Positions 1 to 58,606 of a DNA stretch of 58,606 bases are shown in pieces; the stretch's first letter is position 1, and every line of letters starts with the position of its first letter. A program made the position numbers and the translations under genes. The stretch lies in contig NZ_QSEK01000019.1 in the NCBI RefSeq assembly GCF_003464165.1, positions 1 through 58,606 of the forward strand. Reading direction: 5' to 3'. The notes under the pieces were generated by a model. It searched no databases, was not told the DNA's origin, and saw nothing but the letters and a program-made list of their open reading frames with translations. This stretch comes from Eubacterium sp. AM49-13BH. GTDB taxonomy: Bacteria; Bacillota; Clostridia; Lachnospirales; Lachnospiraceae.

Positions 1-158
1 AAGGAAAAAATATAAATCAACCAAAATCTAAGTGTTTAATAAGATGTTTATATTTACTTTATATTCTTAGTTTTTTTCTTTAAACTATGGAAATTTATAA
101 TACAGGGCTGTATAATATTGCATATTTTTTTGATTACACATTCAGATTGGAGGATAAG

Positions 159-1772
159 ATGGCTGTTAAATATGTATTTGTAACAGGTGGTGTTGTTTCC
201 GGTTTAGGAAAAGGTATCACTGCCGCATCTTTAGGCAGACTGCTTAAAGCCCGTGGTTTTTCTGTAACCATGCAGAAGTTTGACCCTTATATTAATATTG
301 ATCCAGGTACTATGAACCCTATCCAGCACGGAGAAGTTTTCGTAACTGACGATGGTGCTGAGACAGACCTTGACCTTGGTCACTATGAAAGATTTATTGA
401 TGAGAGCCTTAATAAGAATTCTAATGTAACTACCGGTAAAGTATACTGGTCTGTATTACAGAAGGAACGCCGTGGAGATTTCGGTGGAGGCACAGTTCAG
501 GTAATCCCTCATATTACTAATGAAATAAAGAGCCGTTTTTTCAGAGATTATTCAACTGATGAAACTAAAATTGCAATTATAGAAGTTGGCGGTACTGTTG
601 GAGATATAGAGAGCCAGCCTTTCCTTGAGGCAATCAGACAGTTCCAGCATGAAGTCGGACATGAGAACGCAATTCTTATTCATGTAACGCTTATTCCTTA
701 TCTTAAGGCATCTGGTGAGATGAAGACTAAGCCAACTCAGGCAAGTGTTAAGGAACTTCAGGGAATGGGAATCCGTCCGGACATTCTTGTGTGCCGTACA
801 GAACATCCACTTGAGGCCGGTATCAAAGATAAGATAGCACTTTTCTGTAATGTACCTAAATCTCATGTACTTCAGAACTTAGATGTTGAGATTCTTTATG
901 ATGCACCTCTTGCAATGGAAGAAGAACATCTTGCACAGGTAGCATGTGAATGTTTACACCTTGACTGTCCAGAACCAGATCTTGATGAATGGAGAGCAAT
1001 GTGCAAGGCCTGGAAGAATCCTACTAAGAAGGTAACTGTTGCATTAGTTGGTAAATATATCCAGCTTCATGATGCTTATATCAGTGTTGTTGAAGCATTA
1101 AAGCATGGTGGTGTATATAATTCATGTGATGTAACTATCAAATGGATTGATTCAGAAACTGTAACTCCTGAAACTGCTGATGAGCTTCTCTCTGACGTAT
1201 CTGGCATATTAGTTCCAGGCGGATTTGGTGACAGAGGTACAGAAGGAAAGATTGAAGCTATCCGTTATGCAAGAGAGCATAATATTCCATTCTTAGGATT
1301 ATGCTTAGGCATGCAGCTTTCTATTGTTGAATTTGCAAGAAATGTTATAGGATATGACGACGCACACAGTGTTGAACTTAATCCTAACACAACCCACCCT
1401 GTTATACATCTTATGCCAGACCAGGAAGGCATTGATGATATCGGCGGTACATTAAGACTTGGTTCTTATCCTTGTGTACTTGATAAAACAAGTAAAGCTT
1501 ATGAACTCTATGGCGAAGAGCTTATACATGAACGTCACAGACACAGATATGAAGTTAATAATGATTACAGAAAAGTTCTTACTGAGAATGGTATGATGCT
1601 TTCAGGAATATCTCCTGACGGAAGAATTGTTGAGATGATAGAATTAAAGAATCATCCTTGGTTCGTTGCCACACAGGCTCATCCGGAGTTAAAGTCAAGA
1701 CCTAATCGTCCACATCCATTATTCAGAGGTTTCATAACAGCAGCACTTGAATATCAGGATAAAAACCATTAA
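159..1772 (+). CDS. pyrG: CTP synthase
   Basis: Makes CTP from UTP, ATP and glutamine, the last step of de novo pyrimidine nucleotide synthesis in the cytosol. The 537-residue product has the usual full length. The N-terminal amidoligase domain opens with the P-loop [10 protein letters not shown], and the C-terminal class I glutaminase domain carries [10 protein letters not shown] and the nucleophile-cysteine motif GLCLGMQ near residue 380, with a histidine/glutamate pair near the end (HPE). The reading frame is open from 87, but the ATG at 159 is chosen because GGAGG lies at 149-153 and the family N-terminus (KYVFVTGG) begins there. It stands alone and is followed by a strong hairpin terminator. 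Nothing in the leader clearly shows how it is controlled. Confidence 0.97.
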
Positions 1773-1792
1773 TTATATAATATATGCATAAC

Positions 1793-1843
1793 AAAAAAGC
1801 ATCACCTAACGAATCCGACTTTCGTATCAGGTGATGCTTTTTA
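1793..1843. terminator. Bidirectional intrinsic terminator
   Basis: A 9-bp perfect stem, GCATCACCT (1799-1807) with AGGTGATGC (1829-1837), has an A-tract on its left and a T-tract on its right. It lies between the convergent pyrG (+) and BlaI-type gene (-), so it can end transcription from both sides. Confidence 0.9.
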
Positions 1844-1864
1844 TTGCTTTTGCTAATGTAATTG

Positions 1865-2254
1865 TTACTTATTAAGACCATTAAGAATCTTCTTAATTCT
1901 CTTAATTTCATCATCTTCTAACTTCTGTGATTCACAGATAGAAGCTACCATGTCAACAGCCTTTCCATTGAACCAGAAGTCAGCCTCTTCCTTTAACAAC
2001 TGTCTTCTGTATTCTTCTTCTGAACGAAGAGGATGAATAAATGCTGCCTTTCCTTTACGGTATGTGTCAACAAACCTCTTGTCCTTCAACTTACCTACGA
2101 AAGTAACAACTGTTGTCCTTGCGTAATCCTTACCATAATCGTCTCTTAACTGATCAATAAGTTCCTGCACAGGTATGTCCTGTGGTGCCTCCCATATAAG
2201 CTTCATAATTAATGCTTCACATGGACTTAATTCGTTAAAATGATTTCTGCTCAT
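1865..2254 (-). CDS. BlaI/MecI/CopY-type transcriptional repressor
   Basis: A 129-residue winged-helix repressor of the penicillinase-repressor family. The N-terminal part (ELSPCEALIMKLIWE, then VQELIDQLRDDYGKDYARTT) matches the helix-turn-helix and recognition region, and the C-terminal half is the helical dimer region. The frame is open further upstream, but the ATG at 2254 has AAGGAGGG just before it (2258-2265), so the shorter start is preferred. Classical members are released by a BlaR1/MecR1 protease encoded next door. None is present here, so the inducing signal and targets are unknown. It is followed by the shared terminator with pyrG. Confidence 0.85.
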   Translation of the reverse strand: MSRNHFNELSPCEALIMKLIWEAPQDIPVQELIDQLRDDYGKDYARTTVVTFVGKLKDKRFVDTYRKGKAAFIHPLRSEEEYRRQLLKEEADFWFNGKAVDMVASICESQKLEDDEIKRIKKILNGLNK

Positions 2255-2351
2255 AAAACCCTCCTTAGGCTTTCCATAGATATACATATTATCCATTATA
2301 CTGCCTTTGTAAATGTTTTTCAACTCATTAATTGACAGTATGCTATAAATT

Positions 2352-3029
2352 TCACAATTGTATTGCTGATAATCTGAACTTATCTATTTTTTTCTCTACA
2401 ATAATGAAATTCTGGGGAATTCCACCTACATAGGCTTTAATTTTCCCCTGCTCTAATATATAAACTATTTTATCTAAAACTTCAAGCACACCAAAACCTG
2501 TAGCCTTGCCATATGCCTCTTTCAAAGTCCATATTCTGAAGAATCTCTCATCACTTTCGGCTTCTTCTATCCAATCAGACTCAGCCTTGTCAAAAAAGCG
2601 CCGTGCCAGATTCTGTCTACCTTTGCGGCCTCCTTCTATATCAATTCCGACTGGTTTATCGCCTATAACACATACTACATAGTTAAACGAATGAGAGATA
2701 TTGAAAAAAATTTCACGATGTAACAAAAAATATGGTTTTCCTTGCAAATTATAAGCTATTTCATAATCAAAACACTGATTATTTGCTTCTATCACAGAAA
2801 AAATGTCCACATTTTCATAGTAAACACTATCGCCTTCTCCGTTCACTCTGCTGCTCCATTTTCCTACTGCATAATTAAGAAGTAGTCCTGCTGTCACAGT
2901 TTGCAGCTTATTTTCACGCATTTTCATCTTATCAGCCTTAACTCTCCTGTATTCCGGAATAAGCGAATACGCCTTTTCATATATCTTTTCATCTGCTAAT
3001 GCATCTGTAGTTGTCACAAATATCATCAT
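2352..3029 (-). CDS. 4'-phosphopantetheinyl transferase, Sfp type
   Basis: Transfers the phosphopantetheine arm of CoA to a serine of carrier proteins. The family signatures are clear: GIDIE (Mg2+ binding, about residue 130) and WTLKEAYGKATG (about residue 170), with FNISHS before them. At about 225 residues it has the Sfp/EntD length rather than the short AcpS length, so it could serve a secondary-metabolite carrier, although no such carrier or synthetase is in the window. It may also activate the acyl carrier protein encoded at 49.5 kb. The start is uncertain among two adjacent ATGs and an upstream TTG, and the ribosome-binding site is weak. Confidence 0.88.
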   Translation of the reverse strand: MMIFVTTTDALADEKIYEKAYSLIPEYRRVKADKMKMRENKLQTVTAGLLLNYAVGKWSSRVNGEGDSVYYENVDIFSVIEANNQCFDYEIAYNLQGKPYFLLHREIFFNISHSFNYVVCVIGDKPVGIDIEGGRKGRQNLARRFFDKAESDWIEEAESDERFFRIWTLKEAYGKATGFGVLEVLDKIVYILEQGKIKAYVGGIPQNFIIVEKKIDKFRLSAIQL

Positions 3030-3100
3030 AATCAATCACCATCTATACGCTTATTGTCTGTGCATCCGCCATATAACGCTTAGAAAATACGAATACTATA

Positions 3101-3225
3101 TCACCCCTTAGGCATAAGTGTCTCACCATTTCTTAACACTGCTGCAAGAATCAGTCCCCTTGGAAGGTTAAGCCCGCATAACCAATCTGGATAATGTCAA
3201 ATATACGTTTTTTCTTGTTATTCAC
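3101..3225 (-). pseudogene. Remnant of a K+ channel/TrkA-type protein
   Basis: Read on the minus strand from a GTG at 3225 behind GGAGG (3236-3240), the first codons give NNKKKRIFDIIQIG, which resembles the N-terminus of clostridial voltage-gated K+ channel proteins. In another frame, ending at the stop at 3101, the sequence reads GLNLPRGLILAAVLRNGE then TLMPKG, closely like a TrkA_C (RCK C-terminal) domain. The middle of any such gene is absent and the two pieces are out of frame. I read it as a collapsed gene. The TrkA_C similarity is recognised by eye and is the firmer half; the N-terminal match is weaker. Confidence 0.55.
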
Positions 3226-3239
3226 CGTATCCCATCCTC

Positions 3240-4289
3240 CTACTTAAGCATATACCACGGAAGCAGCAATGCTCTTATATATTTTGCAAATGGCACATAT
3301 GCCGTTATGTTAATGAATACCGGACATAATATGAGACACGCTATAAGAAGCACCGGTATTATTGAAATCATTGCACTGGCACTCCTTACAGGTATTGCCA
3401 CAAGCCATGCAAATAAAGTAACTGCTATTACATACACAGCTATATGCAGTAAATCTGCGGCCCCCTTAAGCTGTCCTGCCACCGCAAGTGTTAACATTGC
3501 TGATACTGCAAAAAGTACACACGATATGAATGCATACAGCGGCTTTCCTGCAACACGGTACATACGAGGCAGTGTTATAAATGTTCCTGAATTCTTATCA
3601 AGATAATATTCCACGATTCCAAAAAGTCCGCCTATATATACAAGAATTATAAGCAATGCCCTTAACGGAAACTCTCCTGTCTTATCTTCAAGCTGTGTCC
3701 CATTATCCCGTACACCATCTAACACCTTAAAATCAATTCTGAATGTGTCATCTCCGGATATGTATTCCTCGTACCCTTTTCTTATCTCTTCCTCTGCCTT
3801 TTCTGAATGCTTTTTAAATATGTCTACAGAATTAACATAATTAACTGCAACCTCAGGCGAATATGCCTTAAACATAGCAGAAAAGAATATCTCATCAGTC
3901 ATTGAGCTGACAAAATCTGACCTGCATATGATAAGCTCTATAATGTCTCTGTAGCTGCCACTGTCAAGCTTATCCTTAAGCCCTGTACCAACTACATAGC
4001 CACACTCTGTTCTTTTATTCATTATATCCTGTTCAAGCTTTTCCTGCGATTCTGCTTCGTAGAATTGAACTGAATAATTGCCATTCACAAGATAATCTCT
4101 TGTCATTATGGCAATCTTATCGTCATCTTCAAACACTATTCCAACCCTTACAGGCCCTGTTTCCTTAAGAGACGCGGTATGCGTAATTATTAACGCTGCA
4201 ACCGGCATTGCAATAAGCGCCACGACAATCACAGGATTCTTTAACTGCCTTTTAACAAGCAGATACAGCCAGTATAACAATCTTTTCAT
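3240..4289 (-). CDS. ABC-2 type transporter permease, second subunit
   Basis: A 349-residue membrane protein with one N-terminal transmembrane segment (about residues 15-37), a long extracytoplasmic region of about 160 residues, and a cluster of five hydrophobic segments at the C-terminus. This is the layout of DrrB/YhaP-like ABC-2 exporters. It overlaps the previous gene by one base (TAATG), so the two subunits are probably made together with the ATPase encoded upstream in transcription. Substrate unknown; exporters of this layout often handle peptides, lipids or drugs. Confidence 0.8.
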   Translation of the reverse strand: MKRLLYWLYLLVKRQLKNPVIVVALIAMPVAALIITHTASLKETGPVRVGIVFEDDDKIAIMTRDYLVNGNYSVQFYEAESQEKLEQDIMNKRTECGYVVGTGLKDKLDSGSYRDIIELIICRSDFVSSMTDEIFFSAMFKAYSPEVAVNYVNSVDIFKKHSEKAEEEIRKGYEEYISGDDTFRIDFKVLDGVRDNGTQLEDKTGEFPLRALLIILVYIGGLFGIVEYYLDKNSGTFITLPRMYRVAGKPLYAFISCVLFAVSAMLTLAVAGQLKGAADLLHIAVYVIAVTLFAWLVAIPVRSASAMISIIPVLLIACLILCPVFINITAYVPFAKYIRALLLPWYMLK

Positions 4290-5569
4290 TATCTGTCTCT
4301 CCTTATCTTAACCGCCAATGCCCCTGCTGCCTGAAATATAATTATCCACAAAACATTTGTTATAATGGTACTGATATCCACAGTTCCCTTAATTATCTGA
4401 CCTGCAAGTGTGAATAAGCCGTTAGTCGGAAGATACATGCCAACAACCCGCACCCCCGGCGCAAGAAATGCTGATGAAACAATACATCCGGATGCATACA
4501 TGCACGCCATTCCAAGGATACACACCGTAATAACTGAATACACCGTGTCGTCGACTACGGAGAATATACAGTTTATAAATGAAACTGCTGCATACACAAG
4601 CACCACAATTCCCAGTGTGGAAGCAATGAATTCTCCAACTGTCGAAACTGCCATAACTCCTGATATTGCAGGTATCCCCAGCCTCATTACATTAATTATA
4701 ATAAAAAGCACTTCAAATATCACTATATACACAATGCCAAATCCGGTAGTTCTTGCAATTCCTGTATCAAATGCTGATATTCCCACACCTTTAAGACTCT
4801 TTGCAAGTGTTCTGCTATCACCCTTCATATTACCGGCGCATGTTATTGCGCTAAATAAAAGCATCATTACAATTGCTGTACATACATAAAACTGTACTGT
4901 ACTCAGACCTTCTTTAGCCGATATATCCCTTGTCTTAAAGTATATGCTTCTGTTAAGCGCATATGAAAGATATATGTCATTAAGCTTATTCTCATGTGTT
5001 CCACGCAGCCCCTTGTAATTCTTAAGCACACCATTGAACAAATCGTCAAATGTATATATCCCCGCTTCTGCAGTTGCAAGGTCAGAGCCTCCTGCCCTCA
5101 CCATCTCACGGAATATCATCGAGGTATTATTAACGCCCTCTGACTGACACACAACCTCAACAGGTGTATTCTCGCCCGACATAATATCACTTATCATATT
5201 CTCTGGCACAATAATAGCCATAACATAATAATTATTTCTTAAACCATCTATAGCCTTCTGTCTGTCAGTATATTCAAATGTACAGACATTCTTAATTGTG
5301 TCTATCTCACTGACATAATTGAATGCCATCTTAATATATCGAAACTCCTTATTATTATCTGCCGAATCAGAGTTTTCTGTATCATCATAATCAGGATACA
5401 CAACAGCAACCTTCATCCTCATGTCACTGTCCTGTGCCGTTGCAATGCCTATGCATGTACTTATTGCAATAACAAGCACTGCCGTCACTATCGTACCCAG
5501 AATTATCTTCGGTATAGATAAAAATGCGGATTTAATCTGCAATTTTAATAATTCCAGTTTCCTTCTCAT
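4289..5569 (-). CDS. ABC-2 type transporter permease, first subunit
   Basis: A 426-residue permease with the same architecture as its neighbour: an N-terminal membrane segment (about residues 17-45), a large extracytoplasmic loop containing a VAVVYPDYDDTE stretch, and five or six C-terminal membrane segments starting near residue 225. It belongs to the ABC-2 membrane family. It starts 18 bp after the ATPase gene and ends in a one-base overlap with the second permease, so ATPase plus two permeases form one heteromeric exporter. The transported molecule cannot be read from the sequence. Confidence 0.8.
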   Translation of the reverse strand: MRRKLELLKLQIKSAFLSIPKIILGTIVTAVLVIAISTCIGIATAQDSDMRMKVAVVYPDYDDTENSDSADNNKEFRYIKMAFNYVSEIDTIKNVCTFEYTDRQKAIDGLRNNYYVMAIIVPENMISDIMSGENTPVEVVCQSEGVNNTSMIFREMVRAGGSDLATAEAGIYTFDDLFNGVLKNYKGLRGTHENKLNDIYLSYALNRSIYFKTRDISAKEGLSTVQFYVCTAIVMMLLFSAITCAGNMKGDSRTLAKSLKGVGISAFDTGIARTTGFGIVYIVIFEVLFIIINVMRLGIPAISGVMAVSTVGEFIASTLGIVVLVYAAVSFINCIFSVVDDTVYSVITVCILGMACMYASGCIVSSAFLAPGVRVVGMYLPTNGLFTLAGQIIKGTVDISTIITNVLWIIIFQAAGALAVKIRRDR

Positions 5570-5587
5570 CTAATCCCCCAATTAAAT

Positions 5588-6271
5588 CTATCTGTGAATA
5601 ATCTCTAAAAGCTCATTGCCGGTAACCGGATGGTCAAGTTCATTAAGCTTACCATTCTTTAAAAGGTACATTCTGTCAGCAAGCTTTAATTCACCTTCTT
5701 CGTGGCTTGTTATAATGACTGTACCTCCGCTTTTCGTGTAAGCAGACAGATAATTCATAATATCCTGTTTACACACAATATCCAGTGAAGCACCCGGCTC
5801 ATCTAATATAAGTACAGGTGGATTCTTAGCCAGTGCACAGCATATGCTTAAACGCTTCTTCATGCCTCCTGACAGCTTATCAACACGTTTGTCAAGATAT
5901 CCTGACACTCCTAACACTGCAGGAACACCGCCCTGTAAGTCTGCTTCCATATTTCTTCCGGTATCACAGTACCAGAATTTAAGATTATCCCTTGCCGACA
6001 GCTTCTCCATAAGCGGATTCTCCTGCGGCACAAAACCTATATATTTCTGAAACAACTTTGCATCTGCAAATGCATCAATGCCGTCTATCTTAAGACTTCC
6101 TCCATCAGCCTTAAGACTTCCTGCAAGTATCTCCAGAAGAGTAGATTTGCCACAGCCGTTGGCACCGACTATGGCAATATACTCTCCGCTGGCAGCATGA
6201 AACGAAGCGCCGTTAAGCACTGTCGTTTTCCTGCCATATGATTTTCTAATATTCTCCGCCTCTATAAACAT
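5588..6271 (-). CDS. ABC transporter ATP-binding protein
   Basis: A 227-residue nucleotide-binding subunit with Walker A GANGCGKST (about residue 37), Q-loop in GFVPQENPL, signature KLSGGMKKR, Walker B PVLILDEPGASLD and switch histidine in TSHEEGE. All catalytic positions look intact. It has GGAG eight bases before its ATG. It energises the two ABC-2 permeases immediately downstream. It begins 15 bp after the heterodimeric exporter gene, so the two exporters may share one transcript. Confidence 0.9.
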   Translation of the reverse strand: MFIEAENIRKSYGRKTTVLNGASFHAASGEYIAIVGANGCGKSTLLEILAGSLKADGGSLKIDGIDAFADAKLFQKYIGFVPQENPLMEKLSARDNLKFWYCDTGRNMEADLQGGVPAVLGVSGYLDKRVDKLSGGMKKRLSICCALAKNPPVLILDEPGASLDIVCKQDIMNYLSAYTKSGGTVIITSHEEGELKLADRMYLLKNGKLNELDHPVTGNELLEIIHR

Positions 6272-6286
6272 ACATATATCTCCACA

Positions 6287-8038
6287 TTAATTCTGGGCTG
6301 CTGTATCAAACTGGCTGTAATACAGCTTGTGATAGAATCCGTTCTTAGCCAGTAATTCTTCATGATTACCCTGCTCTATAATATGTCCGTCTTTCATAAC
6401 AAGAATAACATCCGCAGACTGGATAGTTGAAAGTCTGTGGGCTACGATAAAGCTTGTTCTTCCCTCCATCAGCTTTGCAAATGCGTTCTGTATCTTTATT
6501 TCTGTTCTTGTATCAATAGAAGATGTAGCCTCATCAAGAATAAGCATTGGCGGCTTTGCAAGCATAATTCTTGTAATACATAAAAGCTGCTTCTGCCCCT
6601 GCGAAAGGCTTCCGCCATCCTCGCCTATAACTGTGTCGAATCCATTAGACATTCTCTTGATGAATCCATATGAATGCGCTGCCTTTGCTGCAGCAATAAT
6701 CTCTTCCTCTGTAGCGTCCGGCTTACCCATAACAATATTCTCTCTTATAGTCCCTGACTTTAGCCATGTCTCCTGAAGAACCATACCAAAGCCCTGTCTT
6801 AAAGACTTTCTGGTCATCTGTCTTATATCAGTTCCTGATACATCAATGCTTCCGCTGTTAACATCATAGAATCTCATAAGAAGATTAATAACTGTCGTCT
6901 TTCCACAACCCGTAGGTCCTACAATCGCTATTCTCTGTCCCTTCTTAACATGAAGATTGAAGTTCTCAATAAGCTTCCTGTCAGATACATAGGAAAAGCA
7001 TACATCATTAAGATCAACTGTTCCGTCGACCTCTTCAACAACCTTAGCGTCTTTAGCATCAGGAATCTCAGGCTCTTCTTCAATAAGTTCAAATATTCTG
7101 GCTGCACAGGCAAGAGCGTTCTGAAGCTCTGTGACAACGCCTGATATTTCATTAAAAGGTTTAGTATACTGGTTGGCATAACTTAAGAAGCTTGATAACT
7201 GGCCAACTGTGATACCGCCATTGATAGCTGAAAATGCACCAACAATCGCAACGCTTGCATATACAAGGCTGTTTACAAATCTTGTTGAAGGGTTAGTAAT
7301 AGATGAGAAGAAGATTGCCTTTAAGGAATACTTCTGAAGTCTTTCATTAATCTCATCAAATTTTCTTACCGCCTCATCTTCATAGCCATAAGCCTTAACT
7401 ACCTTCTGTCCGCCAATCATTTCATCAATAAGTGCTGTCTGCTCGCCTCTTGTCTCAGACTGAAGTTTGAACATGCTGAAGGTCTTTCTGGCAATAAAGC
7501 TTGCAACTAAAAATGAAAGTGGCGTGATAACAACAACTGCCAGTGTAATCTTAGCATTAATTGTAATCATGAATATAAGTGTTCCAAGTATAGTCATGAC
7601 ACCTGTAAAGAACTGTGTGAATCCCATAAGCAGACCATCTGCAAACTGGTCAACATCAGCAATTACACGACTCACAATCTCACCATATGAATGTCCGTCA
7701 ATGTATTTTAGTGGAAGAACCTGAATTTTCTCTATAGCCTCATTTCTAATGTCTCTGGTTACTTCATATGTGATTCTGTTGTTACATATGTTCATAAGCC
7801 ACTGTGAAAGTGCTGTAATTCCAACAAATATACCAATTCTTATAAGTATATTCACAATCTTTGCAAAATCCACATTATTCACACCGATAATGCAGTCAAT
7901 TCCACGGCCTACAAGAATTGGTACATAAAGTGTAGTTGCAACAGTTACTGCTGCCATAATAAGCGATAATATTATAAAAAAGCTGTGCTTCTTAATTCTT
8001 TTAAGGAGTTTTACAAATGTTGATTTATTCTTCTTCAT
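6287..8038 (-). CDS. Heterodimeric ABC exporter, subunit with catalytic NBD
   Basis: A 583-residue half-transporter: six transmembrane segments (type I exporter fold, residues about 15-300) followed by an ATPase domain. Walker A is GPTGCGKTT, Walker B is PMLILDEATSSID with the catalytic glutamate, and the switch histidine is present in VAHRLST. The signature is the non-canonical LSQGQ. This is the pattern of the TM288/LmrD half of heterodimeric exporters, in which a weak signature faces the partner's dead site. It overlaps the partner gene by one base (TAATG). Likely a multidrug or peptide exporter; the substrate is unknown. Confidence 0.9.
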   Translation of the reverse strand: MKKNKSTFVKLLKRIKKHSFFIILSLIMAAVTVATTLYVPILVGRGIDCIIGVNNVDFAKIVNILIRIGIFVGITALSQWLMNICNNRITYEVTRDIRNEAIEKIQVLPLKYIDGHSYGEIVSRVIADVDQFADGLLMGFTQFFTGVMTILGTLIFMITINAKITLAVVVITPLSFLVASFIARKTFSMFKLQSETRGEQTALIDEMIGGQKVVKAYGYEDEAVRKFDEINERLQKYSLKAIFFSSITNPSTRFVNSLVYASVAIVGAFSAINGGITVGQLSSFLSYANQYTKPFNEISGVVTELQNALACAARIFELIEEEPEIPDAKDAKVVEEVDGTVDLNDVCFSYVSDRKLIENFNLHVKKGQRIAIVGPTGCGKTTVINLLMRFYDVNSGSIDVSGTDIRQMTRKSLRQGFGMVLQETWLKSGTIRENIVMGKPDATEEEIIAAAKAAHSYGFIKRMSNGFDTVIGEDGGSLSQGQKQLLCITRIMLAKPPMLILDEATSSIDTRTEIKIQNAFAKLMEGRTSFIVAHRLSTIQSADVILVMKDGHIIEQGNHEELLAKNGFYHKLYYSQFDTAAQN

Positions 8039-9780
8039 TATGCTACACCCCCTTCTGAATCTGCTTTCTTAAACTGTGATTCATATATCTCTTTATAAAC
8101 CTCACAATTTGCAAGAAGCTCGTCATGTGTTCCCATTCCTGCAACCTGTCCGTCATCTAATACGATAATGAAATCAGCATACATAAGTGATGCCGCTCTC
8201 TGTGAAACTATGAACACAGTAGGAGAATTGTTCATTCCCCTTATAGCTTTTCTAAGGGCTGCATCAGTTGCAAAATCAAGGGCTGATGCACTGTCATCAA
8301 GAATAAGCACATCCGGCTTTCTTACGATTGCTCTTGCAATAGTAAGTCTCTGTCTCTGACCACCTGAAAGGTTCTTACCGCCCTGCTCTATAACATAATC
8401 CAGACGTCCCTGCTTAGAATCTACAAATTCCTTAGACTGTGAAATCTCAAGTGCTTCATCTATCTGCTCATCAGTAGCACCCTTCTTTCCCATCCACATA
8501 TTCTCTCTTATAGTCCCTTTAAAAAGTACTGCTTTCTGCATAACGATGCCGACCTTATTTCTTAAAGTCTCAATATTGTAATCTTTAACATTGACGCCAT
8601 CGACAAGTACTTCACCCTGTGTAGTGTCATACAGTCTTGGTATAAGATTTACAAGGCTTGATTTACCTGAACCGGTGCCGCCGATAACACCGATTGTCTG
8701 GCCTTTCATAGCCTTGAAATTAATTCCTTCAACTGAAGGTGCACCTGAACCGCTGTAGGTAAGTGAAACATTTTTAAATTCAACGCTCGGTGTCTCTTCT
8801 TTAGCATCAACATTGTTAACATCACCATCTGACATTCCTGATTTTACCTCGAATACAGACTCGATTCTGCCTGCACATGCAAGTGCTTTAGTTATTGTAA
8901 TGATAAGATTGGCAAGCTTGATAAGTTCAACTAATATCTGTGACATATAATTGTAAAGTGCAACGACCTGTCCCTGTGTAAGCGCACCGGCGTTAACTCT
9001 TACTCCACCAATCCATATAAGTGCAATTATTGATACATTTACAACAACATAAGTAAGCGGATTCATAAGTCCTGATATCTTACCAACAAATTTCTGCAAT
9101 CTGTTAAGGCTTTCGTTATCGTTTTTGAAACGCTTAATCTCATCCTGTTCCTTATTGAATGCTCTGATAACTCTCACACCGGTAAGGTTCTCTCTTGTTA
9201 TTCCAAGAATCTTATCAAGTCCTGACTGTACATTTTTGTACATAGGTCTTGTTGCAAGCATGATACCGAATACGATAAGTGCAAGTACCGGGATTGCCGC
9301 AACAAATACAAGTGCTGCCTTCACATCAATAGTAAATGCCATAATCATCGCACCAAATACAATAAATGGTGAACGAAGGAACAGTCGCAGTACCATGTTG
9401 ATACCATTCTGTACCTGATTAATATCACTTGTCATTCTTGTTACAAGTGTCGATGTACCAAGTGTATCCATCTCTGTGAATGAGAATGTCTGGATATGTG
9501 CAAATAAACTGTGTCTCATTCCGGTTGCTGCTCCAACTGCAGCCTTGGCGCTGAAATACTGTGCTGTTATGGCACATACAAGTCCTATGATTGCAAGAAG
9601 TATAAGCATAAGACACATCTGCATAATGTATCCCTTATCCGCATTAACAATACCCCTATCGATAACTGATGATACCACCAGCGGCACAAACAACTCAAAT
9701 ATTGCTTCGAGCATCTTAAAAAGCGGTGCCAGAACGCATTCCTTCTTGTAATCCTTAAGGAATCTCATAATCATTTTCAT
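8038..9780 (-). CDS. Heterodimeric ABC exporter, subunit with degenerate NBD
   Basis: A 580-residue half-transporter with six N-terminal membrane segments and an ATPase domain. Walker A is GGTGSGKSS and the signature LSGGQRQ is canonical, but the residue after Walker B is aspartate (VLILDDSASALD) and the switch histidine is replaced by glutamine (IVSQRAAS). These two substitutions are those of TM287/LmrC-type halves, which keep a non-hydrolysing site. The complementary changes in the downstream partner make a heterodimer very likely. The gene follows the FliB-like gene after 16 bp. Confidence 0.9.
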   Translation of the reverse strand: MKMIMRFLKDYKKECVLAPLFKMLEAIFELFVPLVVSSVIDRGIVNADKGYIMQMCLMLILLAIIGLVCAITAQYFSAKAAVGAATGMRHSLFAHIQTFSFTEMDTLGTSTLVTRMTSDINQVQNGINMVLRLFLRSPFIVFGAMIMAFTIDVKAALVFVAAIPVLALIVFGIMLATRPMYKNVQSGLDKILGITRENLTGVRVIRAFNKEQDEIKRFKNDNESLNRLQKFVGKISGLMNPLTYVVVNVSIIALIWIGGVRVNAGALTQGQVVALYNYMSQILVELIKLANLIITITKALACAGRIESVFEVKSGMSDGDVNNVDAKEETPSVEFKNVSLTYSGSGAPSVEGINFKAMKGQTIGVIGGTGSGKSSLVNLIPRLYDTTQGEVLVDGVNVKDYNIETLRNKVGIVMQKAVLFKGTIRENMWMGKKGATDEQIDEALEISQSKEFVDSKQGRLDYVIEQGGKNLSGGQRQRLTIARAIVRKPDVLILDDSASALDFATDAALRKAIRGMNNSPTVFIVSQRAASLMYADFIIVLDDGQVAGMGTHDELLANCEVYKEIYESQFKKADSEGGVA

Positions 9781-9796
9781 AAGAAAGCTTCCTCCG

Positions 9797-11026
9797 TTAA
9801 TTCAGTGACACTAAAGCATTCATAAGAAACTCATACGAATAGCATCTCTTAGTGCCAAAATATTCTCTATAAACTTCATAATTGTAATATGAATGTTCAA
9901 ACTGTCTTGAATACAAATGTGCTATATCAACGCGCATTGTAAAATCAGGCGTACATCCGGACGCATGATTAGCTGCTGCCATAATGTCCACTGCAAGTAT
10001 GCCTATAACCGCATTCTTTGCTTTAAGGAGGACATCGTAATCATTCACTGCATCAAGCATGTATCTATACACATAGTACATTGCAAGCTGCTCATATTCA
10101 TGTGCAAATGCTTCACTTCCCGCATGGTAAGTTTTCATTACCGCTGCAAGCTCCGAATCATCCGCCAGCCCGTCAAGGAACTGTCTTACTCTTGCCACAT
10201 GAATATTCCAGTCAGGATTGATTACCTCCATCCCTTTAAAATCATCAAAGAAATGCCGCAGTCCCTTTATAAGCCTGTTGCCATATAATTTGCGCACCTC
10301 AGGTGTTGACTTAACTATATCCCCGTCCTGCAGCTCATCAGGTAACACTGCGTCCCTGCTTTTTAGCCTGTCAAGCAGTTTCTCTCTGTAATCAAGTCCA
10401 CAGAACCTTTTTGCAACACCAGCTATAAGCTCGTCCCTTTCAGCGTCAAGATGCTTCTGGATACGCTTTGCATAATTAAGGTAGAGCATCAGTCTCTCAA
10501 ATATACTTATATCCCTGTCTGATATTATTCCAAAAGCCACTATTCTTGCCTGCCGAAGCTGCATATATGTATATGCATCTATATCATTAGGCTCAGGCGA
10601 AAGACTGTTATCCTCAACCGTATCAAATGTAAGTTCATCTTTATATGAAAACATCAGCTCACCAGCCGTCTTACACGAAGGCGCTATGCCAATCTCTCTT
10701 ATATTTCCATAATCGTTAATAAATCTTGGAAACTCTGCACATGTTTCACAAAGCTTATCCTCTCCAAGTTCTATATATAAATCACACAGATTATCATCAT
10801 TAAGAAAAGGACATCGTCCTCCTTCTTTCAGTGTAAATGTACATTCTCCATCCTGTGATGGTACCATTACACTCTTCAGGCGCTTTCCAAAAGCACCTTT
10901 AACTGTTTTATAATATTTGTAAGAATTCTTATCAACATCGACATCCCACCCGGCACAGCATGTATCTGTACAGGCTCCTGCAATGCATCGGAAATCCTTA
11001 TAATAATGTGGTGTCATTACTTTCAT
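9797..11026 (-). CDS. fliB: Flagellin lysine-N-methylase (FliB-like)
   Basis: A 409-residue protein with the conserved cysteine-rich N-terminal half of FliB proteins: CIAGACTDTCCAGWD near residues 14-28, then a set of cysteines in CTFTLKEGGRCPFL, NLCDLY and KLCETCAEFPRF. The cysteines are expected to hold an Fe-S cluster, and FliB modifies flagellin lysines in motile enterobacteria. In clostridia this annotation rests on homology only. No flagellin or flagellar gene is in the window; instead the gene heads a run of exporter genes (next start 16 bp away). A role in modifying another exported protein is therefore possible. Confidence 0.75.
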   Translation of the reverse strand: MKVMTPHYYKDFRCIAGACTDTCCAGWDVDVDKNSYKYYKTVKGAFGKRLKSVMVPSQDGECTFTLKEGGRCPFLNDDNLCDLYIELGEDKLCETCAEFPRFINDYGNIREIGIAPSCKTAGELMFSYKDELTFDTVEDNSLSPEPNDIDAYTYMQLRQARIVAFGIISDRDISIFERLMLYLNYAKRIQKHLDAERDELIAGVAKRFCGLDYREKLLDRLKSRDAVLPDELQDGDIVKSTPEVRKLYGNRLIKGLRHFFDDFKGMEVINPDWNIHVARVRQFLDGLADDSELAAVMKTYHAGSEAFAHEYEQLAMYYVYRYMLDAVNDYDVLLKAKNAVIGILAVDIMAAANHASGCTPDFTMRVDIAHLYSRQFEHSYYNYEVYREYFGTKRCYSYEFLMNALVSLN

Positions 11027-11080
11027 TTTATTATCTCCCGCATATAAACCGGCATATTAAGCTCATCTGTTAACTGCGCA

Positions 11081-11116
11081 AAAATTGTCTGCCACACCTT
11101 ATTAGTGCAGCAGACA
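11081..11116 (-). terminator. Intrinsic terminator
   Basis: Minus-strand stem TGTCTGCTGCAC (11116-11105) with GTGTGGCAGACA (11097-11086), one bulge, followed by a short T-run (11085-11081). It lies just past the stop codon of the small membrane protein and before the FliB-like gene. Confidence 0.8.
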
Positions 11117-11119
11117 CAT

Positions 11120-11653
11120 TTACATGTACATATTATTATAATTACTGTTCTTTTTCTTGTCCACAATATACTTATACACTGTGACACACGCAAGAATAAT
11201 CATAAGTCCCTCTGCTGCCATGTATGTATAGAACAGATATGGCTGTCTTAACGCTGACACAAGAAGTGGTGAACTCATTGCAAAATCATACATTCCAGCA
11301 TCGCCTATATACTTAGACATAACAACCGTACTCATGATTGTTATATTAGGAAAAGACATATTGCCAAGCACAAGTGCCACGACCAGCACAGCATTGCGTA
11401 TTAAGAAAAATGTCCTGCTCACCTTAGCCTTACTAAGACAGCTCATAACAATGCCTCCGATTATACATACAAGAAATAAAAGAAACATCATATACATCTC
11501 AGAAGCTGCAATTGCAGATACTTCCGTTGTCGCAGTCTCATATCCTGTAAGCAGTGCAAAGAACCCCAATATAGAGCGGCCTCCCATAATACATGCCGCC
11601 ACAACAAATAATAATAGTAAAAAATTCCTTCTGTTTAGCTTCCTGTTATCCAT
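11120..11653 (-). CDS. Small integral membrane protein of unknown function
   Basis: I do not recognise this 177-residue protein. It has about four hydrophobic segments (near residues 10-35, 52-73, 85-105 and 140-162) and a basic, asparagine-rich C-terminal tail. The frame is open from 11722, but the ATG at 11653 is preferred because GGAGG lies at 11658-11662 and the product then starts with a normal basic N-terminus (MDNRKLNRR). It is monocistronic, with its own terminator downstream and the giant palindrome in its upstream region. Confidence 0.65.
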   Translation of the reverse strand: MDNRKLNRRNFLLLLFVVAACIMGGRSILGFFALLTGYETATTEVSAIAASEMYMMFLLFLVCIIGGIVMSCLSKAKVSRTFFLIRNAVLVVALVLGNMSFPNITIMSTVVMSKYIGDAGMYDFAMSSPLLVSALRQPYLFYTYMAAEGLMIILACVTVYKYIVDKKKNSNYNNMYM

Positions 11654-11730
11654 AATTCCTCCATTTGTATTATTATCGCAATTATGGAGGAAGATTTCAA
11701 TAAATATTTGCGCAAACTTCATATTTTATT

Positions 11731-12206
11731 GTCACCCGCCGCCACTCACCCATCAGGCACGCACTGGTCCACTGGGGTCTGGAACACGTTATGAATTGCT
11801 AATTTAGCAAGTGGTGCTTTTGGCTTTTTCTATTGTTTGTGTTCATTCGACATCTGTACACTTCCGTCATTGTGTCCGCCTGTGACCTACGCCCGATATA
11901 TTGCGAACTGTGTGGGAGTTAATGCCGCTATATACATAAGGGCGGTGTGCTAAAGCACGTTCAAGCGGAGCGCGTTTGATTTAGCACACCGTAATAAGCT
12001 TTGTAGATAGCGGCATTTACTCCCACTAAGTGCAGCAATCCTTGAGGGCGTATGCCACAGGCGGACACAATACCAGAAATGTTCATCTGCGAATGGACAC
12101 AAACATTAAGCCAAAAGCACCACCTGATAAATTAACGCAATTCTAACGAATCGTTCCAACCCCAGTGGACCAGTGCGTGCCTGATGGGGGAGTGGCGGCG
12201 GGTGGC
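11731..12206 (+). repeat. Giant imperfect palindrome, copy 1
   Basis: The whole 476 bp folds back on itself. The outer stem pairs 11733-11778 with 12159-12204 with a single mismatch over 46 bp. The arms then pair in many blocks separated by small bulges down to a perfect 12-bp inner stem (11943-11954 with 11980-11991). The 25-nt tip (11955-11979) contains the family loop TTCAAGCGGAGCGCGTTT. A TTAATGCC/GGCATTTA block (11919-11926 with 12012-12019) and an AATCCTTGAGGGC block near 12036 recur in copies 2 and 3. No open frame of note and no transposase are present. It separates two minus-strand genes. Confidence 0.9.
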
Positions 12207-12227
12207 TTAATAATATAAAGTTTGTGT

Positions 12228-12944
12228 CTATATGAACTTGCTGCGCCACTTAATTGCCTCATCCCTATACGCAATTGCTGTCTCCATAAGTTCATTATAC
12301 TGTGCCTTAGCACTTTCTATTGTTGCCTCAAGCTGCGCAATTACCTGCTTAGACTGCGCCTGTTGCTGCATATATGTATTAAGCTGTATCTCATATTCAT
12401 GAATTTTTTCTTCATTTTGTTTCAGGCTGCCTGTATCCTGACACGGTACGAATTTTCCATCTGCCGTAATCTCATAGAAATTATCTACATATAAAAAAGC
12501 TCTTCCCTGCATTCTAAACACTTCATACATATCAACATTTTCACAATCCACAGGAATATTAAGACTGTCACCTTCTTCCAGTGGGCAGACAGCCCTCAGC
12601 GAAAGTCTGTCCGTAAGCGGATTTGTCACCATATAAAACAGCAATAACCTGTCTTTATTTACTACAAGCTGTGGACAGTGCATATCTGGGTTCTCACTGC
12701 TTTTCACACGAAAAAGTGCTTCGTTGTTCATCACATTTTTAACAAGAATATCTCCGTTCTGGTTCTGATATGCATAATATATTGTGTCTCCCAGCACCAC
12801 ATCTGAAAGTCCGTCCAGAAAGTCTGACGCAAGCATTATCGGGCGCTCTATACCGTCTATGTACGCCGTTCTCAAAAATATATATCGTGATATGCTATAG
12901 ATTATAAGCCGTCTGTCGCTGCCTGCTGTGTATACATTTGCCAT
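12228..12944 (-). CDS. Hypothetical protein with C-terminal coiled coil
   Basis: I do not recognise this 238-residue protein. The first 170 residues look like beta-rich repeats of the type used to report values (VLGDTIYYAYQNQNGDILVK, then LLLFYMVTN). The last 65 residues are a strongly predicted coiled coil rich in Q, E and A (NEEKIHEYEIQLNTYMQQ onward). There is no signal peptide or membrane segment. It is transcribed away from the Cys-rich gene at 13036, with 91 bp between the starts, so the two may be co-regulated. Possibly a structural surface or spore-coat-associated protein; this is a guess. Confidence 0.65.
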   Translation of the reverse strand: MANVYTAGSDRRLIIYSISRYIFLRTAYIDGIERPIMLASDFLDGLSDVVLGDTIYYAYQNQNGDILVKNVMNNEALFRVKSSENPDMHCPQLVVNKDRLLLFYMVTNPLTDRLSLRAVCPLEEGDSLNIPVDCENVDMYEVFRMQGRAFLYVDNFYEITADGKFVPCQDTGSLKQNEEKIHEYEIQLNTYMQQQAQSKQVIAQLEATIESAKAQYNELMETAIAYRDEAIKWRSKFI

Positions 12945-13035
12945 AAAAGGACACTCCCGTTTTTACATTATTATATGGTCACGCGAATGTAGATAGAACA
13001 TATAATGTAGTAAAGAAACGAAGAAGGAAAAGATA

Positions 13036-14037
13036 ATGGCTAAATGTAAATGCAGCAAATGTGGTTCTACCCGCATTGTAAGCAATATTGTGCAGAACAT
13101 GCCTAATGGCTGCTTTGATGTGTGCACGAACCCGATATGCGGTTCACCCGATGAACTCAGTATTCTTGCCCCTCTTATCTATGACGAGATAGGTATTAAT
13201 CTGTGTACCACATTCGCTGTCGGCACAGATATTTCAACGACTTATCCAACAGCTACCAACGCATCAGTCAGTGTTATAGATATAACCTACACTTATGGTG
13301 ATGAAAATGTTGAAATCACCCAGATAGCCGGAAGGCCTAACTGCTACTCTGTGAAACTTACCAACCTTACTGTAACATTTGCAGTAACACTTTATGATGA
13401 GTCATGCAGGGCATTAGCAACTCTTACCCCAACGGCAGTCTACCTTCCTAACTCAACTACTGCTGCAACTTATGATGAAGACACCAATCCGACATCTGTG
13501 ACCCTTGAAATATTCGCTCCTTACGGAGTTTCCTACAACTCAAATAACGCAACTCCACCTGTTTATACGCCTGCACTTAACAGTATAGGTTTCTTATCAT
13601 CTGACAATGTTGTAACCCAGGGACTCAACCTCTATGCAATACCTAAGCTTTTAGGTCTTGATATTACAGATGACGAGGTTACGGTAGGTCTCACTCTCAT
13701 CTTACAGAGCCTTTACTTCTGTGGATACCGCGTAACAAGTGCCGGCAGAATCTCAACGCCTAAGGGCAGCATTGTTTCCGGTGAAGAATCAGACTGTATC
13801 AAGTTCGTTTGCGGCAACCTCTTAGACAGAGCCATCAAACCTCTCGATTTAAATCCACCTTCATGTGAAGGTAACTTAAAAAAAGACTGCAAGAAGCCTT
13901 GCATAAATGACTGCACCGACACTCTTAACACTAACAGCACAGCCTGCCAGAACGTTTGTAACAATGGCAATAGCAGCCAGACTTCCTCTGGTGCTTGCGC
14001 CGGATCTTGCAATGGCATATGCAGTAAGACTAACTGA
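13036..14037 (+). CDS. Hypothetical Cys-rich structural protein
   Basis: I do not recognise this 333-residue protein. It begins with a zinc-ribbon-like cluster (CKCSKCGSTR, then CFDVCTNPIC), has a long Thr/Ser/Asn-rich central part of beta character (residues about 60-250), and ends in a tail with many cysteines (residues about 275-330, including CKKPCINDC and CAGSCNGIC). No signal peptide or anchor is seen. Cys-rich tails of this kind occur in cross-linked coat and exosporium proteins, but this is analogy only. GAAGGAAAAG precedes the ATG, a TATAAT box lies at 13001-13006, and a hairpin terminator follows. Confidence 0.7.
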   Translation: MAKCKCSKCGSTRIVSNIVQNMPNGCFDVCTNPICGSPDELSILAPLIYDEIGINLCTTFAVGTDISTTYPTATNASVSVIDITYTYGDENVEITQIAGRPNCYSVKLTNLTVTFAVTLYDESCRALATLTPTAVYLPNSTTAATYDEDTNPTSVTLEIFAPYGVSYNSNNATPPVYTPALNSIGFLSSDNVVTQGLNLYAIPKLLGLDITDDEVTVGLTLILQSLYFCGYRVTSAGRISTPKGSIVSGEESDCIKFVCGNLLDRAIKPLDLNPPSCEGNLKKDCKKPCINDCTDTLNTNSTACQNVCNNGNSSQTSSGACAGSCNGICSKTN

Positions 14038-14051
14038 TAATCTCAATCTGT

Positions 14052-14103
14052 GGGAACAGACGCCTGCCTGGCGGCTGTTCCCATGTACATATTTTCTTCT
14101 TTT
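14052..14103 (+). terminator. Intrinsic terminator
   Basis: GGGAACAG (14052-14059) pairs with CTGTTCCC (14075-14082) around an inner CGCC/GGCG stem. A T-rich tract follows within 20 bases. It lies 15 bases after the stop of the Cys-rich gene. Confidence 0.75.
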
Positions 14104-14273
14104 GGACTTCTGCGCGCCTTTCCTCCGCTTCAACATCCAATCCACCGCTCTTTCTTGCTCCTTTTGGACTTCCTCCGTGTATTCCTCTGCTTCAACGTCC
14201 AATCCACCACTCAATTTCTTCCCTTTTGGACTTTTGCTTGCCTTTCCACTACTTCAACGTCCAATCCCAATCT
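14099..14273 (+). repeat. Three-copy 62-bp tandem repeat
   Basis: Units begin at 14099, 14161 and 14223, exactly 62 bp apart; the third is partial. Each unit opens with CTTTTGGACTT and carries CTTCAACRTCCAATCC about 28 bases later, with a variable stretch between and after. TTGGACTT and AACGTCCAA are inverted relative to each other, so each unit can form a hairpin. Because 62 is not a multiple of three, the repeat is not a protein repeat in any frame. The block fills the gap between a terminator and the promoter of the amino-acid transporter. Confidence 0.85.
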
Positions 14274-14309
14274 ATACGCTCATATTTTCTTCCATCGCAA
14301 ATATTTTAA

Positions 14310-14339
14310 TTGCTAATTCCCATACTATGTGTGTATAAT
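14310..14339 (+). promoter_or_regulatory. Putative sigma-A promoter of amino-acid ABC transporter
   Basis: TTGCTA (14310-14315) and TATAAT (14334-14339) are 18 bp apart, 60 bp before the transporter start. The -10 box matches consensus exactly; the -35 box matches 4 of 6. Confidence 0.6.
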
Positions 14340-14398
14340 TAATGAAATATATTATATTGAACTGTTTTATACACAGTTCGCATGGAAAGGAGTTACTA

Positions 14399-15919
14399 AT
14401 GAATTTTAAAAAGTACAGGTCGAGATTCCTTTTGGTTTTTGCGGCCCTCACTCTCTTGTTCTCTTCTGTTCTTCTTACTTCATGTCAAGGCAAGAAGATT
14501 AAGAATACAGTATTTTCTGTAGATGATCTTGCAGGCAAGACTATTGGTGTTCAGTTAGGAACAACTGGTGATACTCTCGTAAGTGATTACGAAACTGACG
14601 GTTCTGGCACAACTGTATCAAGATACAACAAAGGTTCTGATGCTATACAGGCTTTAAAGCAAGGTAAAGCTGATGCTGTTGTTATTGATGAACAGCCTGC
14701 TTTAGCATTTGTTAAAGCTAATCCAGACCTTACAATTCTTGAAGAAGAATTTGCAAATGAGGATTATGCCATCTGTGTTGCTAAGGGCAATTCCCTTACT
14801 GCAAAGCTCAATGAAGCTATTGAAGTACTTATGGCAGATGGAACTATCCAGAAGCTTATTGATGATTATGTTGGCGATAATGCTACATTTTCAGGTTACA
14901 AATCACCAGACGGTATAAGTCGTACTAATGGAACTCTTGTTATGGCTACAAATGCTTACTTCAAGCCATACGAGTACTATGAAGGGGGTTCTATTATTGG
15001 TATTGACGCTGATATTGCACAGGCTATTGCTGATTACCTCGGAATGAATTTAAAAATTGAGGATATGGAATTTGATTCAATTATCACTGCCGTATCTTCT
15101 GGTAAAGCCGATTTCGGTATGGCTGGTATGACAGTTACTGATGAGCGTAAGAAAAATATCGATTTCACAACTACTTATACAACTTCTAAGCAGGTTATTA
15201 TTGTCCGTGACGACAATGCTTCTGCATCAGGCATGAGTTTTGCTGAGAAGTTCAAGACAGACTTCATTAAAGAAGCAAGATACACTTATCTTCTAAAGGG
15301 TCTGCTAAACACAGTAATTATTGCATTCTTTGCAGCACTTATGGGTGTTGTTATTGGTTTCCTTATTGCAGTTGTCCGTTCTAACCATGATAAGACAGGA
15401 CACATGAAGATTCTTAACTTCATTTGCAACATTTATCTTACTGTAATCAGAGGAACACCAACTATGGTACAGCTGCTTATTATCTATTATGTAATATTCA
15501 GCTCTGTACATATTGACAAGCTTATTGTTGCAATACTTGCATTTGGTATCAACTCAGGTGCTTATGTTGCCGAAATATTCCGTTCAGGTATTATGTCTAT
15601 TGATAACGGACAGTTTGAAGCAGCACGAAGCCTTGGTCTTTCTTATAAAACAACTATGATAAGTGTTATTCTTCCTCAGGCATTCAAGAATGTTCTCCCA
15701 GCACTTGCTAATGAGTTCATTGTTCTGTTAAAGGAAACATCTATCAGCGGTTATATCGGTCTTAACGACCTTACAAGAGGCGGCGATATTATCCGAAGCA
15801 TAACTTATGATCCAATGCTTCCACTTATTGGTGTTGCCATCATCTACCTTGTAATGGTTATGGGACTTTCACAGCTTGTTAAGAAACTTGAGAGGAGGTT
15901 AAGAAACAATGAGCGATAA
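14399..15919 (+). CDS. Amino-acid ABC transporter, permuted substrate-binding domain fused to permease
   Basis: A 506-residue lipoprotein-permease fusion. The start at 14399 has AAAGGAG before it and gives a lipoprotein signal ending in LLTSC. In ordinary family 3 binding proteins the segment LVxATNAxFxPYEY...ERKKNIDF comes first and [16 protein letters not shown]...[10 protein letters not shown] second. Here the second half comes first (residues about 40-165) and the first half follows (about 180-280), so the domain is circularly permuted. The HisM/GlnP-type permease (residues about 300-500) has the EAA loop [14 protein letters not shown]. It overlaps the ATPase gene by 11 bases. Polar amino acids, probably glutamine-like, are the likely substrate. 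Confidence 0.88.
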
Positions 15920-16655
15920 TACTAACGAAATCATACTTGAAGTTAAGGATTTGAAGAAATCTTTTGGCGACCATGTTGTATTAGAATCAATCAATACAAC
16001 AGTCCGCAAAGGAGAGGTTATTGCAATTATCGGACCATCTGGCTGCGGTAAATCAACATTTTTGCGTTCACTTAACCTTCTTGAAACTCCTACAGAAGGT
16101 CATGTATTATTCCATGAGCAGGATCTTACAGATAAGAGTGTAAATGTGGATGAATTAAGAGAGAAGATTGGAATGGTGTTCCAGCATTTTAACCTTTTCC
16201 CTAATATGACTATAAGAAGAAACATAACTCTTGCTCCTACTAAGCTTGGACTTATGAGCAAGGAAGAAGCTGATAAGAAAGCTGATGAGCTTCTTGCAAG
16301 AGTGGGACTTTCTGACAAAGCCGATGCTTATCCTAACCAGTTAAGTGGTGGTCAGAAGCAGCGAGTTGCTATTGCAAGAGCACTTGCAATGAATCCTGAG
16401 ATAATGCTTTTCGACGAGCCGACATCCGCACTTGATCCTGAAATGGTTGGTGAGGTTCTCGCAATCATGAAGGAACTTGCTGCATCAGGAATGACAATGA
16501 TTGTCGTAACTCATGAGATGGGATTTGCAAAAGAAGTTGCCAACAGATGCATGTTCTTCTATGATGGAGTCATCAATGAAGAGGGGGCTCCGGAAGAATT
16601 CTTTGGCAATCCTAAGAGTGAGAGATTGAAGGATTTCTTGTCGAAGGTGCTTTAA
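15909..16655 (+). CDS. glnQ: Polar amino-acid ABC transporter ATPase (GlnQ-like)
   Basis: A 248-residue ATPase with Walker [10 protein letters not shown] (about residue 41), Q-loop in [13 protein letters not shown], signature QLSGGQKQR, Walker [16 protein letters not shown] and the switch histidine in VVTHEMGFA. The HFNLFPNMT stretch is typical of the GlnQ/HisP group. It starts inside the end of the fused binding protein-permease gene behind GAGGAGG, so the two polypeptides are made together and suffice for a complete importer, with a homodimer of each. Downstream lies the inverted palindrome copy 2, which may also end transcription. Confidence 0.93.
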
Positions 16656-16665
16656 TTAGTACAAA

Positions 16666-16885
16666 GGTGGGCATTGAGATAGGGAGATGTTATACAAGCC
16701 TCATGGATGCCTGCACCTAGTGTAAGTAAATGCCGTCATATACAATGTCTTTTAGCTGTGTAAAAATCAAACGCGCTTCGCTTGAACGAGATTTTTACAC
16801 AGCACTTTTGTATATAAGGGCATTAACTTACACACGGTTCGGCATAAATCGGTCTTGCATAACATCTCCCAATCTCAAAGCCACC
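16666..16885 (-). repeat. Giant imperfect palindrome, copy 2 (inverted)
   Basis: A 220-bp foldback element lying 10 bp after the ATPase gene. A perfect 14-bp inner stem (16755-16768 with 16790-16803) closes a 21-nt loop whose minus-strand reading is identical to that of copy 3. The element is in the opposite orientation to copies 1 and 3: the TTAATGCC-type strand is on the right arm (16819-16826) and its partner on the left (16727-16734), and the loop is reversed accordingly. Outer pairing includes GGTGG (16666-16670) with CCACC (16881-16885) and GGGAGATGTTAT with ATAACATCTCCC. Confidence 0.9.
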
Positions 16886-17131
16886 ACCCCGCTACTAGGC
16901 AGCCAAAATAAGTGCAGACATGCAGTACAGTATACATTACATCTCTATTGGTATTCCCATATGTTCATTCCATATTTCTTCTGCATTATCTGCAATAGAT
17001 CCCTGCACTATATGCAAAAAGTTATGAAAAATTTTGTTCAAGTCCATCAAAACAAACATATCCACACCCAGAATGCAATGCCGCAGGCGAGCATTTGTCC
17101 GGAGGCTGACTACCTGGTGAAGAAGAAGTCA
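16886..17131. other. Spacer between palindromes, no gene seen
   Basis: No convincing gene lies here. Open frames across it run into the palindromes and resemble nothing known to me. A small inverted repeat, AATGC...GCATT around 17071-17094, and a GGCTGAC/GTCAGCC pair (17104-17110 with 17127-17133) lead into copy 3. Confidence 0.5.
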
Positions 17132-17381
17132 GCCGTACAGTATGCTGTGGGATAGGTGTGTGGTGTCCTTAGGTGTATGCCCGAATATTCTTATGTCGTG
17201 TGAAAGTTAATGCCGCAATCTGCTAAAAATTGTGGCTTGTAATCTCGTTCAAGCGAAGCGCGTTTGATTACAAGCCACATAAAAAACTCAGCAGATTGCG
17301 GCATTTAGTTTCACTAGACATAGGAATCCTGAGGGCAGATGCCTAAGGACACCACACACCCTCCCACAGCTACTGTACGGC
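17132..17381 (+). repeat. Giant imperfect palindrome, copy 3
   Basis: A 250-bp foldback element. The outer stem pairs GCCGTACAG (17132-17140) with CTGTACGGC (17373-17381), then GGTGTGTGGTGTCCTTAGG with its complement. The perfect inner stem (17231-17244 with 17266-17279) closes a 21-nt loop (17245-17265) containing TTCAAGCGAAGCGCGTTT. The TTAATGCC/GGCATTTA block (17207-17214 with 17300-17307) has the same T-T mismatch as copy 1, and AATCCTGAGGGC near 17326 matches the copy 1 block. A looser match (17101-17107 with 17395-17401) may extend the element into the end of truA. Confidence 0.9.
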
Positions 17382-17391
17382 GTCCGGTCTA

Positions 17392-18141
17392 TCAAGCCTC
17401 CTTCGAGTAGTCAACCTTCAGAAGACACAGTCCCTTTGCCGGTGCAGTTGCACCTGCAAGGCTTCTGTTTCTCTCCTCTAAAAGTTGATGCATACTCTCT
17501 GGTGTTCTCTTTCCCTGTCCAACTTCAAGAAGTGTACCACTTAAGATTCTTACCATGTACTGCAGGAATCCGCTTCCATGATATGTAAGATTAAGGAATG
17601 AACCCTTTAAAGAAACATCTATCGAATAAATCTCACGGACTGTCGATTTCTTCATCTTGGGATTACCACAAAATGATGCAAAATCATGTTCCCCAGTAAG
17701 TATGTCTGCTGCCCTCTTCATGGCATCAACATCCAGCTTACCCTCAATTATATTGACATATTTTCTGTTAAATACAGGCTTCTTATCCCCAACATAACAT
17801 GTATAGCAATAAGTTTTCCCCTGTGCATTGTAACGGCTGTGGAATCTGTCAGATGCAACACGAACCTCCTGCACACAGATATCTTCTGGAAGATATCTGT
17901 TCATATAATCGCATATCTCATCTTCCTTCATCTTTGTTTCCATATGTGCATTAGCTACCATTCCCTTTGCATGAACTCCGGCATCTGTTCTTCCTGCACC
18001 TATAACCTCAACCTCAGTTCCTGTCATGGCAGAAAGCACTGATTCTAACTTTCCCTGAATTGTCATATCTGTAGTTGGCTGATGTTCCCAGCCATAATAC
18101 CTTGTACCATCATAAGTGATTATCATCTTATAATTCTTCAT
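17392..18141 (-). CDS. truA: tRNA pseudouridine(38-40) synthase
   Basis: Isomerises uridines 38-40 in the anticodon arm of many tRNAs. The 249-residue product has the usual length. The catalytic aspartate lies in GAGRTDAGVHAKG (about residue 52), and the family motifs YDGTRYYGWEHQP near the N-terminus and GSGFLQYMVRILSGTLLEVG near residue 190 are present. The protein ends normally (LLKVDYSKEA). It follows recQ after 42 bp on the same strand, and the giant palindrome copy 3 begins within 11 bp after its stop codon, where it could end the transcript. Confidence 0.96.
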   Translation of the reverse strand: MKNYKMIITYDGTRYYGWEHQPTTDMTIQGKLESVLSAMTGTEVEVIGAGRTDAGVHAKGMVANAHMETKMKEDEICDYMNRYLPEDICVQEVRVASDRFHSRYNAQGKTYCYTCYVGDKKPVFNRKYVNIIEGKLDVDAMKRAADILTGEHDFASFCGNPKMKKSTVREIYSIDVSLKGSFLNLTYHGSGFLQYMVRILSGTLLEVGQGKRTPESMHQLLEERNRSLAGATAPAKGLCLLKVDYSKEA

Positions 18142-18183
18142 TCATATCTCCCATTCATTCTTCTGTCCATAAACACTTTTATA

Positions 18184-19838
18184 TCATCTTGCCAGATTCT
18201 GCTTCATACCATCGAGGAAATCATATATTTCATCCATAAACACCTTGCCATAGCGCTCATATTTATTCTCACCGACACCGCTTACTGACAGCATTTCTTC
18301 CTCATTAAACGGAACTTTAAGACACATATCTATAAGCGTCCTGTCTGAAAATATTACATATGGCGGAACACCTACTGAAACAGCTATCTGTTTTCTTAAC
18401 TCACGCAGTCTGTTAAACAACATAACACCTCTGTCATTAAGTGCATCCTCCGGCTTCTTTGACTTGGGCGTTGCATATGCCGACTTTGCAGCAGCGGCAG
18501 AACGCTTCATTCTGTCTGCCACCATTGCAGCATTCCTTGATACAGGTGCACTGAAACGGTTTCCCGGATACATATAAGCCTCATCTGCTTCCCGTTCTGC
18601 CTCATCAATAACGCAGTTAGAACAGTTATGGCAGTTGTATCTTCCACCCTCTGGATTGTCTGGTCTTTCTCCAAAATATTTAAGTATATACTCTCTTAAA
18701 CAGCCTGTTGTCTTGCAGTAATCGACCATTGCATTAAGCCTTCTTTTATCAAGAATCATAAGACGTGCCTGTTCTTCTGCATCCATATCAGGATTAGGCT
18801 CTCTATGTTCTATGAAAAACTTATTTATCATAATATCCTGCGGAGAATACAGCAATACGCATTCTGAATCCTCTCCATCTCTTCCGGCACGTCCAGCTCC
18901 TGATAATAATTCTCTATACACTGTGGCATATTATAATGAATTACAAATCTTACATTTGACTTGTCAATTCCCATTCCAAATGCATTAGTTGCAACAACAA
19001 CTGGCTTGATATCATATATAAATGAATCCTGATTTTCTTTTCTTTCTTCCGCTGAGAGTCCCGCATGATACTTAGTCACAGAAAGTCCGTTGGCATTAAG
19101 CATGTCATAAACTTTTTCAACATTTTTTCTTGTAGCACAGTATATAATCCCACTATCCTGTCTGTGGCTTACAAGATAATCAAGTATATATGAATCCTTG
19201 TCCTTAATATGCTTGACCTTGAATGTCAGATTGCTTCTGTCAAAACCTGTCGTGAGTATTACAGGTCTTTCGAGTGAAAGAATCTGCAACATATCATCTC
19301 TTACTTTGCTTGTTGCTGTAGCTGTAAATGCGCTTATTATAGGACGCCTTGCCAGTTTCTTAACAAACGACAATATATTCAGATAACTTGGTCTGAAATC
19401 CTGTCCCCACTGTGATATACAGTGAGCTTCATCTACGGTAATCATAGATATCTCTACATGTGTGGCAAAATCAAGAAACCCCCATGTTTCCAGCCTTTCA
19501 GGTGCAACATATATAATTTTATACCGTCCCTGCTTTGCAAATGCGAGTGCCTTAGCTATCTGATTATCTGTAAGAGAACTGTTAATATAAGCTGCATGTA
19601 CACCTGCCTGATTAAGTGCTCCAACCTGATCCTTCATTAGCGATATAAGTGGAGATACAACAAGAGTAATGCCGGACATTAACAATGCCGGCACCTGATA
19701 ACATAATGATTTTCCCGCACCTGTAGGCATAATTCCTAACACATCCTGCCCTGCAAGAATAGCATCAACTAACTTTTCCTGACCCGGACGAAATGAATTA
19801 TACCCAAAATAATGCTTTAAAATTCCATATTTATCCAT
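18184..19838 (-). pseudogene. recQ: ATP-dependent DNA helicase RecQ, single-base frameshift
   Basis: Codes for a RecQ-family 3'-5' helicase in two frames. The first piece (19838 down to about 18897) holds Walker A PTGAGKSLCYQ, the DEAHCISQWGQDFRPSY box, and helicase domain 2 up to NYYQE. The second piece, in another frame, continues with GRAGRDGEDSECVLLYSPQD, the zinc-binding cysteines (CREYILKYFG, CHNCSNC) and a C-terminal HRDC domain. One extra base near 18897 (GAGCT to GAGGCT) would restore an unbroken protein of about 551 residues. Every motif is otherwise intact, so a sequence error is likelier than a dead gene. It starts 3 bp after the GGDEF gene. Confidence 0.88.
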
Positions 19839-19841
19839 ATA

Positions 19842-21449
19842 TCACTCTCTTTTCAATCTTCTCTTACTTTCGTACATTCTCTTATCAGCTCTGCTTCTTG
19901 TATCTTCAAAGTTCTTATCTGTCTTTATATCATATTCAGCATAACCACATGCAATCTGCACATTAAGGTCTTTGATTTCAAGTGCTTCTTCAGCATACTT
20001 TTCAAGTTCCCTTAGCTGCTTCACATGTCTTCCAATATCAAAGCTTTTTTGCTTCTGATTAATTACAGTACAGAATTCATCCCCACCTATACGATAACAT
20101 TTACCATGTCTGCCAAATATCTCTTTAATAATTCTGGCTGATGCCTGTATATAGGCATCTCCTGCTGCATGCCCCAGATTATCATTACACCACTTAAGGT
20201 TATTAAGGTCAAATGTCACTATAGAATACCCTTCATAATCAGAAGTTTCCTGTTCCCACTCTTCAAATGCAAAGCGATTATAAACCCCTGTCATAGTATC
20301 AGTTACAGCCATCTCTTTGTAGAAATCCACCTTCTGACCTTCTTTAATCTTCTCATATGCTTCTGATATGCTCTCATAACCAAGCACAATAATAAATATA
20401 AGAATACCCAGTTTTCCTATAAGATCTGTCTGCTGCATTCCCTTATAATATGCAATAAGATCAACAATCATAGAAATTCCAAGTGAAGCCGCACCTATAA
20501 TATTAGACTTTACTTTCCTGTCAAAGCCTTTAACCCATACTCTTTTAATAAGAACTGTCCAGAAATATACAAGTGACATAGCAAGCATCATATGTATAAT
20601 GTACACGCTGTTCTTAAATTCCCACACACCTGTCATATGACATACAAGCAGTATTACAGCTGTTGCAGCATATATGGCGCACAAGATATTATTCACAGCA
20701 CTTTTCCCTATCTGGAAAAAATTCTTCTCTGCCTGCATAAAAGGAATAGGCATCATCATAAGCAGTATATACCCTATCAGTGAACCTATCTTCCTGTTCT
20801 CCACAAGAATTGTTGCAATATCAGTTTCATTAAGAGCCCATGCACCTATAATCATTGCAAATATACCGAAATAAAACAGTGCTTGTGTCTGTGCAATTTT
20901 CTTTCTACAGAAAATCCATAATATAACCATGGCAAATCCAACTATTATTATAAACGAACTAAGTACTGCTGATGGTAGCGATTTCGCAATAAGCTCTTTT
21001 ACAAGTTTTGTCTCGTCGCCATATCCAAATGTTGTTTCTCTTATCTTATGACCATCATATACATTAGTAAGCCTTACAATTATATCTGTTGTATATGGCG
21101 GAATGTTCACAATCGTATAATTAGTTCCAGTGGTTGTTCCATATATAGACCTATGTGCTTTTATATAATATATAAGTCTTCCACCTGCATATACTTCTAC
21201 TTCCTGATGCCTGCTTACAAATGCCAGTGCATTATTATTTCCTGCACTTGCTCTGATTTTTACATAATATTCAATTGTGTCATCTCCAATATATCTTGTA
21301 TCCTCTGGTTTAACTACGGCACCCGTTCTTTTATCTTCCGGTGTCACCTTATCTACAGTGCTGAATATAAATCCTGAAGCCATAAAAAGCAGAAATCCTA
21401 ATAAAAATATACCGTAAAAAATCCTGTTAATTAATTTAATTCTTTTCAT
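19842..21449 (-). CDS. Membrane-bound GGDEF diguanylate cyclase
   Basis: A 535-residue protein: one N-terminal membrane segment (about 8-28), an extracytoplasmic region of about 130 residues, seven hydrophobic segments (about 160-365, resembling a 7TMR-type sensor) and a C-terminal GGDEF domain. The active site YRIGGDEF is intact, as are MTGVYNRFAFEEWE and FDLNNLKWCNDNLGH, so it should make cyclic di-GMP from two GTP. The RxxD inhibitory site expected just before GGDEF is absent, so product inhibition through that site is not expected. A good promoter precedes it, and recQ starts 3 bp after it. Confidence 0.9.
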   Translation of the reverse strand: MKRIKLINRIFYGIFLLGFLLFMASGFIFSTVDKVTPEDKRTGAVVKPEDTRYIGDDTIEYYVKIRASAGNNNALAFVSRHQEVEVYAGGRLIYYIKAHRSIYGTTTGTNYTIVNIPPYTTDIIVRLTNVYDGHKIRETTFGYGDETKLVKELIAKSLPSAVLSSFIIIVGFAMVILWIFCRKKIAQTQALFYFGIFAMIIGAWALNETDIATILVENRKIGSLIGYILLMMMPIPFMQAEKNFFQIGKSAVNNILCAIYAATAVILLVCHMTGVWEFKNSVYIIHMMLAMSLVYFWTVLIKRVWVKGFDRKVKSNIIGAASLGISMIVDLIAYYKGMQQTDLIGKLGILIFIIVLGYESISEAYEKIKEGQKVDFYKEMAVTDTMTGVYNRFAFEEWEQETSDYEGYSIVTFDLNNLKWCNDNLGHAAGDAYIQASARIIKEIFGRHGKCYRIGGDEFCTVINQKQKSFDIGRHVKQLRELEKYAEEALEIKDLNVQIACGYAEYDIKTDKNFEDTRSRADKRMYESKRRLKRE

Positions 21450-21501
21450 AAAAAAAGCCTTTCAGCCGTACTATAGTGTTGTCCGTAATGAATCTAACCC
21501 T

Positions 21502-21530
21502 ATAATACAGTAGAATGGCTTTCTTTTCAA
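21502..21530 (-). promoter_or_regulatory. Putative sigma-A promoter of GGDEF-recQ-truA
   Basis: On the minus strand TTGAAA (21530-21525) and TATTAT (21507-21502) are separated by 17 bp, about 50 bp before the GGDEF start. Confidence 0.65.
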
Positions 21531-21603
21531 ATTATTTTTTGTTGTTCTGTATTTTGTACACTATTTGCAAAGTTTAAAAACTGCATAGCACTACAAGTTT
21601 ATA

Positions 21604-22652
21604 TTATATACTCTTTGCAAGCTCAGCAGGGTTCTCTGAAAACTTCAGAGCTACATCCCTTGAAATAACCCTTGTCTTAACAAGATTAGCAAGTGAATAA
21701 TTCATTGTATGCATACCTGACTGCATATTCGACTGAAGAACTGTCTGAATCTGATTGGTTTTCTTTTCTTTGATAAGATTAGCTACTGCTGTATTGTTAA
21801 TCATTATCTCTGTAGCTGCAATTCTTCCCTCATGCTCTGCACAAGGTACGAGTGTCTGGGTTACAACAGCTGCTAATACAGATGCAAGCTGTAATGTAAG
21901 TGCTGACTGTGCCTCTACCGGACATGCACTGATTATACGTTCAACTGTCTGTGCTGCACTTCTTGTATGAAGAGTTGATAATACAAGATGTCCTGTTTCA
22001 GCAGCTGTAATTGCCGCATTGATAGTTTCATAGTCTCTCATCTCTCCCACGAGAATAACATCAGGATCTTCACGAAGTGCTGAACGAAGTGCTGTCGCAA
22101 AATCAGGTACATCTCTTCCTACTTGTCTCTGATGTATCATAGATTTCTTAAATCCATATACATACTCTATAGGATCTTCTACTGTTATAATATGTCTTGA
22201 CATATTGTTGTTAATATAATCAATCATAGCTGCAAGTGTTGTAGACTTACCACTTCCTGTAGGACCTGTTACAAGAATAAGACCTGACCTTTTCTCAACA
22301 AGCTTAGAAAAAAGTTTTCCTGAATGTCCCAATTCTTCAAACGACGGTATAACAGAATCAAGAAGACGGATACTCGCTGCAAGATTTCTTCTCTGATGAT
22401 ATATATTAATTCTTAATCGACCACCAGACTCATCAGTGGCTGCCACATCCATATCTTTTCCTGCCTGAACAGTCTGTATATCTTCATCACCAAGAATTGA
22501 GAATATCATCTCTTCTGTTTCTTCTATCGAGGTGTTATATCAAGAAGCTGAAGTTCACCATATTTTCTTACCGCAACCGCTTCCCCTGCAGTAATATGCA
22601 GATCTGAACACCTGTTATCTCTTGCGTATTTAATTAATTCTTTTAATTCCAT
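21604..22652 (-). pseudogene. pilT: Twitching motility ATPase PilT, single-base frameshift
   Basis: Retraction ATPase of type IV pili. The start at 22652, behind GGGAGGGG, gives LKELIKYARDNRCSDLHITA, a typical PilT N-terminus, which stops after LLDITPR. The rest reads in another frame from SIEETEEMIFSIL onward, with Walker A GPTGSGKSTTLA, the Asp box HIITVEDPIEYV, Walker B ALREDPDVILVGEMRD and the His box HLVLSTLHT. One base is missing near 22530-22531; with it the protein would be about 349 residues, the usual length. No pilin or other pilus gene is nearby, so it is an orphan PilT. Confidence 0.88.
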
Positions 22653-22726
22653 GTTCCCCTCCCATACAATTTGTCCATTAGTATGAACAACAATAAAATA
22701 CTACCATAATAAAAATGCATATTCAA

Positions 22727-23368
22727 TCACACTTTTATCCCATTTTTCTTACATATATCATCAAGGCAGCATCTTTCACAGTGCGGTGTAGTACGCGCCG
22801 TACATACCTCTCTTCCGTGGTCTACAAACCTGTGGCATAATCCGCTGCCTTCTTCTGGCGGGACTATCTTCCACAATGCCATCTCAACCTTCTTAGGCTC
22901 TTTCTCATCTTTTACAAGACCGATTCTGTTACAAAGCCTTATGCAGTGTGTATCTGTAACAATTGCCGGCTTTCCGAAAACATCGCCCATAATAAGATTG
23001 GCACTCTTCCTTCCAACTCCAGGAAGCTTTAATAATTCTTCCATGCTGTCAGGAACTTTATCGTTATACTGTTCATGAAGCATACGCATACATGCACATA
23101 TATCCCTTGCCTTGCTTTTTCCAAGTCCGCATGGTCTTATAATCTTTTCAATCTCTTCTGGAGATGCTGCAGCAAGTGATGCTATATCAGGATATTTTTC
23201 ATACAGCCCCTTAACCACAACATTTACTCTTGCATCAGTGCATTGTGCCGCAAGTCTTACGCTTACAAGCAGTTTCCAGGCATCATCGTAATCAAGACTG
23301 CACTCCGAATCCGGATATTCTGCCTTTAATCTTCTTATAACCTCTAAAGCAAGTTCTTTCTTAGTCAT
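22727..23368 (-). CDS. nth: Endonuclease III
   Basis: A DNA glycosylase/AP lyase that removes oxidised pyrimidines. The 213-residue product has the helix-hairpin-helix KLPGVGRKSANLIM with the catalytic lysine, the catalytic aspartate in VTDTHCIRLCNRIG, and a C-terminal four-cysteine [4Fe-4S] cluster in CTARTTPHCERCCLDDIC. The first cysteine spacing is seven residues rather than the six of E. coli Nth, which I believe is common in clostridial members. It starts 3 bp after the SLC6 transporter stop codon and is probably translated from the same message. Confidence 0.95.
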   Translation of the reverse strand: MTKKELALEVIRRLKAEYPDSECSLDYDDAWKLLVSVRLAAQCTDARVNVVVKGLYEKYPDIASLAAASPEEIEKIIRPCGLGKSKARDICACMRMLHEQYNDKVPDSMEELLKLPGVGRKSANLIMGDVFGKPAIVTDTHCIRLCNRIGLVKDEKEPKKVEMALWKIVPPEEGSGLCHRFVDHGREVCTARTTPHCERCCLDDICKKNGIKV

Positions 23369-23371
23369 AGA

Positions 23372-24837
23372 TTACGCATCTTTCTTCTTATAATTAGCAA
23401 TTCCGAATATTGCAAGAAGCAATACACACGCAAATATCATCCAGCCAACAAGATAACCTGTTCCCCTTGATTTAAATGTATCATAATAACCCTTAAGGTA
23501 TACAACCACTATAATAGCCGGAAGTATATAACTCATATAGAATCTTAACCATTCAGGAAGCTTAGGACCTTTTCCTTCATTAGCTTCTTTTCTGAAGCCT
23601 TCCCAGCCCCAGCCGTTCTTCTTAGTACAGAATAATACAAATATCATCTTCCAAGAGGAAGCAGATTATATGAAACAAGGAAATCCTCCAGATCCATAAT
23701 TGAACTTCCCGGACCAATAGGCTGGAAAGCTGCAAGCTTGTTAAAGCCTAATACAGCAGGAAGTGAAAGCAGTATCATGAATATAACATTACCTGCAACA
23801 ACCTTTTTCCTTGAAAATCCCTTAAGGTCAATATAAAAAGCAATAATGTTCTCAAATACAGCAATTACAGTTGATAATGCTGCAAATGACATGAATACAA
23901 AGAATGCTGTTCCCCATATTCTTCCTCCCGCCATATGATTAAATATGTTAGGCAGTGTTATAAATAAAAGTGATGGACCGGCACCCGGAGCAACACCATA
24001 TGCAAAGCATGCAGGAATAATTATGAATCCTGCCATAAGAGCAACAAATGTATCAATCAGAATGATATTAACAGCCTCTCCACCTATTGTTCTGTCTTTC
24101 TTTAAGTAGCTTCCGAATATCTCCATTGCGCCAATGCCTACACTAAGTGTAAAGAATGCATGCGTCATGGCATCAAATATAACCGGCCCTAAACCTCTTG
24201 ATTTAATAGCATCAAGATTAGGCACCATATAGAATTTAACACCTTCTGCTGCATTAGGAAGAACAAGTGAATGAACTGCCAGTACCACAATAAGGATAAG
24301 GAGAAGCGACATCATAACCTTAGTAATCTTCTCAACGCCCTTCTGTAATCCTAATACACATACACCAAACGAAAGTAAAACTGAAACAATCATCCAGATT
24401 GTCATTGTACCCGGCTGTGAAAGCATAGTTCCAAATGCACCTGAAACCTCATCTGGCTCTAAACCTGCTAACGAACCACTTGCCTCACGCCATGCATAAT
24501 AAAGCATCCATCCTGCAACCATAGTATAGAAAGCCATTAATATGTAGCTTCCTACTACCGATACCCATTTGAAATGATGCCATTTACTTCCCTTAGTCTC
24601 CAGTTCTTCAAATGCCCTTGCAGCACCTTTACCGCTTCCTCGTCCTACTGTGAACTCCGCACACATAATAGGAAATCCAAGAATTGCAAGAAATACAAGA
24701 TAGATAAGCACGAATGCCGCACCACCATTTTCCCCGCATATGTATGGAAATTTCCACACATTACCAAGTCCCACCGCACAGCCAGCAGACACTAAGATAA
24801 AGCCGAGTCGCGAGCCGAATTTTTCTCTCTCTTTCAA
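23372..24837 (-). pseudogene. SLC6 (NSS) family Na+-dependent transporter, single-base frameshift
   Basis: A sodium-coupled amino-acid or amine importer of the LeuT/YhdH type. The start is TTG at 24837 with GGAGG seven bases before it, as no suitable ATG exists. The first frame gives about 397 residues with GCAVGLGNVWKFPYICGENGG (TM1, Na+ and substrate site) through SYNLLPLG, then stops. The remaining part of the C-terminus (MIFVLFCTKKNGWGWEGF and one more membrane segment) is in another frame starting at ATG 23647. One base is missing near 23648. A short stop-start overlap could in principle let both parts be made, but an error is likelier. Confidence 0.85.
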
Positions 24838-24910
24838 AATAAAACCTCCATCATTAATATATTTACATTAATTAAGATTGTATCATATATTACTATATTT
24901 TCACAGCCAA

Positions 24911-26611
24911 TTATTTCATACTCTGACTGACTTCTGATGTAATAGTCTGACCGCCCTGTTCATTCCATTCTTTTACAAATGTATCAAAGTAAGATATATC
25001 TTCTTCTCCGCTTATAATCTTTAAATATGCCTCTTTTTCTTTAGCCTTAAGTCTCCACCAATGGCTCTTCATTGTGTCTGTGGTCTTAAAATAAAGTGAG
25101 TCAACTACCTTTATATTATCCTGTGCAATAAGACTGCATGCCTTAATTCTTGACATATACGCTGCCCATTGCGTACTTGTTTTGTTAGCATTCTTAATAT
25201 ACTCACTGCATGCATCATAAAATGAACGCTCAAGAAGTTCCAGACTGTCAGGATTCTTTCTTCCCGAAATTGTGGCATCTATATTCCTGTAACATATTGA
25301 AAGTGCATTATTATAATCAACATTTATTGATAAAGGTCTTGCCGTAGGTTCAACATTAAGCTGATAGTAATTCTTGAATTCTTCTGAGTCTGTACAGTCA
25401 AATCTTACTTTATCAAACATAACGCTTATCATCTTTGCTGCAATCTCAGGATGTTCATAGCCCTTTCTTACAACAACATATTTGTAACACGGGTTCTGGC
25501 TGTGATAACTCGTTGTTCCATCCGAATCCGTTGCTATTAAATATGGCTGCCAGTCCGCATCCGGATTTCTGCTTACTGCATTAGCAAGCGGATTATTCGG
25601 CGCCCACCATGGTCCGAAAAACGAGCCACACAGACCATTCTCTATAAGCTCACATATGTTGGTTGATGTTCTCAGAAGAAAATCATTATCTATAACACCC
25701 TGATTATACAGGCTGCTTATATACGAAAGTGCTTCTTTTGCCTCATCTGTAACCGAACCATATACAATCTCACCATCATCATTCATTATCCACTGCTTTG
25801 GATACGCCCCAAAGCAGGCAAATATTATATCCAGCAGAAATTCACTGCTGTAACCACATTCACCTGTCACATCTGTATCCACTGCAAGCCCCACTGTATT
25901 AGGTTTTCCTGATGTATCCACTCCATTATTTCCAGGGTCTTCTGATATAAAATGCTTCACTATATTAACAACATCATCAATAGTGTGTGGCTCTGACAAT
26001 CCAAGCTTATCCATCCAGTCTTTTCTTAACCACACCAGATTAGGTCCGTCTGTTATATTAGTCTCAGGCAGTGCCATTATCTTTCCATCGTATGTAACCA
26101 TATCCTTAAGTGAATCCCCATAGCTTTCATACATTTTTCTGATTCTGTCACTTATACAGTTATTGTAGCTTTCTGTAAGGTCCTCTATAAGTCCTGCTTC
26201 CACTAACTGTTCAACCTCATCCTGACTTGATACAACCATGATATCCGGCAGGCTTCCCATTGAGATTGCCATAGAAACGTTAGTGTCATACTGGCTGTCG
26301 TTTGCTTCAAATGCATCAACATTCTGCACATTAATCACAGACTTAATATAGCGTGTGTACGCATTATCTGTATATGTGTCATTCTCCGGCATATTGGAAT
26401 TATTAACACTTGTCATCTTTCCAAGTGTATATTCTATAGTCTCGGGGTAAGCCCCGAATGGCGTTGTTCTCGCTTCTTCCATTCTAGCATTGTATTCTTC
26501 ATTATCATTAGACGCAAAACCAGCCGGGCTTTTACACCCGGCTAATATAAGCATTATTCCTGTGACACCAAATGCCACACATTTTTTTAATGTTTGCTTT
26601 AATCTATTCAT
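24911..26611 (-). CDS. Extracellular solute-binding lipoprotein, sugar family
   Basis: A 566-residue binding protein with a lipoprotein signal ending LILAGC (cysteine about residue 26). Its size and sequence resemble the large family 1 binding proteins (LipO/YtcQ type) for complex glycans, with features such as MALPETNITDGPNLVWLRKDWMDKLG written here in two parts: MALPETNITDGPN and LVWLRKDWMDKLG. It follows the MalG-type permease by only 4 bp, so it is part of the same operon, yet that operon already has a MalE-type binding protein. It may deliver a second, larger ligand to the same permeases or act as a sensor. Confidence 0.8.
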   Translation of the reverse strand: MNRLKQTLKKCVAFGVTGIMLILAGCKSPAGFASNDNEEYNARMEEARTTPFGAYPETIEYTLGKMTSVNNSNMPENDTYTDNAYTRYIKSVINVQNVDAFEANDSQYDTNVSMAISMGSLPDIMVVSSQDEVEQLVEAGLIEDLTESYNNCISDRIRKMYESYGDSLKDMVTYDGKIMALPETNITDGPNLVWLRKDWMDKLGLSEPHTIDDVVNIVKHFISEDPGNNGVDTSGKPNTVGLAVDTDVTGECGYSSEFLLDIIFACFGAYPKQWIMNDDGEIVYGSVTDEAKEALSYISSLYNQGVIDNDFLLRTSTNICELIENGLCGSFFGPWWAPNNPLANAVSRNPDADWQPYLIATDSDGTTSYHSQNPCYKYVVVRKGYEHPEIAAKMISVMFDKVRFDCTDSEEFKNYYQLNVEPTARPLSINVDYNNALSICYRNIDATISGRKNPDSLELLERSFYDACSEYIKNANKTSTQWAAYMSRIKACSLIAQDNIKVVDSLYFKTTDTMKSHWWRLKAKEKEAYLKIISGEEDISYFDTFVKEWNEQGGQTITSEVSQSMK

Positions 26612-26615
26612 ATAT

Positions 26616-27464
26616 CTAACCCTTCACTGCACCTGTCATGCTTTCATTATAACATCTTTGCATTATCATAAACAAGGCTGCAATTGGAATTGATATAAGA
26701 ACTGCTCCTGCTGCAAATCTTGTGTACCATACATCAACATACTCCTTTTCAAGCATCTGCCACAAGCCGATTGCTACGGTATAATACTTCGCATTTGCCC
26801 TGCAGATTACTCTTGCAAATATGAAATCTACCCAAGGTGCTATGAATGATGTAAGTATTGTATACACTATAATTGGTTTACTAAGAGGTATTGTTATCTT
26901 GGTAAATACCTGCCACTTCGTTGCTCCATCTATCATAGCAGCCTCATCTATTGTCTTAGGGATAGTATCAAAGAATCCCTTTGCAATGTAAAACTGTATT
27001 CCTGATGATGCTGAATATACAAGCACAAGTGCAACTCTTATCATTGCTCCTTCTGAAAGTCCTACTGCTTTAAGTATATAATATACAGCAACCATCGCCA
27101 TAAATGCAGGGAAAAGTCCAAGTATCATTGCAATATTCATCATTACTTTTCTCATCTTAAACTTAAGCCGTGACATACAATAAGCCACTGACAGAACAAA
27201 AAATGTAGATATAATACACGAGAATACTGCTACTATCAGTGTATTGGTAAACATTCGTGGGAAATTAAGTATTCCTGTATCTGTAAAAAGCTTTAAGTAA
27301 TTATCAAATGAATACTGCTTTGGGAAGAAGGAGCTTGTATAAGCACCCTTCTGTGCCCTGAAGCTTGTGAGGATTATCCAGAAAAGAGGACTTACCCACA
27401 CTATCGCTAATATTGTAAGCACTGTATGTGCCAGTATATTTTTAATAGTCTTTTTCTTTTTCAC
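26616..27464 (-). CDS. malG: Maltose/maltodextrin-type ABC permease, MalG-like
   Basis: A 282-residue inner-membrane permease of the carbohydrate uptake class 1 family with six membrane segments. The EAA cytoplasmic loop reads DEAAMIDGATKWQVFTKITI (about residue 192), the contact point for the ATPase. It overlaps the MalF-like gene by four bases (ATGA). No ATPase gene is in the cluster, so it probably shares a multi-sugar ATPase (MsmK/UgpC-like) encoded elsewhere, as is usual in Firmicutes. Confidence 0.88.
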   Translation of the reverse strand: MKKKKTIKNILAHTVLTILAIVWVSPLFWIILTSFRAQKGAYTSSFFPKQYSFDNYLKLFTDTGILNFPRMFTNTLIVAVFSCIISTFFVLSVAYCMSRLKFKMRKVMMNIAMILGLFPAFMAMVAVYYILKAVGLSEGAMIRVALVLVYSASSGIQFYIAKGFFDTIPKTIDEAAMIDGATKWQVFTKITIPLSKPIIVYTILTSFIAPWVDFIFARVICRANAKYYTVAIGLWQMLEKEYVDVWYTRFAAGAVLISIPIAALFMIMQRCYNESMTGAVKG

Positions 27465-28798
27465 TGGAATCCCTCCTCATCTTTATACGCTTTCGTTCTT
27501 CTGTATACAAGTAGTGAACCAATCGCTAAGAATATGAATGTCATAATACCGATAACAGCACCAAGATTATAATACTGATAATCTATTGTCATCTTGTACA
27601 GCCATGTTACCAGAAGGTCTGTCTTTCCTGCTGTTGCACCTGCCATAACAGGATCTCCCTTAGTCAGCAGATAAACAATGTTAAAGTTGTTAATATTAGC
27701 AGTAAATGTAGTGATAAGATATGGTGCCGTTACAAATAACATATATGGCATTGTTATCTTAATGAACTTGACAAATCCATTAGCTCCATCCACATCTGCT
27801 GCCTCATACAGTTCCATAGGTATATTCTGTAATATACCTGTAACCTGCAGAATAGTATATGGAATACCTATCCACAGATTGACCACGATTACTGTGATTC
27901 TTGCCCAAGTCGCATTTGTAAAGAATGGCAGTGATTTTGTTATCCAGCCTGCATTCTTTAAAACAACATTTATAATTCCATCCTGTGCCAGCATGCTTCT
28001 GACAATAAGAAGTGAAACAAACTGTGGAATTGCAATTGAAAGTATAAATATAAATCTCCAGAAAGCCTTTAATTTCGTACCTTTTCTGTTAATAAGCAGT
28101 GCAACAAGTATTCCGAATATGTAATTAAGAAATGTTGCAAATACTGCCCACACTATAGTCCAGCCAAATACTGACCAGAATGACTGTCCTATCATGCTTC
28201 CTGAATCGAATATCTGCTTGAAGTTCTCAAGTCCTACCCAGTCGAAAAGCACCAGATGATTGTTAACCTTACTATAATTAGTAAATGCCATGCTTATCAT
28301 AAAAATAAGTGGAAGTATTGTAAATATAAGCACACCTGATACCGGAAGTGTAAGCAGCAGCTTATGAAGGTTCTCATTAAACAACGACTTCACGTCTTCT
28401 GCAAATGTATTTATATGCTTTCCTTTTTCCTTTAACAGTTCCAGCTTATATGAACTTTTCACAGCACCCGCTGCAACTATTATGTAAGCTATAATCATGA
28501 ATATTGTTGCTATTCCATATAGAAGTATAAGAAGTGAATTATCACCTGCAACATACTCATATATTCCAAGCTTCTCATTCCAGACCTCCTGCTGCGGTCT
28601 GCTTCCAAGACCTGGAAGCATCGCAAGGCAGTTAATTCCCTTCATAATCATAAAGCATACAAAGGCTGCTTCTATAGCTATATACATAATTCCCTTTATA
28701 ATCTGCTTTCCTACAAGATTACCAAGTCCTGGAATCAGAATACTTAACTTCGTAAATATATTTCCTTTTCTAAATGATTCAGTGAACTTAACTGCCAT
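27461..28798 (-). CDS. malF: Maltose/maltodextrin-type ABC permease, MalF-like
   Basis: A 445-residue permease with two extra hydrophobic segments at the N-terminus (about residues 30-60 and 90-115), then six core segments. The EAA loop is ELYEAADVDGANGFVKFIKI (about residue 330). The extra N-terminal part is known from MalF-type proteins of Lachnospiraceae alpha-glucan importers. AAAGGAG precedes its ATG. It forms the heterodimeric channel with the MalG-like protein that overlaps it, fed by the MalE-like protein encoded 36 bp upstream. Confidence 0.88.
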   Translation of the reverse strand: MAVKFTESFRKGNIFTKLSILIPGLGNLVGKQIIKGIMYIAIEAAFVCFMIMKGINCLAMLPGLGSRPQQEVWNEKLGIYEYVAGDNSLLILLYGIATIFMIIAYIIVAAGAVKSSYKLELLKEKGKHINTFAEDVKSLFNENLHKLLLTLPVSGVLIFTILPLIFMISMAFTNYSKVNNHLVLFDWVGLENFKQIFDSGSMIGQSFWSVFGWTIVWAVFATFLNYIFGILVALLINRKGTKLKAFWRFIFILSIAIPQFVSLLIVRSMLAQDGIINVVLKNAGWITKSLPFFTNATWARITVIVVNLWIGIPYTILQVTGILQNIPMELYEAADVDGANGFVKFIKITMPYMLFVTAPYLITTFTANINNFNIVYLLTKGDPVMAGATAGKTDLLVTWLYKMTIDYQYYNLGAVIGIMTFIFLAIGSLLVYRRTKAYKDEEGFQ

Positions 28799-28834
28799 TA
28801 TGCGCCACTCCTTTCAGCATTTAATCGCTATCAA

Positions 28835-30088
28835 TTATTTTGCAATTGATGTATTAATCTGCTTATAGAAATCCTGTGTCTTAGCTGCTGCATTATCTGC
28901 TGTTATTTCACCATTTACAATTGCCTTAGCAAAGTTCTGTGCAGGTGCCCAGTAATCATTCATGCCTGTTACTGTTGGCTGGATTACTGATGTCTTGTTA
29001 AATGTATCATTCTGTGCTGTTACAAGTGCATCCTTCTTTACTTCATCAGTTGCAAGAAGCTCTGTATTACAAGGAATAACACCTCTTAATTCATAGTGCT
29101 TCTTCTGTGCATCCTTGCTTCCAAGATACTTTGCAAGTGCAACTGCTACCTGCTGATACTTGCAGTTAGGATTAACTGCGATTGCCTTAGAACCTGCAAA
29201 TGCTAACATCTGCTTGTCTTTTCCACCAATCTTAACTGTAGGAAGTGAAACTGCTCCAAATTTGTCTCCAAGAATCTCTTTAACACTCTTATAATCCCAT
29301 GATCCTGAGAAGTAAGCTCCAACTGAACCATCTCTTAAACCAGCGATACCAACGCCCTGAAGGTCATTGACAAAGTTAGGATTATTTACAAGTGAAACCA
29401 TTGCCTGTGTTGCCTGTGTTCCCTTATCTCCTGAGATATCAACACCTGCTGAATTATCTTTTCCGTCTTTTCCAAAATATGTACATCCATTAGCAAGGAA
29501 GAATGATGACATATACCAGCCCTCTGTAATATTGAAAGCCACCTTATTCTTCTCAAGCATCTTATCAAGGCTCTTTACATCACTGTCTGTGAATTTGCTC
29601 TTGTCATAGTACATAAACCATGTATTAGTTGTGAATGGTACTCCGTATACAGCTCCATCTACTGATACTGAATCCACAATTGCATCCGAGTTAGTTTTCT
29701 TAACATAATCTGCTGTCTCTCCACCAAGCTTTGCAATAGCGTTAGCATCAACAAGTGTCTGAAGCTGGTCGTTAGCAAAGAAGTATACATCTCCTGAATT
29801 CTCCGGATCCTGTGGAACTATCTTTCCTGCGTCCTGCTCTGAGCATACACCGTATTCAAATGTTAAATCCCAGTCAGGATGCTCTGAATTGAACTGGTCA
29901 CACATTGTCTGCAGCCATTTGCCGTTCTCATCTGCCTGATCTTCTGCACAGCCCCATACCTTGATTGTAGCTGTGATTTTTTCCTCACCTGCTGCTGTGT
30001 CATCCTTTTTAGCATTGCCACAACCTACGAAAAGTGACCCACACATTGTTGCTGCCATCACTGCAGCCGCTAATCTCTTAAACTTCAT
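28835..30088 (-). CDS. malE: Maltose/maltodextrin-type solute-binding lipoprotein, MalE-like
   Basis: A 417-residue family 1 binding protein with a lipoprotein signal ending SLFVGC (about residue 23). Segments such as YGVPFTTNTWFMYYDKSKF and AFAGSKAIAVNP resemble MalE-type proteins, and the location beside MalFG and a glycogen phosphorylase supports an alpha-glucan ligand. AAGGAGGG precedes its start. A 113-bp gap separates it from the sensor kinase gene, with an AT-rich stretch that may hold the operon's main promoter, although no clear consensus is visible. Confidence 0.85.
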   Translation of the reverse strand: MKFKRLAAAVMAATMCGSLFVGCGNAKKDDTAAGEEKITATIKVWGCAEDQADENGKWLQTMCDQFNSEHPDWDLTFEYGVCSEQDAGKIVPQDPENSGDVYFFANDQLQTLVDANAIAKLGGETADYVKKTNSDAIVDSVSVDGAVYGVPFTTNTWFMYYDKSKFTDSDVKSLDKMLEKNKVAFNITEGWYMSSFFLANGCTYFGKDGKDNSAGVDISGDKGTQATQAMVSLVNNPNFVNDLQGVGIAGLRDGSVGAYFSGSWDYKSVKEILGDKFGAVSLPTVKIGGKDKQMLAFAGSKAIAVNPNCKYQQVAVALAKYLGSKDAQKKHYELRGVIPCNTELLATDEVKKDALVTAQNDTFNKTSVIQPTVTGMNDYWAPAQNFAKAIVNGEITADNAAAKTQDFYKQINTSIAK

Positions 30089-30201
30089 AAAAAACCCTCC
30101 TTAATAATTATCCGTGACAGCTTTGATTACTGTCCTCTTTTGATAATCTAATTATATTAAGGAGGGGTTAATATTAAAATATAAGATATTTTAGAAACAT
30201 A

Positions 30202-31959
30202 TCAGTTTTTTGTGTTGTATGGTTTTGCAGGGAATTTTATTGTTATTGTTGTTCCCTCATCAGGTATGCTCTGCACTTCCAGATGATAGCTTTCGCCGTA
30301 ATAAAGTCTTATTCTGTCGTTAACATTTCTTGCGCCATACCCTTTTGACTGGACTGTTAAGAAGTTTTGTGCAGTTTCTTTGTCCATTCCTACACCGTTA
30401 TCAGACACGGTTACACATACAAGCTTTTTACCTTCTTCATCCGTCTGCATCTTTGCCTCTACGGTTATTATGCCTTTCCTGTCTGTCAACAGATCTATAC
30501 CATGGTCTATTGCATTTTCTACCAATGGCTGGAGTATAAGGTTTAAAGATTCGCATGGCATAACTTCCTCTGATACATTTATCACCACATCAAATGAGTT
30601 GTCATGCATTATCTGCTGAATCTTAAGATACGACTGCATGTTGCTTAATTCCTGCTCAAAGCTTAGTATATTCTTTCCCTTATTAAGCGATGTACGGTAG
30701 TAGTTAGACAATGCAAGTGTTATTTCACTTATATCTTCCTGCTCATATTCTATCGCTTTCCAGTTGATAAGTGACAATGAATTGTAGAGGAAATGTGGAT
30801 TAATCTGTGCCCTTAATGCACGCATCTCTGATTCTTTCTGGCTTATACGTCCTTCATATACCTGAGTGATAAGATTCTTAATCTGGGTTGTCATGCTGTT
30901 AAAGCTATGGATAAGGTCACCTATTTCATCTTTGTCCTGTGTATTAATTACCGCATCAAAGTCTCCATTTTCAACCTTTGCCATACTGTTTTTTAATTTA
31001 TTAATTCTTCTTGTAATGAAGCCTGTTGTAAATATACTCGCCGCAGCGGCACCTGCAACCGCTACCACAAATGCAACTACAATCATTGTAATCATTGAAT
31101 TAGCTGACCTGAGCACAAGTTTTCTTGGTTCATAGACATATACTGTCCATCCGGTAACAGAGCTTTCCTTCTTTACTACAGAGTAACCCTCTGTATTTCC
31201 ACATGTATCATTATCCCATTCTGCCCCGTCGATTAGTGAAAGCAGCTTCTTACTGTTTAATCTGTATCTGGTGTTATTGTTTTCAAATGTGTCACTGCTG
31301 CATATAACTTTTCCATCAGCGTCAAACACCACCATTCCGCAGTTCTGCTCAAGACCACCTGTATATGAACTCATCATGCTGTCATAATCAACATCTATGT
31401 ACATAATTCCAAGAATCCCTAGCTGGTCAAGCGTTGACATTTTTCGTGCTGAAACAAGTGTCCTGCTGTCTTCATCAACAAACCACTGTATCTTAGTGCT
31501 TTCAGCAGCAGCATTATAAAAAGGTCTGTCTTTTATCTCTTCTATTGGAGCTATAGTTGTGTCATGTTTAATAGCTTTATCCACATATATTGTTACCCTG
31601 TTAATATCATTGTGAAAATACTTTAATGATGAAAGCATAGGGTCAAATGTAGTGACAATCTGGTTATACATCTCATATGTGCTTTTGTAATCGTATGAAA
31701 GCACTCCCGACAGCGTATCATTAAATGTTATATAATTAGACAGGTTGTCATACACCTCTATCTGCCCATCCACCGTTGTAACAGACTGCTCAATTGCCCC
31801 TTTGATGCTCTTTAAATCTCTGTCCATAAGAATGTTTCTCATCTGACAGTATGCAAAAACAAAAAGTACAATCAGGGGAATAAGTCCGGTCACTACATAT
31901 ATGATGACAAGCTTGTTCTGCAATCTTATATCATTGATTTTCTGCTTAATCTTTTTCAA
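30202..31959 (-). CDS. Sensor histidine kinase, YesM/LytS-like
   Basis: A 585-residue membrane kinase: membrane segment at about 17-37, an extracytoplasmic sensing domain of about 250 residues, a second segment near 290-315, a HAMP linker, then the His_kinase domain with the phospho-acceptor region RALRAQINPHFLYNSLSLIN (about residue 390) and an ATPase domain with DNGVGMD and GYGARNVNDRI. It overlaps the response regulator gene by four bases (ATGA) and sits directly upstream of malE. It most likely senses the sugar, alone or through a binding protein, and controls the importer. Confidence 0.92.
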   Translation of the reverse strand: MKKIKQKINDIRLQNKLVIIYVVTGLIPLIVLFVFAYCQMRNILMDRDLKSIKGAIEQSVTTVDGQIEVYDNLSNYITFNDTLSGVLSYDYKSTYEMYNQIVTTFDPMLSSLKYFHNDINRVTIYVDKAIKHDTTIAPIEEIKDRPFYNAAAESTKIQWFVDEDSRTLVSARKMSTLDQLGILGIMYIDVDYDSMMSSYTGGLEQNCGMVVFDADGKVICSSDTFENNNTRYRLNSKKLLSLIDGAEWDNDTCGNTEGYSVVKKESSVTGWTVYVYEPRKLVLRSANSMITMIVVAFVVAVAGAAAASIFTTGFITRRINKLKNSMAKVENGDFDAVINTQDKDEIGDLIHSFNSMTTQIKNLITQVYEGRISQKESEMRALRAQINPHFLYNSLSLINWKAIEYEQEDISEITLALSNYYRTSLNKGKNILSFEQELSNMQSYLKIQQIMHDNSFDVVINVSEEVMPCESLNLILQPLVENAIDHGIDLLTDRKGIITVEAKMQTDEEGKKLVCVTVSDNGVGMDKETAQNFLTVQSKGYGARNVNDRIRLYYGESYHLEVQSIPDEGTTITIKFPAKPYNTKN

Positions 31960-33500
31960 CTCAATTCTCCCTGATCCCTGAATTTCTGAGGACTTATACC
32001 AAAGTACTCCCTGAAGCTCTGTACAAAATATGAAACATTTGGATAACCCACCTGCTCACTTATATTCACAATCTTCATGTTCGTACCAGTAAGCAGTTCC
32101 TTAGCCTTCTCCATTCTGTACTGTTTAATATATTTGCTCAGATTCTGTCCTGTTTCCTTCTTAAAAAGTGAACTTAAATAGCTTGGTGCAAGATAAACCA
32201 TATCCGCAAGTTGCTGTGCGCCAATCTCCTCACCATAATGATTATGTATATAATTCTTTACGGTCTCAATCTCCCGGTGTGACGTAGCCGGCTCTTTTCC
32301 AAAACTCTTCTCCAACAAATCAATATTGTTATTCACTATATCCATAATGCATGAGAAATCCTCTGACTTATACAGTCTGTCAATCTCCCTTCCAAATTCC
32401 GCCTCATCAGCACCCGGAATATTGTCATAGAAATCTTTTAACAGATTGGAAAATACGAACTTGATGTATATATGTGAGAAGTTCGACTGCCCCCTGTATT
32501 TCTTACACAGTGCATCAAAATGTATTCTTAAAAATGTGATATCCTTCATCTTGATATCCTGCTTCATCTGCTTCATAAGTGCATCGTCATCAATCTGTAC
32601 AAGCACAGGTGTATCTTCACTGACATTATCAGAAAAAATGTATCTTCCTGTCTCATAAAACTTATTATTCATCAGTGTATCAACTGCATCCATTATCTGT
32701 GGAAGTTCATGATAATCATTGAATAAACCTGACACAGCAATATACATAAACTGTCCTGTCTTTCTATATATATAGTCATGAATATTTGTAAACATTTCTT
32801 CAATGTTCTTATCAATATTACCATCTGCTGTGAATGATTTATCAGAAAATATAATAACTGACTGTAATGGGTTAAGATTAAGATACTGATAATCCAGTTC
32901 TCCAGTTACCTCTTTAAATATATCTTCACCTGTATCATATTTTCCAAAGAAATCAGTATTAAATTCTATAAGTGCAAGTCTGTTGTATCCTGCCAGAAAA
33001 TCCCCATTATCAAGTATTCCTGATGCATCACCTGAGTTGAGCAGCGTATACATGTAGTACTGTTTTATAAAGTTAGCCTGCCTGTTATAGTCCTCATCCT
33101 TCTTGTGTTCCTCGTCAAGCTCTGTTATAACTCCTGTAATTGTTGAACTGAATTCTGACGGATCAACCGGCTTTAATATATAATCTTTAACACCTAATTT
33201 AACTGCCAGCTTGGCATACTCAAACTCGTTATAGCCTGAGAATATAATTGTCTTTAAACTGATGTCGTTGTGCATCACATTCTTAATAAGCTCTATTCCG
33301 TCCATAAACGGCATCTTAACATCTGTAAGCAGTATATCTATATGTCCTATTCCTGTATTCTTATCAGATGTCAGATATTCCAGTGCCTGCTTTCCGTTGC
33401 ATGCCTCAAATACTCCAAGTTCAATTCCCATTCTCTTAAGAAGCATTCTTATTCCGCTTCTCTCAATCTTTTCATCATCAACTATAAGTATATTATACAT
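31956..33500 (-). CDS. Response regulator with AraC-type DNA-binding domain, YesN-like
   Basis: A 514-residue protein with an N-terminal receiver domain (ILIVDDEKIERSG; phospho-acceptor aspartate in ILLTDVKMPFMDG, about residue 57; lysine in DYILKPVDPSE), a long middle region, and a C-terminal pair of AraC helix-turn-helix motifs (IGAQQLADMVYLAPSYLSSL and VNISEQVGYPNVSYFVQSFR). It is the partner of the overlapping kinase and probably activates the importer genes. A consensus-like promoter lies about 50 bp before its start, so the two-component pair may be made from its own promoter. Confidence 0.93.
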   Translation of the reverse strand: MYNILIVDDEKIERSGIRMLLKRMGIELGVFEACNGKQALEYLTSDKNTGIGHIDILLTDVKMPFMDGIELIKNVMHNDISLKTIIFSGYNEFEYAKLAVKLGVKDYILKPVDPSEFSSTITGVITELDEEHKKDEDYNRQANFIKQYYMYTLLNSGDASGILDNGDFLAGYNRLALIEFNTDFFGKYDTGEDIFKEVTGELDYQYLNLNPLQSVIIFSDKSFTADGNIDKNIEEMFTNIHDYIYRKTGQFMYIAVSGLFNDYHELPQIMDAVDTLMNNKFYETGRYIFSDNVSEDTPVLVQIDDDALMKQMKQDIKMKDITFLRIHFDALCKKYRGQSNFSHIYIKFVFSNLLKDFYDNIPGADEAEFGREIDRLYKSEDFSCIMDIVNNNIDLLEKSFGKEPATSHREIETVKNYIHNHYGEEIGAQQLADMVYLAPSYLSSLFKKETGQNLSKYIKQYRMEKAKELLTGTNMKIVNISEQVGYPNVSYFVQSFREYFGISPQKFRDQGELS

Positions 33501-33549
33501 AAATCCACCCCGAAACCTTCCTCATTCACGAACTTTCGCTCTTATAATG

Positions 33550-33578
33550 ATTATAGCTTCCGGGGCAGTTATTATCAA
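33550..33578 (-). promoter_or_regulatory. Sigma-A promoter of the two-component operon
   Basis: Minus-strand TTGATA (33578-33573) and TATAAT (33555-33550) are separated by exactly 17 bp. The start codon of the response regulator is about 50 bp downstream. Confidence 0.75.
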
Positions 33579-33592
33579 CTTATTTAGTTATA

Positions 33593-35871
33593 TTAAAGAT
33601 GCCATATATCTTCATTGTACTGTTGGATTGTTCTGTCTGATGAGAAAAATCCGGCATTTGCAATATTAACGAGCATTTTTTCAGCCCACGCATATCTGTC
33701 ATCGTAATCTGTGAGAGCCTTTTCTTTGGTTTCTATATAGCTTCGTAAGTCAAGCAATGCCATAAACCAGTCTTTTCCTACAATCTCATTATACAGTCTG
33801 TTAAGACTATGTGAATCACCTGCCTGAAGCATAACATCCGATATTATAAAATCTACACATTTTTTTATAAGAGCATCTGTCTCATAAAGCTTCTTTGCGT
33901 TATAGTCACATTTTTCATAATGTGCAATAACTTCATCACTTGTTGCGCCAAATGTATATATATTATCTTTACCTACAAGCTCTGCAATCTCAACATTAGC
34001 ACCATCCATTGTTCCTAATGTCACAGCACCATTGAGCATGAATTTCATGTTGCCTGTTCCTGATGCTTCTTTAGATGCAAGTGATATCTGCTCTGATATA
34101 TCACATGCAGGAATCAGCTTCTCTGCCAGTGTTACATTGTAGTTCTGGACAAGCACAACCTTAAGGTAAGGACTTACATCTTTATCGGCCTCAATAACCT
34201 TACTCAATGTAAGTATCAGATGAATTATATCCTTCGCAATTGTGTATGCAGGTGCAGCCTTTGCGCCAAATATCACTGTAACAGGAGTCTTTGGAATATT
34301 GCCTGCCTTTATGTCAAAATATTTATATATTATATACAGTGCGTTCATCTGCTGTCTTTTATACTCATGCAGTCGCTTTATCTGTATATCGTATATTGAC
34401 TGTGGATTAATCTCTATTCCCTGTGTCTGCTTAAGGTATTCTGCAAGATTTCTCTTGTTGTCTGTCTTAATCTCAAGAAGATTATCGTAAACATTTTTAT
34501 CACCGGCAAACTTTAAAAGGTCTTTTAACTTTTCTGCGTCATGTCTGTATTCACTTCCAATGAGTGTCTCAATGTATTTCGCAAGTCCGTTATTACAGTG
34601 GATAAGCCACCTTCTGAATGTGATTCCGTTAGTTTTGTTATTGAACTTCTCTGGATATATCCTATAGAAATTATTAAGCTCTGTATTCTCTAATATCTCA
34701 GTATGAAGCTTTGCTACTCCGTTGACGCTCATTCCATAATGAATATCGATGTGTGCCATGTGAACGAGATTATTATCGTCAATTATATACACTGATTTAT
34801 CTGTGTACTTCCTGCGCACTCTTCTGTCAAGTTCTTTTATAATCGGCATAAGCTGTGGCACAACCCTGTTAAGATAATCCACAGGCCATTTTTCAAGGGC
34901 TTCGGCAAGGATTGTGTGATTAGTATACGCACAGCTTTTTGATACAATATCAATTGCTTGGTCCATTGTTATCGGACTTCCGTCTATATCTCCATTTTCT
35001 GTAAGAAGTCTTATAAGCTCCGGGATTACCATTGTCGGATGTGTATCGTTAATCTGGATAACCGCAAAATCTGACAGATTCTTAAATGTTTTTCCGGTGT
35101 TAATACATTTGTCCCTGCATTCATCTAATATAAGCCTTGCTCCATTGCTTACCATGAAATACTGCTGATAGATTCTAAGAAGCCTTCCCTGCTCGTCACT
35201 GTCATCAGGATAAAGAAACAGTGTAAGGTTCTTTGCAATATCTGACTTATCAAAGTCTATGCTGTCACCTTTTACGATGCTCTCATCAACTGTCTCCACA
35301 TCAAACAGATGAAGCTTATTCGTTCTCTTTTCTCCATACACATTGATATCATACATTCTTGAAACTACACTGATTTCACCGAAATTGATAGTGTATGTCA
35401 CATCTGTCGGAACAAGCCAGCTGTCCTTACCAATCCATGATTAGGCACCTCCTTCTGCTTTCCATTCTCAAACACCTGCTTAAAAAGTCCAAGATGATAA
35501 TTAAGTCCGATTCCGTCACCATTAAGACCAAGGTTAGCAATCGAATCAAGGAAGCATGCTGCAAGTCTTCCAAGTCCGCCATTACCAAGTGACGGCTCTA
35601 CTTCCAGTTCTTCAATATCTGAAAGATTCTTTCCTGCCTGTGTAAGTTCTTCCTTAACTTCATCATAAATTCCTAAGTTAATAAGATTATTGGATAAAAG
35701 CTTTCCTATAAGGAACTCTGCAGAAATGTAGTATACCTTTCTGCCATTGTCTTTCACTATTCTATCACGTCCCTTTTGTGCAACCAGCTTCATAAGTGCA
35801 TGAAAGCACTCCTCGTTGCTGCATAAGTGCAAGTCTTTTCCATATTCTTCCAAACATATAGTGTTAAGCAT
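33593..35871 (-). pseudogene. glgP: Glycogen/alpha-glucan phosphorylase, single-base frameshift
   Basis: Releases glucose 1-phosphate from alpha-1,4-glucans with pyridoxal phosphate. The ATG at 35871 is preferred because GGAGG lies at 35880-35884. The first frame runs through [19 protein letters not shown] (catalytic site) to KEVPN. The rest, from about 35437, reads in another frame as [10 protein letters not shown] onward, with [16 protein letters not shown], the KRLHEYKRQ motif and the PLP-lysine region [14 protein letters not shown]. One base (probably a C, CATGG for CCATGG) is missing. Repaired length is about 759 residues, as expected for bacterial phosphorylases. It degrades the glucans the adjacent importer may bring in. 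Confidence 0.9.
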
Positions 35872-35912
35872 ATCGTTGCCCTCCATTCTTGTATTTATAT
35901 TTTATTATAGGG

Positions 35913-35941
35913 TTGCTGGAAAAATTCTCTTGCTTTATAAT
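35913..35941 (+). promoter_or_regulatory. Putative sigma-A promoter of AraC-type gene
   Basis: TTGCTG (35913-35918) and TATAAT (35936-35941) are 17 bp apart, about 45 bp before the ATG at 35984, in the divergent gap with glgP. Confidence 0.65.
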
Positions 35942-35983
35942 GGGATAAACTTGTACTATTCTATCATATTTAAGGAGAACCTT

Positions 35984-36859
35984 ATGAATATAACAGATTA
36001 CGGACCACTGAAAGAAACCAAGTCTCATTTTGATTCAGATTTTTTATATAACACTTACCCATGCTCTATCCCGCTTGATTTTGCGGAAGTTCCGCTTCAC
36101 TGGCATAATGAGATGGAGCTTATATACATCAAGAAGGGACGCATGATCGTAAGCGTTGACCTTGAGTATTCTGTTGTAAATGCTGGAGATATTGTTGTTG
36201 TCATGCCTGGACATATCCATTCTATCATCCAGAACGAAAGTGATTCATGCGAATACGAAAATATTCTTTTTAATCTTGATATGCTTGTTAGCAGGCAGTG
36301 TGATTATGATACCGTGAGCTTTTTTAACGGAATTTCCGGCTTTAAGGGGTATTGCCCTCCTGTTATCAGTAAAACTGCGCCACACTATTCTGATTTAATT
36401 CATTATATTGATGAAGCTGATAATATATGCAAGTATTTCCCTGACGGGTACAGGCTGAAAATCCGTGCATGTCTTTTTAATTTCTTTTTTGAGCTTAATG
36501 CACATTTTTACACGCATACAGATATGCCTGTACACTTGTCTGATGATAAGATGGATAAGCTGAAACTGGTACTTAATTATATTGAAAAGAACTTCGCGCG
36601 TGCAATATCCATTGAAGAGATTGCGCAGTGGTGTCATTTCAGCCAGTCGCATTTTATGAAGTTTTTTAAGAACTGCACCGGAACATCTTTTATCACTTAC
36701 TTAAATGACTACCGGCTTATTATTGCTGCAAGAATATTAAAAACCACAACCCAGCCGGTAATTTTAGTGGCTTCAGATTGTGGTTTTGATAATATATCTT
36801 ACTTTAATAGAAAATTCAAAGAAAAATATGGTGTTTCTCCGAGGGAATTCAGGAAATAA
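35984..36859 (+). CDS. AraC family transcriptional regulator
   Basis: A 291-residue regulator with an N-terminal cupin sensing domain (VPLHWHNEMELIYIKKG, then GDIVVVMPGHIHSI) and two C-terminal helix-turn-helix motifs (ISIEEIAQWCHFSQSHFMKF and VASDCGFDNISYFNRKFKEK). The frame is open upstream to 35816, but AAGGAG at 35972-35977 points to the ATG at 35984. It is divergent from glgP, so a sugar-dependent control of glycogen phosphorylase or of the neighbouring importer is plausible. Confidence 0.92.
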   Translation: MNITDYGPLKETKSHFDSDFLYNTYPCSIPLDFAEVPLHWHNEMELIYIKKGRMIVSVDLEYSVVNAGDIVVVMPGHIHSIIQNESDSCEYENILFNLDMLVSRQCDYDTVSFFNGISGFKGYCPPVISKTAPHYSDLIHYIDEADNICKYFPDGYRLKIRACLFNFFFELNAHFYTHTDMPVHLSDDKMDKLKLVLNYIEKNFARAISIEEIAQWCHFSQSHFMKFFKNCTGTSFITYLNDYRLIIAARILKTTTQPVILVASDCGFDNISYFNRKFKEKYGVSPREFRK

Positions 36860-36866
36860 GGTGTTA

Positions 36867-37910
36867 TTAATATAATCTGTTTTTTACATATTCTTCAAAT
36901 CTTGGCAGTGCCATTGCTATTTTTCCATACTGTCTTGTATCTATAACGCCCTTTCGCTTTAAACGGTCACGGTACACAGAGAATAATTCCGGTTTCATGT
37001 CAAGCTTTTCACGAATATCTTTTACTGACTGATAACCGCTCTCAGATATAACGCTAAGTATTTCCTTATCTTTAGGTGATAACTCTGCCCATATCTTACT
37101 GTATACATATTCATCTAAATACTGGTCATACTCTGGCATAATATCTTCAAGTGTATGATCTTTTCTATTATCCCAATAAAGATATCCAAGCACCTGAAAC
37201 GCAAATGGATATCCTCTTGTAAGAAGTGTCATCTTGTCAGCCATTTCATCATTAATATCAAATATTCTCATGTAATGGCTTTTAATAGCTGTATAATTAA
37301 GCGGCTCTAATATAATCTTAGGTGCTCTGTATAAAAATGTAAGTGACTTTTCATTCTGTAAATCATATATATTCTCATACAATCCTGTCATCAAAAGATA
37401 TATAGGATATTCTTCTCTTAAAAATATCTGAAATGAACTTGCAAATATTTTAATATTCTCTGAATTAACAACCTCATCAATTGTTATAAGCAGCCTTTTC
37501 CCCAGACGTTTTATGTGAGAAAGCATTATCTCAATAACATTTTCAATATCAGTAACAGGAACAGCATTCTCTACTGTTACCCCCAGTCCAAATACTGAAA
37601 AGTCAAGCTTTGCTTTAACAAATACTGCATGCATTTCTGGAATTGCATATATCTTTGCTGCCAGACTCTGTAAAAGATCACGGTTAGGATTAAGTTCAAC
37701 TACTATCCATTCATCTGACCGTTTCCGTATCTCTGACGCAATGTTAGTCATCATTACAGTTTTTCCTGAACCTCTTACTCCTGTTATCATATATATCTGA
37801 TTAGGTGATTCTTCCGCTGTAAAATCTCCAATTATTCTTTCTGTCTGTGCAATTCTCGAAATATACTGCACTGGTTTTTTCCCAAATGATAATGTAAACG
37901 GATTATTCAT
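36867..37910 (-). CDS. STAND/AAA-type ATPase of unknown role
   Basis: A 347-residue protein of the archaeal-type ATPase group. Walker A is GVRGSGKTVMM (about residue 44), Walker B is RLLITIDEVVNS (about residue 140), and a sensor-like LMTGLYENI follows. The C-terminal third looks like a winged helix (LSPKDKEILSVISESGYQSV). Such proteins occur as solitary regulators or in defence-like and mobile islands, but no partner gene is evident. The start has AGGAGG before it. Upstream is a phased TATAAC repeat array, a possible target of its own winged helix. Confidence 0.75.
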   Translation of the reverse strand: MNNPFTLSFGKKPVQYISRIAQTERIIGDFTAEESPNQIYMITGVRGSGKTVMMTNIASEIRKRSDEWIVVELNPNRDLLQSLAAKIYAIPEMHAVFVKAKLDFSVFGLGVTVENAVPVTDIENVIEIMLSHIKRLGKRLLITIDEVVNSENIKIFASSFQIFLREEYPIYLLMTGLYENIYDLQNEKSLTFLYRAPKIILEPLNYTAIKSHYMRIFDINDEMADKMTLLTRGYPFAFQVLGYLYWDNRKDHTLEDIMPEYDQYLDEYVYSKIWAELSPKDKEILSVISESGYQSVKDIREKLDMKPELFSVYRDRLKRKGVIDTRQYGKIAMALPRFEEYVKNRLY

Positions 37911-37921
37911 GCGCAGCCTCC

Positions 37922-38022
37922 TATATAAGTTTATATAACCTTTTATAACTTTTTGTTTGTTTTATAACTTTATATAAGTTTTTATAACTTTTTATTTATT
38001 ATATAACCTTTTATAACTTTTA
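37922..38022. repeat. Phased AT-rich repeat array upstream of the ATPase gene
   Basis: The hexamer TATAA(C/G) starts at 37924, 37934, 37944, 37963, 37973, 37983, 38002 and 38012. Spacing is 10 or 19 bp throughout, so all copies lie on one face of the DNA helix. The first two blocks of three are 39 bp apart and very similar. The array occupies the promoter region of the minus-strand ATPase gene and would suit cooperative binding by a repressor or initiator protein. Confidence 0.8.
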
Positions 38023-38035
38023 TCAATTGCGAAAT

Positions 38036-38088
38036 AAAAAATCCTGCTCTCTGGCAGCCCAAACCACCTGAAAGCAGGATTATCTTTT
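38036..38088 (-). terminator. Intrinsic terminator
   Basis: ATCCTGCT (38041-38048) pairs with AGCAGGAT (38073-38080). On the minus strand a T-tract (38040-38036) follows, ending the zinc-ribbon gene; a T-rich stretch also lies on the plus side. Confidence 0.8.
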
Positions 38089-38102
38089 TAATTATTAACA
38101 GA

Positions 38103-38771
38103 TTACATTAAACCATGTGCTCTGTTGTAAGCATTACATATCTTATTAGAATTCTTGATAAGAATATGCATTGCAACAAATGGTCCAATTCCACAGATAA
38201 AAGCACCAAATATCTGCCATAAAAGAACAGTTGTACCATTCTCCTGGATTGAAAGTCCATAACGAGGTCCGTTAGCTGCAAGTCTGTTACCAAGATTATA
38301 GTACCAGAACCATGCATATATACCACATGTTATGAGTGATAAAAGAACAAATGCAACAAGCCCTGATGTATTCTCTCCATCTCCATCACATGCAATATTA
38401 ACATCATGTGCCATCTTGTAAATGAAATAATAGCTGTATATTCCACATGTGATAATTGAAAGAATTATGTATGAAGCAAGACCTCTGTCATCCTTTAATC
38501 TTGTACCTGAGTATGGTGGGATTGTGCCATTATTATAACCATTGCTGTAATTCTGATTAGCATTGTAACCCTGATTATAATTCTGGTTATTGCTGTTCCC
38601 ATTGAAACTCTGCTTTACTTCATCAAAAGCACTTCCTAACTCTTTCTCAACCTTATTGAATACCTGACCTGCCTGACCAGCAATATCCTGCTCTGGTGAA
38701 CAATTTGCTCCACAATATGGGCAGAACTTAGTTGAATCTGGAATCTGTTTTCCACATTTTGTACAAAACAT
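38103..38771 (-). CDS. Zinc-ribbon and DUF4234 membrane protein
   Basis: A 222-residue protein with an N-terminal zinc ribbon (MFCTKCGKQIPDS, FCPYCG), an Asn/Tyr/Gln-rich linker (about residues 55-90), and a DUF4234-type membrane domain with two similar repeats, each containing a hydrophobic segment with ITCGIY. It seems to be a small tail-anchored-like protein; its role is not known. A DUF2752 protein precedes it by 16 bp and a terminator follows, so the two form a small transcript. Confidence 0.85.
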   Translation of the reverse strand: MFCTKCGKQIPDSTKFCPYCGANCSPEQDIAGQAGQVFNKVEKELGSAFDEVKQSFNGNSNNQNYNQGYNANQNYSNGYNNGTIPPYSGTRLKDDRGLASYIILSIITCGIYSYYFIYKMAHDVNIACDGDGENTSGLVAFVLLSLITCGIYAWFWYYNLGNRLAANGPRYGLSIQENGTTVLLWQIFGAFICGIGPFVAMHILIKNSNKICNAYNRAHGLM

Positions 38772-38787
38772 AATATTTCTCTCCCCC

Positions 38788-39210
38788 TTATAAGTTTAGT
38801 TTGCGAATGATTCGGAATACAATATTGTTCTGTGGTTCAAAAACCACCACATTGCCATCTCCAATAAACATTCTATACAAGTAAACTATAACAAATGCAC
38901 CTGCCATTGTAAACATAAAAATTTTATAAAATTTAATATTTATTTTAGATTTAAGAAGCATAACTATCACAACAACTGGCGGCAGGAAAAACAGTGGATG
39001 ATACATGAACGCTTCATGTATATTAAAATGCAGTAAAGCTATCCATGCTCTCGACATTCCGCAGCCTGCACACGATATTCCCGTTATGTATTTTATAGGG
39101 CATGTAACCCCGAAACTTTCAAGTATTACATACAGCACAACAACTGCTGTAACTGATGTTATCACTTCTATTCTATTTAATCTTCTTTTATCTGCATTGC
39201 CTCCGCTCAT
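38788..39210 (-). CDS. DUF2752 membrane protein
   Basis: A 140-residue protein with three hydrophobic segments. The DUF2752 signature CPIKYITGISCAGCGMSRAW (about residues 38-57) is present, followed by FMYHPLFFLP. The function of the family is unknown; it often neighbours zinc-ribbon/DUF4234 proteins, as here. It starts behind GGGGGA. The AEC transporter gene ends 24 bp before its start, on the same strand. Confidence 0.85.
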   Translation of the reverse strand: MSGGNADKRRLNRIEVITSVTAVVVLYVILESFGVTCPIKYITGISCAGCGMSRAWIALLHFNIHEAFMYHPLFFLPPVVVIVMLLKSKINIKFYKIFMFTMAGAFVIVYLYRMFIGDGNVVVFEPQNNIVFRIIRKLNL

Positions 39211-39234
39211 TATTCCCCCTGATAATGCTTTTTA

Positions 39235-40164
39235 TTACATTATAATCTCTCCTGCAAGCAATGCAAGACAAGGAAGCGTAATTATGCTAATCAATGTTGA
39301 TAGCGTAACTGCACCGACAGCCAGCTTCTGGTCATGCCCGAACTTAATTGCAAAAAGTGTTGTAATAGCTGCACACGGGCATGCCTCAAGTATAATTGTA
39401 ATAACAGCAACCATTCCACGGGCATGTATCAGATACATAACCAGAGTACAGATTACCGGTATAATAAACATCCTGAGAATTACTGTAAAATACACTCTTT
39501 TATCCTTTAAGATACTCAATAACGGGAACTGTGAAATAGTAATTCCTGTTATTATCATAGACAGCGGAGTATTCATGCCGCCGACAACATTAAATGTATC
39601 CTTAAGAACATCCGCAACCGGAATTCTTGCAAGGAATATGACAAGACCGACCGCAACCGATATAATTGGTGGGCATGTAACAATCTTCTTTAAAAGTTCC
39701 TTGAAACTCATACTCTCTGAAACATACACAATTCCGACAGTCCATAAAAGAATATTGAATACAGTAACATATACGCTCGCATACAGTACGCCTTCTGAAC
39801 CATACATTGCCTGAATAAGTGGAAATCCCATATAAGCCGCATTAGAAAATGTAGTTGCAAATCTTATAATGCCGCGCACTTCCTTTTTCATCAAAAATGT
39901 TATGCCAATCGATAAAGCCATTCCTATGCATATAGTAAGTATGCTGTAAAAAAGCATTCTGCCCATATTCTCAAGAATCTCGGCATTATATCCTGACATG
40001 TAAGAATTAATAATCATAAATGGAACAACAAAATATATAAGAAGGTTAGAAAGCATCCCCTTTCCTTCTTCGTTAACCATCTTAATCTTTCCTATAACAA
40101 CTCCACACAGTATAAGTATGAATAACTCAAATACCTGCTTCGCGGTAATAAGTGCTAAATCCAT
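39235..40164 (-). CDS. AEC family transporter
   Basis: An auxin-efflux-carrier (AEC) type permease, about 309 residues with ten hydrophobic segments. ATG 40164 is preferred over an upstream ATG because AAGGAGG lies between them (40175-40181). Bacterial members move organic anions such as malate or malonate. Its place directly behind the fatty-acid operon and its MarR regulator is suggestive, but a terminator separates them, so a link to malonate or acyl metabolism is a weak inference. Confidence 0.8.
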   Translation of the reverse strand: MDLALITAKQVFELFILILCGVVIGKIKMVNEEGKGMLSNLLIYFVVPFMIINSYMSGYNAEILENMGRMLFYSILTICIGMALSIGITFLMKKEVRGIIRFATTFSNAAYMGFPLIQAMYGSEGVLYASVYVTVFNILLWTVGIVYVSESMSFKELLKKIVTCPPIISVAVGLVIFLARIPVADVLKDTFNVVGGMNTPLSMIITGITISQFPLLSILKDKRVYFTVILRMFIIPVICTLVMYLIHARGMVAVITIILEACPCAAITTLFAIKFGHDQKLAVGAVTLSTLISIITLPCLALLAGEIIM

Positions 40165-40193
40165 AGCTCTCTTATCCTCCTTTTCATACACGC

Positions 40194-40238
40194 AAAAAAC
40201 ATGTTATATATTTCATCTTTTGAAATATATAACATGTT
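40194..40238 (-). terminator. AT-rich perfect hairpin, terminator of the fatty-acid operon
   Basis: Two perfect 17-bp arms (40198-40214 and 40222-40238) flank a 7-nt loop. On the minus strand the stem is followed by a run of six T. It lies after the MarR gene and before the AEC gene. Because the stem is so AT-rich and symmetrical, an additional operator role for the MarR protein is possible. Confidence 0.7.
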
Positions 40239-40260
40239 AATAGCAAAGTCAAGTAAAAAT

Positions 40261-40698
40261 CTAATACTTTATCTCTGGCATAAGCTCTGCACTTATTACA
40301 TTAAGCATACGTTCCATTGTCTCTAACTCTTCTTTAGAAAATCTGTCCTCAATCCTGCCCATTACAGTCTTAAGATATGTATTGCTGATATTATAATAAT
40401 CTATATACTTCTGTGTTACCTCGAGATGATACTCTCTCTTGTCTTCCTCAGACTGTACTTTCTTTAAGTATCCCTTCTTAACAAGGTTATTAATCTTATA
40501 CGCCGCGTTAGGAGATGATATATTTGCCATATCAGCAAACTGTGCCACAGTAGGTTTATCAAGTGCATATATTATCTCCATGCAGAAAGTTTCTACAGTT
40601 GTAAGAGATGTCTCCCTCTCCTGTAGCTTTTCAAACATTTTCTGATAAAAATGCATCTTAAACTTCGTATATACCTTACTAAAAGAATCCTGCAGCAC
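40261..40698 (-). CDS. fabT: MarR-family regulator, FabT-like
   Basis: A 145-residue winged-helix regulator. The helix-turn-helix AQFADMANISSPNAAYKINN with the wing KKVQSEEDKREYHLEV is typical of MarR proteins. The start is GTG at 40698 with GGAGG nine bases upstream. In streptococci FabT sits at the head of the fab operon and represses it in response to acyl-ACP. Here the gene is the last one of the operon, 51 bp after fabZ, which would give negative feedback. The assignment as FabT rests on context; sequence alone supports MarR. Confidence 0.75.
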   Translation of the reverse strand: MLQDSFSKVYTKFKMHFYQKMFEKLQERETSLTTVETFCMEIIYALDKPTVAQFADMANISSPNAAYKINNLVKKGYLKKVQSEEDKREYHLEVTQKYIDYYNISNTYLKTVMGRIEDRFSKEELETMERMLNVISAELMPEIKY

Positions 40699-40749
40699 CT
40701 TACTTTACCTCCAAAGCTTTTTTAATTGTTTATTATTATAACAATAGCT

Positions 40750-41175
40750 CTATTCTATTGCAAATGTAAGTTCAGCTGACACTGCAAGTTTTCCGTCAAC
40801 ATAAGCTTCTGCCTTTCCTACTCCCACAGGACCTTTTCTTGCTATAATCTCGCATGACATTTCAAGCACATCCCCAGGTGTGACCTGAGCCTTAAACTTA
40901 GCATTTTTAATTCCTGCAAAAAGTGCTATATGTCCCTTATTCTTTTCTTCCGACAATAAAGCAACTGCTCCAGTCTGCGCCAGTGCCTCAATAATAAGTA
41001 CTCCCGGCATTACCTTCTTCTGTGGAAAATGTCCTACAAAATGCATTTCATTGGCAGATACGCATTTAATACCACAAGCCTTCTTTCCAGGTTCACACTC
41101 TGTTATCCTGTCTACTAATAGAAATGGATATCTGTGTGGCAGAATCTGCTGTATTTCATCTGAATTAAGCTGCAT
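40750..41175 (-). CDS. fabZ: (3R)-hydroxyacyl-ACP dehydratase
   Basis: Dehydrates 3-hydroxyacyl-ACP to trans-2-enoyl-ACP in each elongation round. The 141-residue hotdog-fold protein has the catalytic histidine motif [10 protein letters not shown] (about residue 15) and the active-site segment [20 protein letters not shown] with the catalytic glutamate. Length is normal. It follows fabF by 2 bp and has GGTGG before the ATG. Confidence 0.96.
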
Positions 41176-41177
41176 GA

Positions 41178-42410
41178 TTACACCACCTTTCTAAGCACGA
41201 TGGACGCATTATGTCCACCAAAGCCAAGTGAATTAGACATAGCATAATCAACTCTTGACTCTCTTGCCTTATTTGGAACGATATCAAGATCACAGTCATC
41301 ATCCGGCACCTGATAATTAATGGTTGGTGGAATTATATCATTCTTTACAGCAAGTGCCGATATAATTGCCTCAACAGCACCACTTGCACCTAACATATGT
41401 CCTGTCATCGACTTTGTTGAGCTTACCGCAAGCTTGTACGCATGTTCTCCAAATGCCTTCTTTATCGCGTTAGTCTCGCCCTTATCATTAAGCTTTGTAC
41501 TTGTTCCATGTGCATTAATATAATCAATATTCTCTGGTTTTATTCCTGCATCCTTAACAGCCTCAGTCATTGCCTGTGCCGCCATGCTTCCGTCTTCGAG
41601 AGGGGCTGTAACGTGGTTTGCATCACATGTTGAACCATATCCTGCAATTTCACAGTATATCTTAGCGCCTCTTTTCAGTGCATGTTCATACTCTTCAAGA
41701 ATAAGCACACCTGCTCCTTCTCCCATAACAAATCCGCTTCTTTCTTTATCAAACGGAATAGAAGCCCTGTTTACATCTTCTGCTTTGCTTAATGCATGCA
41801 TTGATGTAAAACCACCAATTCCAAAATCAGTTATACAGCTTTCTGCACCTCCGCACACAATCACATCCTGATATCCATCTCTGATCTGTCTTAATGCATC
41901 TCCAACAGCATTAGTTCCACTGGCACATGCCGTAACAACACATGTACACATTCCATGTAATCCGAATCTGATTGCAACATGTCCTGCTGCCATGTTAGTT
42001 ATCGACATTGGCACAAAATGTGGCGAAACTCTGTCATATCCTTTACTTTCGCCTCTTAAGCATTCTCTCTGTATAGTTGTAAGTCCACCTATTCCACTTG
42101 ATAATATAACACCACACCTTAATGTGTCTTCTTTGCCAAAATCTATAGCTGAATCTTTCACTGCTTCATCTGCAGCAGCAAGTGCATATATCGTGAAATC
42201 GTCCATTTTCCTTAATTCTGCTTTATCAACAATACTCTCTGCGTCAAAGCCTTTTACTTCACCGGCAAGCTTGACTGCACTGTTTTCTGTATTAAAATGT
42301 GTTATCTTACCAATACCACATTTACCAGCCTTTACAGCTTCCCACATATCATCAACATTGTTTCCGACAGGAGTAACTGCTCCCATACCTGTTATTACAA
42401 CTCTTCTCAT
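41178..42410 (-). CDS. fabF: Beta-ketoacyl-ACP synthase II
   Basis: Condenses malonyl-ACP with a growing acyl-ACP. The Cys-His-His triad is visible: [15 protein letters not shown] (about residue 162), [12 protein letters not shown] (about 302) and [17 protein letters not shown] (about 338). The product is about 410 residues, the usual length. ATG 42410 is chosen over an upstream ATG because GGAGG precedes it and it overlaps the fabG stop as ATGA, which implies coupled translation. Confidence 0.97.
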
Positions 42411-43150
42411 ATTGCCATTCCTCCGTCTACACAAAGTACCTGTCCGGTTATGTATCGTGCTCCGTCACCCGCAAGAAATGCTACTGTTTCTGCAATATCT
42501 TCCGGCTTTCCCATCTCTTTAAAAGGTATATTCTCCACCACTTTTTCTTTAACAGCATCTGACATTGCTCCGGTCATATCAGTTTCAATCATTCCCGGTG
42601 CAACCGCATTTACAGTAATATGTCTTGACGCAAGCTCTCTTGCAAGTGACTTCGTCATGCCAATAACACCTGCTTTACTTGCAGAATAATTAACCTGCCC
42701 TGCATTGCCCATAACGCCTACAACAGAACTCATATTAATAATTCTTCCTGCTCTCTGTCTTAACATAAGTCTTGAGACCCCACGCATCATATAAAATGTA
42801 CCCTTTAGATTCACATCTATAACTGCATCGAAATCCTCATCCTTCATACGTCCAATAAGATTGTCCTTAGTAATTCCTGCATTATTAACAAGAATATCAA
42901 TTCTTCCGCCAAGTAAATCCACGGCTTCCTTAATTAAACGCTCACATTCCTCTGAATCACTCACATCTGCCTTAATTGCATGGATTTCAATTCCATACTC
43001 TCTGCATAAATTAACTGTTTCACTGGCAGCCTCATCACCTGAACGGTAACTGAATACAATATCCGTTCCTTCACTTGCAAGCTTAACGCATATAGCCCTT
43101 CCTATTCCCCTGCTTGCACCTGTAATAAGTGCTTTTCTTCTATCACTCAT
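42407..43150 (-). CDS. fabG: 3-oxoacyl-ACP reductase
   Basis: NADPH-dependent reduction of 3-ketoacyl-ACP. A 247-residue short-chain dehydrogenase with the cofactor motif TGASRGIGRAI, NNAG near residue 90, the catalytic Ser (INMSSVVG), YxxxK (NYSASKAGV) and the FabG-typical end [17 protein letters not shown] 43150 has AAAGGA before it. It ends in a four-base overlap with fabF and follows the nitronate monooxygenase-like gene. Confidence 0.97.
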   Translation of the reverse strand: MSDRRKALITGASRGIGRAICVKLASEGTDIVFSYRSGDEAASETVNLCREYGIEIHAIKADVSDSEECERLIKEAVDLLGGRIDILVNNAGITKDNLIGRMKDEDFDAVIDVNLKGTFYMMRGVSRLMLRQRAGRIINMSSVVGVMGNAGQVNYSASKAGVIGMTKSLARELASRHITVNAVAPGMIETDMTGAMSDAVKEKVVENIPFKEMGKPEDIAETVAFLAGDGARYITGQVLCVDGGMAI

Positions 43151-43173
43151 TCCATATCCTTTCCAAATCAATG

Positions 43174-44268
43174 TCAGATTTGCTCAATCACAGCTTTTAT
43201 GTCCGATTTATTCAATCTATAATCTGTCATAATCTCATTAATAAGTTCCTGTACGCTCATTATCCGGTCAACTCTGTCTGCATTACTTCCTGCAAAAAAC
43301 AGTCCATTATCCCAGTCACCCTTAACTGCTGCTATAAGTGCCCTGCTTATGCAATATGGTATACTGTCATCCTTCTTACATGCTGTAAGACAACCATTAC
43401 ATTTTCTTGCCGTGAAGGTTTCTCCTGCATCAAGCCTTTCAAGCAGTGGGCTGTTAATTGCACGTGCCGGCATTCCAACAGGACTTTTAATAATACGGAT
43501 GTCTTCTCTCTTTGCATTAACAATAGCCTGTTTAAATGTATCTGAAGCATCACATTCATTGGTAGCAATGAATCTTGTCGCAATCTGTACACCTGCAGCA
43601 CCTTCATTTACATAATGTGCCATATCTTTGCCATCAAACACACCTCCAGCGACAAAAACCGGGATATCCGCACCGTACTCTTCTATTACAGCAAGTACAT
43701 CTGACAATATTTCATCGTTACTCTGTGTTTTTCCCTGTGTAATATCATCTGCACCAAAGCCTAAATGTCCTCCTGCCATGCTTCCTTCAATAATGAACAT
43801 ATCCGGATACACATCATAATGCTTCTTATAAGTTTTCATAATTATCCTGGCAGCCCTGCCACTTGAAACAATGGGTGCTGCCAGTGTATCTGTTCCCTTA
43901 GTAAACTGTGGCAGATTAAGTGGAAGTCCTGCACCTGAGATAATAATATCTGCTCCTGCTGAAACTGCGGTCTTACAGCTTTCCTCATAATGAGAAACTG
44001 CAGTCATAATATTTACAGCTACAAGTCCCTTCTTTGTACTTTCTGCTGCAATCTGCTTAGCTCTCTTAATATGGTAATCAAGTGCCCTTAGATTCGCCTT
44101 AAAGGGGCTGCTCTTAAAATCCTGTTCATCATAACCTGCATTAACAGAACTGATAACTCCACATGCCCCATTTGCTGCGACTGCACCTGCAAGGGATGAA
44201 AGAGAAACTCCGACACCCATACCGCCCTGAATTACCGGAACATCAAGCACTTTGTCCTTAATCTGCAT
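43174..44268 (-). CDS. Nitronate monooxygenase/FabK-like flavoprotein
   Basis: A 364-residue FMN enzyme of the 2-nitropropane dioxygenase/FabK family: QGGMGVGVSLSSLAGAVA at the N-terminus, IISGAGLPLNLPQ, EGSMAGGHLG and VFVAGGVFDG are the flavin and phosphate-binding parts. It has an extra C-terminal cysteine cluster (CNGCLTACKKDDSIPYCISR), unlike true FabK. ATG 44268 is supported by AAAGGAA and an 11-base overlap with fabK. It occupies the place where related operons carry fabD. It could be a nitroalkane or propionate-3-nitronate detoxifier, or a reductase acting in fatty-acid synthesis. Confidence 0.8.
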   Translation of the reverse strand: MQIKDKVLDVPVIQGGMGVGVSLSSLAGAVAANGACGVISSVNAGYDEQDFKSSPFKANLRALDYHIKRAKQIAAESTKKGLVAVNIMTAVSHYEESCKTAVSAGADIIISGAGLPLNLPQFTKGTDTLAAPIVSSGRAARIIMKTYKKHYDVYPDMFIIEGSMAGGHLGFGADDITQGKTQSNDEILSDVLAVIEEYGADIPVFVAGGVFDGKDMAHYVNEGAAGVQIATRFIATNECDASDTFKQAIVNAKREDIRIIKSPVGMPARAINSPLLERLDAGETFTARKCNGCLTACKKDDSIPYCISRALIAAVKGDWDNGLFFAGSNADRVDRIMSVQELINEIMTDYRLNKSDIKAVIEQI

Positions 44269-45187
44269 ACAATTCCTTTCGCACAGCCTCATATTCTTCA
44301 TATATTTGTTCAAATATTTTCTCAATTGGCTGTATCTTATCAATCTGGCCTGCAACCTGACCTGCCATCAGTGAGCCATTCATTGTGTCACCGTCAAACA
44401 CTGCCTTACGAAGAGAACCTAATGTATATTTCTCAAGTTCCATCTTATCAGCACCTGCCTTCTCCTGCTTTACATACTCGCGTGACATCTCATTTTTAAG
44501 AACACGCACAGGAGTACCAGCAATTCTTCCTGTAACTATCGTGTCATTATCCTTTGCTTTAAGTATTGCCTGCTTATAATTATCATGTATAGGACACTCT
44601 GTACTTGCCAGAAGACAAGTTCCCATCTGTACACCTGCCGCACCAAGTGCAAATGCTGCTGCAAGCTGTCTGCCATCTGCAATTCCTCCAGCTGCAATAA
44701 CCGGAATATTCACACTGTCAACTACCTTTGGGACAAGCGTCATAGTTGTCATCTCGCCGACATGACCACCACTTTCTGTTCCCTCTGCAACTACTGCATC
44801 AGCTCCGAAGCGCTCCATTCTTATTGCAAGTGCTGCACTTGAAACAACTGGTATAACCATCATTCCGTTAGCCTTCCATTTTTCCATATATTTAGCCGGA
44901 CTTCCTGCTCCTGTTGTTACAATCTTTACATTTTCTTCCACAAGCAGTTCTGCCATTGCATCAGCTTCCGGATTCATAAGCATAAGATTCACACCAAATG
45001 GTTTATCCGTAAGTGTTCTGCATTTTCTTATGTTTTCACGAAGCATATCCGTGTTCATTCCACCAGCTCCAATAAGCCCCAGTCCGCCTGCATTACTAAC
45101 TGCAGCTGCAAATTCTCCTGTTGCAATATTAGCCATTCCGCCCTGTATAAACGGATATTTTATTCCTAACATCTTATCTAATCTCAT
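44258..45187 (-). CDS. fabK: Enoyl-ACP reductase II
   Basis: FMN- and NADH-dependent enoyl-ACP reductase that completes each elongation cycle, replacing FabI. The 309-residue protein has the family motifs QGGMANIATGEFAAAVSNAG, TTGAGSPAKYM, EGTESGGHVGE and AAGGIADGRQLAAAF. Length and motifs match streptococcal/clostridial FabK, so resistance to triclosan would be expected. It starts 14 bp after fabH. Confidence 0.92.
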   Translation of the reverse strand: MRLDKMLGIKYPFIQGGMANIATGEFAAAVSNAGGLGLIGAGGMNTDMLRENIRKCRTLTDKPFGVNLMLMNPEADAMAELLVEENVKIVTTGAGSPAKYMEKWKANGMMVIPVVSSAALAIRMERFGADAVVAEGTESGGHVGEMTTMTLVPKVVDSVNIPVIAAGGIADGRQLAAAFALGAAGVQMGTCLLASTECPIHDNYKQAILKAKDNDTIVTGRIAGTPVRVLKNEMSREYVKQEKAGADKMELEKYTLGSLRKAVFDGDTMNGSLMAGQVAGQIDKIQPIEKIFEQIYEEYEAVRKELYAD

Positions 45188-45201
45188 TATGCTGCTCCTT
45201 A

Positions 45202-46137
45202 TTATGTCTCTATCAAAGCACTGCTCCAGCTAAGCCCCGCCCCAAAGCCCGCAAGAATCAGCTTTCTGCCCTTGTCAAAGCATCCGCTTTGTGCTAACTC
45301 ATCTAGTGCTATTGGGATACTTGCCGCAGATGTATTACCATATTCCGCTATATTTATATAGAACTTATCTTCATGTCCCGGATATTTCTTCTTTACATGA
45401 TTGATAATTCTTTCATTAGCCTGATGGCACACAATATAATCTATGTCATCAAGTGTCATGTCCGATTTTTTCAATATTTCATCAATTCCCTGTTTAAGAA
45501 CATCAACTGCAAAACGGAACACCGCATTTCCATTCATCTTTACATATGCATCCTGTGCACCTATACCTCTGCATACAAGTACATCAGTATCGCCTCTTGT
45601 GTAATTAATCTGTCTATACATATTGTCAGCCGCTTTTATAAGAACTGCACCTGCACCATCTCCAAAAAGCACGCATGTTGAGCGGTCTGTATAATCTAAT
45701 ATCTTAGACATCTGCTCGCTGCCAATAAGCAGTATGTATTTATAATCAGTGCTGTTAAACAGTGCCTGTCCAACATTTAATGCATGCAGAAAACCTGTAC
45801 ATGCACTGCTTAAATCAAATGCAAGTACATTCTCTGCCAATCCGAGTTCCTTCTGTACAATTGCTGCAGTAGATGGGAATGCATTATCAGCCGTTGAAGT
45901 TGCAACTATAACTGCACCTATTTCTGCAATATCCACACCTGATGCTTCTAACGCTTCATATGCTGCTCTGACTGCAAGTGATGTAGTATTTTCCTGTGTA
46001 CATCTGTATCTTTTCTTAATACCTGTTCTTGTTGTTATCCATTCATCATTTGTATCAACAATCCGGCTTAAGTCATCATTCGTAATTATCTCTTCTGGGA
46101 GTGCTTTCCCTGTGGACACTATCTGAATGCCTTTCAC
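45202..46137 (-). CDS. fabH: Beta-ketoacyl-ACP synthase III
   Basis: Starts fatty-acid chains by condensing an acyl-CoA with malonyl-ACP. The Cys-His-Asn triad is clear: DLSSACTGFLHALNVGQ (about residue 112), CHQANERI (about 238) and YGNTSAASIP (about 268). Product 311 residues. The start codon is GTG, overlapping the accA stop as GTGA; AGGGGAGA precedes it. Confidence 0.96.
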   Translation of the reverse strand: MKGIQIVSTGKALPEEIITNDDLSRIVDTNDEWITTRTGIKKRYRCTQENTTSLAVRAAYEALEASGVDIAEIGAVIVATSTADNAFPSTAAIVQKELGLAENVLAFDLSSACTGFLHALNVGQALFNSTDYKYILLIGSEQMSKILDYTDRSTCVLFGDGAGAVLIKAADNMYRQINYTRGDTDVLVCRGIGAQDAYVKMNGNAVFRFAVDVLKQGIDEILKKSDMTLDDIDYIVCHQANERIINHVKKKYPGHEDKFYINIAEYGNTSAASIPIALDELAQSGCFDKGRKLILAGFGAGLSWSSALIET

Positions 46138-46925
46138 TTTATCTCTCCCCTGTCTATATTCCTGAATTTGTCATATCTTGAATTAACAAGCTCTTTTGAT
46201 TTCATCCTGCCAAGAATTCCGAGTTCTTTTTCTAACATTCTTGCTATATCTGAAAAACACCTGTCTCCTTCTGCAATTACACCATCAACGAGTCCGGCAG
46301 TAAAAAGCTCCTGTGCAGTAAGCTTCATTATCTCACTTGCCTGTGGTGCTTTCTTAGCATCCTTATATATTATTGATGCAAAACCTTCCGGAGACAGAAT
46401 CGAATATACTGCATTTTCAAGCATATACACCCTGTCGGCTGCTGCCAGTGCCAATGCACCGCCACTTCCGCCTTCACCTGTGATTACAGATATAACAGGT
46501 ACTGTAAGCTTAAGCATTGCTGCTATACTTCCCGCAATCGCATTACTCTGTCCGTTGCTTTCTGCTTCCATGCCTGGATATGCACCTGGCGTGTCAACAA
46601 ATGTTATGACAGGTCTCCTGAATTTTTCAGCCTGTTTCATAACACGGACTGCTTTTCTATACCCTTCAGGTGACGCCATTCCGAAGTTATATCTTATATT
46701 CTCTTCTATATTCTTTCCTTTACGGTTTCCAATAACAGTTACCGTTTTTCCATTAAATGAAGCAATTCCTGCAACAAGGCTTTTATCGTCTTTATAGTAT
46801 CTGTCACCATGCATTTCTATAAAATCATCGAAAAGCACTTCTATGTATTTCATAATATCCGGACGGTCACTTTTTCTGGCTGCAAGGACTTTCTCATATG
46901 GTGTTAAAACATTTTCACTGCTCAT
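46134..46925 (-). CDS. accA: Acetyl-CoA carboxylase carboxyltransferase, alpha subunit
   Basis: With AccD, transfers CO2 from carboxybiotin to acetyl-CoA to give malonyl-CoA. The 263-residue protein has [15 protein letters not shown] at the N-terminus and the oxyanion-forming stretches [18 protein letters not shown] and [20 protein letters not shown]. It is shorter than E. coli AccA at the N-terminus, as usual in Firmicutes. It overlaps accD and fabH by four bases each. Confidence 0.95.
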
Positions 46926-47695
46926 GCTTCTCCTCCGGTATTCACATGCATTTTCAATATCTTTGATAAAGTCTGCTTCATATCTTTTCTGTCAACTATC
47001 ATATCTATCATGCCATGTTCTAACAGAAACTCTGAGTGCTGGAAGCCTTCCGGCAGCTTCTGTCCGATAGTCTGTTCAATAACTCTTGGCCCGGCAAAGC
47101 ATATAAGTGCTCCTGGTTCAGCAATTATAATGTCACCAAGACTTGCAAAGCTTGCGCTCACACCACCTGTTGTCGGATTAGTGAGATATGATATAAATAA
47201 TCCACCAGCATCCTTGAACTTTTCAATTGCCGCTGTTGTCTTTGCCATCTGCATAAGCGAGAAAAGACCTTCCTGCATTCTCGCTCCACCGCTTGCAGCG
47301 AATATTATAAGTGGCAGTTTTCTTTTCATTGCATATTCTGTGAGTCTTGTAATCTTTTCACCTACCGCAATTCCCATGCTTCCCATAAGAAATCTTTTAT
47401 CCATAACTGCAACAGCTGTTTTGACTCCGCCAATTCGGCATGTTCCAGTAACTACTGCATCCTGCTGGCCTGTCTTTAATCTGTTTGCTTCAACCTTTTT
47501 CTCATATCCCGGAAAACTGTTTGGATTGCCTGTCTTAACCTGTGCATACAATTCCCTGAAACTTTTGTCATCACTTATAAGTGCAATTCTTCTTGATGGT
47601 GTAAGGCTTCCGTCTGCCTGTTCCTCACTATCCCTTAATCTGTTGATAGTACCCCACCTTTTCTTACGCTTTAAGAAAATGTCATTGATATTCAT
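46922..47695 (-). CDS. accD: Acetyl-CoA carboxylase carboxyltransferase, beta subunit
   Basis: Partner of AccA. The 257-residue product has the carboxyltransferase core: [39 protein letters not shown] and [19 protein letters not shown]. The usual N-terminal zinc ribbon with four cysteines is absent; the protein begins [14 protein letters not shown] and goes directly to the core. This truncation of the zinc finger is known in some clostridial AccD proteins, but its effect here is not clear. ATGA overlaps on both sides. Confidence 0.94.
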
Positions 47696-49047
47696 TTAAC
47701 TGTAATTCCTTCCTTAAGCCACTTTTCAATTTCGGTATGATTCTTCTCCCAGAAACCTGTATTGTAATTTCCTCTTATAAAATCCTTATGATATGTAAGA
47801 AGATGCATGAACTCTCTGTTAGTCTTAACTCCTTCAATTATCAGTTCCTCAAGAGCTCTTCTTAATCGTCTTACCGCCTCAAGTCTGCTGCTTCCAGTCA
47901 CTATAATCTTGGCAATCATTGAATCATAATACGGACTCACTTCATAACCTTCAAAAAGATGGCTCTCAACTCTTACACCATAACCATCTGGAAAATGTAA
48001 GAATTTAATAACTCCCGGTGTAGCCGCATTTATTCTGCACTCAATTGCATGTCCATTGACACATGCTTCTTCCTGAGTGATATTAAGCTTCATTCCGGCA
48101 GCTATTCTTATCTGTTCTCTTATAAGGTCAATTCCTGTAACCTGCTCAGTTACCGGATGTTCAACCTGTATTCTCGTGTTCATCTCTATAAAATAGTAGT
48201 CACCCTGTTCATTCATAACGAATTCAACAGTTCCTGCACTATAATATCCTGCTGCTGTGGCAGCTCTTACTGCAGTCTCTCCCATGACTGTCCGCTTATC
48301 TTTACATAATCTTGCACTCGGAGCTTCCTCTAAAAGCTTCTGATTATTACGCTGGATTGAACAGTCACGTTCTCCAAGATATATTGTATTGCCATATTTA
48401 TCTGCAAGAATCTGTATCTCAATATGCCGTGGATTGATTATCAGCTTCTCTATGTACATATCATCGTTGCCAAATGCAGCTTTAGCTTCACTCTTAGCGG
48501 TTTCAAATGCATTTTCTATATCTTCTCTGCTGAATGCCTTGCGCATTCCTTTTCCACCGCCTCCAGCTGACGCTTTAATAAGTACAGGATAACCAATTCT
48601 TTCTGCAATGTGTGCTGCTTCCTCTGCTGTTGCAACCAGCCCATCAGAGCCGGGTACAACCGGAACCCCGCATTCAATCATAAGCTGCCTTGCCGACTGT
48701 TTATCTCCCATGCTGCTTATTATGTCCGCCGATGGTCCTATAAATATAAGATTGTTCTCCTCACATTTTCTTGCAAAAGCAGCATTTTCGGACAGAAAAC
48801 CATAACCAGGGTGGACTGCCTCACACCCTGTCAGTATTGCTGTTTCTATTATCGCATCCTGATTAAGATAACTTTCAGCCGCCTTTGCCGGTCCAATGCA
48901 AACCGCCTTGTCTGCTGCCATAACTGCAAGTGAATTCTTATCTTCCGTTGAATATACAATTACGGTTTCTACATCCATCTCACGGCAGCATCTTATTATC
49001 CTTAACGCTATTTCACCACGGTTTGCTATCAGTATTCTCTTAAACAC
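47692..49047 (-). CDS. accC: Biotin carboxylase
   Basis: Carboxylates the biotin on AccB using ATP and bicarbonate. The 451-residue product has the ATP-grasp features [14 protein letters not shown], the glycine-rich loop [15 protein letters not shown] and the active site [18 protein letters not shown]. Length and motifs are typical, so it should be active. It follows accB by 14 bp and overlaps accD by four bases. Confidence 0.97.
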
Positions 49048-49061
49048 TTCTGCTACCTCCG

Positions 49062-49513
49062 TTAATTAAGGATTACAAGCGGCTGTCCATACTCAACCAT
49101 AGTGCCATTCTCTGCTGCCACTTCCTTAACCGTACCGTCACAATCTGCTGTAACTTCGTTCATCAGCTTCATTGCTTCAATTATTCCAATAACATCACCG
49201 GCATGAACGCTCTGCCCTGGTTTTACAAAAGGTTCCTCATCAGGACCTGCTGCTGTATAAAAAGTTCCAACCAATGGCGCCTTAATTTCTTTAATATGCT
49301 CATCTGACTGTGGCTGTACATCCTGAATAGCTGTAACGTTCTGTTCCTGTTCTGTACCAATGCGAACAATATCTTTCTTTACAGGCACATCACATATGGC
49401 TTCGTGCATTGTTTTCTTCAGTCCAAGCATACGCCATTCATCTCCAGATTCAGTTCGCTGCATCCACTTGCATCAAACTTATCTATAATCCCATAAATAT
49501 CATTAATATCCAT
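49062..49513 (-). pseudogene. accB: Biotin carboxyl carrier protein, single-base frameshift
   Basis: Carries biotin between AccC and the carboxyltransferase. The C-terminal biotinyl domain is intact with the EAMKLMNEV site (lysine about 36 residues from the end). The usual N-terminus, MDINDIYGIIDKFDASGCSE, is present from the ATG at 49513 behind AAGGAAG, but in a different frame from the rest. A single base missing near 49421-49427 would join the two into a 150-residue protein of normal length. Because the gene is essential, the frameshift is probably an artefact. A start at 49463 in the second frame would lack a good ribosome-binding site. Confidence 0.85.
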
Positions 49514-49542
49514 AACAAACTGTCTTCCTTAAAATCTTTATG

Positions 49543-49773
49543 TTAAGCTGCATTCTTGTCAACATACTCAACAATTGCTTTAACTGATGTAAGATTAGGA
49601 AGTTCTTCTTCTGGAACAGTAATTCCATAAGCATCTTCAACTGCCATCATAAGTTCCATAGAATCAAGTGAATCAATTCCAAGATCATCCTTTAAATTCG
49701 CTTCTAATGTAATCTTATCCTCTGAGCAGTTAATAGTATCCATAATAATTTCTTTTACCTTTTCAAATGTCAT
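49543..49773 (-). CDS. acpP: Acyl carrier protein
   Basis: A 76-residue acidic carrier protein, first gene of the fatty-acid operon. The phosphopantetheine serine lies in LGIDSLDSMELMM (about residue 37), attached by a phosphopantetheinyl transferase such as the one at 2.4 kb. AAGGAG precedes the start. A consensus promoter and a dyad lie directly upstream, so the whole acpP-to-marR run (49.8 to 40.3 kb) is likely controlled here. Confidence 0.97.
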   Translation of the reverse strand: MTFEKVKEIIMDTINCSEDKITLEANLKDDLGIDSLDSMELMMAVEDAYGITVPEEELPNLTSVKAIVEYVDKNAA

Positions 49774-49802
49774 TGTTTTGTTCTCCTTAAATAATTTTAT
49801 CT

Positions 49803-49825
49803 AAATATATTTAACTAATATATTT
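49803..49825 (-). promoter_or_regulatory. Putative FabT-type operator
   Basis: AAATATATT (49803-49811) and AATATATTT (49817-49825) form a perfect 9-bp dyad with a 5-bp spacer. It starts 7 bp after the -10 box of the acpP promoter, so it covers the transcription start. This is the right place for repression by the MarR protein encoded at the end of the operon. The match to the streptococcal FabT box is only partial. Confidence 0.6.
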
Positions 49826-49831
49826 GAGCTA

Positions 49832-49860
49832 ATTATAAGAGCACAAATCAGGTTTGTCAA
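49832..49860 (-). promoter_or_regulatory. Consensus sigma-A promoter of the fatty-acid operon
   Basis: Minus-strand TTGACA (49860-49855) and TATAAT (49837-49832), both perfect consensus boxes, are 17 bp apart, 59 bp before the acpP start. It is the strongest promoter by eye in the window. Confidence 0.88.
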
Positions 49861-49883
49861 CACTATTTTGATATTCAAAGTAT

Positions 49884-50711
49884 TTATTTTGTTTCACAAC
49901 TGAGTATTATTCCGCCTCGCTCAGCATAATAACTGCATAATCCTCCTGCTTTATATACACACACATCCGTAGCACCATATGCCTGCTTTATCATATCTGC
50001 TATCTTATCTGCAAGAGCTTCATTTTCAACATGACATATTCTCAGTTTTCCGCCTTCATATCCTGCATCGTCAAGTAATGCCTGGAGTTTTACAAGAAGT
50101 TTTTTATCACCTCTGCATTTACCGATTGCTTCCAATGTTCCATGACTGCTTGCTGTTCCTATTACACTTATGCCAAGAACCTCCGCAGCCGATGCTACAA
50201 CCTTGCTTACACGACCATTCTGTGCAAGATTATGCAGTGATTTTAATGAACAGAACAGTCTTGTTTTCTGCATATATGCATCTATTGCTTCATCTATCTC
50301 TTCAAATTTCTTTCCTTCTTCAATCATTTGCTGCAATTGTTCCAGTATAATACGCATCTGTGGACCAGTGCTTTTAGAATCTATTACCCTGACCTTAGCC
50401 TGTGGATGTTCCTCCAGATATACTGCCCTCGCTGCCATTGCAGAATTATATGTTCCTGACATTCCTGCAGTTATTGTTACAACAAATATCTCATCATCAT
50501 CACCAAAAGCTTCAAGCCATGCATCTATTCCAGGGCACGCAGTATATGAACGTCCCTTATGTTTTTCAAGAATATCAAGCATTCTGTGAATATCAAGCTG
50601 CCCATCATCACAAAACTCCTCGTTATCTGTAGATATTGTAAGCGGAACTGCCTTAAAAACCATTCCCCTAAGTTCTTTTATATCGCATGCTGAATCTGCT
50701 ACTAATCTCAT
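49884..50711 (-). CDS. DegV family fatty-acid-binding protein
   Basis: A 275-residue DegV protein. In Gram-positive bacteria DegV (FakB) proteins bind a fatty acid and present it to the kinase FakA. Visible motifs are VADSACDI at the N-terminus, TITAGMSGTYNSA (about residue 80) with the lipid-contacting serine, and VIDSKSTGPQM. It sits between the fatty-acid operon and a divergent TetR gene, which fits fatty-acid handling. No FakA is nearby. The specific lipid is unknown. Confidence 0.88.
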   Translation of the reverse strand: MRLVADSACDIKELRGMVFKAVPLTISTDNEEFCDDGQLDIHRMLDILEKHKGRSYTACPGIDAWLEAFGDDDEIFVVTITAGMSGTYNSAMAARAVYLEEHPQAKVRVIDSKSTGPQMRIILEQLQQMIEEGKKFEEIDEAIDAYMQKTRLFCSLKSLHNLAQNGRVSKVVASAAEVLGISVIGTASSHGTLEAIGKCRGDKKLLVKLQALLDDAGYEGGKLRICHVENEALADKIADMIKQAYGATDVCVYKAGGLCSYYAERGGIILSCETK

Positions 50712-50773
50712 TATTAATCCTCCTGATTGCCGGATATACTCCGTTTTAATGTAGTTTTAAATACTATGTCATA

Positions 50774-50827
50774 TTGTATTTCATAACTTATAGTGTTACA
50801 ATATACAAAAATAGCGTTTTTGTATAT
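50774..50827 (+). promoter_or_regulatory. TetR promoter and operator
   Basis: TTGTAT (50774-50779) and TACAAT (50797-50802), 17 bp apart, form a promoter for the TetR gene. A perfect 11-bp dyad, ATATACAAAAA (50801-50811) and TTTTTGTATAT (50817-50827) with a 5-bp spacer, overlaps the -10 box and lies between the divergent degV and tetR genes. It is the likely TetR operator, giving autorepression and probably degV control. Confidence 0.75.
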
Positions 50828-50841
50828 TTCAGGAGTACATT

Positions 50842-51366
50842 ATGAATATAGTTAACAAAGATTCTAAGAATACATTTACACGAATGTGCATAGGTGAAGC
50901 AATAATCAAGCTTCTTAAAGACACTGATTTTGATAAGATTCGAATTACGAGTGTGGCGAAATGTGCCGGTGTATCACGCATAACTTTTTACAAATATTAT
51001 GAATCAATCCATGATGCACTATGCGACTATCTTAATATTATTATAATTGAATATCTGGAAGAATGTGCCAGAAACCCTGAAAGCGGGAGCTTTCTTGATT
51101 ATTCACACATCCTTTTTGCACTTGAATTCTTTAACCGGTATAAGGATTATTTCCTTACTCTTTCAAGATGTGGACTTTATTCTATTCTGATTAACAGCAT
51201 TAATAATTTTATGTCTGAACATTTTACGAATCCTAAGAATTACTCTGAGTACAGACTATACTGTTACTCTGGCGGATTGCTTAATGCATTTTTAAAATGG
51301 GAAGAAAACGGATGTGACTGTGATGCTGGCGAGATAGCCAGAACTCTTGAAGAACTTTATAGTTAA
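50842..51366 (+). CDS. TetR/AcrR family regulator
   Basis: A 174-residue repressor. The N-terminal helix-turn-helix is LLKDTDFDKIRITSVAKCAG, then VSRITFYKYYESIHDALCDY, the standard TetR pattern. The C-terminal ligand domain resembles the DhaS-type group (TetR_C_7) and has LNAFLKWEENGCDCD near the end. CAGGAG precedes the ATG. It diverges from degV across a perfect operator, so it probably represses degV in response to a lipid or a related signal. Confidence 0.9.
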   Translation: MNIVNKDSKNTFTRMCIGEAIIKLLKDTDFDKIRITSVAKCAGVSRITFYKYYESIHDALCDYLNIIIIEYLEECARNPESGSFLDYSHILFALEFFNRYKDYFLTLSRCGLYSILINSINNFMSEHFTNPKNYSEYRLYCYSGGLLNAFLKWEENGCDCDAGEIARTLEELYS

Positions 51367-51400
51367 TAAGCCACTCCTTCCGGAATGGCTTAAATATTTT
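51366..51400. terminator. Intrinsic terminator between convergent genes
   Basis: TAAGCCA (51367-51373) pairs with TGGCTTA (51386-51392), with an inner TCCTTCCGGA. An AT-rich tail follows. It lies between tetR (+) and the MATE gene (-). Confidence 0.6.
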
Positions 51401-51404
51401 ATAA

Positions 51405-52760
51405 TCATTTATTAATCTGTGAATGCACTTTTCGACGTACTACAAGGAAACATATAACCTGCATAATTATCGTTGCCGTCCATGATGCCGGATATGATAT
51501 GAACAGGTCATAAAGAGTTCTGTGACTTGGGAATATGACGAATATCCAGAATATTCTCATTCCTACTGTACCAATAACTGATAATATCATCGGCACTAGC
51601 GAATATCCCATTCCACGAAGTGCGCCCGGAAACAGATCCATTATTCCGCATAAGAAATATGGCACTGTTGTAATTGATAATATCTCAACACCACATTTAA
51701 TAACATCTTCACTGTTAGTGTATATCATAAGCACTTTATCACCAAATATATATGCACCGCAGCCAAATACAAGTGACACTCCTACTGAAAGTATTGCACA
51801 ATCTATAAGCACCTTGTCCATTCTCTTGAACTTTCTTACACCATAATTCTGACTTGTAAAACTCATGCAGGCCTGTGTTACTGAATTAATTGATGCATAT
51901 AGAAAACCAAGAATATTGTTGGCTGCTGTATATCCTGCCATTGCTGTTGAACCGAATGAATTAACTGACGACTGCAGCAAAGCATTTGAAAAATTAATAA
52001 CTGTACTCTGTATACCTGCCGGAATTCCAACCTGAAATATCTGTTTAAGATAGTATCCCTTTATCTTTAGCTTTGAGAATCTCAACTGGTAACTTGCATC
52101 TGTCTTATTCAGACATCTTAATACAAGCACACACGATATAAACTGTGAAAATATTGTTGCGATTGCCACTCCTGCAACCCCTAAGTTAAACACAATAACA
52201 AGTACCATATTAAGGCATGCATTTATAATTCCCGCTGCTATAAGAAACATCAGCGGTCTCTTGGTATCACCAACTGCTCTAAGAACAGCCGCACCATAGT
52301 TATAAAGCATAAAGAATGGCATACCAAGAAAATATATTCTCATATACAGTGTTGAGAGGTTAATTACATCATCCGGTGTTCCCATAAGTTCAAGTGCCGG
52401 TTTAGCCATCAGCACGCCTATCAGTGCCATCACAATTCCGCTTATTGCTGCAAATGTTATCGCAGTATGCACTGTCTCTGACATCTCTTTATGTTTGCCT
52501 GACGCATAGAATCTGGCAGCCAGTACATTTGCTCCCAAAGAAACTCCTATGAAAAGATTAACAAACATATTAATAAGCGCTGTCGTTGAACCTACTGCTG
52601 CTAACGACTGGCTTCCTGCAAATCTTCCAACAACAATTATATCTACAGCATTAAACATTAGCTGTAATATTCCTGAAAGCATCAATGGCACTGAGAACGA
52701 TATTAACTTATCCATTATTGTGCCATTGCACATATCTATTTCGTATTTATTCTTACTCAT
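51405..52760 (-). CDS. MATE family efflux pump
   Basis: A 451-residue multidrug/toxin extrusion protein with twelve hydrophobic segments in two similar halves. The N-terminus (LISFSVPLMLSGILQLMFNA, then VDIIVVGRFAGSQSLAAVGS) is the DinF/NorM-type signature, and the second half starts near IFQVGIPAGIQSTVINFSN. Drives export of cationic or organic compounds with Na+ or H+. Nothing indicates its substrate. AAAGGAAA precedes the ATG; the next gene upstream, a SGNH protein, stops 32 bp before. Confidence 0.93.
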   Translation of the reverse strand: MSKNKYEIDMCNGTIMDKLISFSVPLMLSGILQLMFNAVDIIVVGRFAGSQSLAAVGSTTALINMFVNLFIGVSLGANVLAARFYASGKHKEMSETVHTAITFAAISGIVMALIGVLMAKPALELMGTPDDVINLSTLYMRIYFLGMPFFMLYNYGAAVLRAVGDTKRPLMFLIAAGIINACLNMVLVIVFNLGVAGVAIATIFSQFISCVLVLRCLNKTDASYQLRFSKLKIKGYYLKQIFQVGIPAGIQSTVINFSNALLQSSVNSFGSTAMAGYTAANNILGFLYASINSVTQACMSFTSQNYGVRKFKRMDKVLIDCAILSVGVSLVFGCGAYIFGDKVLMIYTNSEDVIKCGVEILSITTVPYFLCGIMDLFPGALRGMGYSLVPMILSVIGTVGMRIFWIFVIFPSHRTLYDLFISYPASWTATIIMQVICFLVVRRKVHSQINK

Positions 52761-52791
52761 TGTAAATTTCCTTTATAAAGAATTGGACAGA

Positions 52792-54024
52792 CTATTCCCA
52801 ATATCCAAGTTCAACACCTTTTTTATAGATTCCTACGCCCTTAGAATAATATCCATACGCATTAAAATGTGTCCAGTCTGAACGGAGTTTCACAGATATA
52901 TACCCAAACGCTCCATATAACTCATCTATCTTTTCCTTTTTCAAACCACAATCATCCAGCCCGTTCTGAATCATGTAGACTCTTGTATTAAAGAAATGTT
53001 CTCCAAATGCTTCTCTTAGCGCTGCTTCCCATGCAGTGTCATCAGCTCCTACATAGTCATCTCCATCCTCCAGATATGACTGGCTGTTGTCTGCAAGAGA
53101 TGTACCCGGATCATCCGTGTCCCCAACTATGATATAATTCTCACAGCCTGTATAATCAATCACTGCCTGATACTGGGAAATAAGCTCATCATAGTCATCC
53201 CATCCACCATTACTTCCCATCTCAAGCACAAGAATATCATCCTTATGATCATATGCTGCTTTAGTTGTAACAGCAGTACCTTGTGGAATAAACATATAAT
53301 CAGGCTGTTCAAGACCTGTATCATCACATATTCTGATGCTGACCATATAATCCTCTATATTATAGTCATCATCCTCCATATCTTCCCAGTAATCTTCAAT
53401 ATCCCGTTTCTTATCAATCTGACATAATACACCATCTATATATACAGTATCAGGATAATCATTATATTCAATACCATATCCGCTGAAATCATACATATAA
53501 ACAGGATTTCCCTTATCATCCATAAGGCATACATCCTGATATGTATTCTTATTAAGATTAAGATTACGGTCAGTATGCATCTTAAGGCCACCAGCTCTTA
53601 TTGCTATCTCCTCTGATGTCTCCCCTGATACACCAAAATTAAATGTATTAATACCAGTAAGCTTTCCCAAAGTATATGGTGCAGTATAATAACTTATATC
53701 AACTCTTCCTGCTTTAGTAAGTATATAGGCCTCATCTGATCCAAAGCCTTCCATCATGCTGTCGCCCCAGCAGGCAATTGATACAGTATCACTTGAATAA
53801 TCCTTATCATATTCATAAGGCTCTGTATAATCTTCTGTACCGATATTCTGTGCGACCTTCACAATTACATGTGTTTTATCTCCCCGTGGTTTTATGATCT
53901 TAGCCATATTAATAAGATTATCTTTAGTTTCCGGTCTGCCATTCAATACCACAGCCCCTGCGGCAATACCTCCTGCAAGCAAAACCACTGCAATCCCCCA
54001 TATCGCTGCTTTCTTTAATTTCAT
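52792..54024 (-). CDS. SGNH/GDSL-type hydrolase, membrane-anchored or secreted
   Basis: A 410-residue protein with an N-terminal signal or anchor (about residues 7-26). The SGNH blocks are visible: I in ACWGDSMMEGFG (about residue 85), II in NFGVSGETSEEIA, III in LEMGSNGGWDD and V in DWTHFNAYGY (Asp/His). It therefore could be an esterase or acetylhydrolase acting outside the cell, such as a glycan deacetylase. The middle has an acidic insert (EDYWEDMEDDDYNIEDY). ATG 54024 is preferred over 54045 because AAAGGTGAG precedes it. Confidence 0.8.
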   Translation of the reverse strand: MKLKKAAIWGIAVVLLAGGIAAGAVVLNGRPETKDNLINMAKIIKPRGDKTHVIVKVAQNIGTEDYTEPYEYDKDYSSDTVSIACWGDSMMEGFGSDEAYILTKAGRVDISYYTAPYTLGKLTGINTFNFGVSGETSEEIAIRAGGLKMHTDRNLNLNKNTYQDVCLMDDKGNPVYMYDFSGYGIEYNDYPDTVYIDGVLCQIDKKRDIEDYWEDMEDDDYNIEDYMVSIRICDDTGLEQPDYMFIPQGTAVTTKAAYDHKDDILVLEMGSNGGWDDYDELISQYQAVIDYTGCENYIIVGDTDDPGTSLADNSQSYLEDGDDYVGADDTAWEAALREAFGEHFFNTRVYMIQNGLDDCGLKKEKIDELYGAFGYISVKLRSDWTHFNAYGYYSKGVGIYKKGVELGYWE

Positions 54025-54127
54025 AAACTCACCTTTTCTGCCCATTATATATCTGGCACTTCTGTTATAACACTTATTTACCCGACCTGCAAATATAATG
54101 AAGCAATCAAAGCAAAGATTCAGTAAG

Positions 54128-54309
54128 GGTTCGATTCACATCACCCTAAAATGGTTCACTTAGGCAAAAAATAGAGCGGGTGATGGGGTGCCAGGTGCCT
54201 GTGGCACCTGCCTGGCACCGACCGGAGCGAAGCGGAGACCGAACCCGTGGGTTCGATTCACATCACCCTGAAATAATTCACTTGAACAAAAAAATAGAGC
54301 GGTGATGGG
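54128..54309 (-). repeat. Duplicated tRNA-Gly 3' end with hairpin insert
   Basis: Two 60-bp copies (54128-54187 and 54250-54309) contain, on the minus strand, the T-arm 3' strand and acceptor 3' strand of tRNA-Gly, a T-tract and a GGGTGATGTGAATCGAACCC inverse partner. The right copy is the true tRNA 3' end. Between them sit a GC-rich hairpin (GGTGCCAGG, 54187-54195, with CCTGGCACC, 54211-54219) and a CCGGAGCGAAGCGGAG element. Flanking copies of a tRNA 3' end are the usual scar of site-specific integration, so this may be the trace of a lost element. Confidence 0.7.
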
Positions 54310-54367
54310 AATCGAACCCACGTATCTAGCTTGGAAGGCTAGTGTTCTACCATTGAACTACACCCGC
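54298..54367 (-). tRNA. tRNA-Gly (anticodon TCC)
   Basis: The sequence folds as a cloverleaf: acceptor GCGGGTG, D-arm AGTTCAATGGTAGAAC, anticodon loop CTTCCAA, and T-arm GTGGGTTCGATTCCCAT. The anticodon is TCC, reading GGA and GGG. CCA is not encoded. The 3' acceptor strand reads CACCGC where CACCCGC is needed, so one base appears to be missing; the duplicate 3' end at 54174-54187 has the full CACCCGC. It is either a defective copy or a sequence error. Confidence 0.85.
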
Positions 54368-54474
54368 ATAACCACTGATATCTCAGTGCTTTGTTAAGAT
54401 ATCATAATTATATTATAAAGTCAAGCATTTTATGCCAATATGTTCTTTGCGACATGTTTTATCGACACATATAC

Positions 54475-54503
54475 TTGACATTATCTGTTCTTAGGAATAA
54501 ATT
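54475..54503 (+). promoter_or_regulatory. Putative sigma-A promoter of MATE gene
   Basis: TTGACA (54475-54480) and TAAATT (54498-54503), 17 bp apart, end 45 bp before the ATG at 54549. Confidence 0.6.
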
Positions 54504-54548
54504 ATGTTAGTTGCATTTTAGTTTGTAAAATATAATGGAGTAATTTCA

Positions 54549-55898
54549 ATGACTAATAATTCTGACCACATTTTTTCTAATGTAGATATAAGGAAACTTC
54601 TTATTCCTATCATGCTGGAAAATCTCTTAGCTTCACTTATGGGAACTGTTGATACTATGATGGTAAGTAATGTAGGTGCATCTGCTGTTTCAGCAGTATC
54701 GCTTGTTGATTCCATCAATATTCTTGTAATACAGGCTTTGTCAGCACTTGCTGCAGGAGGTGCAATTCTGTGTTCCCAGTACATAGGAAGCAGCAACCCT
54801 AAAGGTGCCAACCGTGCTGCAAGACAGGTATTTCTTGTCATGACAGTGCTGTCAATATTGATATCTGCAATATGCCTCGTTCTTCGTGTACCGATGCTTA
54901 AGTTCATCTTTGGTTCTGTAGAAGCAGAGGTTATGGCTGATTCACAGGCATACTTCCTTTTTACCCTGTTGTCATTTCCATTCATTGGCCTGTATGACGC
55001 TGGTGCGTCCATTATGAGAGCCCAGAAGGACAGCAAAAGCCCTATGACAATATCCATAATATCCAACTTTCTTAATATAGGTGGTAATGCAATTCTTATA
55101 TTCGGACTTGGAATGGGCGTTGCAGGAGCTGCAATATCGACACTTGTATCAAGAGTTTTCTGTGCAGTTGTTGTAATTATTAAATTAAGAAATCCGTCAC
55201 AGACCATATGCGTTAACAGATATTACACAATCCGTCCCGACTGGGATTTAATTAAGAGAGTCTTATATATTGGTATTCCTTCAGGTATTGAAAACAGCAT
55301 GTTCCAGTTTGGAAAGCTGGCAATCCAGTCAACAGTTTCAACGCTTGGAACTGCTGCCATCGCTGCAAATGCTGTGACCAATATTCTGGAAAACCTTAAC
55401 GGCGTTGCTGCACAGGGTGTAGGAATCGGACTTATGACTATAGTTGGCCAGTGCATTGGAGCCGGAAGAAAAGATGAAGCCATATATTATATAAAGAAGC
55501 TCAGTAAAATGGCTGAAGCTGCCATTATTATAAGCTGTCTTGTTGTATTTGCATTGTGCAGGCCGATTACCATACTCGGTGGAATGGAAGCAGAAAGTGC
55601 AAGAATGTGTTTTGAGATGACTCTTTTCATAACAATAACCAAGCCAATATCATGGGTACTGTCGTTCATTCCAGCTTATGGAATGCGTGCTGCCGGAGAT
55701 GTGAAATTTTCAATGATAACATCATGTGCAAGCATGTGGTTATGTCGTGTAAGCTTTACTATATTCTTATGCCGTGTATATGGCTTTGGTCCTATTGCTG
55801 TATGGATTGGAATGTTTGCCGACTGGACTGTACGCGGTATAATATTCACAATTCGCTTTCATTCACGCAGATGGCTTAACCACCATATAATTGATTAA
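54549..55898 (+). CDS. MATE family efflux pump
   Basis: A second MATE transporter, 449 residues, twelve hydrophobic segments. The N-terminus (IRKLLIPIMLENLLASLMGT, then VDTMMVSNVGASAVSAVSLV) matches the family. It is only distantly similar to the other MATE protein at 51.4 kb and lies on the other strand, so this is not a recent duplication. ATGGAGT lies before the ATG. The gene is monocistronic with its own promoter; substrates are unknown. Confidence 0.93.
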   Translation: MTNNSDHIFSNVDIRKLLIPIMLENLLASLMGTVDTMMVSNVGASAVSAVSLVDSINILVIQALSALAAGGAILCSQYIGSSNPKGANRAARQVFLVMTVLSILISAICLVLRVPMLKFIFGSVEAEVMADSQAYFLFTLLSFPFIGLYDAGASIMRAQKDSKSPMTISIISNFLNIGGNAILIFGLGMGVAGAAISTLVSRVFCAVVVIIKLRNPSQTICVNRYYTIRPDWDLIKRVLYIGIPSGIENSMFQFGKLAIQSTVSTLGTAAIAANAVTNILENLNGVAAQGVGIGLMTIVGQCIGAGRKDEAIYYIKKLSKMAEAAIIISCLVVFALCRPITILGGMEAESARMCFEMTLFITITKPISWVLSFIPAYGMRAAGDVKFSMITSCASMWLCRVSFTIFLCRVYGFGPIAVWIGMFADWTVRGIIFTIRFHSRRWLNHHIID

Positions 55899-55947
55899 TA
55901 TTAACACATTGGATTAACGATAAAAAACGCATAAATTATAGATTAAA

Positions 55948-56014
55948 TAGCAAAAGAGGCGTTATTTTGCTGGCAGTGTCCTATATCATGCAAAATAAAT
56001 CGCCTCTGTTGCTA
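55948..56014. repeat. Long intergenic hairpin
   Basis: TAGCAAAAGAGGCG (55948-55961) and the following ATTTTGC pair with GCAAAAT...CGCCTCTGTTGCTA (55990-56014), with one mismatch and a 2-base bulge and a 19-nt loop. It sits between convergent genes; no T-tract follows, so it is not a typical terminator. The rest of the gap to 56280 is AT-rich with a small CATTTTTA/TAAAAATG dyad (56218-56239) near the end of the peptidase gene. Confidence 0.7.
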
Positions 56015-56279
56015 AAAATACCATAATACGAATAAAAATGAAATGGCTTAAAATTACAAAGATTTACGCAAGTGTTTGTGCATTTTGTATAGTCAGCTCT
56101 AATATATACCATTTTATTGATACATTTTTACTTAAAAACTGATTTATTGTCACTTACCTTGATGTGAAAGCGGTTATCCTATGTATAATATTTGGTTCCT
56201 TTAAGAGGATATTGTCAACATTTTTATGGACGTAAAAATGTATTTTACCACACTTTTATGTACGAATTTTTGTGTTGCA

Positions 56280-56900
56280 TTACATTTTTCCGCATGAACT
56301 TTTCTTAATCCACTCATCGGGTATCTCAAAATGCTGGTAATCTTTCGCATGTTCCCAGTCGCCGCCCCACTCAAATCCATGTTCTGCAAACACCTTATAG
56401 CACAAATCGTCATGGTCGATTTTGTGTGGAAATTCAATGCTTCTGTCTGTATACTTTTCAGCATTGGCAGGCTCTACATTTCTTCTGCCATCAACATTTT
56501 TCACATAAGGATTATAAAGAGTGTTGATGTCAACTGCCAGCCCTAACGCATGCTTTGACAGCTTCGTCGAATAGGAAATGTATCTGAAATTAAATGCTGA
56601 AGAATTATTATCACTCATCGACTTCTCGTCATCAGCATCATATTCATCAATAAGTCTGATTTTTTCAATCTCATAACCAGCCTCATAAAGCTGCTTAAAT
56701 ATATCAAGCACATCATCAGCAATCAGCCTGCTCACAACCAGCTCACCCTCATGTGGCTCCCCATCAAATCCAACATGCAAAACCTTAAGATACCTCAAAT
56801 CTTCTCTTGGAACAGTGCAGTTGTCCTTGTAGGATTTACCCTGCATCTTTGCAAATATTTCGTCTGGAATTGGTGATATGGTAAATGGTTGGGTGTTCAT
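56280..56900 (-). CDS. D-alanyl-D-alanine carboxypeptidase-like protein, M15 family
   Basis: A 206-residue zinc peptidase of the VanY/L-alanyl-D-glutamate peptidase fold. The zinc ligands are seen as HALGLAVDIN (His and Asp) and DYQHFEIP (His), with a catalytic Asp/Glu in between. No signal peptide is visible, which fits phage endolysin-like or cytoplasmic-exported forms. It trims or cleaves peptidoglycan peptides. AAAGGAG precedes its ATG. Downstream on its strand is an AT-rich hairpin region. Confidence 0.85.
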   Translation of the reverse strand: MNTQPFTISPIPDEIFAKMQGKSYKDNCTVPREDLRYLKVLHVGFDGEPHEGELVVSRLIADDVLDIFKQLYEAGYEIEKIRLIDEYDADDEKSMSDNNSSAFNFRYISYSTKLSKHALGLAVDINTLYNPYVKNVDGRRNVEPANAEKYTDRSIEFPHKIDHDDLCYKVFAEHGFEWGGDWEHAKDYQHFEIPDEWIKKSSCGKM

Positions 56901-56920
56901 GTGTGTGCTCCTTTATTTAT

Positions 56921-57136
56921 CTAATATTCAAATTCTACTATCCTGCAATTCTCACATATGCATGCTTCCACTTTCGTTCTGTGGCTCGCCTTAAGCGGTG
57001 TGATTTCAACAAAGCCTTTGGCTGTTTTCGCATTTGTGAATACTCCAGGCACTTCATCGGCAAAGCTGAATGCGCCGTCTTTACTGCTGAAAAGGTATCC
57101 TTTTCGCATTTCCTTATTACATTTTGGACAAATCAT
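56921..57136 (-). CDS. Small zinc-ribbon protein
   Basis: A 71-residue protein with an N-terminal MICPKCNKEMRKGYL and C-terminal CICENCRIVEFEY, so four cysteines can bind one zinc. It resembles the DUF6487-type small ribbon proteins. ATG 57136 is preferred over an upstream start at 57220 because GAGGTG precedes it and the ribbon is then complete. It lies 10 bp after the XRE-AbrB gene and 20 bp before the peptidase, so the three genes probably form one transcript. Confidence 0.75.
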   Translation of the reverse strand: MICPKCNKEMRKGYLFSSKDGAFSFADEVPGVFTNAKTAKGFVEITPLKASHRTKVEACICENCRIVEFEY

Positions 57137-57146
57137 ACATAACACC

Positions 57147-57587
57147 TCATTCCTTAATATCTTTACTAAGAACCGACATTGCCATGCTAAGTTTTTCTTC
57201 AAACTGCTCCGCTTTAACAAGCGCTATGCCCTCATTGTCATCGCCAAGCACAACCAGCCTGCTGCCATTCACCAGTCCAAAAGTCTCTCTAGCCTCTTTA
57301 GGAATAACTATCTGACCGCGGTCATTCACTGTGACAACACCCCACATGTGTTTGCCTTTCGGTGCTGGTGCCATCTTCTGCCCTTCAAGCTGCACATCGT
57401 CCTTTATTAAGAAATCCATCGTCACGCCATAAAATTCTGCAAGTCTGCCGCATTTTTCAATATCAGGAATTGTTTCACCACGCTCCCATTTGGCATACGC
57501 CTGCCTCGATATTCCAATAACCTCTGCGATATCCTCCTGAGTCTTCCCCGCAAGCGACCTCAGCATAATAAGATTCTCCTGTAGCAT
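57147..57587 (-). CDS. XRE-type regulator fused to AbrB domain
   Basis: A 146-residue regulator with two DNA-binding modules. Residues about 1-60 form an HTH_3 domain (GKTQEDIAEVIGISRQAYAK, then WERGETIPDIEKCGRLAEFY). Residues about 85-130 form a SpoVT/AbrB swapped-hairpin domain (WGVVTVNDRGQIVIPKEARE, then TFGLVNGSRLVVLGDD). ATG 57587 is chosen because AAAGGA precedes it and the HTH starts directly after. Such XRE-AbrB fusions are frequent in Lachnospiraceae as stationary-phase-type regulators. It may control itself and the two downstream genes. Confidence 0.88.
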   Translation of the reverse strand: MLQENLIMLRSLAGKTQEDIAEVIGISRQAYAKWERGETIPDIEKCGRLAEFYGVTMDFLIKDDVQLEGQKMAPAPKGKHMWGVVTVNDRGQIVIPKEARETFGLVNGSRLVVLGDDNEGIALVKAEQFEEKLSMAMSVLSKDIKE

Positions 57588-57731
57588 AATGTCAGTCCTT
57601 TCTGTTGTTATGTATGTATTATAATCCTTGTAAAATGCGGATTCCACCAATTGTAGTTGTCAGAAAAGTGGAAATTGTGTTGGGGTTGGTTGCGTAAAAA
57701 GCATATCATCTTACACTTTTAAAATACTGTA

Positions 57732-58606
57732 TTAAAATATTTTTATATAATTATATCTACGTGCATATGAATTTTCTACTCTTATAAGCTCAAATCCATG
57801 TTCCTTACATATTTTGTTTTTCATTTCATCTCTTGCTTTACCATTGAATTTTCACGATGTTCTTTTCCATCCAATTCAATTGCCAATATAGGAATATCCT
57901 GCCCTTTATATCCTTTTTCATATACAACAAAATCAAATCTTCCCGTATAAAACAAGTCATCGTATGTAGTATTTTCTTGAAAAACATGAGCTATACTGAC
58001 TTCTTTCTGAACAATACACCTATTATTAGTATTAAGGACATTATCTAACGCATGATTTAATGTTGTCAAAAATGCTGCTTCTGTTTGTGTACTATATGGT
58101 TTAATTCCTAATGCTCTTGAGGAGTTCTCTCGGGCAGTTACCTGTGATTCCCCATTTGTATTTACATACTTAACAAGCTCATAAATATCATCTTCTTTAT
58201 CAGTATGTAATCTTTTTAATTGATTAACATCCGTAAGTATTACAAGTTGATCTTTTGCTCTGGATGTTGCAACATTTATAAGTTCTTTATTGTTCTTCAG
58301 CCAATCATACGTTCCTTGATTTGTCTGCTGCGTTAAAGCTAATGAAAATAAAACCACATCTTTTTCATCCCCCTGAAAAGCATGAACCGTTCCACAAGGT
58401 ACATCATCTATGCTATTTCTTTTTAACATTCCATTAATTAATTCTTTTTGATTCGTAAATGGCGTTATTATCCCTATACTTTTATCTCTATTGTTTTTTA
58501 TATATTCAATTATTTCTTCTGCTTCACGTGGTGCTGTATTTTTATAGTGTGTAGTTTCTCCTATTATATTTCTCAAAATAAGAGGATTATTAGATTTTCC
58601 TGCACT
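57732..58606 (-). pseudogene. SF1 (Upf1-like) helicase C-terminus with DUF2726, frameshift, partial
   Basis: The gene enters the window from the right, so only its C-terminal part is seen. It holds SF1 motif V (GTVHAFQGDEKDVVLFSL) and motif VI (NVATSRAKDQLVIL), then a DUF2726 domain (GRFDFVVYEKGYKGQDIP, AIELDGKEHREN). At about 57834-57840 the frame stops after VKQEMK. In another frame the expected end continues as RDEMKNKICKEHGFELIRVE and NSYARRYNYIKIF, to a stop at 57732. One missing base explains both. Such helicases often belong to accessory or defence modules, but the rest of the locus is outside. Confidence 0.8.

Follow-up and report, generated by a model that had tools for sequence, protein, structure and literature searches.

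The three foldbacks in the window (the whole stretch of DNA analysed, 58,606 nucleotides) are members of a dispersed, apparently non-coding family, in which a tip of about 20 bases is nearly constant and the stems vary between copies with their pairing preserved; this assignment is strongly supported. With about even chances, the family could be a DNA foldback repeat in which template switching during replication, centred on the conserved tip, would maintain the pairing of the arms and extend them, as judged from sequence comparison. The window contains the following features; model R1 was derived from alignment A1, which includes window copies 1, 2 and 3.

11713..12224, + strand: copy 1, long foldback bounded by CAAACTT / AAGTTTG; pairing extends to about 11704–12233
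11894..12053, + strand: copy 1, conserved core (model R1, 170.7 bits; the copy itself is in training alignment A1)
11958..11979, + strand: copy 1, invariant loop, tip GCGGAGC
16666..16888, − strand: copy 2, foldback with its loop on the minus strand
16694..16851, − strand: copy 2, conserved core (model R1, 150.1 bits; the copy itself is in training alignment A1)
16767..16788, − strand: copy 2, invariant loop, tip GCGAAGC
17132..17381, + strand: copy 3, foldback; a looser alignment extends to 17074–17452
17182..17340, + strand: copy 3, conserved core (model R1, 164.1 bits; the copy itself is in training alignment A1)
17246..17267, + strand: copy 3, invariant loop, tip GCGAAGC

Copy 1 opens with CAAACTT (11713–11719) and closes with AAGTTTG (12218–12224), termini which by eye look like those of the copies in genome G035; its arms 11704–11778 and 12159–12233 are 85% complementary. 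The first-pass annotation reported three giant foldbacks whose loop is nearly invariant, and all three are present: folded as RNA, copies 1, 2 and 3 reach −314.5, −105.1 and −168.6 kcal/mol (z-scores −24.4, −11.7 and −19.9), and as-stable shuffles numbered 0 of 100, 0 of 200 and 0 of 200, respectively. The loop pattern CGTTCAAGCGNAGCGCGTTTGA, with up to three mismatches allowed, matches the window three times, each time with 0 mismatches (11958–11979, +; 16767–16788, −; 17246–17267, +), the expected number being 0 (100 shuffles). As had been noted, the loops of copies 2 and 3 are identical, the loop of copy 1 has two changes among the 21 positions then considered, and copies 2 and 3 are closed by perfect 14-bp stems that differ in sequence. 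Two points were revised: copy 1 is a foldback longer than the 11731–12206 given before, and copy 2 has the opposite orientation, so that the identical loops of copies 2 and 3 lie on opposite strands. The self-pairing of the loop (CAAGCG with CGTTTG) was also found, and the loop additionally holds GCGNAGC, both base pairs of which covary.

Further copies were found in related genomes. Carriers are Bacillota from gut, rumen and mouth: 5 of 22 Lachnospira genomes (G001, G009, G012, G018 and G020), scattered other Lachnospiraceae and Selenomonas. Genome G227 has 44 element places, both strands of one palindrome being counted once, and the same loop occurs in subfamilies with unrelated-looking stems. 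By local alignment (arm limit 500), 57 foldback copies measure 173 to 613 bp; they come from 63 loop matches examined, which leave out one 3-mismatch match in G018, and the lengths leave out loose outer-limit searches, which overshoot and from which only the open reading frame ends at locus L119 were used. Alignment A1 (54 rows) consists of the 63 loop matches minus 6 weak foldbacks, 2 duplicate cores and L084. The analysed loci leave out L378–L384, L386–L392 and most of the loci from one other retrieval, and the f62 matches L195–L211 were taken without individual inspection.

Mobility of the element is likely. Some genomes have an element at sites that are empty elsewhere, and collapsed copies are seen at orthologous sites (L185, L188, L189 and L190). 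Recent insertion at the L038 site was considered and rejected; the site is empty in G018 and G012, but it holds a like element split over contig ends in G020 and another foldback in G009, and gain and loss are therefore indistinguishable there. A phage or plasmid origin was likewise rejected, since the exact loop pattern has 0 matches in viral contigs, blastn of copy 3 against phages returned no match, and against plasmids it returned only two Lachnospira eligens records. No prior description of the family was found in searches of the open-licence literature. In the Rfam 15 scan of the whole window, the single gathering-score match is a tRNA and none falls on the elements; in E-value scans, which covered 9 of the fetched loci, the window elements and L120 drew only eukaryotic miRNA-type families, far below gathering.

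Covariation of base pairs, proposed earlier as a check, is strong. In the core, 32 of 42 pairs vary on both sides, with a covariation score of 0.474 against 0.162 for shuffled and at most 0.082 for slid alignments. Template switching in DNA can yield the same covariation signal as a structured ncRNA. Of 54 Lachnospira tips, 51 keep both base pairs of the GCGNAGC mini-hairpin, which is ultra-stable as DNA; 7 of the 51 do so through compensatory change (five loci). Mini-hairpins of DNA that carry a GNA loop have exceptional stability (PMC4686876, excerpt). The GNA rule is not strict: 4 of 54 tips in Lachnospira and 5 of 24 in G227 have an altered first G, and a larger loop replaces the mini-hairpin in the G035 copies.

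The core has conserved asymmetric internal loops, and in several unrelated-looking stems the apical stem gives way to AT-rich unpaired sequence on the 3' side (by eye). Between orthologues, the core diverges by 5.4% and the loop by 3.1%, below the outer arms (10.7%) and far flanks (8.2%); neutral copying alone is therefore insufficient as an explanation. Core mismatches (G-T:A-C) amount to 20:5 in Lachnospira, where ten of the 20 G-T mismatches are one fixed position, 8:1 in G227 and 2:4 in G035. Given the G-T excess in Lachnospira and G227, selection on the core may act at the level of RNA or of strand-specific single-stranded DNA. Together with the slow divergence of core and loop, this excess suggests that a putative partner reads one folded strand.

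In the outer arms, wobble preference is absent from all three sets: isolated G-T and A-C mismatches number 33 versus 44 in Lachnospira (32 copies, about one per locus), 20 versus 55 in G227 (23 copies) and 12 versus 15 in G035 (10 copies). The outermost stems are copy-specific and extend into flanks, at times into gene ends; at L119, both flanks are 3' ends of open reading frames and align over about 55 nt. Among 38 copies from G227 and G035, 10 have flanks that are complementary past the terminus (score of at least 16), compared with 6 of 846 mispaired controls, and the other 28 have no clear extension; copies with too short flanks were left unscored. Selenomonas outer stems score at least 8 in 16 of 18 cases against 35 of 306 mispaired controls (repeated contexts and a single copy whose terminus could not be recognised are excluded). 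Related termini (CTCARACTT or AAACTTCC types) are recognisable in G227 and G035, and window copy 1 also has a recognisable terminus; the outermost pairs vary between copies despite this.

Both the lack of wobble preference and the drawing of flanks into the stem fit DNA template switching. For the outer arms, they leave unsupported the earlier argument from diverging but paired stems to structural selection. Of the two natures then suggested, hairpin DNA handled by a factor fits better than an ncRNA, and a structured ncRNA is possible for the core, given its G-T excess in two of three sets. The G+T skew of the 5' arm was rejected as a sign of polar copying since it is not general: it is present in 28 of 30 Lachnospira, 19 of 23 G227 and 10 of 10 G035 copies, but in only 5 of 23 copies from Selenomonas, 3 of 10 from S. 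ruminantium and none of the 9 that make up three smaller sets.

In the template-switching mechanism, the nascent strand would fold back at the tip during replication and copy its own arm. Switching at the foldback would repair mismatches, homogenise the arms and lengthen the palindrome, and elements could be lost by palindrome collapse, if the collapsed copies seen arose in that direction. Core and tip would be read as a folded single strand by a putative trans-acting partner, which might either spread the element or lend it a role at its site. Template switching can fix stems with the loop kept, and GNRA and CTTG loops, also stable as DNA, are enriched among template-switch events (PMC8794818, excerpt). 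Loops of 3 nt are depleted among such events in a table of the same paper, which counts against a template-switch reading of the GNA tip. The conserved asymmetric internal loops also count against unrestricted arm copying, which would erase them, and no template-switch event was observed among the copies compared. It is possible, though only tentatively proposed, that the conserved tip is itself a replicating palindrome-maker, whose self-priming nascent strand copies adjoining DNA into a growing, self-correcting stem. The DNA-stable mini-hairpin would then be what allows self-priming, selection would act on the tip of about 20 nt and the core, and the stems would be disposable local sequence; adjoining gene ends could be rewritten in this way.

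A structured ncRNA family, with core and tip transcribed, folded and protein-bound and the long variable stems protecting or presenting the core, is rather unlikely. It would account for the strong covariation, the conserved internal loops, the excess of G-T that two of the three sets have in the core and the lower divergence of core and loop than of flanks, but it does not agree with outer arms that lack wobble preference and take in adjoining DNA, with the absence of Rfam families at gathering score on the elements, or with tandem gene contexts, where 7 elements are oriented like the genes and 16 the opposite way. The 44 places in G227, the related termini and the sites whose occupancy varies between genomes could also be produced by a conventional MITE, non-autonomous and moved in trans by a terminus-binding transposase, with a merely inherited loop. 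Such an origin is unlikely: one loop is common to subfamilies with unrelated-looking stems, and no consistent target-site duplication is seen by eye, there being a few AT-rich direct matches while other copies have inverted flanks. Clustering of 2509 open reading frames of at least 100 aa from 181 loci yielded no adjoining partner gene among the sampled clusters, and no partner protein was found. The recurrent clusters sampled are ordinary families (ABC ATPases, RecG-type helicase, P-type ATPase, MatE, YitT); in the largest (25 frames, 24 loci) all 6 scanned members are ABC ATPases, and four others were sampled by one member each. The named member of the second largest cluster reads through a hairpin.

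Y1 transposase (PF01797) is encoded in 13 of 22 Lachnospira genomes. Among carriers, the best copies in G001 and G018 are stop-interrupted, G009 and G020 have fragments, and G012 has none. Co-occurrence with this transposase was rejected, as intact genes do not track the elements within Lachnospira, which for the Y1 family also speaks against a MITE. The same absence from G012 and the fragments in G009 and G020 weaken the improbable alternative of a site for recombination or transposition that is recognised in folded single-stranded DNA, like integron attC, IS200/IS605 and REP hairpins, to which the similar layout (apical stem, then AT-rich unpaired 3' side, by eye) and the tip covariation would be suited. 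A host-maintained 3'-end or domain element between convergent genes (bidirectional terminator, insulator or nucleoid site) is very improbable. The slow divergence of core and loop is consistent with it, as is the convergent setting of 25 of the 57 copies in Lachnospira (13 of 30 if each locus counts once), 16 of 25 non-edge G227 copies and 16 of 47 non-edge named-set copies, against 27 of 169 other gaps; G035, however, has no convergent bias (1 of 10 copies), and some orthologous sites are empty or collapsed.

MITEs and foldback elements include ERIC/RU, Correia/NEMIS and YPAL. The present family shares with them dispersed inverted repeats without evident genes, a patchy distribution and empty sites; it differs in its longer arms, a loop common to unrelated-looking stems, outermost stems specific to each copy and the lack of a clear target duplication. 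The integron attC site, like the foldbacks, is an imperfect hairpin with conserved unpaired features, readable as single-stranded DNA; in attC the apex is variable and the basal boxes are conserved, whereas the most conserved part of the foldbacks is the apex. A protein that binds the tip, if there is one, would recognise a DNA mini-hairpin, a structure familiar mainly through biophysics and aptamer design.

Like the foldbacks, REP, REPIN and BIME sequences are palindromes dispersed between genes. By hypothesis, REPs are miniature transposons that RAYTs (TnpA_REP) mobilise; they are 20–40 bp long and end in GTAG or CGTC (PMC3733652, excerpt). The foldback copies are outside this size range and, within Lachnospira, are not tracked by intact Y1 transposase genes. 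With quasipalindrome template switching, the family would share arms made complementary by copying and a retained loop; that switching is known as a mutational process at hairpins (PMC8794818, excerpt), whereas here a dispersed repeat family whose conserved tip is stable as DNA seems to be built around it. A natural family with extreme covariation and an outer stem without RNA-type wobble could serve as a template-switching test bed for hairpin-making.

Within Lachnospira, SbcD is over the cut-off in 0 of 5 carriers and 12 of 17 non-carriers (Fisher p ~0.01, by hand; the carriers are related); across the family, 205 of 299 genomes have it. The absence of SbcD as a condition for giant hairpins was rejected, since outside Lachnospira the carriers G035, G119, G144 and G227 have SbcD over the cut-off (G131 and G643 are below it). 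A 246-bp interrupted palindrome is cleaved by SbcCD in E. coli (PMC3315005, excerpt). Long palindromes would be expected SbcCD targets, yet G035 and G227 retain hairpins of about 500 bp despite SbcD over the cut-off.

The three foldbacks claimed in the first-pass annotation are present in the window, far above chance expectation. A search of the window with R1, a model built on 54 cores (conserved structured centres), gives six matches, which are both strands of these three palindromes, and no others. Copy 2 is oriented opposite to copies 1 and 3. The extent of copy 1 is as follows:

Copy 1: 11713-12224, about 512 bp, between the ends CAAACTT and AAGTTTG.

Copies 2 and 3 (around 16666-16885 and 17132-17381) have the gene of an ABC ATPase (PF00005) on one side and that of a tRNA pseudouridine synthase (PF01416) on the other; three further ORFs near them are without a Pfam match at E 0.001. 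The window most probably comes from Lachnospira. Blastn with copy 3 gives matches in Lachnospira eligens records, and the genome nearest to the window DNA among those compared is the Lachnospira carrier G001 (42% of sampled words in common). At 14099-14267, shortly after an ORF ending at 14037, the window also holds a 45-nt direct repeat (CTTTTGGACTT...) in three copies with a spacing of 62 bases.

The family extends beyond the window to other genomes. R1 carriers make up 5/22 genus, 6/299 family, 4/392 order and 5/398 phylum genomes (the sets overlap, with G001 in each, and the stricter filters on larger sets drop weak matches); the phylum-set matches other than G001 are four genomes, all of one family of the same phylum. 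The loop pattern (up to 3 mismatches) occurs 12, 17, 17, 11 and 4 times in the Lachnospira genomes G001, G012, G018, G020 and G009, respectively. Among 63 loop matches examined (60 fetched and three from the window), 57 are centred in a foldback (local score at least 60) of 173-613 bp. G227, a carrier outside the genus, has 78 matches on both strands, corresponding by hand count to 44 places. The exact loop pattern was found in at least 120 stretches of genome_contigs, with 80 loci listed, and had no match in viral_contigs. Among the matches in the listed loci, 80 were testable; the foldback score was at least 40 in 67 and below 40 in 13, including all 8 from outside Bacillota (20-35). Foldback carriers among these listed matches include Selenomonas massiliensis, S. 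infelix, S. ruminantium, Centipeda periodontii, a Blautia MAG and Lachnospiraceae MAGs. Draft contigs stop at or within hairpins at L376 and L377 (G020) and at L349 and L352 (G227), and draft assemblies may therefore undercount the copies.

Covariation, for which the first-pass annotation had proposed a test, is extensive: both sides have changed in 32 of the 42 Lachnospira core pairs, and 97.0% of core cells pair, vs 80.9% in shuffled and at most 45.4% in slid alignments. By eye, in DNA-parameter folds, an apical stem of about 9-17 bp is followed by an AT-rich segment left unpaired on the 3' side and then by a second stem. This layout is common to the Lachnospira, Selenomonas, S. ruminantium, Blautia, RUI060 and G144 subfamilies, with stems that look unrelated. 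Exceptions are G035, a carrier outside the genus, whose longer loop (L120, L125, L129, L132, L134, L136, L139, L142) has about 30 extra AT-rich bases at the mini-hairpin with GTTCAAGC and GCGCGTTTG kept on either side, and the Lapin MAG loci L229, L255 and L290, in which the long foldback has a branched apex that holds the motif next to another small hairpin, and not at the tip.

The tip contains GCGNAGC. According to PMC4686876, GNA or GNNA loops with at least two closing G-C pairs form DNA mini-hairpins of unusual stability, 78 C being the melting temperature of a GCGAAGC fragment. Both mini-hairpin pairs are intact in 51/54 Lachnospira and 22/24 G227 tips; the Lachnospira substitutions are G-C to A-T (six, at four loci) and C-G to T-A (one). 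Lachnospira tips have A, T or G as the middle base and Selenomonas tips C as well, and the first G of GNA is altered in 4/54 Lachnospira and 5/24 G227 tips.

Mismatches were counted only with two good pairs on either side, in 32 Lachnospira copies (roughly one for each locus), 23 of G227 and 10 of G035.

Mismatches as G-T, A-C and other
Outer arms: Lachnospira 33, 44, 75; G227 20, 55, 94; G035 12, 15, 31
Core: Lachnospira 20, 5, 54; G227 8, 1, 31; G035 2, 4, 6

One fixed position supplies 10 of the 20 Lachnospira core G-T, and a fixed T-T is among the 54 others. With three good pairs demanded over whole stems, G-T:A-C is 60:55, 18:40 and 9:10 (57 Lachnospira, 23 G227 and 10 G035 copies). The outer stem (variable arms) thus shows no RNA-type preference; in two of the three sets the core shows a modest preference of the sort expected of a folded single strand, RNA or DNA. 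The G227 outer arms show a strand asymmetry, A-C exceeding G-T. Across 24 aligned copy pairs (23 of orthologues and one of paralogues, namely window copy 1 vs L038), single changes produced 89 G-T, 61 A-C and 94 other mismatches; in 60 base pairs both partners changed to give another standard pair, and in a further 27 both changed with a different outcome.

Just beyond the recognisable terminus, which was placed automatically and, for some copies, weakly, the flanks of 10/38 G227 and G035 copies are complementary across the element at an anchored score of at least 16, vs 6/846 mispaired flanks (at score 20, 9 copies vs 1). In Selenomonas the score is at least 8 in 16/18 copies vs 35/306 mispairs, though some of these copies come from closely related, non-independent genomes. 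Arm-to-arm copying that overruns the element would be expected to give this pattern. An element that had inserted into an inverted repeat already there, for instance a terminator, would account for the short cases, but hardly for the coding ones. At L119, the flanks, which are the 3' ends of two convergent ORFs, align over about 55 nt, one of them carrying a CxxCxxCxxxCP motif and read from it as ferredoxin-like; L344 is similar, involving one ORF end. PMC8794818 proposes that hairpin stems arise and are repaired by template switching, in which the nascent strand folds back and primes the copying; among such events GNRA and CTTG loops are enriched, 3-nt loops not. Overrunning copying of this kind would lengthen the stem, and the exceptionally stable DNA mini-hairpin tip, the stems that stay paired with no preference for wobble, and the outward extension seem to fit template switching. 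The family is provisionally filed as a kind of dispersed palindromic repeat, and not under REP, MITE or an RNA family.

Loss of SbcD was rejected as an explanation: the five Lachnospira carriers have no SbcD over the cut-off vs 12/17 non-carriers with it, and the link fails in other genera. Nor does the occurrence of Y1 transposases, compared within the genus, account for the distribution.

Grouped by hand on flank similarity, 16 fetched Lachnospira loci occur in at least two genomes and 13 in one. At orthologous sites there can be another hairpin, a collapsed one (L185, L188, L189, L190) or no hairpin at all (L173, L174). L374 (G009), orthologous to the L038 site, has a different insert of about 290 bp, also a long foldback (-113.1 kcal/mol for 305 nt, RNA parameters). 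L031 and L058, which share one locus, differ by replacement of a block in both arms (by eye). Orthologue divergence is 3.1% in the loop, 5.4% in the core, 10.7% in the outer arms and 8.2% in far flanks (37 non-independent pairs). The core and tip thus seem to be under constraint where they sit. Convergent gene settings are favoured: they hold 25/57 Lachnospira copies (13/30 per locus) and, among non-edge copies, 16/25 of G227 and 16/47 of the named set, vs 27/169 control gaps; G035 has no such preference (1/10). In tandem gene contexts the element runs along the genes in 7 cases and is opposed in 16.
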